In this document: positions 1-41,829 of the stretch, piece by piece
Position numbering within the stretch: the stretch's first letter is position 1
How the letters are laid out: each line of letters begins with the position of its first letter
Source of the DNA: Candidatus Nomurabacteria bacterium
GTDB lineage: Bacteria > Patescibacteriota > Minisyncoccia > Phycocordibacterales > UBA9973
DNA: 41,829 nt
Assembly (NCBI GenBank): GCA_029288725.1
Contig: JARIGS010000016.1
Coordinates: 1-41,829, forward strand
Direction: 5' to 3'
Program-made: the position numbers and the translations under genes
The notes under the pieces: generated by a model
Databases searched by the model: none
What the model was told of the DNA's origin: nothing
What the model saw: the letters and a program-made list of their open reading frames with translations, nothing else

Positions 1-19
1 AGATGTGTATAAGAGACAG
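1..19 (+). other. Tn5/Nextera mosaic-end adapter sequence (library artefact)
   Basis: Exact AGATGTGTATAAGAGACAG, the 19-bp Tn5 mosaic end used in Nextera libraries, at the contig terminus. Confidence 0.95.
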
Positions 20-91
20 ACCTACGGTGGCGCCGTTTCTATTGATTTTATATGTAAAAATTGTATAATATAAAAAAAGAAAGGAATAGAG

Positions 92-952
92 ATGACAAAT
101 GTAAATGAAAGGGCATGGTTTAAGGGCCTTGATGTAGGAGCTATATTTCAAAAAGTTTTCTTAATGATGGGGTTTCGAAAGAAATCCATGACGGAAATAA
201 TTGATAGTATACAGTTGATACCGAAAGAATGTCGGGAACATTATAAAAATTTTTTTGAAGGCGTAGAAGATACATGGACATACGATGAGCCGAAGCATGT
301 TTATCCAGAAGGTGAATTAGAGATTGAGATTATAACTCTCTCTTATACAAGCTGGGTAGAACAAACAAAGCGTTTTAAGGTGCATGACCGAGCGTGGGAC
401 ATATTTATCCACCGTGCGCATCCAATGACCCCGCTTTTCCCTCCACCAATATTGCGTACAGAAAATTTTACTACTAATTTTTCTGAATATGCCAGAGTGT
501 GCAAGGAGGCAACGATACACTTTCCGCGATGTTCAAGGTGTAAAAGACAGCTAATGTGGAGAATTATTAGCACCAAGAACTTTGAAGAAATGTATATCCA
601 GTATGATAACAGAGAATTATACTGTGCTAACAAAACGTGCAGTAATTATCTTGTGCATACCGGTCTTCGGGTGACGGATATAGTGCTGCCAAGCGAAAGA
701 GACACCAAAATTTTTCTTGCGCCATTTGTACGGTCTATAGCGCGTCGTAAAAGGAACATCATTGTTCGTGGTGAAAATCCTCCCATTCCTAAAAGATGGA
801 TACGTTTTTGGACCAAAAGAGGGCACGTATTTCCTCGCACTGCAGGCGTGTATGCCAATGATACGGCGGTAGAAAAACAGTCTAAAAAGTTGGGCCTGCC
901 AGATTACACCGACAATCAGTATGAGCACTTACACCCCTTTCCTAACGGCTAA
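92..952 (+). CDS. hypothetical protein with a Cys pair pattern (CSRC...CANKTC) suggestive of a zinc ribbon
   Basis: 286-aa ORF preceded by purine-rich SD-like aaaggaatag; followed by a hairpin terminator. Confidence 0.75.
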   Translation: MTNVNERAWFKGLDVGAIFQKVFLMMGFRKKSMTEIIDSIQLIPKECREHYKNFFEGVEDTWTYDEPKHVYPEGELEIEIITLSYTSWVEQTKRFKVHDRAWDIFIHRAHPMTPLFPPPILRTENFTTNFSEYARVCKEATIHFPRCSRCKRQLMWRIISTKNFEEMYIQYDNRELYCANKTCSNYLVHTGLRVTDIVLPSERDTKIFLAPFVRSIARRKRNIIVRGENPPIPKRWIRFWTKRGHVFPRTAGVYANDTAVEKQSKKLGLPDYTDNQYEHLHPFPNG

Positions 953-956
953 TCAA

Positions 957-989
957 TGAGCTCTATCACAAATGTGTATAGAGCTTTTT
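957..989 (+). terminator. Rho-independent terminator
   Basis: agctctatcaca...tgtgtatagagct followed by ttttttt. Confidence 0.75.
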
Positions 990-1018
990 TTATTGCCAAT
1001 GAGGAGTACAATCGAAAT

Positions 1019-1579
1019 ATGAAGATAGTATATTTGGGCAGTGGCGGGTTTTGGCTTGCTGAGGCCGTATACAAACGCATACGGGGTGTGGAGGAAGTCA
1101 TTCCCGGCTATATGGGCGGGACAGTTGAGAATCCTTCTCATGAGATAGTGGCAACGGGCAGCACCGGTCATGCTGAGGTGGTGAAGGTTATCTATGATGA
1201 GAATCAGATTGGACTTCATGAACTATTGCAGGTGTTTTTTGCCCTCCACGACTCAGTTGCACCGGCTCATGCCATGCACGGTGTGGGATCGCAGTATCGT
1301 TCGGTTATTTTTTATACTGACGATGGGGAAGCGGAGGCGGTTGATGAGCGGAACGGTCAGGCCATTGGCGTAATACCGCAGATGGTGGCGGAAGTGCAGG
1401 CAGGATTGCCCGAGGGAGTATCCGTTGCCACTTCGATAATGACTGCCACGGTATTTTATCCTGCCGATCAGGCTCACTATGACTACTACGGCCAGCATGC
1501 CGATGCGGCGTTTTCGGTGGCCGTCATAGAACCGAAACTGCAGGAACTGCGGGGGAAATTCTCAAGTCTTTTTTCATAA
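1019..1579 (+). CDS. MsrA-fold protein (peptide methionine sulfoxide reductase A-like) lacking the catalytic Cys
   Basis: MKIVYLGSGGFWLAEAVY...GYMGG...GHAEVVKVIYD...GSQYRSVIFY...YDYYGQH; GCFWC position reads GGFWL; ATG at 1019 preferred because the 956 start lies in the upstream terminator. Confidence 0.8.
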   Translation: MKIVYLGSGGFWLAEAVYKRIRGVEEVIPGYMGGTVENPSHEIVATGSTGHAEVVKVIYDENQIGLHELLQVFFALHDSVAPAHAMHGVGSQYRSVIFYTDDGEAEAVDERNGQAIGVIPQMVAEVQAGLPEGVSVATSIMTATVFYPADQAHYDYYGQHADAAFSVAVIEPKLQELRGKFSSLFS

Positions 1580-1643
1580 TTTCTTCAGATAAAATTGATA
1601 CCCAATTGTTTATGATGCACTCATGGTCTGCTATACTTATAGT

Positions 1644-3512
1644 ATGACCGTACCCTACGATCCTGAGCACATTACGTACATTGCGGAAACTGACTATCGT
1701 AACCAGCGAACACGGTTTGGTATAAAGAGCCGTGATCGTACCCGTCACATGTATGTCATCGGTAAGTCCGGTGTTGGTAAGTCAACGCTTTTGGAAAACA
1801 TGGCCATTCAGGACATTGTCCGTGGCGAGGGCTTGGCAGTGCTTGATCCGCACGGTAGTTTTGCCGAGAAAATGCTCGACTATATTCCTGAGCACCGTAT
1901 CAAGGATGTCATTTATTTTGCACCGTTTGATACCGAAAACCCAATTTCATTCAACGTTCTGGAAGACGTTGGAGCGGACAAGCGTCACTTCGTGGCATCC
2001 GGCTTGATGAGTACCTTCAAGAAGATCTGGGTTGATGCCTGGAGTGCCCGCATGGAATACATCCTCAATAACATATTGCTGGCATTGCTGGAGTCTCCTG
2101 ATGCGACCTTGCTCGGAGTAAACCGTATGCTTTCTGACAAGGCCTTTCGCGACAAAACCGTAGCCGGCGTTACGGATCCGGGAGTGAAAGCCTTTTGGAC
2201 CGACGAGTTCGCAAAGTACGGTGACCGTTACATGCAGGAAGCCGGTGCTGCCATTCAGAACAAGATTGGTCAGTTTACCGCCAGTCCGCTTATTCGTAAC
2301 CTCATTGGTCAGCCCAAATCAAGTTTCGATATTCGTGCCGCGATGGACAATCAGAAGATACTAATTGTGAACCTGTCCAAAGGCCGTATCGGCGAACAGA
2401 ATACGAGTCTGCTTGGTAGTATGATTATCACCAAAATTTACCTGGCTGCCATGAGTCGTGCCGACGCTAGCCCTACTCGCCTGGCTGAATTGCCGAACTT
2501 CTACTTCTACGTCGACGAATTCCAGTCATTTGCCAATGAATCATTCGCAAACATTCTATCCGAAGCCCGTAAGTACAAACTCGCGCTTGTCATTGCCCAT
2601 CAGTATGTGGCGCAAATGGAAGAATCCGTTCGCGATGCCGTCTTTGGCAACGTAGGAACCAGTATCAGTTTCCGTGTCGGGCCATTGGATGGGGAATTAC
2701 TGGAAAAGGTATTCTCACCGCAATTTACTGCTAACGATCTCGTCAATCTTGGTATGGCCCAGATTTACCTTTCCCTGCTTATCAATGATATGGGATCAGC
2801 ACCGTTTTCCGCTCGTACGTTGCCGCCAGTACCGCGCCCAACCATAACGTATCGCAATGATGTCATTGAATCTTCCCGTATGCATTACACTCAACCTCGT
2901 GATGTTGTAGAAAAGAATATCAATGATTGGTTTAGTAAGGACACGCGCCCCAATGACCTTGCGGGTCAGCCTACTCCAGCAGCGGCGTCCGATAAGCCGA
3001 AACCACGATTTGAACAAGCACCTCGTCCACAATTCCAAAAACCCGCCGCTACACATACCCCTTTCAAAAAAGTCTTTACCGCTACGCCACCAGCTGCCCC
3101 TTCGGCAGAAAACACCAACCCTGCTCCTCGGGTATTTCAGTCTGTTGCAAAAACAACAGTGGTAGGATCAAAACCAAAACCAGCCGCTGCACCGCTTAGT
3201 CCCGCACTGTCAGAACTGCTTGCCTCGCTTGATGGTGCTCCGGCACCAAAAACTGAGACCCCGGTTGCTCAGGCTGCACCCTTTACTGACGAAAAGCCTC
3301 TAAAGGAAAGCATTCCACCAGTGAAATTAACCGAACGCGGTCCAACCGACAAAAACCGTGACTTATTGAAAGCAGCATTGCAGAAAGTAGTACCAGTTAC
3401 CGCTACACCTAAAGCTCCCGTCCCAGCTCCTCAACCAGCTCCCGCACCTCAGGTTATCGCATCACAGCCAGAAGAAATCTCTTATCAGGCACTCCGTAAC
3501 GTCTTAGAATAA
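1644..3512 (+). CDS. TraD/VirB4-like type IV secretion/conjugation ATPase (TraM-recognition type) with Pro/Ala-rich C-terminal tail
   Basis: Walker A GKSGVGKST, LDPHGSFAEKML, Walker B FYFYVDEFQSF; ATG 1644 follows a TATACT box. Confidence 0.85.
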   Translation: MTVPYDPEHITYIAETDYRNQRTRFGIKSRDRTRHMYVIGKSGVGKSTLLENMAIQDIVRGEGLAVLDPHGSFAEKMLDYIPEHRIKDVIYFAPFDTENPISFNVLEDVGADKRHFVASGLMSTFKKIWVDAWSARMEYILNNILLALLESPDATLLGVNRMLSDKAFRDKTVAGVTDPGVKAFWTDEFAKYGDRYMQEAGAAIQNKIGQFTASPLIRNLIGQPKSSFDIRAAMDNQKILIVNLSKGRIGEQNTSLLGSMIITKIYLAAMSRADASPTRLAELPNFYFYVDEFQSFANESFANILSEARKYKLALVIAHQYVAQMEESVRDAVFGNVGTSISFRVGPLDGELLEKVFSPQFTANDLVNLGMAQIYLSLLINDMGSAPFSARTLPPVPRPTITYRNDVIESSRMHYTQPRDVVEKNINDWFSKDTRPNDLAGQPTPAAASDKPKPRFEQAPRPQFQKPAATHTPFKKVFTATPPAAPSAENTNPAPRVFQSVAKTTVVGSKPKPAAAPLSPALSELLASLDGAPAPKTETPVAQAAPFTDEKPLKESIPPVKLTERGPTDKNRDLLKAALQKVVPVTATPKAPVPAPQPAPAPQVIASQPEEISYQALRNVLE

Positions 3513-3523
3513 CTCCTCTCAAT

Positions 3524-4693
3524 ATGAAATACTTTTTACCGCTCCTGTTCGGCGCGTGGCTTTTGCCGCTTGTTGCCTCTGCTGCCGTGAAGATTAATGA
3601 AGTGGCCTGGATGGGTACTGCCAAGAGTCAGTACAGTGAATGGATTGAATTATATAATGACGGTGACCAAGCAGTGTCACTGGCCGGCTGGAAACTGTAT
3701 GTTACTGGTAGCGAGGTACTGTTTACCCTTAGCAAAACCATTGCCGCCCATGGATATCTCCTCGTTGAGCGCACCACCGCCAGTGCTCCTGATGCAGTTC
3801 CTGGCATTAATGATGAATCAGGAACATTTGGAGGTGGGGGATTAAATAATGCCGGAGACAACCTTTCGTTAAAGGATAGCAAGGGTACCACTATTGATAC
3901 CTTGTCCTACAGCGGTGGTTGGCCTGCTGGTGACGCCCAAACCAAAGATACGATGCAATGGAATGGACAGAAATGGATTACGGCACCCGGTACTCCCGAT
4001 GCGGCCAATGCCACGGTTGCTGATGCACTGCCCGCTAGTACCAGTAACAGTGGTACTAGCTCCTCAAGCAGCACCTCCTCTGGTGCGTCTTCTTCCGGAG
4101 CAAGTTCGTCTACCAGTAGTCAAAAAACAACTGCTACAACAAGAACCAAGACCAGTACTACCACTTCCAAGCTTACTGTCACTGTCCCCAAAAGTCTTTT
4201 TCAGGGGGTGCGCAATGAATTTGATCCGACCTTCGATTTGCCACTTACCTTGAAAACTCCGCAAGGATATTTTTATTGGAATATGGGGGATGGCACGACG
4301 TTTATGCAGTCAACACTGACCCCAATTGCTTATACCTATCATTATGCGGGCGCCTATACGGTTAGTCTTTCCTACTTTTCTTCACCGGCCGCTTCGCTTC
4401 CGTTTTTGCAGACTACGGCAAATGCCGTAGTAACGGCACCGATCGCAACCCTTACTGTGCTCAACAATGGCGCAGCGTTGCAGATTGCCAATGATGGTAC
4501 AAAAATGATGGACATTGGTCAGTGGCCTATTACTACAACCTATGGCATGCGCGCCATGCCGCCAATGACAATTATCGCGGCAAAATCACACATCATTGTG
4601 ACCGCTGCATCACTGGGATTACCCTCAATACAAAATCCAAGATTGAGTACGCCGGATGGAACGGTGGTCCAGGGAAAGACGGTCAAAAAATAA
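3524..4693 (+). CDS. secreted lamin-tail-domain (LTD) protein with Ser/Thr linker and PKD-like region
   Basis: Signal peptide MKYFLPLLFGAWLLPLVASA; VKINEVAWMGT...SEWIELYNDGDQAVSLAGWKL; Ser/Thr low-complexity linker; YTYHYAGAYTVSLSYF PKD-like. Confidence 0.8.
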   Translation: MKYFLPLLFGAWLLPLVASAAVKINEVAWMGTAKSQYSEWIELYNDGDQAVSLAGWKLYVTGSEVLFTLSKTIAAHGYLLVERTTASAPDAVPGINDESGTFGGGGLNNAGDNLSLKDSKGTTIDTLSYSGGWPAGDAQTKDTMQWNGQKWITAPGTPDAANATVADALPASTSNSGTSSSSSTSSGASSSGASSSTSSQKTTATTRTKTSTTTSKLTVTVPKSLFQGVRNEFDPTFDLPLTLKTPQGYFYWNMGDGTTFMQSTLTPIAYTYHYAGAYTVSLSYFSSPAASLPFLQTTANAVVTAPIATLTVLNNGAALQIANDGTKMMDIGQWPITTTYGMRAMPPMTIIAAKSHIIVTAASLGLPSIQNPRLSTPDGTVVQGKTVKK

Positions 4694-4694
4694 T

Positions 4695-4733
4695 CAAAAA
4701 TACTACCCGCACATTGTGCGGGTAGTATTTTTG
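4695..4733 (+). terminator. Rho-independent (bidirectional) terminator
   Basis: aaaaatactacccgcac att gtgcgggtagtattttt. Confidence 0.9.
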
Positions 4734-4763
4734 ATATTGGGCCTTGTTTTACTCCACCACCTT

Positions 4764-5531
4764 TTAAGGGGTAGTAGGAGTAACTGGTTGGACAGAAGGA
4801 GTTTGAGTGGTGGCCTGTAGGGCTGCACTTGCAGTACTTGGTACGGTGTTCACGGCAGTATTCAAATTATCAATTTCCTTTGAAATGATCTGGACTTCCT
4901 GATTTGAGACTTTTTGAAGGGTTGCGTCAACGGTCTTGATAGCATCAACCTTACCAGTGTCATTGGCAGTTGTTGCGTTGGCAGTATTCTGAAGCGATAC
5001 TTTATTTGCCTTGAGGGTTTGTTCCAATGAGGCGGTAACCGTGAGGGCGGTATCAGGAGCCTGGGCACTGAGGGTAGTGAGGTCTGCTGAAAGCGCGGCA
5101 ACGTGGTCATTAATAGCATTTTCGGCAGTCTGCTGTTTTGCAGGAGTAAGGGCATTGCTGTTAGCCAATGTTTGGATTTCATTCACGCGAGTCTCAATGC
5201 GATTTTTCTGCCACAAGACCTTTTCCTCAGGAGTTTTCAAAAATAGCCCTTTCACTTCCTCGTTGACATTGATCTTGAATGAGTAGAGCGGATCACCAGG
5301 GAGGGCATTGTTTGCAACCGCAGAAACACTACCGGCAATAAATACCACAAAAAGCATACTGGAGAGAGCGATGCGAAGACCATGCTGTACGCCGCGCTTG
5401 AAAAATGAGTCAGTGACCAAGACCGGAGAGGCGATAACGATGCGAGCAGCATGAGCGCGCATCAAGTTACGCTCCTCGGTAGTCAGCGTGATGTCCTTTA
5501 GGTTTTTCAGTTTTGCTAATTTGGTTTCCAT
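4764..5531 (-). CDS. DUF5667-like single-pass membrane protein, putative anti-sigma partner
   Basis: N-terminal helical segment, TM helix, ALPGDPLYSFKINVNEEVKGLF motif; overlaps the 3' end of the sigma factor gene by 16 nt. Confidence 0.7.
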   Translation of the reverse strand: METKLAKLKNLKDITLTTEERNLMRAHAARIVIASPVLVTDSFFKRGVQHGLRIALSSMLFVVFIAGSVSAVANNALPGDPLYSFKINVNEEVKGLFLKTPEEKVLWQKNRIETRVNEIQTLANSNALTPAKQQTAENAINDHVAALSADLTTLSAQAPDTALTVTASLEQTLKANKVSLQNTANATTANDTGKVDAIKTVDATLQKVSNQEVQIISKEIDNLNTAVNTVPSTASAALQATTQTPSVQPVTPTTP

Positions 5532-6070
5532 GAGTGTTCTTGTTGGATGCGTTCCTTTTCATCGAAATGACCGCGCATTTTTTTGAGGATACGGTGGATT
5601 TTGACGGTCATGGCATTGACCGTCTTGCCATACATTTCGGCAATAGCCTCAATGGGCTTTTCCTCGGTGTAGCGCAAATAAATGATTTGCTGATCTTCCT
5701 CACTGAGCAGTTCGAGTATCCCTCGTACGGTCTCAATGTCATCTGCCCTAAATACCTCGTCGACAGTCCTGCTCGTCCCGGGATCAAATCCCGCCTCCAT
5801 GAGGCTATCGAGCGAAGCCGACTTCGACTTTTTGAAAAAATCGATAACGGCGTTGCGGGCAGTGCGGTAGAGAAAGGCTTCTGGATTATCAATCGTTTTG
5901 CCGGATGCTAGATAGAGCCAGGTCTTGGTAAAGGTGTCCTGGGTAATATCAAGAGCGACCGGTCGATTGGTGACCCTGAAATAGATAAAACGGAAGATTG
6001 CGTCTTGGTAGGTTTCCACCATGTCAAAAAAGTGCTGTTCCTTGTCCTTAGACGATTCATCGGGGTGCAT
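5516..6070 (-). CDS. RNA polymerase sigma factor, sigma-70/ECF family
   Basis: YQDAIFRFIYFRVTNRPVALDITQDTFTKTWLYL (region 2) and LLSEEDQQIIYLRYTEEKPIEAIAEMYGKTVNAMTVKIHRILKKMR (region 4). Confidence 0.88.
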   Translation of the reverse strand: MHPDESSKDKEQHFFDMVETYQDAIFRFIYFRVTNRPVALDITQDTFTKTWLYLASGKTIDNPEAFLYRTARNAVIDFFKKSKSASLDSLMEAGFDPGTSRTVDEVFRADDIETVRGILELLSEEDQQIIYLRYTEEKPIEAIAEMYGKTVNAMTVKIHRILKKMRGHFDEKERIQQEHSWKPN

Positions 6071-6137
6071 ATTACAAGTATACACAACACAACGAACTTT
6101 AATAGGGCTTTAGGGCACTTTTTGCTATACTTTTGCC

Positions 6138-7355
6138 ATGAATGAACAGCCAAAACGGACCAGCATAGTAATTATCGGAGGAGGATTTGCCGGTATTGCG
6201 GCTGTTCGAAAGCTCCAAAAAAGTGGCCAGCCGATCGATATTACCATGGTCTCAAAAAGCCCAAATTTTCAGTATTATCCGAGCCTCTACCGTATGGTAG
6301 TGGGCGCATCAGTGAACCAGGTCTCAATCCCGCTCACCAAGATTGTTTCTCGGAACGTCCGTCTGGTGATCGATACGTATACGGGTGTCGATACACAACG
6401 TAAGGCCATAACCCTGCAAAGCGGTACGGAAATCTCATACGACTATCTCGTGATGGCATTGGGCAGTGAGCCGAATTATTTCGGCATCGATGGCATGGAA
6501 ACACATTCGAAAAGTTTCCTCTCAGTTGATAAGGCACGCGGACTCAATCAGTACTACAAATCATTGATTGGCAGTGCGAAGACGCTTCCTCGCGATGAAG
6601 CATTGATGAAATTGCGCACGATTATCGTTGGTGCCGGACCATCCGGTGTTGAGTTGGCAGGAGTGCTACGAGGCTACTTGGTGCAGGAGGCGAGACGGCA
6701 GAAGGTAGATCCTACGCTGATCAAGATTGATCTATTGGATTCTGGTCCGCGTGTCTTAGCTGCTATTCCAGAACGAGCATCTGCATTGGTTCGTGATCAG
6801 TTGCAGCGAAAGGGCGTGACTGTCTATTCGAACTACGGCGTTAATGCCTGCGATGAGAACTGTGTCATTGTGGCTGATAAGAACAATCCTGCGGCGCCTG
6901 TTGAAAACATCCACATGGAAGCTGGCACCGTTATATGGACGGCTGGTACAAAAATCAGTACTGCATTTGCTGCCATCCCCGGTGTTACTATGACTGATCG
7001 CAAGCGCGTAGTGGTTACGCCAACGCTAACCCTACCGACTGATGACACTCTCTACGTTGCGGGAGATGGATCGGGCACACCATATAGTGGCTTGGCCCAA
7101 ACCGCCATCGATCAAGGAGACTATGTCGCTGAGACATTGCTTCGCCGCATTGCAGGCAAGTCAGTGGCGCCTTACGAACCGAAGCAGGGTGTCTTTGTCA
7201 TTCCCGTGGGTAAGCATTGGGCTATCCTGAATTATAAGGATATCGTACTGTACGGATTTTTCCCATGGATATTGCGTATCATGATTGATGCACGATACTT
7301 CCTCAGTATTACCAGTCTGTGGAATGTCCTTGGGATGCTAAGAAATGAGTCATAG
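6138..7355 (+). CDS. NAD(P)/FAD-dependent oxidoreductase, type II NADH dehydrogenase-like
   Basis: IVIIGGGFAGIAAVRKL; IVGAGPSGVELAGVL; VIWTAGTKIS; LYVAGDGSG; hydrophobic C-terminus. Confidence 0.87.
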   Translation: MNEQPKRTSIVIIGGGFAGIAAVRKLQKSGQPIDITMVSKSPNFQYYPSLYRMVVGASVNQVSIPLTKIVSRNVRLVIDTYTGVDTQRKAITLQSGTEISYDYLVMALGSEPNYFGIDGMETHSKSFLSVDKARGLNQYYKSLIGSAKTLPRDEALMKLRTIIVGAGPSGVELAGVLRGYLVQEARRQKVDPTLIKIDLLDSGPRVLAAIPERASALVRDQLQRKGVTVYSNYGVNACDENCVIVADKNNPAAPVENIHMEAGTVIWTAGTKISTAFAAIPGVTMTDRKRVVVTPTLTLPTDDTLYVAGDGSGTPYSGLAQTAIDQGDYVAETLLRRIAGKSVAPYEPKQGVFVIPVGKHWAILNYKDIVLYGFFPWILRIMIDARYFLSITSLWNVLGMLRNES

Positions 7356-8121
7356 TATGAGTACGGATTGGAACAATGTTGCCCAGTGGTATGACCAGTA
7401 TCTAGTCGGGGAGGATACCTACCAGGCTCAGGTAATAGCGCCGAACCTTGTGCGATTGCTTGCTCCTCGTGCCGGACAGCGTATCTTGGACGTTGCGTGT
7501 GGTCAGGGATACTTCGCACGAATGTGCGCTGACAAAGGAGCACAGATTGTTGGCGTGGATCAGTCGACAACATTGATCGAAAAGGCCAAGGCTCAGGCTG
7601 GAGCAAACGAACTGTACATTACCGGTAATGCTGAAACGTTGGATGCCTATAAGATTGAACCGTGCGATACGGTCTTCTCAGTGCTTGCTTTGGAAAATAT
7701 TAAAAATATTGCTGGGGTAATGAGCGGCATACAGCAGGTGATGAAGCCTGATGGCAAGGTTGTCTTTGTACTTCTGCATCCTGCTTTTCGCATCCCCCAG
7801 CACAGTGACTGGGGCTATGACACCAAGCGGACAGTGCAGTATCGTCGGATAGATAAATATCTTTCGGAAGTAAATATTCAGATTGAGCTTGCGCCATTCA
7901 AGGGAAGTAAGGATGTGAAGAAAGTAACGACAACCACCTTCCATCGTTCACTGCAGTGGTATATGAAGGCATTTCGCAATGCCGGTTTTGCTATTACTAA
8001 CATTGAAGAATGGATTTCGCACAAGACCTCTCAGCCAGGACCTCGTCAGCATGCTGAGGACACTGCCCGCAAGGAAATCCCGATGTTTATGGCGATAGAG
8101 CTCAAGAAGATAGGCCAATAG
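7345..8121 (+). CDS. class I SAM-dependent methyltransferase
   Basis: ILDVACGQGYFARMCADKGAQIVGVDQS; overlaps the upstream oxidoreductase by 11 nt. Confidence 0.87.
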   Translation: MSHSMSTDWNNVAQWYDQYLVGEDTYQAQVIAPNLVRLLAPRAGQRILDVACGQGYFARMCADKGAQIVGVDQSTTLIEKAKAQAGANELYITGNAETLDAYKIEPCDTVFSVLALENIKNIAGVMSGIQQVMKPDGKVVFVLLHPAFRIPQHSDWGYDTKRTVQYRRIDKYLSEVNIQIELAPFKGSKDVKKVTTTTFHRSLQWYMKAFRNAGFAITNIEEWISHKTSQPGPRQHAEDTARKEIPMFMAIELKKIGQ

Positions 8122-8135
8122 ATAGGGCTGACTTT

Positions 8136-8203
8136 GGAAGATATGCAAAAATACGCCCTCCAACCCGACGGGCTTGTTCGGATCGTATTTTTGCATATCT
8201 TCC
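8136..8203. repeat. Hairpin 1: perfect 20-bp stem, 28-nt loop
   Basis: ggaagatatgcaaaaatacg (8136-8155) / cgtatttttgcatatcttcc (8184-8203); loop holds tccaacccgacgggcttgttc (8159-8179). Confidence 0.95.
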
Positions 8204-8240
8204 TCCGTCAGAACTATTTTAAATTTACAGTCTGGCGAAA

Positions 8241-8306
8241 AGCGCGCAGTGAAAATGTTTGCTGAACAAGCCCGTCGGGTTGGAAGAAACATTTTCACTG
8301 CGCGCT
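8241..8306. repeat. Hairpin 2: perfect 20-bp stem, 26-nt loop complementary to the loop of hairpin 1
   Basis: agcgcgcagtgaaaatgttt (8241-8260) / aaacattttcactgcgcgct (8287-8306); loop holds gaacaagcccgtcgggttgga (8264-8284), exact reverse complement of 8159-8179. Confidence 0.95.
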
Positions 8307-8316
8307 GAGAGTCACT

Positions 8317-8886
8317 CTACTCTTTAATTTTTTTCAGGGCCAAAGGAATCTTTTTAAAATCACTAAGCAATTCTTCGCGTAAGCCCCCGTTGTATAGCGC
8401 AGCAGCAGGGTGGTAGAGCGGAAGGAAGTAATTTGTTGGCATGCCGGCAATATTCTTTTTCAATAATTTCCCATGGACGACCGAAATTTTTTCGTCAGGA
8501 AAAAAGTTACTCATCGCAATGCGTCCGAGAAAGACGATGAGCTTCGGCTTGATCGCTACCAATTCTTCATGCAGCCATTCCTTGCACGCTTCCTTTTCTT
8601 CCGGCAGAGGATCGCGATTGTTCGGTGGGCGATACTTCACCATGTTAGTGATGTAAATATCCTCCCGCTGCATATTGATGCTTGCGAGCATTTCCGCTAG
8701 AAACTTTCCCGCTGCACCGACGAAAGGTCGTCCTTCGAGGTCTTCATTCTTGCCCGGCGCCTCACCGATAAATACTACCTCAGCATGAGGATTGCCATCA
8801 CCCGGTACTGCCTGTGTGGCCGTAGCTTTAAGCTCACAGGTACAATGCACTTTCCAGTATTCGTGTATTTCCGGTAGTGTTTTCAT
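8317..8886 (-). CDS. uracil-DNA glycosylase, family 4-like
   Basis: VPGDGNPHAEVVFIGEAPGKNEDLEGRPFVGAAGKFLAEML...ITNMVKYRPPNNRDP...YHPAAAL. Confidence 0.87.
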   Translation of the reverse strand: MKTLPEIHEYWKVHCTCELKATATQAVPGDGNPHAEVVFIGEAPGKNEDLEGRPFVGAAGKFLAEMLASINMQREDIYITNMVKYRPPNNRDPLPEEKEACKEWLHEELVAIKPKLIVFLGRIAMSNFFPDEKISVVHGKLLKKNIAGMPTNYFLPLYHPAAALYNGGLREELLSDFKKIPLALKKIKE

Positions 8887-8909
8887 ACTACTTATGATAG
8901 CATGGGACT

Positions 8910-9218
8910 ATGGGAATGAAATCATTTTTACTTAAAAAGACCTTACAAATGAAGGGTGTTTCGAGTGACCAAGCAGAACAAATTGCCAAGGCACTTGATG
9001 AAAATCCTGACATGGCCAAAAGCCTCAAAGCGTTGGAAGAAAACAAGGAGGTGAAGGCTTTGTTGGAAAAAATCCAAAAGGAAATTGAGGAAAAGAAAAA
9101 GGCTGGCATGCCCGAGCAATATGCCGCTGTCCAGGTCATGGGCAAATACAAATCCGAAATTGCCAAATACCGTAACGAACTCGCTCCCTTGATGCAATTG
9201 ATGGGAATGGGAAAATAA
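8910..9218 (+). CDS. hypothetical small charged helical protein
   Basis: 102-aa ORF with upstream TATGAT box and downstream terminator. Confidence 0.7.
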   Translation: MGMKSFLLKKTLQMKGVSSDQAEQIAKALDENPDMAKSLKALEENKEVKALLEKIQKEIEEKKKAGMPEQYAAVQVMGKYKSEIAKYRNELAPLMQLMGMGK

Positions 9219-9220
9219 GC

Positions 9221-9248
9221 TAAAAAGCCCGTAACAGGGCTTTTTTAT
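9221..9248 (+). terminator. Rho-independent terminator
   Basis: aaaaagccc gtaaca gggctttttt. Confidence 0.9.
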
Positions 9249-9298
9249 TTACTTTTTAAATATGCATGTTATAATGTGAAAAACAAACAATAACATAT

Positions 9299-9589
9299 AT
9301 GCACACTAACAATTATTCTGCTCGTTTTTCTTCCAACGATACGTTCATTATCGTATTACTACTGATTACCAGTCTTTCCTTTCTTGTCTGGGCATGCGTG
9401 GATCACCCTGCGTGGGGAACTACCGCAATAAGCATTTTTGCTTTCCTTGCAATGTGGTTCGGTGCGGTGATGACAAAAAAGCAGGAAGATATATTCGTCC
9501 GATATTCGGGCTGGGCCATTATTTGGATAAATGTTTTCAATATAATAATATTGATTTCTCAAATTAATTCGCCCATGCCAGGAATGTAA
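9299..9589 (+). CDS. small membrane protein (three predicted hydrophobic segments)
   Basis: 96-aa hydrophobic ORF with upstream TATAAT and downstream terminator. Confidence 0.65.
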   Translation: MHTNNYSARFSSNDTFIIVLLLITSLSFLVWACVDHPAWGTTAISIFAFLAMWFGAVMTKKQEDIFVRYSGWAIIWINVFNIIILISQINSPMPGM

Positions 9590-9597
9590 CAAAATGT

Positions 9598-9632
9598 AAA
9601 AAGCCTCCCATTTTCGGGAGGCATTTTTTTTA
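9598..9632. terminator. Rho-independent terminator
   Basis: aaaaagcctccc attttc gggaggcatttttttt. Confidence 0.9.
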
Positions 9633-10310
9633 TTCGAGTTCAATTGAGCCATAGATGGCTATTTCCTGGCGAGAATACACTGCCCACATTCGGTCTCCGT
9701 AACAGTAGTGCCACCATTCATTTGGATACCATACAAAATCTTCTTGTTCCATCGCTTCACGCAGTACCGCGCGGTTACTCTCTTGTTCTCTCGTTATCAG
9801 TTTTGAAAGCAGAGAATTTGGAAACATGGGGAATTTTTTCTTGACCTCAATACTGAAAGCTTCAGAAGGATAGGGACTTCCCATATCAAGTAATGTTCCA
9901 TCAGTATATGCCAATGCAACATCAACTGCTCCACCGCAATGATGGTTAGCTAGAGGGTGAGGAGGAGCAATCACCAAACGAATGGTTGCGGTAATTTGCT
10001 CGTCAGACCATGTAGGCTGCTCCTCTTTTAGCTTTAAAAAATTTCTATCCCAGGATTCTTTTTGATGCTCCATTGAACGATAGCCCTCAATAAGAACTAA
10101 TGTAATTCCAGTAGGAAGAGAGTTTGCAACTCGTATCAGTTTTTCTGCCACTGTTTTTCGTACCATGAATGATGCTTGGTATTGTTTAGCTTCAAGTCCG
10201 AGAATTATCTTTTTAGAAGGCTGGACTTCCACGAGGGGCTCGCCACTCTCGTAGATTGTAACGGCATCCCATGCAGAACGGGGAAGTGTCTTTTCTATTT
10301 GATTTTTCAT
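9630..10310 (-). CDS. D-alanyl-D-alanine dipeptidase, VanX/M15D-like
   Basis: EGYRSMEHQ; HHCGGAVDVALAYTDGTLLDMG; NEWWHYCYGD. Confidence 0.85.
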   Translation of the reverse strand: MKNQIEKTLPRSAWDAVTIYESGEPLVEVQPSKKIILGLEAKQYQASFMVRKTVAEKLIRVANSLPTGITLVLIEGYRSMEHQKESWDRNFLKLKEEQPTWSDEQITATIRLVIAPPHPLANHHCGGAVDVALAYTDGTLLDMGSPYPSEAFSIEVKKKFPMFPNSLLSKLITREQESNRAVLREAMEQEDFVWYPNEWWHYCYGDRMWAVYSRQEIAIYGSIELE

Positions 10311-10424
10311 ACTAATGCTTTTCCTGGACACTATCATACCTGAGTTTTATTGCCAACTCGATGTGCGTTACCGAATAACGCACACCTTTTTGTTTTCTCG
10401 ATATTTCTGCTAGTATAAAGGCCT

Positions 10425-11564
10425 ATGGGACTATCAATTGGAATTGTCGGGCTACCGAACGTGGGGAAGTCGACACTATTTAATGCATTAACGAAAAAGG
10501 GGGTACCGGCAGAGAACTACCCGTTTTGTACGATCGATCCGTCGGTCGGGATTGTGGCAGTGCCGGATGCACGTCTGCAGCAGCTTAGTGACTTTTCGAA
10601 GTCAGCAAAAACTATTCCCGGGGCGATTGAATTCGTGGATATTGCCGGACTAGTAGAAGGCGCATCGAAGGGTGAGGGATTGGGCAATAAGTTTCTTGCC
10701 AATATTCGTGAGACTGATGCGATTCTCGAAATGGTTCGCTTGTTTCCCATTGTCGGTGGCGGTACGGAAATCGCCCATGTCTATGGCAGTGTTGACCCAT
10801 TGCGTGACATTAGTGTCATCAATCTCGAGCTAATCCTGGCTGATTTTGAAACCGTAACAAAACGTCGTGGCAATCTCGCTCGCGATGTGAAGCGTGGTGA
10901 CAAGCCGGCAGTCCTAGAGGACGGCGCACTCGCACGTATCGAAGCGGCATTGGAAGGAGGAAAGCTTGCGAACACCGTTGATCTCACCGAAGAGGAATCA
11001 AAAGTGGTGCGACAGATGAATCTGCTCACGATGAAGAAGTTTCTCTACGGTCTTAACAAGCGCAGTGGCGCCGCTAACCTTGATGAAAGTGATCCGGTGA
11101 AATTTGCTGAATTGCTCACGGCAATTAGTGACAGCGGTGCACAATACGTCCTGCTTGATGCAAAAATCGAAGATGACTTGAAAGATTTTGAAGGTGCCGA
11201 GCGCCAAGAAATGCGCGAAGCGCTTACTGGCGAGGCATCCCGAGCGGAGCAAGGCGAAGTCGAGGGAGACGGAATAAATAACTTAATCACCAAGGCCTAC
11301 GAATTGCTCGGCCTCGAAACATTCTTTACGACCGGTGAGGACGAAACGCGTGCTTGGACTATTGCCAAACATTCTACTGCACCGATTGCCGGCACTGCCA
11401 TTCATACTGACTTCAAGGATAAGTTCATTCGTGCCGAAGTGGTGTACTGGAAAGACCTCCTCGACAGTGGTTCCTATGCCAATGCCCGTTCCAAAGGCCT
11501 CGTTCGCACTGAAGGGAAGGAATACATCGTGAAGGATGGGGATGTGATTGAATTCAAAATTTAA
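10425..11564 (+). CDS. ychF: redox-regulated ATPase YchF (Obg-family GTPase fold)
   Basis: GIVGLPNVGKSTLFNALTKKGVPAENYPFCTIDPSVGIVAVPD; FVDIAGLVEGASKGEGLGNKFL; TGEDETRAWTI. Confidence 0.96.
   Translation: MGLSIGIVGLPNVGKSTLFNALTKKGVPAENYPFCTIDPSVGIVAVPDARLQQLSDFSKSAKTIPGAIEFVDIAGLVEGASKGEGLGNKFLANIRETDAILEMVRLFPIVGGGTEIAHVYGSVDPLRDISVINLELILADFETVTKRRGNLARDVKRGDKPAVLEDGALARIEAALEGGKLANTVDLTEEESKVVRQMNLLTMKKFLYGLNKRSGAANLDESDPVKFAELLTAISDSGAQYVLLDAKIEDDLKDFEGAERQEMREALTGEASRAEQGEVEGDGINNLITKAYELLGLETFFTTGEDETRAWTIAKHSTAPIAGTAIHTDFKDKFIRAEVVYWKDLLDSGSYANARSKGLVRTEGKEYIVKDGDVIEFKI
11238..11267. repeat. GC-rich palindromic element within ychF
   Basis: tcccgagcggagcaaggcgaagtcgaggga; resembles the cccgagcgaagtcgaggg type of dispersed palindrome. 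Confidence 0.6.
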
Positions 11565-11566
11565 CC

Positions 11567-12136
11567 ATGAACGAATTTCTCATTACCACGCTTGCTCATA
11601 ACGGTCTCGCAATCATTGCTACCGACACGCTCTACGGCATCGTAGGGAAGGCAACTGAGAAGGAAGTAGTAGAGCATATCTATGAAGTTAAGGGGCGTGA
11701 CGAGAACAAGCCATTTATTATTCTTGTTCCTTCAATTGCAACTCTCGAAACATTCGGTGTATTGCTCACTGATAACGATAGAGAAAAAATCTCGCAATGG
11801 TGGCCAGGACCAGTGACCGTTATTTTGCCTGTTGCGCCAGCTTATCAGGAAGCATTGTCATACCTGCATCGTGGTACCAACGAACTAGCATTTCGCATGC
11901 CAGGCAAACCATCGTTGATCGAACTTTTGCAGCACACTGGTCCATTGGTGGCACCAAGCGCCAACCCACAGGGAAAGGAGCCGGCTCATACCATGGCGGA
12001 AGCAAAGGAATACTTTGGGGATGCTATTGCATACTATGAAGACGAAGGGGAAGTGCATGGGTTGCCTTCTACCATTGTTCGTTTACAAAACGGTGAAATA
12101 ACCGTTATTCGACAAGGAGCGATAAGTGTGGTGTAA
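11567..12136 (+). CDS. tsaC: L-threonylcarbamoyladenylate synthase (Sua5/YciO/YrdC family)
   Basis: IIATDTLYGIVGKA; KGRDENKPFIILV; RMPGKPSLIELLQHTGPLVAPSANPQGKEPA. Confidence 0.9.
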   Translation: MNEFLITTLAHNGLAIIATDTLYGIVGKATEKEVVEHIYEVKGRDENKPFIILVPSIATLETFGVLLTDNDREKISQWWPGPVTVILPVAPAYQEALSYLHRGTNELAFRMPGKPSLIELLQHTGPLVAPSANPQGKEPAHTMAEAKEYFGDAIAYYEDEGEVHGLPSTIVRLQNGEITVIRQGAISVV

Positions 12137-12137
12137 C

Positions 12138-12166
12138 TTGACTTTTATAAAAAGATTTGCTATAAT
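12138..12166 (+). promoter_or_regulatory. sigma-70-type promoter with consensus spacing
   Basis: TTGACT - 17 nt - TATAAT, with TGC extension, upstream of the 12210 ORF. Confidence 0.8.
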
Positions 12167-12209
12167 ATTTTTTAAGAAACTGTTGGTTTTACAATAAAAA
12201 ACGAAACGA

Positions 12210-12557
12210 ATGATAACAAATGCACTCCCTGTTGATTGTTTTGATTCAGAAAATCAGGCACAACTAAAATCACGCCGCATCGCGGTGAGCGTCTTATCCG
12301 TTATTCATATTGTTATGCTCTTAGGCGCCCTCCTTCTTGCTGCTCTACCTTCTGTTACTGCTCTTACGTCGCTTAAATTTGCGACATTCTGGTTCATATT
12401 TTTTTGGCCAGTGCATTACATGCGAAGGTTAGTTGGCATGAATAAGAAATCGGTTATAGCAATCGCTTTCGAATATGCCGAAATTATTTGGTTTGTCGCA
12501 ATATTTATTCTCGTCCTTCAGGTATTTTTTCCGATTCCTCACCTACCGGCTGAATAA
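12210..12557 (+). CDS. small membrane protein, hypothetical
   Basis: 115-aa hydrophobic ORF with a consensus promoter and downstream hairpin. Confidence 0.65.
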   Translation: MITNALPVDCFDSENQAQLKSRRIAVSVLSVIHIVMLLGALLLAALPSVTALTSLKFATFWFIFFWPVHYMRRLVGMNKKSVIAIAFEYAEIIWFVAIFILVLQVFFPIPHLPAE

Positions 12558-12571
12558 AAGACAATGCCTAT

Positions 12572-12605
12572 AAAAAAGTCCCGTCATCAAACGGGGCTTT
12601 TCTTG
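12572..12605. terminator. Rho-independent terminator
   Basis: aaaaaagtcccgt catca aacggggctttt. Confidence 0.75.
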
Positions 12606-12608
12606 TGC

Positions 12609-13166
12609 TTATTTCTTCTTCAATTCCTCAATTTCTTTTTGCAGCGTCATCAGCGTGGATTGGATGGCGGTGAGCGTTTCCAACTCCTTTTTTTCATGCT
12701 CCGCTTCGGCTTCATCACCCACAATATCCTCCTGGATCTCGTCGACATCCTTTTGAATCTCATCCACGTCCTTCTCAATGCCTTCGACGTCTTCCTGAAT
12801 CTCATCCACGTCTTTTTGGATTTCATCGACATCCTCACCGATTTCCTCGATATCCTCCTGGATCTCGTCGACGTCTTCTTGAATTTCCTCAATGTCAGCA
12901 GTGTTCTTGTTCACGGCCATCTGAATAAAGATATTCATATAGATTGCTTCAAGTGACACTGCGGTAGTGACCACGAGCAATACGACATCAAATGGAATAT
13001 GAAAAAAGGGAAGCAGTGCTGCCACGATAAAAAGAATGGTGTGCACCACCAATGATGTCGTTGATCCAAGCCACGTTGTCGCCGACTCCGCGCTCTGCTC
13101 AAGCCATGTTTTCTGAGATTCCTTCTTTGCTACTTTCTTCTTTTTCTTCTTTTGAGCAGCAACCAT
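12609..13166 (-). CDS. membrane protein (DUF1003-like, tentative) with a long heptad-repeat coiled-coil tail
   Basis: Two TM helices followed by IEEIQED VDEIQED IEEIGED VDEIQKD VDEIQED VEGIEKD VDEIQKD VDEIQED. Confidence 0.75.
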   Translation of the reverse strand: MVAAQKKKKKKVAKKESQKTWLEQSAESATTWLGSTTSLVVHTILFIVAALLPFFHIPFDVVLLVVTTAVSLEAIYMNIFIQMAVNKNTADIEEIQEDVDEIQEDIEEIGEDVDEIQKDVDEIQEDVEGIEKDVDEIQKDVDEIQEDIVGDEAEAEHEKKELETLTAIQSTLMTLQKEIEELKKK

Positions 13167-13208
13167 ACCCTATGGTGTACCATATTTACATGAAGAAAGG
13201 CAAACAAA

Positions 13209-13242
13209 AAAAGGGGAAACATTAAATAATGTTTCCCCTTGA
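13209..13242 (-). terminator. terminator-like hairpin with A-tract on + strand
   Basis: aaaaaaaggggaaacatt aaat aatgtttcccctt. Confidence 0.7.
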
Positions 13243-13252
13243 GGTTAGTGTA

Positions 13253-14581
13253 TCAATGAACTGAATGTTCATGCATAACAATCTTTTTTAGCTGTTCGGC
13301 TAATGGACCCTGTGCGCCCTTTGAGCGGGCTTCGTGGCAGCGAGGTAATCCATAGTTGTACAATGGACAACGGCCTTTCACACAGTCATTTTTTCTGCAT
13401 TGCTTTTCGAATCGAGGCTCAAAGTAATCAGTGTCAAATGCAATCAGTATGGCGTCAGTGACGTCTTCTACTGAAAGAAATGTTCCGATCAATCCCTCAA
13501 CGTCCGGGTCAACTTTTGACCCGTTTGAAATGACGCCGGTTGCTTCGTCAAAGTATATTTCCGGCACCAGATCCAGCATCTCGCCCTTTCCCAGTTCTTT
13601 GAACTGAATAGGCTGCTTGCCAGCGGCCCGCATTACCATTTGGCGAAGAATCTTCACTACTGGTCTCATTTCCTCAGCTTTGATGTATTGCTGATTTGGC
13701 ATGAGCACGAATTGGCCATTTGGTTTGTGAAGAAACAATACACCAAGCTTTTTGGTTCTGTTGTCTCTCCATTTGCTTTGTACCACTTTGTTCATTACTG
13801 GTATGCCACTCTTTATTTCAAGAATGACAAACGGTATGTTTTTTTGTGGTGTCACCAGGTCAATTTCGTGTTTCGGTGCAGTTTCGTACGCGTGTTCGGC
13901 ATCCAGAAATAGCTTACTTTGGGCAATCTCGTTGTCATAAAACTTAAATGCCATTTCAAATTCTTTTTTCTGGAGTTCCGGATCAGAGCCCGCTGCCTCA
14001 AAGCCCTTTTTAAGGTTTTGAGCAAAGGCACCAATCTGTAACTTTTGTAGCATTTCTACTTCCTCGCGGTATAACTTACGGTCACCATCTCCACGAAGAC
14101 GGTTGAGGCATTGCATAACGTTATCGCCATTACTATCCTCAAAGTTTACATAATCGATAAGTTTTCCGTACATTTTGCGGTCGTTCTTATCTCTCTGTAG
14201 GTCAAGTAGGGTTACTACTAGTTCTGTGCAGGAAGAGGCTTTTGTACGACTCCCATGTTCATCTAGGGGGCCATTGCCTAATCCTAACAAAAGTAAGCCT
14301 TTTTGCAGAGCTTTGAAGAATCCCTGTTTTCCCAACATATCTTCTTTGCGCAATGTGGTTGTACTGATACAACCAAATGATGCATGTTCGATCTCCGGGA
14401 ATAGGTGTCTTCCTTGTGGAGTATGTGACAGAAGATAGCCGGCGCATAACTCATCATTGTGCGGACCATAATGGGTGCCAACGGTGGTAATGCCGGAGAT
14501 AGGGGTGCGATCGTAGTAAGCCTTTTTAATCTCTTCGATACTCGCAGTCAAACAGTTAACAGATTTCTGATTCTGATCCAT
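13253..14581 (-). CDS. hypothetical protein, distantly MYG1/DHH-like N-terminus and Cys-rich C-terminus
   Basis: TTVGTHYGPHNDELCAGYLLSHTPQG; YVNFEDSNGDN; C-terminal CRKNDCVKGRCPLYNYGLPRC. Confidence 0.55.
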   Translation of the reverse strand: MDQNQKSVNCLTASIEEIKKAYYDRTPISGITTVGTHYGPHNDELCAGYLLSHTPQGRHLFPEIEHASFGCISTTTLRKEDMLGKQGFFKALQKGLLLLGLGNGPLDEHGSRTKASSCTELVVTLLDLQRDKNDRKMYGKLIDYVNFEDSNGDNVMQCLNRLRGDGDRKLYREEVEMLQKLQIGAFAQNLKKGFEAAGSDPELQKKEFEMAFKFYDNEIAQSKLFLDAEHAYETAPKHEIDLVTPQKNIPFVILEIKSGIPVMNKVVQSKWRDNRTKKLGVLFLHKPNGQFVLMPNQQYIKAEEMRPVVKILRQMVMRAAGKQPIQFKELGKGEMLDLVPEIYFDEATGVISNGSKVDPDVEGLIGTFLSVEDVTDAILIAFDTDYFEPRFEKQCRKNDCVKGRCPLYNYGLPRCHEARSKGAQGPLAEQLKKIVMHEHSVH

Positions 14582-14727
14582 TTTTTTAGGTTTTTATTTT
14601 GTTTTCAATCTGTCACATTATGCCGGACAGGTTCGGCGATTTGTTTATACAATAACATATATTGGCTAAAAAGTCAATATACCGGTAATTTGCTCCAATA
14701 GGGGAGTTATGCTATAGTTTTGCCACT

Positions 14728-14886
14728 ATGGCACAGCAAAACCTCGTAAAATTGGTAAATAAGGAATCCGGCGAAACCTACTGGACAAGCAAAAATAAGA
14801 AAAAGCTTGCAGGTATTAAGTTGGAATTTAAGAAATACAGTAAGAAACTCCGTAAGGTAATTACCTTTAAGGAAGCGAAGAAATAA
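14728..14886 (+). CDS. rpmG: 50S ribosomal protein bL33 (Cys-free form); absent from the ORF track
   Basis: MAQQNLVKLVNKESGETYWTSKNKKKLAGIKLEFKKYSKKLRKVITFKEAKK, 52 aa; TATAGT box 9 nt upstream; terminator downstream. Confidence 0.88.
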   Translation: MAQQNLVKLVNKESGETYWTSKNKKKLAGIKLEFKKYSKKLRKVITFKEAKK

Positions 14887-14888
14887 GC

Positions 14889-14921
14889 AAAAAAAGTGGC
14901 TCAAAGCCACTTTTTTTGTTA
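14889..14921 (+). terminator. Rho-independent terminator
   Basis: aaaaaaagtggct caa agccacttttttt. Confidence 0.93.
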
Positions 14922-14948
14922 TAGTTTCCAGGCACTTACGCAATCAAA

Positions 14949-15019
14949 GGGCGATTAGTTTAGTGGTAGAACGAAGGTCTCCAAAACCTTTGGTGGGGGT
15001 CCGATTCCCTCATCGCCCG
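14949..15019 (+). tRNA. tRNA-Trp (CCA)
   Basis: Acceptor gggcgat/atcgccc; anticodon arm aaggt-ctCCAaa-acctt. Confidence 0.92.
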
Positions 15020-15023
15020 CCTT

Positions 15024-15055
15024 CGCCTCGCTGAAGCTTCGGCTACGGCGAGGCA
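15024..15055. repeat. GC-rich palindromic element directly downstream of tRNA-Trp
   Basis: gcctcgc (15025-15031) / gcgaggc (15048-15054) enclosing tgaagcttcggctacg. Confidence 0.65.
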
Positions 15056-15156
15056 AAGCCCGCAAAGTAGCTGGTGCGAAAGCGGGTTTTCCTTAATGAA
15101 TTTTATTTTATTATTCCTTAATTAAAAATTGATAGTCATTTTGCTATTGTTTTCAA

Positions 15157-15468
15157 ATGCATTATGTCTATCAATTAAAACTTAAAGATGGTTATTATGT
15201 TGGTTGTACAAATAACTTAAAAGATAGAATTCATCGACATGCGAATGGACAAATTGAAGCGACAAAAAATAGATTGCCTCTGATATTGCAAACTTACACT
15301 GCTTTTGCGAATAGATATGCGGCCTATGGATTTGAAAAATATTTAAAATCTGGATCAGGAAGAGCTTTTGCCAATAAGCATTTTTATCAGAATTTAAACA
15401 GTAAGTTTATACCCAATATAAATTCCGACGAAGCCACCGATGGCGGTGAGGAAGATAGAGGCAAGTGA
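15157..15468 (+). CDS. GIY-YIG nuclease-family protein
   Basis: MHYVYQLKLKDGYYVGCTNNLKDRIHRHANGQ...YTAFANRYAAYGFEKYLKSGSGRAFANKHF. Confidence 0.87.
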   Translation: MHYVYQLKLKDGYYVGCTNNLKDRIHRHANGQIEATKNRLPLILQTYTAFANRYAAYGFEKYLKSGSGRAFANKHFYQNLNSKFIPNINSDEATDGGEEDRGK

Positions 15469-15558
15469 CAGAAAATTATCACCCCATACCAAAGGAACAA
15501 AACTTCCAATCGTGGAGCCAATGACGGTGAATGTCATGATCGTTTGTTTCTGATTCAT
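15394..15558 (-). CDS. 54-aa small membrane protein absent from the ORF track, antisense-overlapping the GIY-YIG ORF
   Basis: Reverse-strand reading gives MNQKQTIMTFTVIGSTIGSFVPLVWGDNFLSLASIFLTAIGGFVGIYIGYKLTV*; two hydrophobic helices with Gly-rich pattern. Confidence 0.7.
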   Translation of the reverse strand: MNQKQTIMTFTVIGSTIGSFVPLVWGDNFLSLASIFLTAIGGFVGIYIGYKLTV

Positions 15559-16136
15559 GATTTTAGTACAAACCGATATTCCTTATTTGCCCAAATCGGG
15601 CCGGCATAGTCCACACCAATACGAGCAGTGCGGACAATTTTTCTCCCTTGTCTCGCCATAGCTTTAGCGGAGGCCGGATTGTTTTTATCATTGGGGATTT
15701 CCACCCAAAGACCGGTGTCCGTGCCGAGTACTTTGCCATTGAGCATTCGAGTGATGCCCAATCGCTTTGCAACCCTGCCAGGACCAACGATTGGCTCGAC
15801 AGCATCCTTGGTTACTTTTTCAACTCCGCGAATGAGGACAGCTGCCGGATACTCCTTTTCACCCGTTACGATATTGAGCATGTTATGCATGCCATAGATA
15901 AGGAAGACATAGATCGTGCCGGCTTGCTGATACATCACTTCGGTTCGGGCAGTGCGGCCTTTGGAAGAATGGCTGGCAAGATCGTGTGGACCAACATACG
16001 CTTCAGTTTCGGTAATCATATAGCGCGTGATGCCATCGGCATCACGCCTGACCAAATAACAGCCCAGCAATTCCTTTGCCACAACCAATGCTGATCTATT
16101 GAAAAATGAAAGGGGAGCCTTTTTATTACTTTGCAT
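15555..16136 (-). CDS. mpg: DNA-3-methyladenine glycosylase (AAG/MPG family)
   Basis: FFNRSALVVAKELLGCYLVRR...TETEAYVGPHDLASHSSKGRTARTEVMYQQAGTIYVFLIYGMHNMLNIVTG...AVLIRGVE. Confidence 0.92.
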   Translation of the reverse strand: MQSNKKAPLSFFNRSALVVAKELLGCYLVRRDADGITRYMITETEAYVGPHDLASHSSKGRTARTEVMYQQAGTIYVFLIYGMHNMLNIVTGEKEYPAAVLIRGVEKVTKDAVEPIVGPGRVAKRLGITRMLNGKVLGTDTGLWVEIPNDKNNPASAKAMARQGRKIVRTARIGVDYAGPIWANKEYRFVLKS

Positions 16137-16986
16137 ATTTTTTAAACCATGTTCGCTGACGCTTGGCGTACTGCCAGATGGCGGCTTCAAGTTGTGTAAG
16201 CATACTTGCCCTGAGCGAAGTCGAAGGGTCTGGTTCAGATAGTTTTTCTTGGAGCATTAGCGCGACATATCGGTACTCCAATCCCAGGGCTTCCAGTCTT
16301 TTCCATGACAATCCTTCAGCGTGCAATGTGGCGACTTCCTGCACCATGCCTTCCTTCATTCTTTTAATAAGGCGAGTGTGAATGCGGCCCTTTAGTATTT
16401 CATCAGGAAAATCCAGGTATATCCATTCAACAGCGTACTTAGTAGAACGGACTACCGGCGGTACCTTGCCCAATGCATCAGCAATTTCAATGGCGCGGAT
16501 CATTCTTACTTTGTTGTGAATATCGATCGACTCATAGCGATCAATATCAAGTGTTTGCAATTTTTGACGTAATGCATCAAGTGAAAGGAGCTCCAAACTT
16601 TTTCGCAATTCTTTGTTCGGTGCTACGGCCGGAAATTGCTGACCAAAGACTACGGCATCGATATAGAAGCCGGTGCCGCCGACTATGATAGGGACATGGT
16701 TGCGCTTGATGATCTGTTGTATGGTCTTGTCCGCCAATTTTTTATATTGAGCAACGCTGAAGGTGCGCTTAGGGCTGGCGACATCAAGGAGGTGGTGAGG
16801 GATACCCTGCATCTCCTTCACCGTGATTTTGCCACTGCCAATATCCAACCCTTTGTAGACTTGGCGCGAATCAGCCGAGATAATTTCCGCCCCAATGCCT
16901 TGTTTGGCCAGGTCTTTTGCAAGATTGACTGCATAGTCTGATTTGCCAGTGGCCGTCGGGCCACAGATGACGATAAGCTTGTGCAT
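16126..16986 (-). CDS. miaA: tRNA dimethylallyltransferase
   Basis: IVICGPTATGKSDYAV; ADSRQVYKGLDIGSGK; HHLLDVASP; VGGTGFYIDAV; RYVALMLQEK...AIWQYAKRQRTWFKK. Confidence 0.95.
   Translation of the reverse strand: MHKLIVICGPTATGKSDYAVNLAKDLAKQGIGAEIISADSRQVYKGLDIGSGKITVKEMQGIPHHLLDVASPKRTFSVAQYKKLADKTIQQIIKRNHVPIIVGGTGFYIDAVVFGQQFPAVAPNKELRKSLELLSLDALRQKLQTLDIDRYESIDIHNKVRMIRAIEIADALGKVPPVVRSTKYAVEWIYLDFPDEILKGRIHTRLIKRMKEGMVQEVATLHAEGLSWKRLEALGLEYRYVALMLQEKLSEPDPSTSLRASMLTQLEAAIWQYAKRQRTWFKKYAK
16209..16228. repeat. palindromic element CCCTGAGCGAAGTCGAAGGG inside miaA
   Basis: Exact match to the dispersed CCCTTCGACTTCGCTCAGGG-type palindrome; encodes DPSTSLRA in miaA frame. Confidence 0.8.
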
Positions 16987-17051
16987 ACTGCGATTCTATC
17001 ATAGAATTACGGGCACGGGTCGCCGTCGCTTTCGGGCTTTGGCGTACCAAT

Positions 17052-17134
17052 GCCGATGTGGCGGAATGGTAGACGCGATCGACTCAAAATCGATTACTCG
17101 CAAGGGTGTGGAGGTTCGAGTCCTCTCTTCGGCA
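17052..17134 (+). tRNA. tRNA-Leu (CAA)
   Basis: Class II tRNA with variable arm; anticodon arm atcga-ctCAAaa-tcgat; T-arm ggttcgagtcc. Confidence 0.92.
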
Positions 17135-17137
17135 CAA

Positions 17138-17170
17138 GAAAGAAAAAGCCCCTCGGGGCTTTTTCTTTAT
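17138..17170 (+). terminator. Rho-independent terminator
   Basis: aaagaaaaagcccc tc ggggctttttcttt. Confidence 0.9.
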
Positions 17171-17184
17171 GCTACACTATTCCC

Positions 17185-18180
17185 ATGTCCAATTTGTATA
17201 GCAACTCAATTTTCTTTATCGAGGTCGAAAAGATTGTTCCCAATCCCTATCAGCCCCGTCGTGAGTTCGAGCCAGGTCCACTGAAAGACCTCTCGGATTC
17301 CATTCGTCAGTATGGCATTCTCCAGCCGCTGACCGTCTCACGCGTTGAACGCGAGACCCCTGATGGTGGACTGATCACCGAATACGAATTAATTGCCGGT
17401 GAGCGTCGCTTGCGCGCCTCCAAACTTGCTGGATTGCGTGAAGTGCCTGCGATCATTCGTGTTGGTGATGATTCAATGATGAAATTGGAATTGGCAATCA
17501 TCGAAAACCTCCAGCGTGAGGACCTCAATGCTGTTGAGCGCGCTCGCGCCTTTGCGCGATTGGTGGAGGAATTCAAATTCACTCATACCCAGATCGGTCA
17601 GAAGGTAGGGAAGAGTCGTGAATACGTTTCCAACACTGTTCGCTTACTTGCATTGCCTCAGGATATTCTTGACGCGCTTTCAAATGGCAAAATCAATGAA
17701 GGTCACACCCGTCCGTTGCTGATGCTTTCCAACCGTCCTGAAGAACAGGCAACGCTGTTCAAGGAAATTCAATTCCGTAAAATCACCGTTCGTGAGGCGG
17801 AGCGCATTGCTCGCCGTATCGCCGTTGAAAAGGTGCGCAAGCAAAATCTCATCCCTAATGCCGAACTGATGCAGATTGAACATCAGCTTCAGGAAAGCCT
17901 CGGCACTCGCGTTCATATCGAGCCAAAGGAAGCGGGCGGCAAGATTACCATCGACTATTTCTCCAATGAGGACCTCGACCTTATTTTGGGTGTGCTTAGC
18001 AAGACGAAGGAAGTTGCTGCGCCTGTAGCGGTCTCAGTACAAGAAGAAACAATCTTCGAGCCATCTCCAGAATCAGAAAAAGAAGCTATTACAGAGCTAG
18101 ATGATCGAAATATCGAAGAAGTGCAAAAGAGTGAAGAAGAAGTGGACGATCTCTACAACCTCAAGAATTTTTCCTTGTAG
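17185..18180 (+). CDS. parB: ParB/RepB/Spo0J-family partition protein
   Basis: VEKIVPNPYQPRREF; LSDSIRQYGILQPLTVSR; ELIAGERRLRASKLAG; AIIENLQREDLNAVERARAF; VGKSREYVSNTVRLL; start moved to ATG 17185 because the 17050 start lies in tRNA-Leu. Confidence 0.92.
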   Translation: MSNLYSNSIFFIEVEKIVPNPYQPRREFEPGPLKDLSDSIRQYGILQPLTVSRVERETPDGGLITEYELIAGERRLRASKLAGLREVPAIIRVGDDSMMKLELAIIENLQREDLNAVERARAFARLVEEFKFTHTQIGQKVGKSREYVSNTVRLLALPQDILDALSNGKINEGHTRPLLMLSNRPEEQATLFKEIQFRKITVREAERIARRIAVEKVRKQNLIPNAELMQIEHQLQESLGTRVHIEPKEAGGKITIDYFSNEDLDLILGVLSKTKEVAAPVAVSVQEETIFEPSPESEKEAITELDDRNIEEVQKSEEEVDDLYNLKNFSL

Positions 18181-19635
18181 TTATTCCTTAACTAGGAATT
18201 TCTGGAGCAATCCTCCGTGCTCAGTGACATAGGCGCGGATTTTGCGGCGGGCCATGGTGGTCTTGGCATAGTCCAGCCATTTGTTGGAAGGCTTGGCATT
18301 CTTACTGGTGATGATTTCGACGATGTCGCCATTTTGAAGCTTGGCACCAAGCGGTACCATCTTGCCGTTCACGCGGGCAGAGCTGGTACTGTTGCCGACA
18401 ACGGAGTGAATGGCATATGAGAAATCAATCGGACTGGCATCTTCCGGTAGGTCGATCACGTCACCCTTTGGCGTGAAGACGAAGATGCGGTTCTTGAACA
18501 GGTCATGATTGAGCTGTTCTAGGAAACGACTGGGGTTTTTTACGACGCCTTGCAATTCACGCAATTCATCCAGCCATCCTAGTTTTTTGCTTGCTGGCAC
18601 AGCGTTCTTATTTTCTTTGTACAAAAAGTGCGATGCCACACCCATTTCCGCCTCATTGTTCATTGCATAGGTACGGATTTGGATTTCCACAATACCGTAT
18701 TCCGTTACGACCGTAGTGTGAATGGACTGATAACCGTTTGGCTTCGGCAATGCGATGTAGTCCTTGATACGGCCAGGAATCGGCTTCCATAGCATGTGCA
18801 CCAAGCCCAAGACCTGATAGCAGTCTGCAACCGTTTCCACCTGCACGCGCAATGCCACGATGTCATAGATGCGATCAATATCCATTTGGTATTTCAATAA
18901 TTTGCGATACAGACTGAAGAGATGCTTCACACGGGAATCGACGGCCGGATTTTTGATTGAAAATTCCGTGAGGGTTTTTTGGATACTAGTATGAACTTCC
19001 TGAATGGTCTTCTGGGCTTCCGGCATGCGGCGATCATAGAGCTGTTTGGTCTGGGCGTATTCCTTTGGATAGGCAAACGGGAAGGCATAGTCCTCAAGCA
19101 TGCCCTTGAGCTTTCCCATACCGAGACGACCGGCCAATGCTGCATGAACGGCAATAGTTTCAACGGCAATGCGAACCTGTTTGTCAGGACGGACGTGTTT
19201 CAAGGTCTGAATATTGTGCAGGCGGTCGGCAAGCTTGATGATGAGCACGCGCAGGTCCTCTGACATCGCCACGAAGAACTTGCGCATACTTTCGACATGG
19301 CGTTCCTGGCCCTGGTATTTCAGTTTGCCGAGCTTGGTCACGCCTTTGACCAAGAATAGAATATTTTCACCAAACTGCTCGCGGATTTCTTCCTCGGTGG
19401 CATCCGTGTCTTCCAGGGTGTCATGCAACAGTCCACCAACGATAGTTTCAACATCCATACCCAGTGAGGCACAGTTTTTACCGACTGCAAAAACGTGCAC
19501 GAAATACGGTTCACCGCTATTGCGTTTCTGAGTCTCGTGCTTTGATCGGGCAAAGTCATACGCCCGCTGGATAAGCCCGCGTTGTTCTTCGCTCAGTGGA
19601 TAAGTTATAAGTGCAAACAATTCATCGATTTCCAT
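18181..19635 (-). CDS. RelA/SpoT-family bifunctional (p)ppGpp synthetase/hydrolase
   Basis: HD domain LLHDTLEDTD and KLADRLHNIQTL; synthetase KDYIALPKPNGYQSIHTTVV; TGS domain VFTPKGDVIDLPEDASPIDFSYAIHS. Confidence 0.93.
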   Translation of the reverse strand: MEIDELFALITYPLSEEQRGLIQRAYDFARSKHETQKRNSGEPYFVHVFAVGKNCASLGMDVETIVGGLLHDTLEDTDATEEEIREQFGENILFLVKGVTKLGKLKYQGQERHVESMRKFFVAMSEDLRVLIIKLADRLHNIQTLKHVRPDKQVRIAVETIAVHAALAGRLGMGKLKGMLEDYAFPFAYPKEYAQTKQLYDRRMPEAQKTIQEVHTSIQKTLTEFSIKNPAVDSRVKHLFSLYRKLLKYQMDIDRIYDIVALRVQVETVADCYQVLGLVHMLWKPIPGRIKDYIALPKPNGYQSIHTTVVTEYGIVEIQIRTYAMNNEAEMGVASHFLYKENKNAVPASKKLGWLDELRELQGVVKNPSRFLEQLNHDLFKNRIFVFTPKGDVIDLPEDASPIDFSYAIHSVVGNSTSSARVNGKMVPLGAKLQNGDIVEIITSKNAKPSNKWLDYAKTTMARRKIRAYVTEHGGLLQKFLVKE

Positions 19636-19689
19636 AGTGTTCTATTACTATAGCGCACGATAAAAAAACCGCCAATGATGGCGGGCTTT

Positions 19690-21900
19690 TTATTTTGTAT
19701 CAACCTTCACTTTCTTTTGAAATCCTCGCGGTTTCTTTTCCTGTGCCAGAAGTTCTTGAGCCTGTGCAAGGGTAATGTCATAGACATTCAATGGTGGTTT
19801 GATGGAACGGAAGTTGCCGTCACACGCAACGTAGGGACCGAAGCGGCCGTTGTTTGCGGTGATGTCAGCACCGGTCTTTGGATCCTGTCCAAGAGTGCGG
19901 GGAATGGAAAGGTATTTCGTTGCCATAGCGACGGTGACGGTCGTTGGATCAACTTCTTTGGGGATGCTTGCCATGCGGGGCTTCACCTGTTTCTTGCCCT
20001 TGATCTTTGGCGGCATTTCACCAAGCTGGACATACGGGCCGAAGCGTCCAATCATGGTGAATATTGGTAGGCCGCTTTCGGGATCGATACCGATCGGTTC
20101 ATCCTTCTTGATTTCCAATCCATCGATCGTTAATGCGCCGTCACATTCAGGATAGCGATCGCAGGAGAGGAACTTGCCGCCACGGCCCAGCTTCACAATC
20201 ATGCCACTGCCGCACTTTGGACATTTGTACTTGTCATCAGCTTTTTCAAGAATAGTAGCCTTATCAAGCTTTTGCTTTTCTTTCACCTCCTTGAGAAATG
20301 GGGTGTAAAATTCGGATAATACTTTCTTGTATTTTAATTCGCCATTGGCAATCTCATCCAGTTTGTCTTCCATTTCGGCGGTGAAAGTATCGCTGATATA
20401 GTGCATAAAGTTCTGTTCGAGGAAACTTGAAACCACCTCGCCGGTATCAGTCGGCTTCAATGAGCGTCCAACTTTTTCTACATAGCCACGGTCTTCAATG
20501 GTTTTCATGATGGAGGCATAGGTAGAAGGACGGCCAATACCACGGGCTTCCAATTCCTTCACCAATCCAGCTTCGGAATAGCGATTTGGTGGTTCGGTCT
20601 GCTTGGCAATGTCTTCGAGCGAAAGCAGTGTCAGCGGCTCGCCTTTGGTGAGAGCAGGCAGCTCAACGTCCTCACCGCGCGCAGCTTCATCAACGGTGAG
20701 CCAGCCAGGGAAAAGTACTTGACTACCAGTCACGGTGAAATCAGGAATACTGTCAGAAGCAACGTTGCCGACAACGCGAGTCTTCAGTACTTTTGCATCA
20801 GCCATTTGAGAGGCAACGGTGCGTTCCCAGATGAGACGATAGAGCTTTTTTTGTTCCTCGGTCATGCCGAGTGATTCCTTTTCAACATGGGTAGGACGAA
20901 TAGCTTCATGGGCTTCTTGGGCATTTTTTGCCTTAGTTTTGTAAGTCCGTGTTTCCAAATAGTCCTTGCCGAATTTTTTCAGCACTAATGCACTGATACC
21001 TTGGACTGCGATGTCAGACAGGGTGGTTGAGTCGGTACGCATATACGTGATATGGCCGGCTTCATAGAGCTTCTGAGCAACCTGCATGGTGCGGGCCGGA
21101 GAAAATGACAAGCGGGAACTGGCAGCCTGCTGCAAGGTAGAAGTAGTGAACGGTGCCTTAGGAGAGCGTTTCTGCTCGGTTTCCTTGATGTCCTTTACCA
21201 GCCATGCTTCCTTGTTGGCAATGCCGATAATGCGATCAACTTCCTTTTTGTCACGAGGCTCCTCAACACAAGTAAGCACTAGCTCCGCCTTAGAAGCGGT
21301 TTTCACTTTTGCCTGAAGCACCCAGTAATCTTCAGGAATAAATGCCCGGATTTCTCGCTCACGCTCTACTAAGATACGGAGGGCAGGAGACTGGACGCGA
21401 CCAGCAGACAGGCCATAGCGAACCTTTTGCCAGATGATGCCGGAAAGGTCATAGCCAACGAGACGGTCAAGAACGCGGCGGGCTTCCTGGGCCTGGCGAA
21501 GATCAGTATCAATCTTACGAGGATGGTGCAATGCCTCAGTCACGGCTTCCTTGGTGATCTCGTTAAAGGTCACGCGGCTAATTGGCGCCTTGACCTTCTT
21601 GTCTTCCTTCAGCAATGACTCAATGTGCCAGGCAATAGCTTCTCCTTCGCGGTCCGGGTCGGGTGCGAGAATAATCTCCTTGGCTTTTTCTGCCAGGGCC
21701 TGCAGTTCACTTACGACCCTCTCTTTTCCTTTGCTAATTTCATAGTGAGGAATAAAACCGCCCTCGATGTCGATGGCTTTTTTATTTGACTTCGGCAAGT
21801 CGCGAACATGTCCAACGGAAGCGCGTACGGTGTACGCGCCTTCAAGATATTTCTCGATCGTTTTTGCTTTTGATGGTGATTCGACAATTAATAATTTCAT
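19690..21900 (-). CDS. topA: DNA topoisomerase I with C-terminal Zn-finger and TopA repeats
   Basis: MKLLIVESPSKAKTIEKYLEG; DPDREGEAIAWHI; GHITYMRTDSTTLSD; EARGIGRPSTYASIMKTI; CPKCGSGMIVKLGRGGKFLSCDRYPEC. Confidence 0.96.
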   Translation of the reverse strand: MKLLIVESPSKAKTIEKYLEGAYTVRASVGHVRDLPKSNKKAIDIEGGFIPHYEISKGKERVVSELQALAEKAKEIILAPDPDREGEAIAWHIESLLKEDKKVKAPISRVTFNEITKEAVTEALHHPRKIDTDLRQAQEARRVLDRLVGYDLSGIIWQKVRYGLSAGRVQSPALRILVEREREIRAFIPEDYWVLQAKVKTASKAELVLTCVEEPRDKKEVDRIIGIANKEAWLVKDIKETEQKRSPKAPFTTSTLQQAASSRLSFSPARTMQVAQKLYEAGHITYMRTDSTTLSDIAVQGISALVLKKFGKDYLETRTYKTKAKNAQEAHEAIRPTHVEKESLGMTEEQKKLYRLIWERTVASQMADAKVLKTRVVGNVASDSIPDFTVTGSQVLFPGWLTVDEAARGEDVELPALTKGEPLTLLSLEDIAKQTEPPNRYSEAGLVKELEARGIGRPSTYASIMKTIEDRGYVEKVGRSLKPTDTGEVVSSFLEQNFMHYISDTFTAEMEDKLDEIANGELKYKKVLSEFYTPFLKEVKEKQKLDKATILEKADDKYKCPKCGSGMIVKLGRGGKFLSCDRYPECDGALTIDGLEIKKDEPIGIDPESGLPIFTMIGRFGPYVQLGEMPPKIKGKKQVKPRMASIPKEVDPTTVTVAMATKYLSIPRTLGQDPKTGADITANNGRFGPYVACDGNFRSIKPPLNVYDITLAQAQELLAQEKKPRGFQKKVKVDTK

Positions 21901-21962
21901 AATGAGTGTATGCAGTAGTACCATGCATGCAATTATTTAGCAAATAATCGCTATGCTTCATT

Positions 21963-22865
21963 CTATATAATGCGTTCAATTAATCCGTATGTTTCTCGGA
22001 TTGCTCCTTTTATTTCCAGTGTTGAAAAAGCAATGCTGGCGGCAACAATATCAAGCGATAAGGTTTCAACCAATGTTTCCTTGGATTGAGGCATTCGTAG
22101 GGCATTGATGATCAGTTGTTCAGTCTCATTCAATATAATAGAGCCGCCTTCGCTCTGCTGAGCTTCGGCGCCCCAAAGGGGGAGTGTGCCAGGAAGAGTA
22201 AAATGTAATTCCTCAATAATATCGGTGGGGTTGGTAATAGGAATGGCGCCAAGCTTGAGCAGCCAGTTGGCCCCGACCGAAGTGGGGGAAGTGACGGGGC
22301 CGGGGACTGCACCGACGCTCTTATTGTATTCGGTGGCCAGACGGGCAGTGATCAGCGTACCAGATTTTTCCTCCGCCTCTATAATAATAGTCATGCTGGC
22401 AATGCCTGCCTCAAGACGGTTGCGTTGGGGAAACATCCAGGTCATACCACGAATGTCGTGATCGAACTCACTGAGCAATGCGCCGCCGCTTTCCAGAATT
22501 CTTTTGGCTAAGGTGCGATGCTGGCCGGGATAGATCGCGTCTTCGGCTAGGCCTGATCCGGGAAAGGCAATGGTTGGTAGCCCCGCTTCAAGTGCCGCTT
22601 GGTGAGCGATGGCATCAATGCCGATTGCCAAACCGGAAACAATCGTGACGGGGTAGTCCCGCAGTCCCTTGATCAGCATCTCGCAGACTTGCTTGCCGTA
22701 ACTGGAATAGTTTCGTGATCCGACCACCGTGATCAGGGTCGTGCCCACAATGCGATCAAGTGAGCCGCGCATATGCAAGGTCATCGGGGGCTGAGGAATC
22801 TCCTGCAATTGCGGAAAGTGCTCAGCCACTGTAATTGTCTTGATCGGAAAATCTTCCATGACCAC
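21963..22865 (-). CDS. dprA: DNA-processing protein DprA
   Basis: VGSRNYSSYGKQ; IVSGLAIGIDAIAHQAALEAGLPTIAFPGSGL; FPQRNRLEAGIASMTIIIEAEEKSGTLITARLATEYNKSVGAVPG. Confidence 0.94.
   Translation of the reverse strand: MVMEDFPIKTITVAEHFPQLQEIPQPPMTLHMRGSLDRIVGTTLITVVGSRNYSSYGKQVCEMLIKGLRDYPVTIVSGLAIGIDAIAHQAALEAGLPTIAFPGSGLAEDAIYPGQHRTLAKRILESGGALLSEFDHDIRGMTWMFPQRNRLEAGIASMTIIIEAEEKSGTLITARLATEYNKSVGAVPGPVTSPTSVGANWLLKLGAIPITNPTDIIEELHFTLPGTLPLWGAEAQQSEGGSIILNETEQLIINALRMPQSKETLVETLSLDIVAASIAFSTLEIKGAIRETYGLIERII
22145..22182. repeat. GC-rich palindromic element inside dprA
   Basis: cgcc-ttc-gctc-tgct-gagc-ttc-ggcg followed by cccc-aaa-ggggg; codes for PLWGAEAQQSEGG in dprA frame. Confidence 0.65.
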
Positions 22866-22945
22866 AGTATTGCATAATGGGTATCAAGAATATTTAAAGT
22901 TCACCTTAAGATTTTCTTTATCACCAAATTGCTACACTGCTGCCT

Positions 22946-23290
22946 ATGCCAGAAAAAGAAGATTTTGAAGAGATAAAACTGAATGCAGAAAATAATTACA
23001 AGAGTGTTGTTGAAGTATATTGTCCCTATTTTAAGGAAAAAATAGTTTTTAATTCAGAAGGTTTGGAACATTTAAAATTTAAACGTCATGAAAAGCCACG
23101 ATCGGAACAAGAACAACACATGCGATTCAAATTACTCGGCTTAGCTCCCGAGGTAATACGATCATCGCACACATTGCAGGGCTTGCGAGAAATAAGAAAA
23201 TTTGAACGCATGCGTAATATTCCGTTTTGGAGAATTAGTAAAAAAACTGGTACACGGTTATTTTTTGAAGGAAATCCTGATGAAGATTAG
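22946..23290 (+). CDS. hypothetical protein of a CPR-type family, apparently internally shortened
   Basis: VYCPYFKEKIVFNSEGLEHLKFKRHEKPRSEQEQHMRFKLLGLAPEVIRSSHTLQGLRE...IPFWRISKKTGTR. Confidence 0.65.
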   Translation: MPEKEDFEEIKLNAENNYKSVVEVYCPYFKEKIVFNSEGLEHLKFKRHEKPRSEQEQHMRFKLLGLAPEVIRSSHTLQGLREIRKFERMRNIPFWRISKKTGTRLFFEGNPDED

Positions 23291-23296
23291 GATATA

Positions 23297-23327
23297 AAAA
23301 ATCCCTCGTACGAGGGATTTTTTATTA
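23297..23327 (+). terminator. Rho-independent terminator
   Basis: aaaaaatccctcgtacgagggatttttta. Confidence 0.9.
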
Positions 23328-23436
23328 GGTGTTTGGCTACAGTATATAAACCGTGAGGGAGCGAACTCCCCAAACACCTTGGTACATACTAGCATAAGTT
23401 TAAAAAATCCTCAAAATACGCTATAGTAGAGCTACT

Positions 23437-24705
23437 ATGCTCGATATTAAATTCATTAAGGAAAATCCGGACATTATCAAGGAAGCAGTGCAGAAGAAAA
23501 ACGTGTCGCTGGATGTTGACTTGCTGTTGGCAGTAGAAGAAAAGCGCCGTGAGGCATTGGCGACATTTGAATCATTGCGCACCGAACAGCATGCATTGTC
23601 CGACAAGATTCCTCAGACCGCTGACGCGACTGAGCGTGCCCAGCTGATCGAAAGCCTGAAGCCGTTGAAGGAAAAAGTCCAGGAGGCCGAAGAGCATGTC
23701 CGCACGGTCATGAAGGAATGGCAGGGGCTGATGATTCAGGTGCCGAACATTCCCGACATGTCTGCGCCGATTGGCCCTGACGAAACGTTCAGCGTTGTGC
23801 AAAAGACCTGGGGAGAGAAGCCGGTCTTCTCATTTGAACCAAAGGATCACATCGACATCATGCTTGGACTCGACATCGTCGACTTCGAGCGCGGCGTGAA
23901 AGTTCATGGTTTTCGTGGATATTATTTGAAAGGTGATGGCGTGAAGCTGTGCTTTGCCATTTGGAATTACGCTATGGATTTCTGGACCAAGCGGGGATTC
24001 AATCCGGTCATGCCACCGATGATTACCAAGCGCGAGCCATTGATGGGCTGTGGCTTCATTCCTCAGGGCGAGGCTGACATTTACAAGAATCAGGACGATA
24101 CCTATCTCGTCGGTACTTCCGAAGTGGGGCTGATGGGCATGTACATGGATGAAGTCCTTCCAAAGGAACAATTGCCGATCAAGATGCTTGGCTTTTCACC
24201 GTGCTATCGCTTGGAAGCGGGCAGCTATAACAAGGATGTGAAAGGGCTTATTCGTGTCCATGAATTTTACAAGCTTGAGCAGGTAGTGTTGTGTGAAGCC
24301 TCTCACGAGGAAAGCGTGCAATGGCATGAGACCATGAACGAAAGCACGGAACAGTTCATCGAATCACTGGGTATTCCGTATCACACCCTCAATGCCTCAA
24401 CGGGTGACATGGGACTGGGCAAGGTCAAGATGTATGACATCGAGCTGTGGGTACCAAAGGAAGAAACCTATCGCGAGATTTCCTCAGCATCATATTTCCA
24501 TGATTTCCAAACCCGCCGTCTCGGTATTCGCTACAAGGACGCTGAAGGGAAGTTACGCTATGCTCACTCACTGAACTGTACTGCTATTCCGACACCGCGT
24601 ATTCTGGTCTCATTGGTAGAAAACTTCCAGGAAGCCGATGGCACTATCCGCATTCCCGAAGTGTTGCGTCCTTACATGAACAATCAGGAATACATCGGCA
24701 AGTAG
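23437..24705 (+). CDS. serS: serine--tRNA ligase
   Basis: MLDIKFIKENPDIIKEAVQKK coiled-coil arm; VGTSEVGLMGMYMDEVLP; CYRLEAGSYNKDVKGLIRVHEFYKLEQVVLC; SLNCTAIPTPRILVSLVENFQ. Confidence 0.95.
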   Translation: MLDIKFIKENPDIIKEAVQKKNVSLDVDLLLAVEEKRREALATFESLRTEQHALSDKIPQTADATERAQLIESLKPLKEKVQEAEEHVRTVMKEWQGLMIQVPNIPDMSAPIGPDETFSVVQKTWGEKPVFSFEPKDHIDIMLGLDIVDFERGVKVHGFRGYYLKGDGVKLCFAIWNYAMDFWTKRGFNPVMPPMITKREPLMGCGFIPQGEADIYKNQDDTYLVGTSEVGLMGMYMDEVLPKEQLPIKMLGFSPCYRLEAGSYNKDVKGLIRVHEFYKLEQVVLCEASHEESVQWHETMNESTEQFIESLGIPYHTLNASTGDMGLGKVKMYDIELWVPKEETYREISSASYFHDFQTRRLGIRYKDAEGKLRYAHSLNCTAIPTPRILVSLVENFQEADGTIRIPEVLRPYMNNQEYIGK

Positions 24706-24706
24706 T

Positions 24707-25564
24707 ATGTATGAACGGACCTATCACAAAACGGTTTTAAAACAGGAAGAAAAAGACGTCGACAAAAAAAACAGTCGGGGCAAAGCAGGCGCCCTACGCG
24801 AATGGAATTGGAAACTGATCATTGGCATTGTTAGTGCGGTGATCCTTCTTGTCGGAAGCGTGCTGCTCATTCGTGCGCCGCGTCTGCAGGTCCGGACTAT
24901 TGAAGTGAATGGTGCACATGTTGCTGATCCAGGGGATATTACAGAATTTGTGAACAGTCAGTTACAGGGAAATAAGCTCTTCATCTTACCCCGTAGCAGT
25001 ATTTTTCTTGCTCCTGAGCATGCTATAGAAAAAGCCCTTAAGGCGCAGTTTCCACGTTTGCAAACAGTGGAAGTTGATCGCAAGAATTTCTCCACCCTCA
25101 GCATCAATGTCACAGAATTCCAGGGCATGTACTTGTGGTGCACCGCTGATGCTGATTGTTACTTTATGGATCAGAATGGTATTGCCTTTGCCACTGCACC
25201 GTATTTCTCGGGTACTGCCTATCCGAAGATTTTTAATGGTACCGCTAGCACATTGCCATTTCAGGCGGTAACTGCTGATCAGCTCACGATGGTATCGCTG
25301 TTGCTGTCTCGTTTGCCAAGCCTTGGCATTGATCCAGCGGAATTTCACTTTGTTAGCGATCATGAGCTTGATGTCGATTTCAATCACGACGGTCATCAAG
25401 CCCAGCTCATATTTGATCCGACCAGCAATACTGCTGATGCACTGCAGGTGCTCTTTACCGGTTTGCGCACCAATCCGTTGGCGGGAAAGTTTCGTGATGC
25501 ATCACAAGTCCTGCAATATATCGATTTGCGTTTTTCTAACAGGATAGTATATAAGTTCCAATAG
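24707..25564 (+). CDS. ftsQ: FtsQ/DivIB-like POTRA-domain cell division protein
   Basis: Basic N-terminus, one TM helix, LQVRTIEVNGAHVADPGDITEFVNSQLQGNKLFILPRSSI POTRA pattern. Confidence 0.72.
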   Translation: MYERTYHKTVLKQEEKDVDKKNSRGKAGALREWNWKLIIGIVSAVILLVGSVLLIRAPRLQVRTIEVNGAHVADPGDITEFVNSQLQGNKLFILPRSSIFLAPEHAIEKALKAQFPRLQTVEVDRKNFSTLSINVTEFQGMYLWCTADADCYFMDQNGIAFATAPYFSGTAYPKIFNGTASTLPFQAVTADQLTMVSLLLSRLPSLGIDPAEFHFVSDHELDVDFNHDGHQAQLIFDPTSNTADALQVLFTGLRTNPLAGKFRDASQVLQYIDLRFSNRIVYKFQ

Positions 25565-25565
25565 T

Positions 25566-26690
25566 ATGCATTTCTGGCAGACCCTACGGGAAAAAAGGAA
25601 AGTAAATGGTGCGCCATTCTTTTGTGTGGCACCGATGGCTGACGTGACTGATCCGGCATTTCGTCGGCTCATTGCCACGTATGGCAAACCCGCCTCGACT
25701 CGGGGCGACTCGTCGACGCGAGGCGGGCCGGACGTAATGTGGACCGAGTTCGTCTCGGCCAATGGTCTAATGAGTGCGGGCAGGGAAGTGTTGCAGCGTG
25801 ATTTGGTCTATGCCGAAATGGAACGACCGATTGTGGCGCAGCTCTTTTCTTCTGATCCGGAAAAAATGGAACAGGCTGCGCGATTGTGTGCAGAGCTTGG
25901 CTTCGACGGTATTGATATCAATATGGGCTGTCCTGATAAGACGATTGAAAAGCAGGGAGCAGGAGCGGGCATGATTAAGACACCAGAGGTTGCAGTAGCA
26001 ATCATTGCAGCGGCAAAGCGTGGGGCAGGAACTATCCCGGTATCGGTAAAGACCCGTGTTGGCTACAATGTTGCTGATATTGATAATTGGATTGCATTAC
26101 TCTTGCAACAGGATATTGCGGCTCTGACGGTCCACGCCCGTACACGCAAGGAATTATCAAAAGTGCCGGCTCATTGGGGCTACATCAAGCAAGTGGTGGC
26201 ATTGCGTGACAAGCTTGCACCGCAGACAGTCATTATTGGAAACGGTGACGTAACCAGTCTGGCAGACGGTGCTGCAAAAGCAGCGGCAAGTGGCTGTGAT
26301 GGCGTGATGGTAGGTCGTGCACTGTTTGGTAACCCCTGGTTCTTTGATGCGTCACGTCAAATTACTGCAACACTACCGAAAAAATCATTGCTGCAAAAAG
26401 TTCCCTTCATTGGAAAGTATATTGAGACCAAGCGTTCTGCTGCCCAGTCCGTATCGCGACCGATTACAGTGCAGGAACGATTGCAGGTCATGGTGGAGCA
26501 TACGAAACTGTTTGAGCAATTGCTCGGTGACGTCAAAAGTTTTTCCATTATGAAGAAGCACTATAAGGCCTACTGTACCGGCTTTGCCGGCGCCAAGGAA
26601 TTGCGCATGCAGCTGATGGACGAGGCAAAAAATGCCGCTGATGTGGAACAGATAACGAGGCAGTTTTTAGATAATTTTCTGCTACAATAG
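25566..26690 (+). CDS. dus: tRNA-dihydrouridine synthase
   Basis: CVAPMADVTDPAFRRLI; GFDGIDINMGCPDKTIEKQGAGAGMI; PVSVKTRVGY; ALTVHARTRKELSKVPAHW; GCDGVMVGRALFGNPWFF. Confidence 0.95.
   Translation: MHFWQTLREKRKVNGAPFFCVAPMADVTDPAFRRLIATYGKPASTRGDSSTRGGPDVMWTEFVSANGLMSAGREVLQRDLVYAEMERPIVAQLFSSDPEKMEQAARLCAELGFDGIDINMGCPDKTIEKQGAGAGMIKTPEVAVAIIAAAKRGAGTIPVSVKTRVGYNVADIDNWIALLLQQDIAALTVHARTRKELSKVPAHWGYIKQVVALRDKLAPQTVIIGNGDVTSLADGAAKAAASGCDGVMVGRALFGNPWFFDASRQITATLPKKSLLQKVPFIGKYIETKRSAAQSVSRPITVQERLQVMVEHTKLFEQLLGDVKSFSIMKKHYKAYCTGFAGAKELRMQLMDEAKNAADVEQITRQFLDNFLLQ
25689..25727. repeat. GC-rich palindromic element inside dus
   Basis: cccgcctcg (25689-25697) / cgaggcggg (25719-25727), 39 nt total, in frame. 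Confidence 0.8.
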
Positions 26691-26694
26691 AGCC

Positions 26695-27738
26695 ATGCAT
26701 GATCAGGTGTTGTATCGTAAATATCGTCCGGGAAGCTGGGAAGAAGTAGTGGGGCAGGAGCACATTGTTTCTGTGTTATCGCAGTCAATTGAAAGTGGTA
26801 ATTTCTCGCACGCGTATTTGTTTACTGGCAGTCGCGGTACGGGCAAGACCTCCGTTGCTCGTATTTTTGCCAAGGCCCTTGGGACAAATCCTGAGGACAT
26901 TACTGAGATAGATGCTGCCTCCAATCGCGGCATTGATGATATCCGGGCATTGCGCGAAGCAGTGCGCGTGTTGCCATTCTCCTCACGCTTCAAGGTCTAC
27001 ATCATTGATGAAGTCCATATGCTTTCGCGCGATGCATTCAATGCATTGCTCAAGACATTGGAGGAGCCACCAGCCCACTGTATTTTCATACTAGCAACAA
27101 CGGAGCTCGATAAGGTGCCAGAAACCATTCTTTCTCGCTGTCAGACATTTTCATTCCGCAAGCCGACTGAGCGCACCTTGGTTAAGGAAGTGGAGCGCAT
27201 TGCGGCTGAGGAAAAGGTAGTCATTGATGCCGACAGCGCGGCATTGGTAGCGTTTCTGGGTGACGGTTCATTCCGCGATACCTTGAGTATCTTGCAGAAA
27301 GTCTTTTCTGCCAGCAAGAATCGCGTCATTACCCGTGAGCTGACTGAGTCTGTCACTGGCGCACCGTCGCTCACTGTTATTCACGAGCTCTATGCGGCAC
27401 TGATTGCTCGAGACATTGATGCGTTATATAAAACCTTGGCAAGAGCGGAGGAGCATCACACTGATATGATGCTCTTGGCTCAGCTTTTGCTTGATACGAT
27501 GCGTTTGTCATTGAAATATCGCTATGCTCCAAGCAGCCGTGAGGAAATCGAGGCCAACTACTCTGAGCACTATGCCGAAGTGATCAAAAAGGGGGCGGTG
27601 GAAAATGCCGATGCTATTTCCTCCCGCGGTATTGTTGCTCTTATCACTGCCATCGAACGCATTGCCTATGCCTCTATTCCAACGCTGCCACTCGAACTGG
27701 CATTTATTGAAATGACCGGAGTAGAGCAGTCTTCGTAA
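26695..27738 (+). CDS. dnaX: DNA polymerase III subunit gamma/tau, short form
   Basis: YRKYRPGSWEEVVGQEHIVSVL; GSRGTGKTSVARIFAKAL; EIDAASNRGIDDIRALREAV; YIIDEVHMLSRDAFNALLKTLEEPP. Confidence 0.93.
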   Translation: MHDQVLYRKYRPGSWEEVVGQEHIVSVLSQSIESGNFSHAYLFTGSRGTGKTSVARIFAKALGTNPEDITEIDAASNRGIDDIRALREAVRVLPFSSRFKVYIIDEVHMLSRDAFNALLKTLEEPPAHCIFILATTELDKVPETILSRCQTFSFRKPTERTLVKEVERIAAEEKVVIDADSAALVAFLGDGSFRDTLSILQKVFSASKNRVITRELTESVTGAPSLTVIHELYAALIARDIDALYKTLARAEEHHTDMMLLAQLLLDTMRLSLKYRYAPSSREEIEANYSEHYAEVIKKGAVENADAISSRGIVALITAIERIAYASIPTLPLELAFIEMTGVEQSS

Positions 27739-27742
27739 AAAA

Positions 27743-27778
27743 GAAAAAGGGTGTGTTCGCTTTGCGAACACACCCTTA
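27743..27778. terminator. Rho-independent terminator
   Basis: aagggtgtgttcgc ttt gcgaacacaccctt. Confidence 0.85.
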
Positions 27779-27779
27779 C

Positions 27780-27971
27780 TTAGCTACTCCAATTGTTTTT
27801 AATTTTCTTCTTCATCCAAAACTTCGCTGTACGAAATCCGCTTTTCCAACGAAATGGATTAGTCAAAAATAAGATTCCTTTACTGATACCTATTGTCGTT
27901 GAAGGAAAGGTAATTAAAATCATAAAAATCACAACAGGAATAGACCACCAATTCCAAACACTATTTTTCAT
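27780..27971 (-). CDS. small membrane protein, hypothetical
   Basis: 63-aa ORF with one hydrophobic segment and basic C-terminus, next to a terminator. Confidence 0.45.
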   Translation of the reverse strand: MKNSVWNWWSIPVVIFMILITFPSTTIGISKGILFLTNPFRWKSGFRTAKFWMKKKIKNNWSS

Positions 27972-28071
27972 TGTGATATGTTTTCTAAACTATAGCATTC
28001 ATACCATCAGGGTCAATTATTCCACCCTTTGAGTTAGACCTATTTTTATGGTATAAAACACACGTTCTTAT

Positions 28072-28142
28072 TGCGGGTTCGTCTAATGGTAGGACTACGG
28101 TTTTTGGTGCCGTCTATTGGGGTTCGAGTCCCTGACCCGCAG
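28072..28142 (+). tRNA. tRNA-Gln (TTG); apparent integration target
   Basis: Acceptor tgcgggt/acccgca; anticodon arm acggt-ttTTGgt-gccgt. Confidence 0.9.
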
Positions 28143-29741
28143 CACTCGTGGACTGTTTGCACACATTTGTTCAAACTGTTCTTGTTTTTCAACAGTATTT
28201 ATTGGTTCTAACCGTTCTTTTATCGCTTTTACTTCTCCTGAGACTTTTGTAAGTGGGAACAGGCACTTTTCTATATCAATGCTAATCATTTTATCTTTTA
28301 CTAGCAGGTTCGAACCTAATGCTGAAAGTATTGCGCGTCGTTCATGAATGGTGCCGTTCTTAAACTTTGCCACTGCTTGGTCAATGAATGTGAACATTTC
28401 ATCACCAGTGTTCATCCAAGCATCCACACGCTTCGCCGTTGTTGCAAATAGGTCTTCCAGTCGTTTCTTCTCGGCAAGGAGTGGTGTACGTCTCCTGGTG
28501 AACTCCTCACCGTCAATTTCTCCACTAGCACGCATGTCGGAGAAGCCGTCTATTTTCGCTAGGCAGGCCTTATACGCTTTCTGCTGGCTTTCTACAACCG
28601 CATTACGGCTGCTGATTTCTTTTTCGTTTTCTTTTTCCCACCATTTCATGGCGAACGAATGAAATTCTGGTGGTATATCAACAGTATTTATCTCTGCAAT
28701 AACCTGCTTTTCCAATTCTTTTTGTTCAACGGAACGCTGTGTACAGTTTGGATTAACCCGTTTCGTGCAGTGGTAGTAGACATAGAGATTCACGCTCCCG
28801 TCTCTCAGTTTTTTTGATTTGGTCTCCGCCGTGATTGCTGCACCACACTCTGCACAACGCATCATGCCAGTGAAGTCAAAAACATGTGTCTTTGGTCGTG
28901 GGCGGCCTTTTCTTCCGAGTAGCACCTGAATTTTGTCGTATTCCTCCTCAGTCATGATTGCTTCATGTGTGCCTTGATACCATTTACCACTTCCAATAGG
29001 GTATTCATACATGCCGTAGTAAAACGTGTTTCCAAACATGCGGTAGATTGTGCTTCTTCCGAGCTTCTTGCCCTTTGGTGTTCGAAAGCCCCATTCATTG
29101 TTGGCAATGTCTCTAATCTCAAGGGGCTGATAAGTTCCTGTTAGCATTAGGTCAATCATCTTACGGATAAGCGGCAGGAGTTTCTCGTCAGATACGATAG
29201 TTTTATTTCCTTTTTCGGCATACTTATCATTCAAATAGCCAAGTGGTGCAGGGGCTGGGTAGATACCGAGCTTGGCTTTCTTCTCAAGTCCTCTGGTAAC
29301 ATCGATGCCTTTCTTGTCGTTCTCCATTTTTGCCTGGGTGCAGGCAAGCATGAACATAAACTTGTCCATTGGGGTATTACGGTACGTCTGACCTGGGGTA
29401 ATGATTTCATGCAACCTGCCTCTGTCCATCAGGTCAATAAGTAAAGCACTGTCAATCGCATTACGAGAAAGACGGTCAGCGTGCCACACGATGATGGAAT
29501 TGATAGCTCCGCTTTCAATACGTTCATACATTTCCTTGAACATGGGACGATTGTTTGTAGTCTTGGCGGATTTTGCTTCAACCAGGATGTTCTCCTCAGG
29601 AACCCGTACACCTATATTTCTAGCAATGTCATGGGCTGTGTCTATCTGTGCATCAATGGAGAGCACTTGACGGTCTTCACTTTCACTGCTTTTTCTTCCG
29701 TAAATTGCAGGCTTCAGTTTTATTTCTGCTTCGTTCTTCAT
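28095..29741 (-). CDS. large serine recombinase (resolvase + recombinase + zinc ribbon)
   Basis: AIYGRKSSESEDRQVLSIDAQID; IIVWHADRLSRNAIDS; recombinase-domain GFRTPKGKKLGRSTIYRMFGNTFYYG; MMRCAECGAAI...YYHCTKRVNPNC. Confidence 0.94.
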   Translation of the reverse strand: MKNEAEIKLKPAIYGRKSSESEDRQVLSIDAQIDTAHDIARNIGVRVPEENILVEAKSAKTTNNRPMFKEMYERIESGAINSIIVWHADRLSRNAIDSALLIDLMDRGRLHEIITPGQTYRNTPMDKFMFMLACTQAKMENDKKGIDVTRGLEKKAKLGIYPAPAPLGYLNDKYAEKGNKTIVSDEKLLPLIRKMIDLMLTGTYQPLEIRDIANNEWGFRTPKGKKLGRSTIYRMFGNTFYYGMYEYPIGSGKWYQGTHEAIMTEEEYDKIQVLLGRKGRPRPKTHVFDFTGMMRCAECGAAITAETKSKKLRDGSVNLYVYYHCTKRVNPNCTQRSVEQKELEKQVIAEINTVDIPPEFHSFAMKWWEKENEKEISSRNAVVESQQKAYKACLAKIDGFSDMRASGEIDGEEFTRRRTPLLAEKKRLEDLFATTAKRVDAWMNTGDEMFTFIDQAVAKFKNGTIHERRAILSALGSNLLVKDKMISIDIEKCLFPLTKVSGEVKAIKERLEPINTVEKQEQFEQMCANSPRVLRVRDSNPNRRHQKP

Positions 29742-29744
29742 AGG

Positions 29745-29930
29745 CTACTTTATCTTGCTCTTTTCGAGAAAGTTGTGGAACTCCTTTTGCTCAATGCGAA
29801 AGTCCTTGCCGATTTTGTAAGCGGTCAACTTCTTTGCGGCAATAGCGCGGTAAATCGTCATGATGTTTACCCGTAGCTTGTCGGCCAATTCCTTTGCGGT
29901 GTAGTATTCATGCTCTTTCATATTGTCCAT
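29745..29930 (-). CDS. excisionase-family HTH DNA-binding protein
   Basis: EYYTAKELADKLRVNIMTIYRAIAAKKLTAYKIGKDFRIEQKEFHNFL. Confidence 0.87.
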   Translation of the reverse strand: MDNMKEHEYYTAKELADKLRVNIMTIYRAIAAKKLTAYKIGKDFRIEQKEFHNFLEKSKIK

Positions 29931-29967
29931 ATTAGTATACTTTACTATTCTTTACACAGCAATTCTG

Positions 29968-31089
29968 CTAACTTCTGTTCATCAGCTTCTCGATAATCAT
30001 TTTTTCCTCGTCTGTGAGAATGGATTGGTCTTTGTTCTCACTAGAATTGTTGGTCAACTTTTGAACAATTTTTACAGCATCCTCGTTGCTCATGCTACCG
30101 TAGCCATAAGCACCAAATGTGGTAGCAACATTCTCATGACCAAGGTTCAGGCTGATGGCTCTCTTTTCTTCCTCGGTCAGTCTTCGCTTACTGAGAATAC
30201 TTACAACCAGATGGCGAAATGAGTGCGGGTGGAAATACGGCACACCAGCGTTAATGCATCGCTTCTCATAAATTTTGCGTGCTGCCCCTGTGCCCACCCA
30301 GAAGTCCTTGCTGATAGCCTCTTTGCTGTAGTTGTTTTTGTCTGCCGTGAATGAGCTAAGTGTCGCAGGGAAAATGGGGTCGTCCCCGTTAAAGCCTTTT
30401 GATTCGAGATACTCATACCATTCAACAAAGCACTGCTTTGGTACATCCCAGCCAATAGGGAAAAATGTGCTCAGTATTCGCTTAGAGTTCTTTGTACGGA
30501 CTCCATCACCAGGATTCTGGTCTATTTCCATACTGTTCTTGTCGAAGCTCTTCATTTTCAGGGAGATAATGGCAGAGATGCGAGCTCCAGTGGCAAATGC
30601 AAAGCAAATCATTGCCTTGTCACGCATCGCTATCTCTGTCTTGTCATCAATGGATTCAATGATTTTCTTGATGTCCTCAAACGCTGGCAGCTTCTTTGTC
30701 GTGCCAGAGCGGGCGATGCGTGCATCTTTCTTTGACAGCCGCAGGAAGTCAATATCGCTTTTCACTATCTTGCTTTTGTAAGTCGGCTGCTCGGACAACC
30801 ATTCAAAGAACTTCTTTATTCGCCTTAGATAGTTGTACTGCGTAGTGAGGGAGACTTTCCCTGAATCGGTTTTTGATGCCCGACTGCTCAGCCACTCAGT
30901 AAAGGCGACAGCCTTTGACTTGTTGTAGGTGGAAAAATCCTCATTATCGGTGAATGTTTGCCATTGTGAAATGGCTTCGGCGAACACTCGTACCGAGCTT
31001 TTTGCGAATCCTTGGCCGCCTTTCAGATGGTCAAAGAACTCTCGCTTTATTCGTTCGTTTTCGTAGCTTGTTTTTGTCATAGAAGTCAT
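29968..31089 (-). CDS. tyrosine recombinase/phage-type integrase
   Basis: FATGARISAIISLKM; HPHSFRHLVVSILSKR; LGHENVATTFGAYGYGS. Confidence 0.9.
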   Translation of the reverse strand: MTSMTKTSYENERIKREFFDHLKGGQGFAKSSVRVFAEAISQWQTFTDNEDFSTYNKSKAVAFTEWLSSRASKTDSGKVSLTTQYNYLRRIKKFFEWLSEQPTYKSKIVKSDIDFLRLSKKDARIARSGTTKKLPAFEDIKKIIESIDDKTEIAMRDKAMICFAFATGARISAIISLKMKSFDKNSMEIDQNPGDGVRTKNSKRILSTFFPIGWDVPKQCFVEWYEYLESKGFNGDDPIFPATLSSFTADKNNYSKEAISKDFWVGTGAARKIYEKRCINAGVPYFHPHSFRHLVVSILSKRRLTEEEKRAISLNLGHENVATTFGAYGYGSMSNEDAVKIVQKLTNNSSENKDQSILTDEEKMIIEKLMNRS

Positions 31090-31159
31090 ACAAGTTGTTA
31101 TTGTTAATAATGGACATTTAAGTGGGAGAAGAGAGTATCATTTAGTCCTTTCGGTAGGG

Positions 31160-31504
31160 TTATATTGTCCTGCATATTTTCCCGTTGCAGACACGGCATG
31201 TGCCTAATTTTCTGCCACCCAGCTCCCTGATTGAGCCTCGTCTTGCGTACCGTGCCGCCTTACAGGTAAGGCAGTAAAACTGGTTGCGATTCAGGATAAC
31301 TTTCTTCTTCGCGTCCTTTTTCCTTAGAAAGTCCTTTATGTCGCTGCCCATCATCAGTATGGGTTTCTTGCCCCCAGGTATTGTTTTCAAACCATTGGCA
31401 ATCCATCGGGAGCAAGTCTTTTCATCAACACCAAGTTCGGCTGATAGCTCCTTGACGGTATAGCTCATATGGCCGTAGACTTTTTGACTATTGATTCTAG
31501 TCAT
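31160..31504 (-). CDS. HTH DNA-binding protein with C-terminal Cys2-Cys2 motif
   Basis: YTVKELSAELGVDEKTCSRWIANGLKTIPGGKKPILMMGSDIKDFL; CLTCKAARYARRG...CRVCNGKI. Confidence 0.75.
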   Translation of the reverse strand: MTRINSQKVYGHMSYTVKELSAELGVDEKTCSRWIANGLKTIPGGKKPILMMGSDIKDFLRKKDAKKKVILNRNQFYCLTCKAARYARRGSIRELGGRKLGTCRVCNGKICRTI

Positions 31505-31677
31505 ATGCTGCCAGCCGCACTGCTAGTATTTGCGGACTTGGTATCCGCTGCCAAAACAGCCCTGTATAGAGCAAGGAGCTTGTTGGCACGAAACGATGCC
31601 TCCTCGTCGCTTAATACCACGCCGAAACGCTTTTCGTACAAATCCTTATATTCGTCTATGGCCTGCTTCGGTAACAT
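31501..31677 (-). CDS. small hypothetical protein
   Basis: MLPKQAIDEYKDLYEKRFGVVLSDEEASFRANKLLALYRAVLA...; start at 31677 preferred since a terminator-like hairpin lies upstream. Confidence 0.65.
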   Translation of the reverse strand: MLPKQAIDEYKDLYEKRFGVVLSDEEASFRANKLLALYRAVLAADTKSANTSSAAGSI

Positions 31678-31699
31678 GGCAAGCCGAGTGTATACACAT

Positions 31700-31729
31700 A
31701 AAAAAGCCCTGAAAATTGGGCTTTTTAGG
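31700..31729. terminator. bidirectional terminator-like hairpin
   Basis: aaaaaagccc tgaaaatt gggcttttta. Confidence 0.8.
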
Positions 31730-31819
31730 GACGATATGAGTGGTTCTATTAAGAATGCTTTAATTAATAAATATGCAGGCAGCCAATCCACCTATGGACA
31801 CTCCTATTGATTTCATGTT

Positions 31820-33103
31820 CTATTGATATTTGATGACCATTTGGTATTTTCCTGTTCCAATACTATCTATCGTGGCTGGAAAGTTGCCCTTCTTGAGCTT
31901 CGCTCTCAAGCGTTTTAATCCATCTCGAAAGGCTGAATCATCCCTATAGCCCCCAACCTTTTGCAGTGTTTCAATATCAGCATCTTTACCGCTATTTGAA
32001 AGGGTATCATTACGTTCTATTCTAGCGTTCGCAAGCAGTAATTGTATCATCGCCTTTTGTCCTCGTTCGATTGGAACTTTTGTTGTGCCGAAACAGAGAC
32101 TTTCATTCTCAATGAAAATATCCTTCCGAGTTTTGCTTCTTGGAACCGTCAACTGTTGCTCACCAGCACTATCATTTTCCAGTGCTTGTAGAAATGTATT
32201 GTGGACTATTTGAAGAGCTGCCTTGAAGGTAGGCATACTAAGCCTATCGAGCTCGGGGGAGAAAGCCCCCTTAAACTTTCTTGGGCTATCTGGCCGAGTT
32301 TGACCCATCAGATGTTGCAGGTCTTCTGCCATAAATGCTATTTCCATAATATCCTCAGCACGGAACGCATGCCCAAACGCACTTTCTTCGTCTGAAATCT
32401 CCCAGAAGCTCATGTTTTCTAGTACAGCATCGTAAGAGCTCTTAAATTGAAACAGTAGTTCAAATGAACCCCAGGGCTTAAGCGAGCGTTCTCTTTCAAG
32501 TATTATCTCTTGTTCAAAACGCTCAGGCCATTTTTTTGAAAAAATGAAACTACCGCTATCATTTCCCGCGAACCAGTAACCACTGGTACCCTTGATACGC
32601 TGGTAATAGTCTGTATATGCATTCTGCGAAACATGGAAGTCCTTTAGCTCTCCACCATAGCCCATTTTTTGCAAATTTGTAGCGATGTCAAAAAGATACA
32701 CTTGCATGTTATCAGAATAAAAACCACTTCTACGCATTTCCTTGTTCTCATATGCTTCAAGTTCCGCTATTAAATCGTTATAGGGAGGCTTAGGAAAAGT
32801 AGAATGCCGTTCAAACAGGCTTGAATCTATAGAGCTGGTTCTGATAATATCCATGATTTTGTTCTTTGCTGCACGCATTTCTTCTTCTGCCGCTTTCTCA
32901 ATCTCCTCAATTTTTTCATAACGGATGTTACGCTCCCTTATTTGCTTATCAAAAATCCCTTTGAGAAGGGGCGTTTCAAGGGCATATTTTACATATAGCT
33001 CCAATGCCCTGAAAAATGCTAACGCATCTTCTTGTCCAGCAGCGATGGCGTGCAAGCGCTCAAGAGCTTTTTCAGTTTTATCGCTTGAATCCTTAGCAAT
33101 CAT
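31820..33103 (-). CDS. hypothetical protein with a possible C-terminal winged-helix-like region
   Basis: 427-aa ORF; C-term LCFGTTKVPIERGQKAMIQLLLAN...VGGYRDDSAFRDGLKRLRAKLKKG. Confidence 0.65.
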   Translation of the reverse strand: MIAKDSSDKTEKALERLHAIAAGQEDALAFFRALELYVKYALETPLLKGIFDKQIRERNIRYEKIEEIEKAAEEEMRAAKNKIMDIIRTSSIDSSLFERHSTFPKPPYNDLIAELEAYENKEMRRSGFYSDNMQVYLFDIATNLQKMGYGGELKDFHVSQNAYTDYYQRIKGTSGYWFAGNDSGSFIFSKKWPERFEQEIILERERSLKPWGSFELLFQFKSSYDAVLENMSFWEISDEESAFGHAFRAEDIMEIAFMAEDLQHLMGQTRPDSPRKFKGAFSPELDRLSMPTFKAALQIVHNTFLQALENDSAGEQQLTVPRSKTRKDIFIENESLCFGTTKVPIERGQKAMIQLLLANARIERNDTLSNSGKDADIETLQKVGGYRDDSAFRDGLKRLRAKLKKGNFPATIDSIGTGKYQMVIKYQ

Positions 33104-33150
33104 TTATTTACTTTACTTTACATTTGGCCTGAAAACAACAATGCTTTTTA

Positions 33151-33178
33151 TTTACATTGAACGGGTAAATGGTATAGT
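33151..33178 (+). promoter_or_regulatory. sigma-70-like promoter of the structured RNA candidate
   Basis: TTTACA (33151-33156) - 16 nt - TATAGT (33173-33178). Confidence 0.6.
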
Positions 33179-33184
33179 ACAAGC

Positions 33185-33336
33185 ATAACTGAATAGTAGC
33201 CTAAACCAGCGAATAATCGCTGGCATGGCGAAGAAACCGCACGATACTAAAAACCCCATCAGTAGGGCGTATCGTGCGTCGCGTCTGGAAACGGACGTGT
33301 GGAGCTTCACGGCTTCTCCTAGTGATGGGCTTTTTC
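33185..33336 (+). ncRNA. candidate structured non-coding RNA
   Basis: Hairpins 33206-33212/33217-33223, 33238-33246/33270-33278, 33280-33287/33292-33299 (GAAA tetraloop); 33255-33266 pairs with 33318-33329 (11/12) before a CTTTTT tract. Confidence 0.5.
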
Positions 33337-33373
33337 GTGCCTTTTCACTGGGATTATCAGCTAAATAATTTCC

Positions 33374-34546
33374 ATGAAAAACTATTACGAGACACTCGGC
33401 ATTTCCCAGAATGCTACCCAAGAAGAGGTAAAGAACGCTTTTAATAAGGAATCGAAGCTTAACAATTCTGAAGATTTTTCAATACGAGACAAACGTTTCA
33501 GTGAAATCAGTGAGGCATATTTCACCCTTTCAAAGCCAGTAGAACGGGCAAAATATGATTTCAAACTTAGCGGTAAAACCGCTGAAGCATTAAAAAAGCC
33601 AGAAAAAGTAGAGAGTAAGCAAGTGATAAAAAAGAGAAACCCACTTCTCACTGGCTTATATACTGTCCTAGCCGTTATAGGTGCCGTTGGTATCTTCAGT
33701 TCACTGTTCCCTCAAAGCTATACAGTGTATCCTGTCGGCTGTGCAATTTCGGATTCTGCCAACCTAACGGTCAACTCTTCTGGCGAGCTTGATTTTACTC
33801 ACTGCCAAAACCCTCAAGCTGGCGAGCGAGAAACATTCAAGGTTGATGCTGGTAAGAACCAAGTTATAGAAACATCCCCAGATAGTTCTGATGTTGTAGC
33901 ACTGAAGGATTGTACCGTTCAGGATGATGAGCACTGGAGTTGTGGTGATTATTCGAATTGGTCTGGTGGCATATTCGGAGCAATAGTAACAAGTAGAAGT
34001 GGCGACAACTTTAGCGAATCAGGTCTATCAGGGATTTATTTTGTAACTGAAAGCCAGTGGAACTCTATCAATAACGGCAAGCCTGGTTCTTGCAGCACTG
34101 ATGCTTGTAGTGGTAAAAATCCTGGCTCATCAACAGACAGCGATACAACACAAAGCACGGTAACGATTGGGAATGACCCAGTAACTCAGGGGAATATAAA
34201 ATACACTTTTGACTTAAACAATTTAGGAAACACTATTCCAAATGATAGTGGTAATTTTTCAGGAATGACCACAAATGGAGCGTGGGAAGCGGTTACGTTG
34301 CATATGACCAACACCTCTGATTCCAATGTTGTGATTACTCCTACACAATTTCAGCTGACAGACCAGACTGGGCGGCAGTATCAGCCTACAGCCTGGTACC
34401 TATGCAATGACACGGTTGAACATGAGGGTACGGACTACGGCAGCAGCATAACGCTGAAGCCAGGAATAGACTGTGATACGAAGGTACTATTTGAAACAGC
34501 GAAGGATTCAAACGCCTTCACAATATCGGTCAACTACAATAGCTAG
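33374..34546 (+). CDS. membrane-anchored J-like domain protein with C-terminal DUF4352-like domain
   Basis: KNYYETLGISQNATQEEVKNAFNKESKLNNSEDFSIRDKRFSEISEAYFTLSKPVERAKYDFK; TM LLTGLYTVLAVIGAVGIFSSLF; beta-rich C-term with NTSDSNVVITPTQFQLTDQTGRQY. Confidence 0.78.
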   Translation: MKNYYETLGISQNATQEEVKNAFNKESKLNNSEDFSIRDKRFSEISEAYFTLSKPVERAKYDFKLSGKTAEALKKPEKVESKQVIKKRNPLLTGLYTVLAVIGAVGIFSSLFPQSYTVYPVGCAISDSANLTVNSSGELDFTHCQNPQAGERETFKVDAGKNQVIETSPDSSDVVALKDCTVQDDEHWSCGDYSNWSGGIFGAIVTSRSGDNFSESGLSGIYFVTESQWNSINNGKPGSCSTDACSGKNPGSSTDSDTTQSTVTIGNDPVTQGNIKYTFDLNNLGNTIPNDSGNFSGMTTNGAWEAVTLHMTNTSDSNVVITPTQFQLTDQTGRQYQPTAWYLCNDTVEHEGTDYGSSITLKPGIDCDTKVLFETAKDSNAFTISVNYNS

Positions 34547-35325
34547 GAACTCATTAAGTCGGGATATTTTTCCGTAATAGCTTTCCTTGCCAGGTTCGCC
34601 AGAGGTACCAAGTACTGCTCCAGTTTTTGGAACGGGAAGCTCTTTCCGCCGTTAGGATGCATGTTGTCACGCAAATGCGTGTAAATGGATACTCTTGTTA
34701 CGCCTTTGCCTCTTCGAGTGGAAGGCTCTGTCTCTACTGATGGCTCACTCGCAATAATGTACTTCTCAACGTCTATTCCCAGCAGGTATTTTGCAACGTG
34801 CTCCAAAACTCGGTAGTAGAGGATGAACTGAAGTTGTTTTGAAGTCTCCGAAACAGCTTCTCTCCACATCATCAGGACGTTTTCACGCTCGGTATCCACC
34901 TCTTCCTCAAAGACCCTCTTCAGCCTATCCAGGCTTTCTCTGCCGAGCCCTAGGGTCATAGACACCCTGTCAGCCGTCATTGCAAAGTCCATGACATCAA
35001 CACTTATTCTTCGGCTGCCGCTGCCGTCTCGCTCTTCCTGGGTTCTGCTTAACGAAACGACCTTGTAGCTCCCAGTCGAGACGTTGTACCTCCAGCTAAG
35101 AACGTTTGACAGTTTCAGCAGCTCTGATTCTGCCAGGAACATAGCCTGGGGGTTGTCTTGAGCCTGTAGCTCAAACCTGATGTCTATGAGGTCATTGTCA
35201 TTGGGATTGCTACTGACGATGCCTTTCAACCCTGAGGAAGTATTGTATTCTAAGGGCTCGTTTAGGCTGATTCCATTCCCTCCGTCCCCGATTTTTATTG
35301 CGGCTGCTACATTAAATTTGTTCAT
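34543..35325 (-). CDS. hypothetical protein, possibly HEPN-like C-terminus
   Basis: 260-aa ORF; LQFILYYRVLEHVAKYLL and HLRDNMHPNGG. Confidence 0.6.
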   Translation of the reverse strand: MNKFNVAAAIKIGDGGNGISLNEPLEYNTSSGLKGIVSSNPNDNDLIDIRFELQAQDNPQAMFLAESELLKLSNVLSWRYNVSTGSYKVVSLSRTQEERDGSGSRRISVDVMDFAMTADRVSMTLGLGRESLDRLKRVFEEEVDTERENVLMMWREAVSETSKQLQFILYYRVLEHVAKYLLGIDVEKYIIASEPSVETEPSTRRGKGVTRVSIYTHLRDNMHPNGGKSFPFQKLEQYLVPLANLARKAITEKYPDLMSS

Positions 35326-35401
35326 TGCCTACATATTACGATAAATAGACATATCTTGCCCATGGCTGGCATATGGCCTGCTTTTCCTATAAGCTATTCA
35401 C

Positions 35402-36109
35402 ATGAATCTCGAAGAATTTGCTGTTACATTTGCGTCAGACCTTGCTACAAACAGCACAGAGCTACTGATATGGTCGCAGCTGCCCATTCATGTGCAGGTA
35501 ATGTACGTTTTATGCAAAACGCTATATGGTGGCATCGTCTCTCTTCGAAAGAAGCGTTCGAACGACTTCTTTGCCGCTATTGCTGAACATGCTGACAAGT
35601 TTACAAGTGTGATTTTGAACAATGAGCAGGTGCAAGATGCTTTCATGCTGGTGTTTCAGCAGTACATTACGGAACGAAATGAACAGAAGCGAAAGGCCAT
35701 CTTCAATATCTTGCTAGGCTTCATAAGTGAGGAAGACAAAGAAAATTTCGAGCTTGAAAAGATGGCGAGCGTGTTGAGGTTGGTATCAGTAGAAGACATA
35801 GAAGTCGTTAGAATCTGGGTCGATGGAGGTGTTGAGGATTGGCTTCGTAGCCAGGGCATATATCAAGAAAATCAAATTGAGGCGCAGGCAAAACGTGGCT
35901 TGAATCCGATGCAGTATGGAGACCTTATACTGTCGCAGATGAGGGGAATGGTTCAGTTCAGTGATAAGCAGTATACGTTTGAGAAATTGAACTACCTTGT
36001 AGGCATTGGATTATTATCAGAAGACATTGGCACTTCGTTTGAGGGTAATGGTGATTTTGCAATATCTACCTTTGGTAAAAAGTTCCTTAGGTATATTCAA
36101 GAACTATAG
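35402..36109 (+). CDS. hypothetical alpha-helical protein
   Basis: 235-aa ORF in an accessory region with downstream genes in the same orientation. Confidence 0.65.
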   Translation: MNLEEFAVTFASDLATNSTELLIWSQLPIHVQVMYVLCKTLYGGIVSLRKKRSNDFFAAIAEHADKFTSVILNNEQVQDAFMLVFQQYITERNEQKRKAIFNILLGFISEEDKENFELEKMASVLRLVSVEDIEVVRIWVDGGVEDWLRSQGIYQENQIEAQAKRGLNPMQYGDLILSQMRGMVQFSDKQYTFEKLNYLVGIGLLSEDIGTSFEGNGDFAISTFGKKFLRYIQEL

Positions 36110-36145
36110 AATGACTTTTCAGTTCCAAACTGATACAGTTTCAGC

Positions 36146-36616
36146 ATGGACATACACATTCGAAAGGCAACCGAAAGCGACACCAGTGCTATTACCGAAC
36201 TGAATTTGCTGATAGCAGACCACCATGCCGACATAGATGGCTTCTACGCTCGTGGGGAGGAGGTGAACAAAACGTTCCCAGCCTTCCTTAGCGAGGACTT
36301 GGCAAAGGAGACGTCTTTGAACCTTGTTGCTGAAACTGACGGTAAAATCGTCGGCTGGTTCTCTGGCTCTATCAAGCGTGACGTGCCCCACCTGTCGGAA
36401 AAGGTCTTTGCCCATATTGGTAGTGCCATCATTCTCCCAGAATACCGAGGCAGGGGCATCGCAAGACTGATGTTCCAGGAAATGGTTGCCTGGTTCAAGG
36501 AAAAGGGTGCCAAGGTCGTAGACCTGTCGGTCGATGCCCGCAACCCAGAGGGTCTGCGTGCCTGGGAGGGTCTTGGCTTCAAGGAATATGCCAAGAAGAT
36601 GAAGATGGAGATTTAA
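36146..36616 (+). CDS. GNAT-family N-acetyltransferase
   Basis: IRKATESDTSAITEL; AIILPEYRGRGIARLMFQEMVAWFKEKGAKVVDLSVDARNPEGLRAWEGLGF. Confidence 0.9.
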   Translation: MDIHIRKATESDTSAITELNLLIADHHADIDGFYARGEEVNKTFPAFLSEDLAKETSLNLVAETDGKIVGWFSGSIKRDVPHLSEKVFAHIGSAIILPEYRGRGIARLMFQEMVAWFKEKGAKVVDLSVDARNPEGLRAWEGLGFKEYAKKMKMEI

Positions 36617-36637
36617 GCATAGAAAATAGTTAGTATT

Positions 36638-37090
36638 ATGACCGACTACCAAATCATAGAAATCAGTGATAGCAATATCGACAATCTACAGCCGCTTGCA
36701 GACGAGGCTTTAGCCGATGGGGACAAGTTCATTCAGAAGACCATTGACGAATGGAAGGGCGGGGCAAACACCTTTTCAAAAAATGGGGAGAAGTTCTGGG
36801 CACTGGTTATTGGCGATGAGTACATTGCCTGCGGTGGTCTTAACCAAGACCCGTATACTGAGGACAAGACAGTGGGACGTGTCCGACACGTTTATGTACT
36901 CAAAAAATACAGGGGGCAAGGCTATTCAAAAGTCATTCTCAACCTGATTATGGAGCAGGCTAAGAAGTATTTTCACTCATTGCGGCTTTCCACATACAAT
37001 CCAGTTGCCGCTTCGCTATACCAGTCGCTCGGCTTTGAGAAGGTTGATGAGTACAAGGCAAATTACATAATCAGGAACCTAAATAACTAA
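36638..37090 (+). CDS. GNAT-family N-acetyltransferase
   Basis: VRHVYVLKKYRGQGYSKVILNLIMEQAKKYFHSLRLSTYNPVAASLYQSLGFEKV. Confidence 0.9.
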   Translation: MTDYQIIEISDSNIDNLQPLADEALADGDKFIQKTIDEWKGGANTFSKNGEKFWALVIGDEYIACGGLNQDPYTEDKTVGRVRHVYVLKKYRGQGYSKVILNLIMEQAKKYFHSLRLSTYNPVAASLYQSLGFEKVDEYKANYIIRNLNN

Positions 37091-37238
37091 AGAAGCAGTA
37101 TTACCAGCTTCTCACAAATGCGAACTTTTGTAGGTCAGAAATGGTCATTAAGTTGGTTCTAACTTCGTCCAGTGCCCACAGCAAATAAAAAAGACTGTTT
37201 ATTAAACAGTCCTTGATAGAGAAAATAAATTATTCATC

Positions 37239-37622
37239 CTAAGAGTTTGCGAATGGATCAGTGAAGGTATGTTCAGGAAAATGGAATACCAGACACTTGA
37301 TGTTTAACTCTTTGAGCATGTCTTTGATTTTGAAAAACGTAACATCGTCTACTATAACTAATTCAAGATTGCTCTTGTCGAAAGAAAAGATCTTTTGAGT
37401 TTGAGCATTTATAGAAGTTCTAGTACTAAATGCAATTGTTTTGTACTTTGATAGGTCATAGTCATTTCGTGAATAAAGATTTTCTTCATGCTTGAACGGT
37501 ACTCCATCTGATTCAAAAATAAATTCCATCGCAAGTTCAAATTGCTCCATGTGTGTTCCGTTGCAAATTGCAACAGGGTATTTGATCCTTTCGAAAAAGT
37601 CTCCTAGCCAGGTTGTCTGCAT
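37239..37622 (-). CDS. hypothetical protein
   Basis: 127-aa ORF with plausible composition; no family recognised. Confidence 0.5.
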   Translation of the reverse strand: MQTTWLGDFFERIKYPVAICNGTHMEQFELAMEFIFESDGVPFKHEENLYSRNDYDLSKYKTIAFSTRTSINAQTQKIFSFDKSNLELVIVDDVTFFKIKDMLKELNIKCLVFHFPEHTFTDPFANS

Positions 37623-37706
37623 ATTGTAAGTTTTTCTGAATACTACGTATTAATGACTGTTTGTCAATATTAAAGTTCCAACATCGACCCAAACTGCCAA
37701 CAAATG

Positions 37707-37743
37707 AAAAAGGGCGTTCGCATGCGAACGCCCTTTGGTTTTT
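37707..37743. terminator. Rho-independent terminator
   Basis: aaaaagggcgttcgcatgcgaacgccctttggttttt. Confidence 0.9.
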
Positions 37744-38051
37744 TAGCCCATCTCGGGAAATAAAATATTCTTAATAGTAAAAAATTTTCCCTTGTACAAA
37801 GAATGCAACAATCCGGCAACGCATGCCAAGAGGTAGATACCAATTATCCAATGGCCCAAGTAAAATAAAGGCAAAGGTAGGGCTACTAGCAAAAGCAGGA
37901 GCGCTATTCTCAAACAGACAATAATTAGATACAAAACTGCACAGAGAGCAAGAATAATTGCTACGGGATACAGTATGAAGAGAGCTAATAGTGTTGCTCC
38001 CGCTATTAGGCCAGCGCCTAAGAGGTTGTTTCTTGAAAATATCCTTTTCAT
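37743..38051 (-). CDS. small multi-pass membrane protein
   Basis: 102-aa strongly hydrophobic ORF next to a terminator. Confidence 0.6.
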   Translation of the reverse strand: MKRIFSRNNLLGAGLIAGATLLALFILYPVAIILALCAVLYLIIVCLRIALLLLLVALPLPLFYLGHWIIGIYLLACVAGLLHSLYKGKFFTIKNILFPEMG

Positions 38052-38162
38052 GTTTTAAGGTTTTTCTTTACAATACTTTATTATCGGATTCTGTCAATAT
38101 ATTTCTAGCTGTAATCTCCGTCATTCTTTCGAGTATCTTATTTCCGCGGTATACTAGGCTTG

Positions 38163-38675
38163 ATGAAGAAAACCATTACTCCAAAGGAATACGTGCACAA
38201 GACCATGAAATCTCCGGTAGGGATGCTGACATTGGTGGCAAGCGACAAGGGGTTGGCGGCTATTTTGTGGGAGAAGGAAAAACCAGGACGGGTGAAGATT
38301 GTCATAGGGAAAGAAAATAAGAAGCACCCAATACTGATGGAGGCGGAAAAACAATTGAAGGAATATTTTGCGAAGCAGCGTCAGAAGTTTGATCTGCCGT
38401 TGGATTTCAACGGAACAGATTTTCAGAAGAAGGTCTGGAAGGCATTGCTTAACATTCCGTTTGGGCAGACCGTCAGCTATGGAGCAATTGCAAAGAAAAT
38501 CGGTACCCCTACGGCAGTTCGTGCCGTTGGTGCCGCCAATGGCAAGAACCCCATTTCAATCATTGCAGCCTGTCATCGCGTCATCGGTTCCTCCGGCAAG
38601 CTCACCGGCTATGCTGGTGGCATGGAAAACAAAGTTCTCTTGTTGGAGTTGGAAGGAGGAAGCTTCAATAAATAG
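38163..38675 (+). CDS. ogt: methylated-DNA--protein-cysteine S-methyltransferase
   Basis: DFQKKVWKALLNIPFGQTVSYGAIAKKIGTPTAVRAVGAANGKNPISIIAACHRVIGSSGKLTGYAGG. Confidence 0.93.
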   Translation: MKKTITPKEYVHKTMKSPVGMLTLVASDKGLAAILWEKEKPGRVKIVIGKENKKHPILMEAEKQLKEYFAKQRQKFDLPLDFNGTDFQKKVWKALLNIPFGQTVSYGAIAKKIGTPTAVRAVGAANGKNPISIIAACHRVIGSSGKLTGYAGGMENKVLLLELEGGSFNK

Positions 38676-38676
38676 A

Positions 38677-38706
38677 AAGGCCCCACCGTAGGTGGGGCCT
38701 TTCTTA
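38677..38706. terminator. Rho-independent terminator
   Basis: aaaggccccacc gta ggtggggccttt. Confidence 0.92.
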
Positions 38707-38817
38707 TTACTTCTTCTTTGCGGCAAGCATTTCACGCTTGATCGCTAGACGCTTTGCGGTCTTGTGCGACTTGTTTGATTTTGGGTGAACACCCAGGGTT
38801 TTGTCTCGTTTTGCCAT
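38707..38817 (-). CDS. 36-aa very basic small protein absent from the ORF track
   Basis: Reverse-strand reading MAKRDKTLGVHPKSNKSHKTAKRLAIKREMLAAKKK*; flanked by terminator and intergenic AT-rich DNA. Confidence 0.6.
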   Translation of the reverse strand: MAKRDKTLGVHPKSNKSHKTAKRLAIKREMLAAKKK

Positions 38818-38908
38818 GGAAATAGGTTATCTTAATAAGATAGGGACAGTATACAGTAAAAGCTTAAAAAATCCACCAGAGAAATAGCAAAGAAATAATA
38901 GAGCAAAC

Positions 38909-38933
38909 AAAAACCATCCCGTCGGGATGGTTT
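38909..38933. terminator. terminator-like palindrome
   Basis: aaaccatcccgtcgggatggttt. Confidence 0.7.
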
Positions 38934-38949
38934 CCAGTAGCGCCATTCA

Positions 38950-39447
38950 TCATGCAACTGCCTTTGAAGTTTCTTCAATAACGGCAGTATCAAATGGAAA
39001 TTTTTGATGAATAATCTGCAATAACGCCTGATGAGCTTTTTCGTGGTTAGTGAACAAATTCATGTAATTGGCCAATCCTGCCGTATCAAGTTTTAAGTCA
39101 CCAATTTCATGGAACTCTTTTACCCAGGGATTGGTTTCATTGGCTGACAGAGGATATTTGTACACTAAAATGGAAATTATTTTTTTAGGGTTTTTATCCC
39201 TTATATTTCCAACGTGTAAGATAAGGCAGGATTTGTAATATCCGCCGTCGCCATCCCTGCTGTATCCAGACAGAGTGTGACTCAATTCGATACTGCTCCC
39301 AGGGGCATCTTTATCAGCCATGGCGATATCAAAAAATTTCTCCAGCATGTCTTCGTTTCGTGTAAAGATGTTCGATAATACTTTATCCGACAATGTTTGC
39401 CTTTCCAAGTATTCAAAAACTTCGATTGCTTGTTGTTCCGGGCTCAT
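38950..39447 (-). CDS. hypothetical protein
   Basis: 165-aa ORF with downstream hairpin. Confidence 0.6.
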   Translation of the reverse strand: MSPEQQAIEVFEYLERQTLSDKVLSNIFTRNEDMLEKFFDIAMADKDAPGSSIELSHTLSGYSRDGDGGYYKSCLILHVGNIRDKNPKKIISILVYKYPLSANETNPWVKEFHEIGDLKLDTAGLANYMNLFTNHEKAHQALLQIIHQKFPFDTAVIEETSKAVA

Positions 39448-39520
39448 AGTTTTTTAATTTAGAGGTTTTTCTTAATCCTACTCCTCCCAAAAAATTCGTC
39501 AAATAGGCTATACTGACCGC

Positions 39521-39835
39521 ATGACATTTAGTGAGCGAGTGGTACGGCTGGCATTGATGGTGCCTCCAGGCAAGGTCACGACCTATGGGCGCATTGCCAT
39601 AGCGGCTGGCGGGGGAGCGATGGCATCGCAGAGCGTGACTGCCATCCTTGGTAAGGCTTATCTAGCCGGACAAAGAGATATTCCTTTCCATCGGATTGTC
39701 TATGCCGACGGCCGGGTGTGGATCGACGATGCCCATCGTGCCAAACGATTGAAGCTGTACAAGGAAGAGGGTATTGTACTTGATGCAAAGGGATTCATTG
39801 TTGATTTTCGTGACAAGCTCTTTGAATTCATCTAG
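39521..39835 (+). CDS. alkyltransferase-like (ATL) protein, MGMT DNA-binding fold without the acceptor Cys
   Basis: PPGKVTTYGRIAIAAGGGAMASQSVTAILGKAYLAGQRDIPFHRIVYADGRVW; PCHR replaced by PFHR. Confidence 0.87.
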   Translation: MTFSERVVRLALMVPPGKVTTYGRIAIAAGGGAMASQSVTAILGKAYLAGQRDIPFHRIVYADGRVWIDDAHRAKRLKLYKEEGIVLDAKGFIVDFRDKLFEFI

Positions 39836-39906
39836 CTATTGCAAAACGGTTCAGACAGGTATAGAGTTTGAGGAAACCAATTCGTTCACTCTAAATTGTA
39901 GATCGT

Positions 39907-40119
39907 ATGAACATACTTAAGGTTACTACTCTGCTGGTCATATTGGCCATATCGTGGGCATTTTCCCTTGTGCTCGTATTATTGTTCACCGGCTCACTTT
40001 CTTCATTTTTACCCTATTACTTAAAAGGCCTTGCATGCATTGCAACAATGGTGCTTATGATAGCCCTGTATTGCATGGATCAGCCCATGCTCAAAAATTA
40101 TAAAAGGAAGGAAGCATAA
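39907..40119 (+). CDS. small membrane protein
   Basis: 70-aa ORF with two hydrophobic helices; followed by a palindromic terminator. Confidence 0.5.
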   Translation: MNILKVTTLLVILAISWAFSLVLVLLFTGSLSSFLPYYLKGLACIATMVLMIALYCMDQPMLKNYKRKEA

Positions 40120-40138
40120 GTCTGCATCTTTTTTAATA

Positions 40139-40170
40139 AAGGTCATTCATCATGATGAATGACCTTTTTA
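40139..40170 (+). terminator. Rho-independent terminator
   Basis: aaggtcattcatcatgatgaatgaccttttta. Confidence 0.9.
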
Positions 40171-40209
40171 TTTTTTGTTCATCATTCTGAAGAGTGGTAT
40201 CATATCACT

Positions 40210-41577
40210 ATGAGCGAAAGCGATCTTGAGAACATTGTCGCGATGCCAGCCGAACTGTTAGAGGCCGGTGTTGAAAAGGCGACACTCCTGGAAAAGGAAA
40301 TTATCAATAAGAAACCATTCACGGTCGCAAAAGAATACTGGAACAATCTTGGTCCTGGTCTTACTACCGGTGCTTCTGATGATGACCCTTCCGGTATTGC
40401 AACTTATTCACAGACCGGTGCCCAGTACGGCACCCAGCTACTCTGGCTGTCACTGTTCACGTTTCCATTAATGGCCGTAGTCCAGGAAATGTGTGCTCGC
40501 ATCGGCATGGTCAGCGGTCGGGGATTGGCAGCGAATATCCGCCTGCATTATTCCAAGACGATACTGTATATCGCTACCTTTTTTCTTGTTGCAGCAAACG
40601 TCTTTAATATCGGCGCCGACTTGGGAGCGATGGCCCAGGGTGCCCGATTGCTGTCACCGCAGCTGAGCTTCGGATTACTCGTCATTGGCTTCGGTGTGCT
40701 CAGCTTGTTACTGCAGATTTTCACGACCTATGCCCGCTATGCTAAGTACCTCAAATACCTGGCATTAGTATTGTTGTCATACGTCTTCTCATCACTCTTC
40801 ATCAACCTGCACTGGCATGTCGTGCTCTTTCATACCTTTGTACCGTCACTCAATTTCTCCCGCCAGCAGCTCTTCCTGATCTGTGCCATTCTCGGTACAA
40901 CCATTTCGCCGTACCTTTTCTTCTGGCAGACTTCCCAGGAAGTGGAAGAGGAAATCCTAAAAGGCGAGCAGACTATCAGTGAGCGACAGCACGCTGTTCG
41001 TTCTCGCGATATCAAAAGCATGCGGGCCGATGTCTGGACCGGCATGTTCGTATCAAATGTTGTGATGTTCTTCATCATTGCCGTTTGCGGAGCGACGCTG
41101 TACACCCACGGTATCACTAACATCACCAGCGCTGCTGATGCTGCTACGGCACTGAAGCCATTTGCAGGAAACCTTGCCTACGTACTGTTTGCAATCGGCA
41201 TCATGGGCACTGGTATGCTTGCTATTCCGGTCCTGGCTGGCGCATCATCGTATGCCGTGTCTGAAAGCATGGGCTGGAAGTTCGGTCTGTACCGCAAGTT
41301 AAAAAATGCCTACGCATTCTATGGCGTTATTATCCTAGCCATGATTGTCGGTATCGGTCTGAACTTTATTGGTCTTGATCCGATCAAGGCATTGATCTAT
41401 TCTGCCGTGGGAAATGGCCTTGTGGCGCCAATCATTCTCTTCTTTGTCGTCCAGCTTAGTAGCAACAAGGACATCATGGGCAAATACGTAAACAAGCGGC
41501 ACATTACCTGGCTCGGCTGGCTCATCACTGCGGTAATGGCAGTAGCAGGGATAGCGGTGATTGTATCGTTGTTCTAG
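40210..41577 (+). CDS. NRAMP/SLC11-superfamily metal transporter, NRMT-like
   Basis: LGPGLTTGASDDDPSGIATYSQTGAQYG at TM1 and GTTISPYLFFWQTSQEVEEE at TM6; multiple TM helices; start moved to 40210. Confidence 0.88.
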   Translation: MSESDLENIVAMPAELLEAGVEKATLLEKEIINKKPFTVAKEYWNNLGPGLTTGASDDDPSGIATYSQTGAQYGTQLLWLSLFTFPLMAVVQEMCARIGMVSGRGLAANIRLHYSKTILYIATFFLVAANVFNIGADLGAMAQGARLLSPQLSFGLLVIGFGVLSLLLQIFTTYARYAKYLKYLALVLLSYVFSSLFINLHWHVVLFHTFVPSLNFSRQQLFLICAILGTTISPYLFFWQTSQEVEEEILKGEQTISERQHAVRSRDIKSMRADVWTGMFVSNVVMFFIIAVCGATLYTHGITNITSAADAATALKPFAGNLAYVLFAIGIMGTGMLAIPVLAGASSYAVSESMGWKFGLYRKLKNAYAFYGVIILAMIVGIGLNFIGLDPIKALIYSAVGNGLVAPIILFFVVQLSSNKDIMGKYVNKRHITWLGWLITAVMAVAGIAVIVSLF

Positions 41578-41635
41578 GGCGTTGCAAAAATAAATCCTTA
41601 TAGTAGAATGGTCTTACTTCTTTTGAAGTAGCCCA

Positions 41636-41829
41636 CATGGGCCCTTAGCTCAGCTGGTAGAGCAGTGCTTTTGCAAAGCAAAGGTCAGGAGTTCGAATCT
41701 CCTAGGGTCCACAAAGAAAAAACCATTATCAGGAGATAATGGTTTTTTCTTTGTGGACCCTAGGAGATTCGAACTCCTGACCTTTGCTTTGCAAAAGCAC
41801 TGCTCTACCAGCTGAGCTAAGGGCCCATG
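41636..41829. repeat. perfect inverted repeat (95-nt arms, 4-nt centre) ending exactly at the contig terminus
   Basis: 41735-41829 is the exact reverse complement of 41636-41730; centre agga at 41731-41734. Confidence 0.95.
41639..41711 (+). tRNA. tRNA-Ala (TGC)
   Basis: Acceptor gggccct/agggtcc; anticodon arm tgctt-ttGCaaa context reading tTGCa; T-arm ggagttcgaatctcc. Confidence 0.93.

Follow-up and report, generated by a model that had tools for sequence, protein, structure and literature searches.

Two perfect hairpins lie between convergent genes in the window, a 41,829-nt stretch of a Candidatus Nomurabacteria contig, and their loops are complementary to one another. The locus raises the question of whether the two hairpins act jointly or each stands as a unit in its own right, and what such a unit would do at the end of a gene.

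Anatomy of the paired hairpins

The two stems (8136-8155/8184-8203 and 8241-8260/8287-8306) are each 20 bp long, 100% complementary and unrelated in sequence to one another, with 28 nt between the arms in copy 1 and 26 nt in copy 2. The loops carry 21-nt cores (8159-8179 and 8264-8284) that are exact reverse complements. Both features had been described in an earlier reading of the sequence alone and were confirmed. The parts of the locus are as follows.

8122..8217, plus strand: copy 1, whole rod, comprising outermost helix, outer helix, main stem and tip
8122-8125/8214-8217, plus strand: copy 1, outermost helix
8128-8132/8207-8211, plus strand: copy 1, outer helix, CTGAC paired with GTCAG
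8136..8155, plus strand: copy 1, 5' arm of the main stem, 20 bp of free sequence, with an A-tract at 8147-8151
8156..8183, plus strand: copy 1, conserved tip, 28 nt, with the core TCCAACCCGACGGGCTTGTTC at 8159-8179
8184..8203, plus strand: copy 1, 3' arm of the main stem, with a T-tract at 8188-8192
8206..8212, plus strand: copy 1, 3' foot CGTCAGA, approximately TTCGTCAGA, common to other copies
8231..8315, minus strand: copy 2, whole element, with feet at 8231-8240 and 8307-8315
8241..8260, minus strand: copy 2, 3' arm of the main stem in the minus-strand reading, 20 bp
8261..8286, minus strand: copy 2, conserved tip, 26 nt, with a core at 8264-8284 identical to that of copy 1
8287..8306, minus strand: copy 2, 5' arm of the main stem in the minus-strand reading
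7345..8121, plus strand: flanking methyltransferase gene (PF08241), stop codon 14 nt from the main stem of copy 1
8317..8886, minus strand: flanking convergent gene of the uracil-DNA glycosylase (UDG) superfamily (PF03167), stop codon 10 nt from the main stem of copy 2

The tip of copy 1 forms an apical helix, CAACCC-GAC-GGG(C)TTG, with one bulged C; the outer helix of copy 2 is imperfect. Pairing of the spacer had also been proposed, between CGTCAGA at 8205-8211 and TCTGGCG at 8231-8237. TCTGGCG is located there, but CGTCAGA is at 8206-8212, and the two motifs are the 3' feet of the two copies, complementary to each other because the copies stand in inverted arrangement.

Hairpins with arms of at least 14 bp number eight in the window, and those with arms of at least 18 bp number four. 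Since arms of at least 14 bp were absent from 12 random windows of the same composition (first-order Markov), the window hairpins are not due to chance. The RNA folding z-scores of the two hairpins were -8.3 and -7.9.

Elsewhere in the window, a LOOT RNA (RF03000) was detected at 33198-33316 with 80 bits. A 95-bp perfect inverted repeat with a tRNA in each arm occupies 41636-41829 at the contig end and is probably a fold-back assembly artefact; the same contig-end pattern was seen at positions 1-100 of contig C22.

A low-copy hairpin family with conserved tips and free stems

On contig C24 of the same genome (725 kb in 29 contigs, designated G000) another copy was found, the third, with an 18-bp stem unrelated to the first two; seven further copies, several of them single, were found in three Nomurabacteria genomes of the same genus. 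Thus, the search for the core and for the architecture with different stems that had been advised for related genomes was successful. The third copy and the single copies indicate that the repeating unit is one hairpin, and the window hairpins are two head-to-head (inverted) copies of one low-copy hairpin family rather than the composite A-b-A'...C-b'-C' unit suggested previously.

Covariance model (CM) matches of 74-84 bits were obtained in G000 (three), G002 (one intact and one cut by a contig end), G007 (one) and G009 (four), so that carriers hold 1-4 copies each. These four are the only carriers by CM among the 12 genomes of the genus, the assemblies of which are 81-98% complete; the remaining eight were without the element. 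The contig end in G002 falls within a copy, as repeats can cause. A collapsed or misassembled repeat, against which the sequence-only reading had cautioned, does not account for the element, since its recurrence in four assemblies shows that it is not a local misassembly.

Only weak CM matches, two of the order matches being in G193 and G218, were returned from samples of the order (397 genomes) and the class (384 genomes), scans in which strict filters were applied and divergent tips could be missed. The matches inspected outside the genus (G106, G107, G567 and G739) lack the core and resemble ordinary terminators, and were rejected, as was locus L004 of G123, where the core is matched with three mismatches but no stem is present. 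The phage and plasmid collections held no match to the element. Three core matches in IMG/VR were without a stem, and the two that were checked lay in coding regions of unrelated phages; these matches were therefore attributed to chance and a viral origin was rejected. Rfam 15 gave no match at the element above the gathering cut-off, and no relevant literature was found on LOOT RNA, Patescibacteria terminators, Nomurabacteria palindromes or structured RNAs. The element is rare and unlisted, and occurs in some members of a single Nomurabacteria genus.

Each copy is a hairpin of 64-68 nt composed of a free-sequence stem, an A/T tract at a fixed place and a conserved tip. The main stem is 18-20 bp long with the A/T tract near positions 11-15, and above it follow a two-base YY/RR helix, a small internal loop and a 6-bp apical helix (CAACCC-GAC-GGG-TTG) with a bulged C. 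The tip, about 26-28 nt long, has the approximate consensus YY-TCCAACCCGACGGGCTTGTTC-RR with one bulged base, and in divergent tips the changes in the apical helix are compensatory (CAA/TTG, GGA/TCC, GAA/TTC). A foot helix of the approximate form CTGAC(T)../..(TTC)GTCAGA forms in about six of the nine copies, the rest having an imperfect one. The opposite strand of the tip presents a GAN/GA internal loop in most copies, and in each of the eight members tested its fold is the more stable one.

Covariation, named in the sequence-only reading as a check, was strong. Across nine copies pairing was found in 94.8% of cells, with changes on both sides in 20 of 26 pairs, and the covariation score was 0.764, against 0.201 ± 0.031 for shuffled and 0.07-0.184 for slid controls, figures that lean towards the structure since it was drawn by hand from the same nine sequences. 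In the main stems of the eight good members, 142 of 144 pairs are Watson-Crick, two are mismatched and none is G-T; the ninth copy (L010b, at the G009 recG end), whose stem is partly degenerate, is outside this count. Mean pairwise identity was 31% in the outer stem, 82% in the A-tract and 86% in the core. The three copies of G000 have the core in common at 21 of 21 positions and the outer stem at one or two of 10. A search of the genome for the stem sequences gave, outside the arms, exact matches of at most 13 nt, so the stems were not copied from some other locus. A near-constant tip on an ever-different paired stem suggests that the tip is recognized and that the stem is needed only as pairing. 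The absence of G-T pairs may reflect a requirement that both strands be able to pair, whether as DNA or as an RNA element made in both directions, or else arm-to-arm copying.

A second cap family that follows the same logic of conserved cap and free stem was observed at C4:60660, C4:44160, C22:31104, C22:62040 and C4:159000 of G000 and at L101 and L102 (G006 and G010). The core has a hairpin, ATTTTTCTGCTGAAAAAT, and further helices, and the outer stems differ from copy to copy, with a length of 26 bp in G010.

Position at gene ends and weighing of explanations

The copies occupy five distinct settings at gene ends in four genomes, and the distance from stop codon to main stem is mostly 10-21 nt.

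Setting 1: methyltransferase/UDG, in G000
Setting 2: SET gene / small ORF-ruvC-ruvB, in G000
Setting 3: recA, in G002
Setting 4: recG/DUF4383 in G009, and recG in G002
Setting 5: adk-map, in G007 and G009

At the 3' end of recA the element is present in G002, while ordinary bidirectional terminator hairpins are present in G001, G004, G007 and G009 and a terminator-like hairpin in G000. The 3' end of recG has the element in G009 and G002 and ordinary bidirectional terminators in G005, G007 and G008. In G004, G005, G006 and G008 the UDG gene and the convergent methyltransferase gene abut; the gap of 195 nt between them in G000 is nearly all accounted for by the two hairpins. In the recG and adk-map settings the copies of two species carry different stems. 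The adk and map genes around their copies are co-directional, and the orientation of the tip relative to the neighboring gene is mixed. The comparison of sites supports a role at gene ends and likewise shows gain or loss of the element within the genus. Four of the five settings adjoin or are near genes of DNA repair or recombination (UDG, recA, recG, ruvB-ruvC), a lead noticed post hoc. Six copies of a structured repeat, about 80-130 nt long and dispersed, were also observed in G000 (L098 at C28:43200-43340, C22:62132, C4:54028, C27:25745, C19:72225 and C12:15560), one of them lying between adk and map; Rfam gave no match to the L098 copy.

The sequence-only reading proposed that the two hairpins act jointly through 21-nt loop-loop pairing, as a kissing loop or a double cruciform. 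The complementarity is exact in the window, as is to be expected where two family copies face each other, but single copies occur in three settings (contig C24 of G000, the recA end of G002 and the adk-map gap of G007), the recG pair of G009 has the opposite polarity, the loop regions of the adk-map pair of G009 are just 72% complementary, and the core is already paired within its own tip. Since loop-loop complementarity is not conserved as a pair in relatives, joint action was rejected and is given almost no credence. Nearly as improbable is a recombination site resembling attC, or a site recognized in the form of a DNA cruciform; a retained structure with free sequence and a bulged base is consistent with the former, and perfect Watson-Crick pairing fits DNA. 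However, no genome of the genus (0/12) has an integron integrase (TIGR02249) over the curated cut-off, the integrase matches being partial only and like those of control genomes, the foot (approximately CTGACT/TTCGTCAGA, read by eye) is without RYYYAAC/GTTRRRY boxes, and the copies are beside housekeeping genes and not cassettes. Both the attC and the kissing-loop readings are thereby largely excluded, while two other suggestions of the sequence-only reading, a dual terminator and a mobile palindromic element, are still in contention.

A non-autonomous mobile palindromic repeat (REP/MITE-like) inserting at gene ends is the main rival to a terminator, though on balance an unlikely one; it would perhaps be moved by a Y1 (IS200/RAYT-type) transposase reading tip and bulge in single-stranded DNA. 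Presence is patchy (four of 12 genus genomes), the abutting UDG and methyltransferase genes resemble empty sites, some copies form inverted pairs as BIMEs do, and the adk-map gap holds other structured repeats in other species. Copied elements should nevertheless bring their stems along, and the stems are unrelated even within one genome; no target duplication was seen. Y1_Tnp proteins are encoded in all four carriers, and the five genomes without Y1_Tnp are also without the element, but of the eight non-carriers three also encode Y1_Tnp, other palindromes adjoin two of the three such genes in G000, and the tip motif was absent from all Y1_Tnp surroundings searched in the genus. On C24, about 2 kb separate the Y1_Tnp gene from the element copy, and another palindrome is beside the gene. 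The co-occurrence with the transposase is suggestive, with no adjacency in the surroundings searched. Quite improbable is a regulatory or processing RNA in the 3'-UTR of DNA-repair genes, for example a site for RNase III or an RNA-binding protein, with termination as a side effect. The UDG, recA, recG and ruvB-ruvC neighbors are in its favor, as are the RNA-like tip, with its conserved bulge and opposite-strand internal loop, and the more stable folding of that strand. The pattern of neighbors is, however, drawn post hoc from five distinct settings, adk-map does not fit it, and the tip is oriented both ways relative to the repair gene.

The palindromes near the Y1_Tnp genes of G000 at C24:32643-33242 and C1:27871-28089 are of the GGGGTCTGACCCC and CTCTTGAGG types and recur at other places in the genome; these genes and palindromes look like REP-RAYT systems.

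A proposed two-way 3'-end element

The reading favored here, which we give an even chance of being correct, is that of a two-way terminator or 3'-end element with a tip recognized in trans. We infer termination, a binding partner and a cause of the perfect stem pairing in the following manner. Whichever side transcription comes from, the inner stem and the tip would fold while the T-tract is made, and the folded element could stop RNA polymerase in both directions, after which the long perfect stem would protect or mark the 3' end. The sequence of the tip would be retained because a trans-acting factor, a putative protein or RNA, binds it, the stem being retained as pairing alone. Selection for pairing in both strands, perhaps aided by template-switch copying between the arms, would keep the stems perfectly paired.

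The proximity to stop codons, in places occupied by terminators in relatives, is consistent with such an element, as is the lack of G-T pairs, which fits a need for both-strand pairing; the genome is also rich in ordinary bidirectional terminators with A-tract and T-tract. Against a terminator is the geometry. In a set of 104 perfect palindromes of G000 with loops of 3-8 nt, the 92 with an A-run of at least three have a median of 1 bp outside the A-run and 8 bp inside, whereas the element has 10-11 bp outside the A-tract and 1-5 inside before the tip (L010a fits for the second of its two A-runs), and a loop of 21-36 nt. The T-tract, 3-6 long and a few nt past the inner stem, is itself stem and continues into more pairs. 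The window hairpins were not called by a standard scan for consensus terminators. The fixed, deep position of the A-tract indicates a distinct design and not a terminator with a chance loop. The adk-map copies, between co-directional genes where termination is not obviously wanted, argue against a full stop. A wider proposal, rather doubtful at present, is that of a Patescibacteria element class in which a trans-acting factor would read a conserved tip on an arbitrary, strictly Watson-Crick stem as a two-way 3'-end signal for a few genes, several of them of DNA repair, and which would include the other capped, free, terminator-like stems of the same genomes.

Hairpins with a conserved tip and a free stem separate the needs for sequence (tip, A/T tract and foot) from the needs for pairing only, and thus present a natural experiment. 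If the element ends transcripts, it illustrates how 3' ends are built, and perhaps regulated, in a lineage whose genomes are very small, and the ordinary-terminator versions that related species carry at recA and recG permit a direct comparison. If mobile, it would be a palindromic element that acquires a new stem at each site, for which we know of no precedent.

Similarities with several known systems are evident. Integron attC sites are folded hairpins with free stem sequence and a conserved extrahelical base, and the element is likewise folded and free-stemmed with an extrahelical base; it differs in that conservation centers on the tip and not on R/L boxes of the foot, and in having no integron integrase. 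With REP/BIME sequences and their RAYT (Y1) transposases it has in common short intergenic palindromes, some inverted pairs and genomes bearing Y1_Tnp, but it is present at 1-4 copies per genome, is not beside a Y1_Tnp gene and, by eye, has no common GTAG-type foot. The stems also differ between copies, and in place of a palindrome conserved in sequence, as in REP/BIME, only tip, A-tract and foot are common. Strong covariation is shared with the structured RNA families of Rfam, most RNA-only examples of which, unlike the element, do not have a main stem entirely devoid of G-T pairs. Like bidirectional intrinsic (rho-independent) terminators, the element is a palindrome just past stop codons, with A-tract and T-tract in opposite arms, and is found at the same orthologous sites; it is distinguished from them by a structured, conserved tip of about 26-28 nt in place of a free loop of 3-8 nt, by an A/T tract 10-11 bp deep in the stem and by a conserved foot.

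What the first reader, a model, noticed from the sequence alone, without database searches (positions are those of the whole stretch)
33151..33336. Island-borne structured RNA candidate with own promoter, possible pseudoknot and terminator
TTTACA-N16-TATAGT is followed by three hairpins (ccagcga-ataa-tcgctgg; cgcacgata...tatcgtgcg; an 8-bp stem capped by GAAA). The 23-nt loop of the second (cccatcagtagg, 33255-33266) pairs 11/12 with cctagtgatggg (33318-33329), just before CTTTTT. No convincing ORF occupies it. It sits divergently from the 427-aa protein and upstream of the J-like protein. I recognise no known RNA family.
Basis: partly seen in the sequence, partly recalled or inferred. Interest (0 to 1): 0.72.

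Follow-up and report, generated by a model that had tools for sequence, protein, structure and literature searches.

The report
LOOT leader RNA of mobile DNA
The predicted RNA is real and belongs to LOOT, a known RNA family whose job is unknown; comparing about 200 relatives shows that LOOT sits just before a passenger gene in phage-like DNA of tiny Patescibacteria, and that in about a third of cases one strand of it matches the spot where that gene's translation starts, which points to an RNA switch for the gene.

Summary
In detail: promoter, hairpins, pseudoknot and U-tract are all there. The statement that no known family fits is wrong: 33198-33316(+) is a full-length match to Rfam RF03000 (LOOT, 80.1 bits), an orphan family found in metagenomes. 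The genome is a Patescibacteria (Paceibacteria-type) genome with three LOOTs.

I collected 169 LOOTs, then 38 independent ones. (1) The pseudoknot lies largely outside the Rfam model; its 14 pairs all have compensatory changes. (2) LOOT lies about 57 nt before the start codon of a same-strand accessory gene, with no promoter between, so it is a 5' leader rather than a stand-alone sRNA. (3) In 47/167 (18/38 in the independent set) the 3' arm of hairpin 2 is exactly complementary, over 8-13 nt, to a site that nearly always ends 0-7 nt before that start codon; cross-locus controls give 1-2%. (4) The pseudoknot's 3' strand also pairs just after the U-tract. The result is two near-isoenergetic folds, one free and one with the start codon sequestered. 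Cargo includes DNA methyltransferases, superinfection-immunity and defence genes; many loci are prophages.

The window's copy has (1), (2) and (4) but lacks the start-codon site. The switch is inferred from sequence; no expression data exist.

The parts
33151..33178 (+). sigma-70-like promoter: TTTACA, 16 nt, TGG-TATAGT
   Evidence: sequence and (10/12). TATAAT-like boxes are enriched upstream of LOOTs: 65% against 34% in shuffled sequence.
33186..33196 (+). conserved 5' motif ATAACTGAATA (family form ACAACTnAATA), probable 5' end of the transcript
   Evidence: 91/169 LOOTs have at least 8 of the 10 specified bases, 11-25 nt before the model in all but two
33198..33316 (+). LOOT RNA as modelled by Rfam RF03000
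   Evidence: 80.1 bits, positions 1-121 of 121
33199..33229 (+). P1: GCC/GGC (33199-33201/33227-33229) closing CCAGCGA-ATAA-TCGCTGG (33206-33223), with the conserved CCTAAAC...GGCATGG
   Evidence: alignment; helix 1
33238..33247 (+). strand A, 5' arm of hairpin P2
33255..33266 (+). strand B in the P2 loop (CCCATCAGTAGG), 5' half of the pseudoknot
33269..33278 (+). strand A', 3' arm of P2. In about 30% of LOOTs this strand is complementary to the downstream start region; in the window it is not.
33280..33299 (+). P3 hairpin with GAAA loop
   Evidence: helix 3 (8 of 8 pairs compensatory)
33301..33316 (+). P4 hairpin
   Evidence: helix 4
33318..33329 (+). strand B' (CCTAGTGATGGG), 3' half of the pseudoknot, outside the Rfam model
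33331..33335 (+). U-tract after B' (terminator-like)
   Evidence: sequence; (T-rich in 157 LOOT tails)
33345..33352 (+). strand C (TCACTGGG), alternative partner of B' (8 bp with 33318-33325) in the read-through RNA
   Evidence: fold; family-wide enrichment (0/2000 permutations)
33374..34546 (+). cargo gene: 390-aa protein with J domain and DUF4352; ATG 57 nt after the LOOT model end
   Evidence: PHROGs 14336 and 806, unknown function
31820..33103 (-). divergent 427-aa gene of unknown family (context only)
   Evidence: no match
31160..31504 (-). excisionase-like HTH protein (context)
29968..31089 (-). tyrosine integrase (context)
28095..29741 (-). large serine recombinase that overlaps tRNA-Gln 28072-28143 (context)

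Best explanation
The element is a LOOT RNA acting as the structured 5' leader of the accessory gene behind it (here a J-domain/DUF4352 protein) on a mobile island of a Patescibacteria genome. Transcription starts just upstream. Strand A' in hairpin 2 pairs with A; the hairpin-2 loop (B) pairs with B' just before the U-tract and makes a pseudoknotted, terminator-like end. Some RNA polymerase reads through into the gene, whose start codon lies about 57 nt behind the modelled RNA. In the read-through RNA, B' can pair instead with C behind the U-tract. In about 30% of family members A' can pair instead with a copy of A (site T) that lies directly before the start codon. The two folds exclude each other: the upstream fold (A-A', B-B') leaves the start codon free; the downstream fold (A'-T enclosing P3, P4 and B'-C) buries it. 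I infer that LOOT keeps accessory genes of mobile DNA (methyltransferases, superinfection-immunity and defence-type proteins) off or low and lets them be switched. Shown: family membership, pseudoknot covariation, leader position, A'-T and B'-C complementarity. Inferred: termination, direction of regulation, the trigger, and cis rather than trans action. The window copy has the pseudoknot and C but no T, so only the B'-based half of the switch is available to it.
For: Family. Three LOOTs in the genome; 103/384 genomes of the class and 84/381 of the phylum, samples overlapping. Pseudoknot. Leader: ORF start 40-69 nt after LOOT in 113/165, median 57; -10 boxes enriched upstream of LOOT but not between its tail and the ATG (15% against 23% shuffled). 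A'-T: bimodal match lengths, 42/141 with at least 9 nt against about 0.5% cross-locus; 47/167 with at least 8 nt, ending 0-7 nt before the ATG in 41 of the 44 with an ATG; spacing to ATG sd 1.8 nt against 6.0 nt to LOOT; independent set 18/38 with at least 9 nt against 1.6% cross-locus. Eight methyltransferase genes carry seven different A/A'/T triplets that change together. At the three G-U positions of P2, T follows A' 3/3. P1, P3, P4, the 5' end and strand A give no signal. In the window's own genome CCCGCTAGAG occurs only as A, A' complement and T of one LOOT. B'-C: 0/2000 permutations. Fold energies -80.0 against -77.4 kcal/mol; start region free 0.63 against 0.27.
Against: No transcript or reporter data. 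The U-tract is imperfect in many members. About 70% of LOOTs, the window included, have no T and no hidden weaker pairing, so T cannot be the universal function. No ligand or trigger is known. At locus L080 a second gene keeps an 11-nt T while its own LOOT has decayed and lost P2, which fits trans action better than cis. Energies ignore the pseudoknot.
Confidence: 0.72

Rival explanations
1. LOOT is mainly a trans-acting antisense RNA: the short terminated RNA uses A' to block translation of the neighbouring gene's mRNA and of any other mRNA with a T site, as phage C4 RNA does.
For: Terminator-like end; A'-T position on the start codon; second gene with an exact 11-nt T but a decayed LOOT at L080; Rfam types LOOT as sRNA gene; C4 precedent (PMC5320573).
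Against: A' is locked in a 10-12 bp stem that is as stable as the A'-T duplex (-20.2 against -19.5 kcal/mol). LOOT is nearly always about 57 nt upstream of and on the same strand as its gene. Genome-wide only the neighbouring T exists in the case tested, and the window's A' has no site at a start codon anywhere in its genome.
Confidence: 0.25
2. A, A' and T are DNA operator half-sites of an island-encoded transcription factor; the RNA pairing is incidental.
For: A and A' form an inverted repeat and T a third copy.
Against: T is anchored to the start codon (sd 1.8 nt), a translational landmark. The RNA shows compensatory changes in its other helices. 35 different arm alleles occur among T-bearing LOOTs without a matching diversity of adjacent regulators. 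T follows A' at G-U positions.
Confidence: 0.04
3. A' is a guide for an RNA-guided enzyme or recombinase, and T is the target or insertion site left next to the element.
For: Serine recombinases near many LOOTs (26 loci); a variable arm that matches adjacent DNA.
Against: T sits 0-7 nt before start codons of unrelated genes inside the element. No dedicated effector gene is constant beside LOOT. About 70% lack T.
Confidence: 0.02
4. LOOT without T (such as the window copy) has another, perhaps ancestral, role, for example binding a metabolite or protein through the conserved CCUAAAC/GGCAUGG region; the T pairing is a later add-on.
For: 70% lack T; most of the most constant positions lie in the P1 region.
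Against: No ligand evidence. It is compatible with the leader model rather than exclusive of it.
Confidence: 0.35

Closest known systems
LOOT RNA, Rfam RF03000
   Same: Whole model matched (121/121), P1-P4 layout, conserved CCUAA and GCAUGG, GAAA-capped P3
   Different: Rfam types it as an sRNA gene and its model ends before B', the U-tract, C and T. No function was found in the papers held. R-scape work added 2 pairs in Rfam 15 (PMC11701678), and CaCoFold noted unusually many cross-covariations (PMC7657543).
C4 antisense RNA of phages P1/P7 (Rfam C4; c4-2 RF02944)
   Same: Phage-borne structured RNA in the leader of the gene it controls; short variable segments complementary to the start region of the downstream gene; many copies with changed specificity
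   Different: C4 pairs through loop segments a' and b' after RNase P processing (PMC5320573). LOOT's complementary strand is a stem arm with an equally good upstream partner. The window region did not reach the gathering score of any C4 family.
Attenuator or riboswitch-type leaders
   Same: Promoter, structured RNA, terminator-like end and coding gene on one strand; two exclusive folds, one of which buries the start codon
   Different: No known ligand. The switching strand differs from locus to locus and is matched only to its own gene.

Membership tests
LOOT (RF03000) | Covariance-model score above gathering threshold over the full model | tested here: met
   80.1 against 46.4 bits, 1-121/121
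LOOT (RF03000) | Conserved P1 with CCUAA..GCAUGG, P2, GAAA-capped P3 and P4 | tested here: met
   alignment
LOOT (RF03000) | Stand-alone sRNA gene (Rfam type 'Gene; sRNA') | tested here: inconclusive
   ORF start about 57 nt behind and no promoter in between argue for a leader; not tested by RNA-seq
Start-codon-paired LOOT subclass (defined here) | A' complementary over at least 8 nt to a site ending 0-7 nt before the start codon of the next gene | tested here: not met
   Window: longest match 4 nt. Met by the other two LOOTs of the same genome.
C4 antisense RNA | Match to the C4 covariance models | tested here: not met
   cmscan of the window with all Rfam families: only LOOT and tRNAs
C4 antisense RNA | Processed by RNase P from a longer leader transcript and acting in trans | not testable with these tools
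   needs RNA data
Intrinsic terminator | GC-rich stem directly followed by a U-tract | tested here: inconclusive
   Stem present as a long-range pseudoknot; the simple scan finds no local hairpin terminator on the + strand; U-tract imperfect in part of the family

The most novel reading that the evidence does not exclude
LOOT RNAs are a phylum-wide class of bistable leaders carried by Patescibacteria phages and islands. Each T-bearing one carries a private address strand matched to the start codon of its own cargo gene, so that several cassettes can be controlled independently in one tiny genome. This would give the orphan family its first function and would be RNA-based control of phage-borne methyltransferases and superinfection-immunity genes in a group where almost nothing is known of regulation.
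Probability: 0.6. Interest if true: 0.78.

Novelty: new variant of a known kind. Interest (0 to 1): 0.62.

Why it matters
LOOT is an Rfam family for which I found no assigned function. The complementarity to start codons, found in one set and repeated in an independent set, turns it into a testable regulator and names its targets locus by locus. It ties an orphan RNA to the cargo of prophages and islands (DNA methyltransferases, superinfection-immunity proteins, Shedu and other defence genes) in Patescibacteria, which cannot easily be studied by genetics. It also shows that the Rfam model is truncated at the 3' end and that the type 'sRNA gene' probably needs correction.

Tried and rejected
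Direct-repeat or recombination-site reading of the repeated arm: rejected because the copy is anchored to the start codon. Regulon of several T sites in one genome: only the neighbouring site exists for CCCGCTAGAG. Hidden or weaker T in target-less LOOTs: none. Pairing of P1, P3, P4 or the 5' end with the downstream leader: none. A target of the window's A' elsewhere in its genome: 1-mismatch 12-mers found, none before a start codon. Relatives in named phage records: no DNA match, and the terminase only below 60% identity. A flanking repeat that would mark the island ends: not found. The original LOOT paper (gkx699) is not held.

Full report
Observation. Rfam gives the answer to 'which family': LOOT, RF03000, whole model, 80.1 bits. 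LOOT comes from metagenome mining (Rfam 14, PMC7779021); Rfam 15 added two covarying pairs (PMC11701678), and a structure-prediction study noted 28 unusual cross-covariations in it (PMC7657543). I found no paper that gives it a function, but the original description was not available.

Organism. The genome is 725 kb in 29 contigs, 97% complete, with three LOOTs. LOOT is in 21/60 near relatives, 103/384 genomes of the class and 84/381 of the phylum sample (the two samples overlap). None of 14 well-known control genomes has it.

Context. Around 30 LOOTs with flanks of up to 10 kb, serine recombinases (26 loci), DNA methylases, small terminase and large terminase recur. A terminase profile brought back 80 genome loci and 80 viral-contig loci; LOOT or a LOOT-like RNA lies near the terminase in about 36 and 7 of them. 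So many LOOTs are in prophages. The window's island carries a serine recombinase beside tRNA-Gln, a tyrosine integrase and an excisionase-like protein; I saw no terminase near this LOOT.

Structure. RNAalifold on 32 diverse LOOTs, without any hint, chose the helix between the hairpin-2 loop and the tail (B-B'): all 14 pairs have compensatory changes and 93.3% of cells pair; for the whole structure 0/500 shuffles reach the observed values and slid controls collapse to about 40% paired. Independently, B pairs with its own B' over 11.5 bp on average against 7.1 bp with other loci.

Leader, not free gene. In 113 of 165 LOOTs the next same-strand ORF starts 40-69 nt after the model end (median 57). 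TATAAT-like boxes are enriched just upstream of LOOT but not between its tail and the start codon. The gene is thus most simply transcribed from the LOOT promoter through an imperfect terminator.

Start-codon complementarity. The 3' arm of hairpin 2 (A') matches, as exact complement, a site T before the next gene. Match lengths are bimodal: 42/141 have 9-13 nt, the rest are at background; cross-locus pairs, sense strand, upstream and further-downstream controls show almost none (Fisher p about 7e-50, which overstates significance because loci are related). With the enlarged set, 47/167 have at least 8 nt, and in 41 of the 44 with an ATG the site ends 0-7 nt before it. The spacing to the ATG is much tighter (sd 1.8) than to LOOT (sd 6.0). 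In an independent set fetched through the terminase, 18/38 have at least 9 nt against 1.6% expected. Within one family of methyltransferase cargo, eight loci carry seven different A/A'/T triplets that change together. A' is the partner rather than a copied DNA repeat: at the three G-U positions in hairpin 2, T follows A' each time (a small number). All other LOOT segments are clean negative controls.

Second alternative pairing. B' also pairs with a strand C just after the U-tract (mean score 15.8 against 12.6, 0/2000 permutations); in the window this is 33318-33325 with 33345-33352. A'-T encloses P3, P4 and B'-C without crossing, so the leader has two complete, mutually exclusive folds of similar energy (-80.0 and -77.4 kcal/mol on average, pseudoknot not counted), and the region around the start codon goes from 63% to 27% unpaired. 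This is the basis for the switch model. It is a model: nothing here measures expression.

Cargo. Genes behind T-bearing LOOTs include N6/N4 and D12 DNA methyltransferases (8 and 5 of 44 members match), restriction-type domains and two superinfection-immunity proteins. Genes behind T-less LOOTs include DUF4352, zinc-ribbon, SNase, T5orf172 and Shedu proteins, and no such methyltransferases appear among 88. The window's gene (J domain plus DUF4352) belongs to the second group.

The window copy. Its A' has at most 4 nt of complementarity to the downstream region and no site at a start codon in the genome. The other two LOOTs of the genome do have T (9 and 10 nt, 7 and 5 nt before the ATG), one of them unique in the genome. 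So the window copy is a full member of LOOT but of the T-less majority; for it, only the pseudoknot/U-tract and B'-C half of the model applies, and what it senses is unknown.

Cis or trans. Geometry and spacing favour cis. One locus (L080) has a second gene with the same 11-nt T behind a decayed LOOT without hairpin 2, which would make sense if the intact LOOT acts in trans, as C4 RNA of phages P1 and P7 does (PMC5320573). Both may occur.

Novelty. The RNA itself is a known family. The leader role, the start-codon addressing, the two-fold architecture and the link to mobile-element cargo are, as far as the literature I could search shows, not described. I rate it a new variant of a known kind (attenuator/C4-like leaders).

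Noticed in passing
41636-41829: The contig ends in a perfect 95-nt inverted repeat (4-nt spacer) that carries tRNA-Ala twice in opposite orientation; probably an assembly artefact at the contig end.
   Followed up: no
L290 1260-1424; also L296, L240, L225, L213, L226, L230, L238: Longer (about 160 nt), weaker LOOT-like RNAs found by the extended model. Several carry an exact start-codon site, and the viral record of L290 has no RF03000 match, so Rfam may miss a divergent subfamily.
   Followed up: partly
L080 (+930 to +1080 from LOOT start): A decayed second LOOT without hairpin 2 in front of a gene that keeps the 11-nt site ACCTACGCGAA of the intact LOOT upstream.
   Followed up: partly
L092 around 1470-1600 (G000:C4:30740): A short terminator-like stretch before a prophage methylase gene that begins like a LOOT leader (CACAACCGAATA) and holds 11/12 bases around the window LOOT's strand A; may be chance.
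   Followed up: no
window 36146-37090: Two GNAT acetyltransferase genes in tandem downstream of the island genes.
   Followed up: no
cargo alignments A3 against A4: DNA methyltransferases are cargo of T-bearing LOOTs (8 N6_N4_Mtase and 5 D12 matches among 44) and appear among none of 88 T-less ones.
   Followed up: partly
L033, L085/L133, L126, L165, L170 and others: Several LOOT cassettes, mostly with different A' strands, in one genome or contig (up to 7 in G292), as if kept distinct.
   Followed up: no
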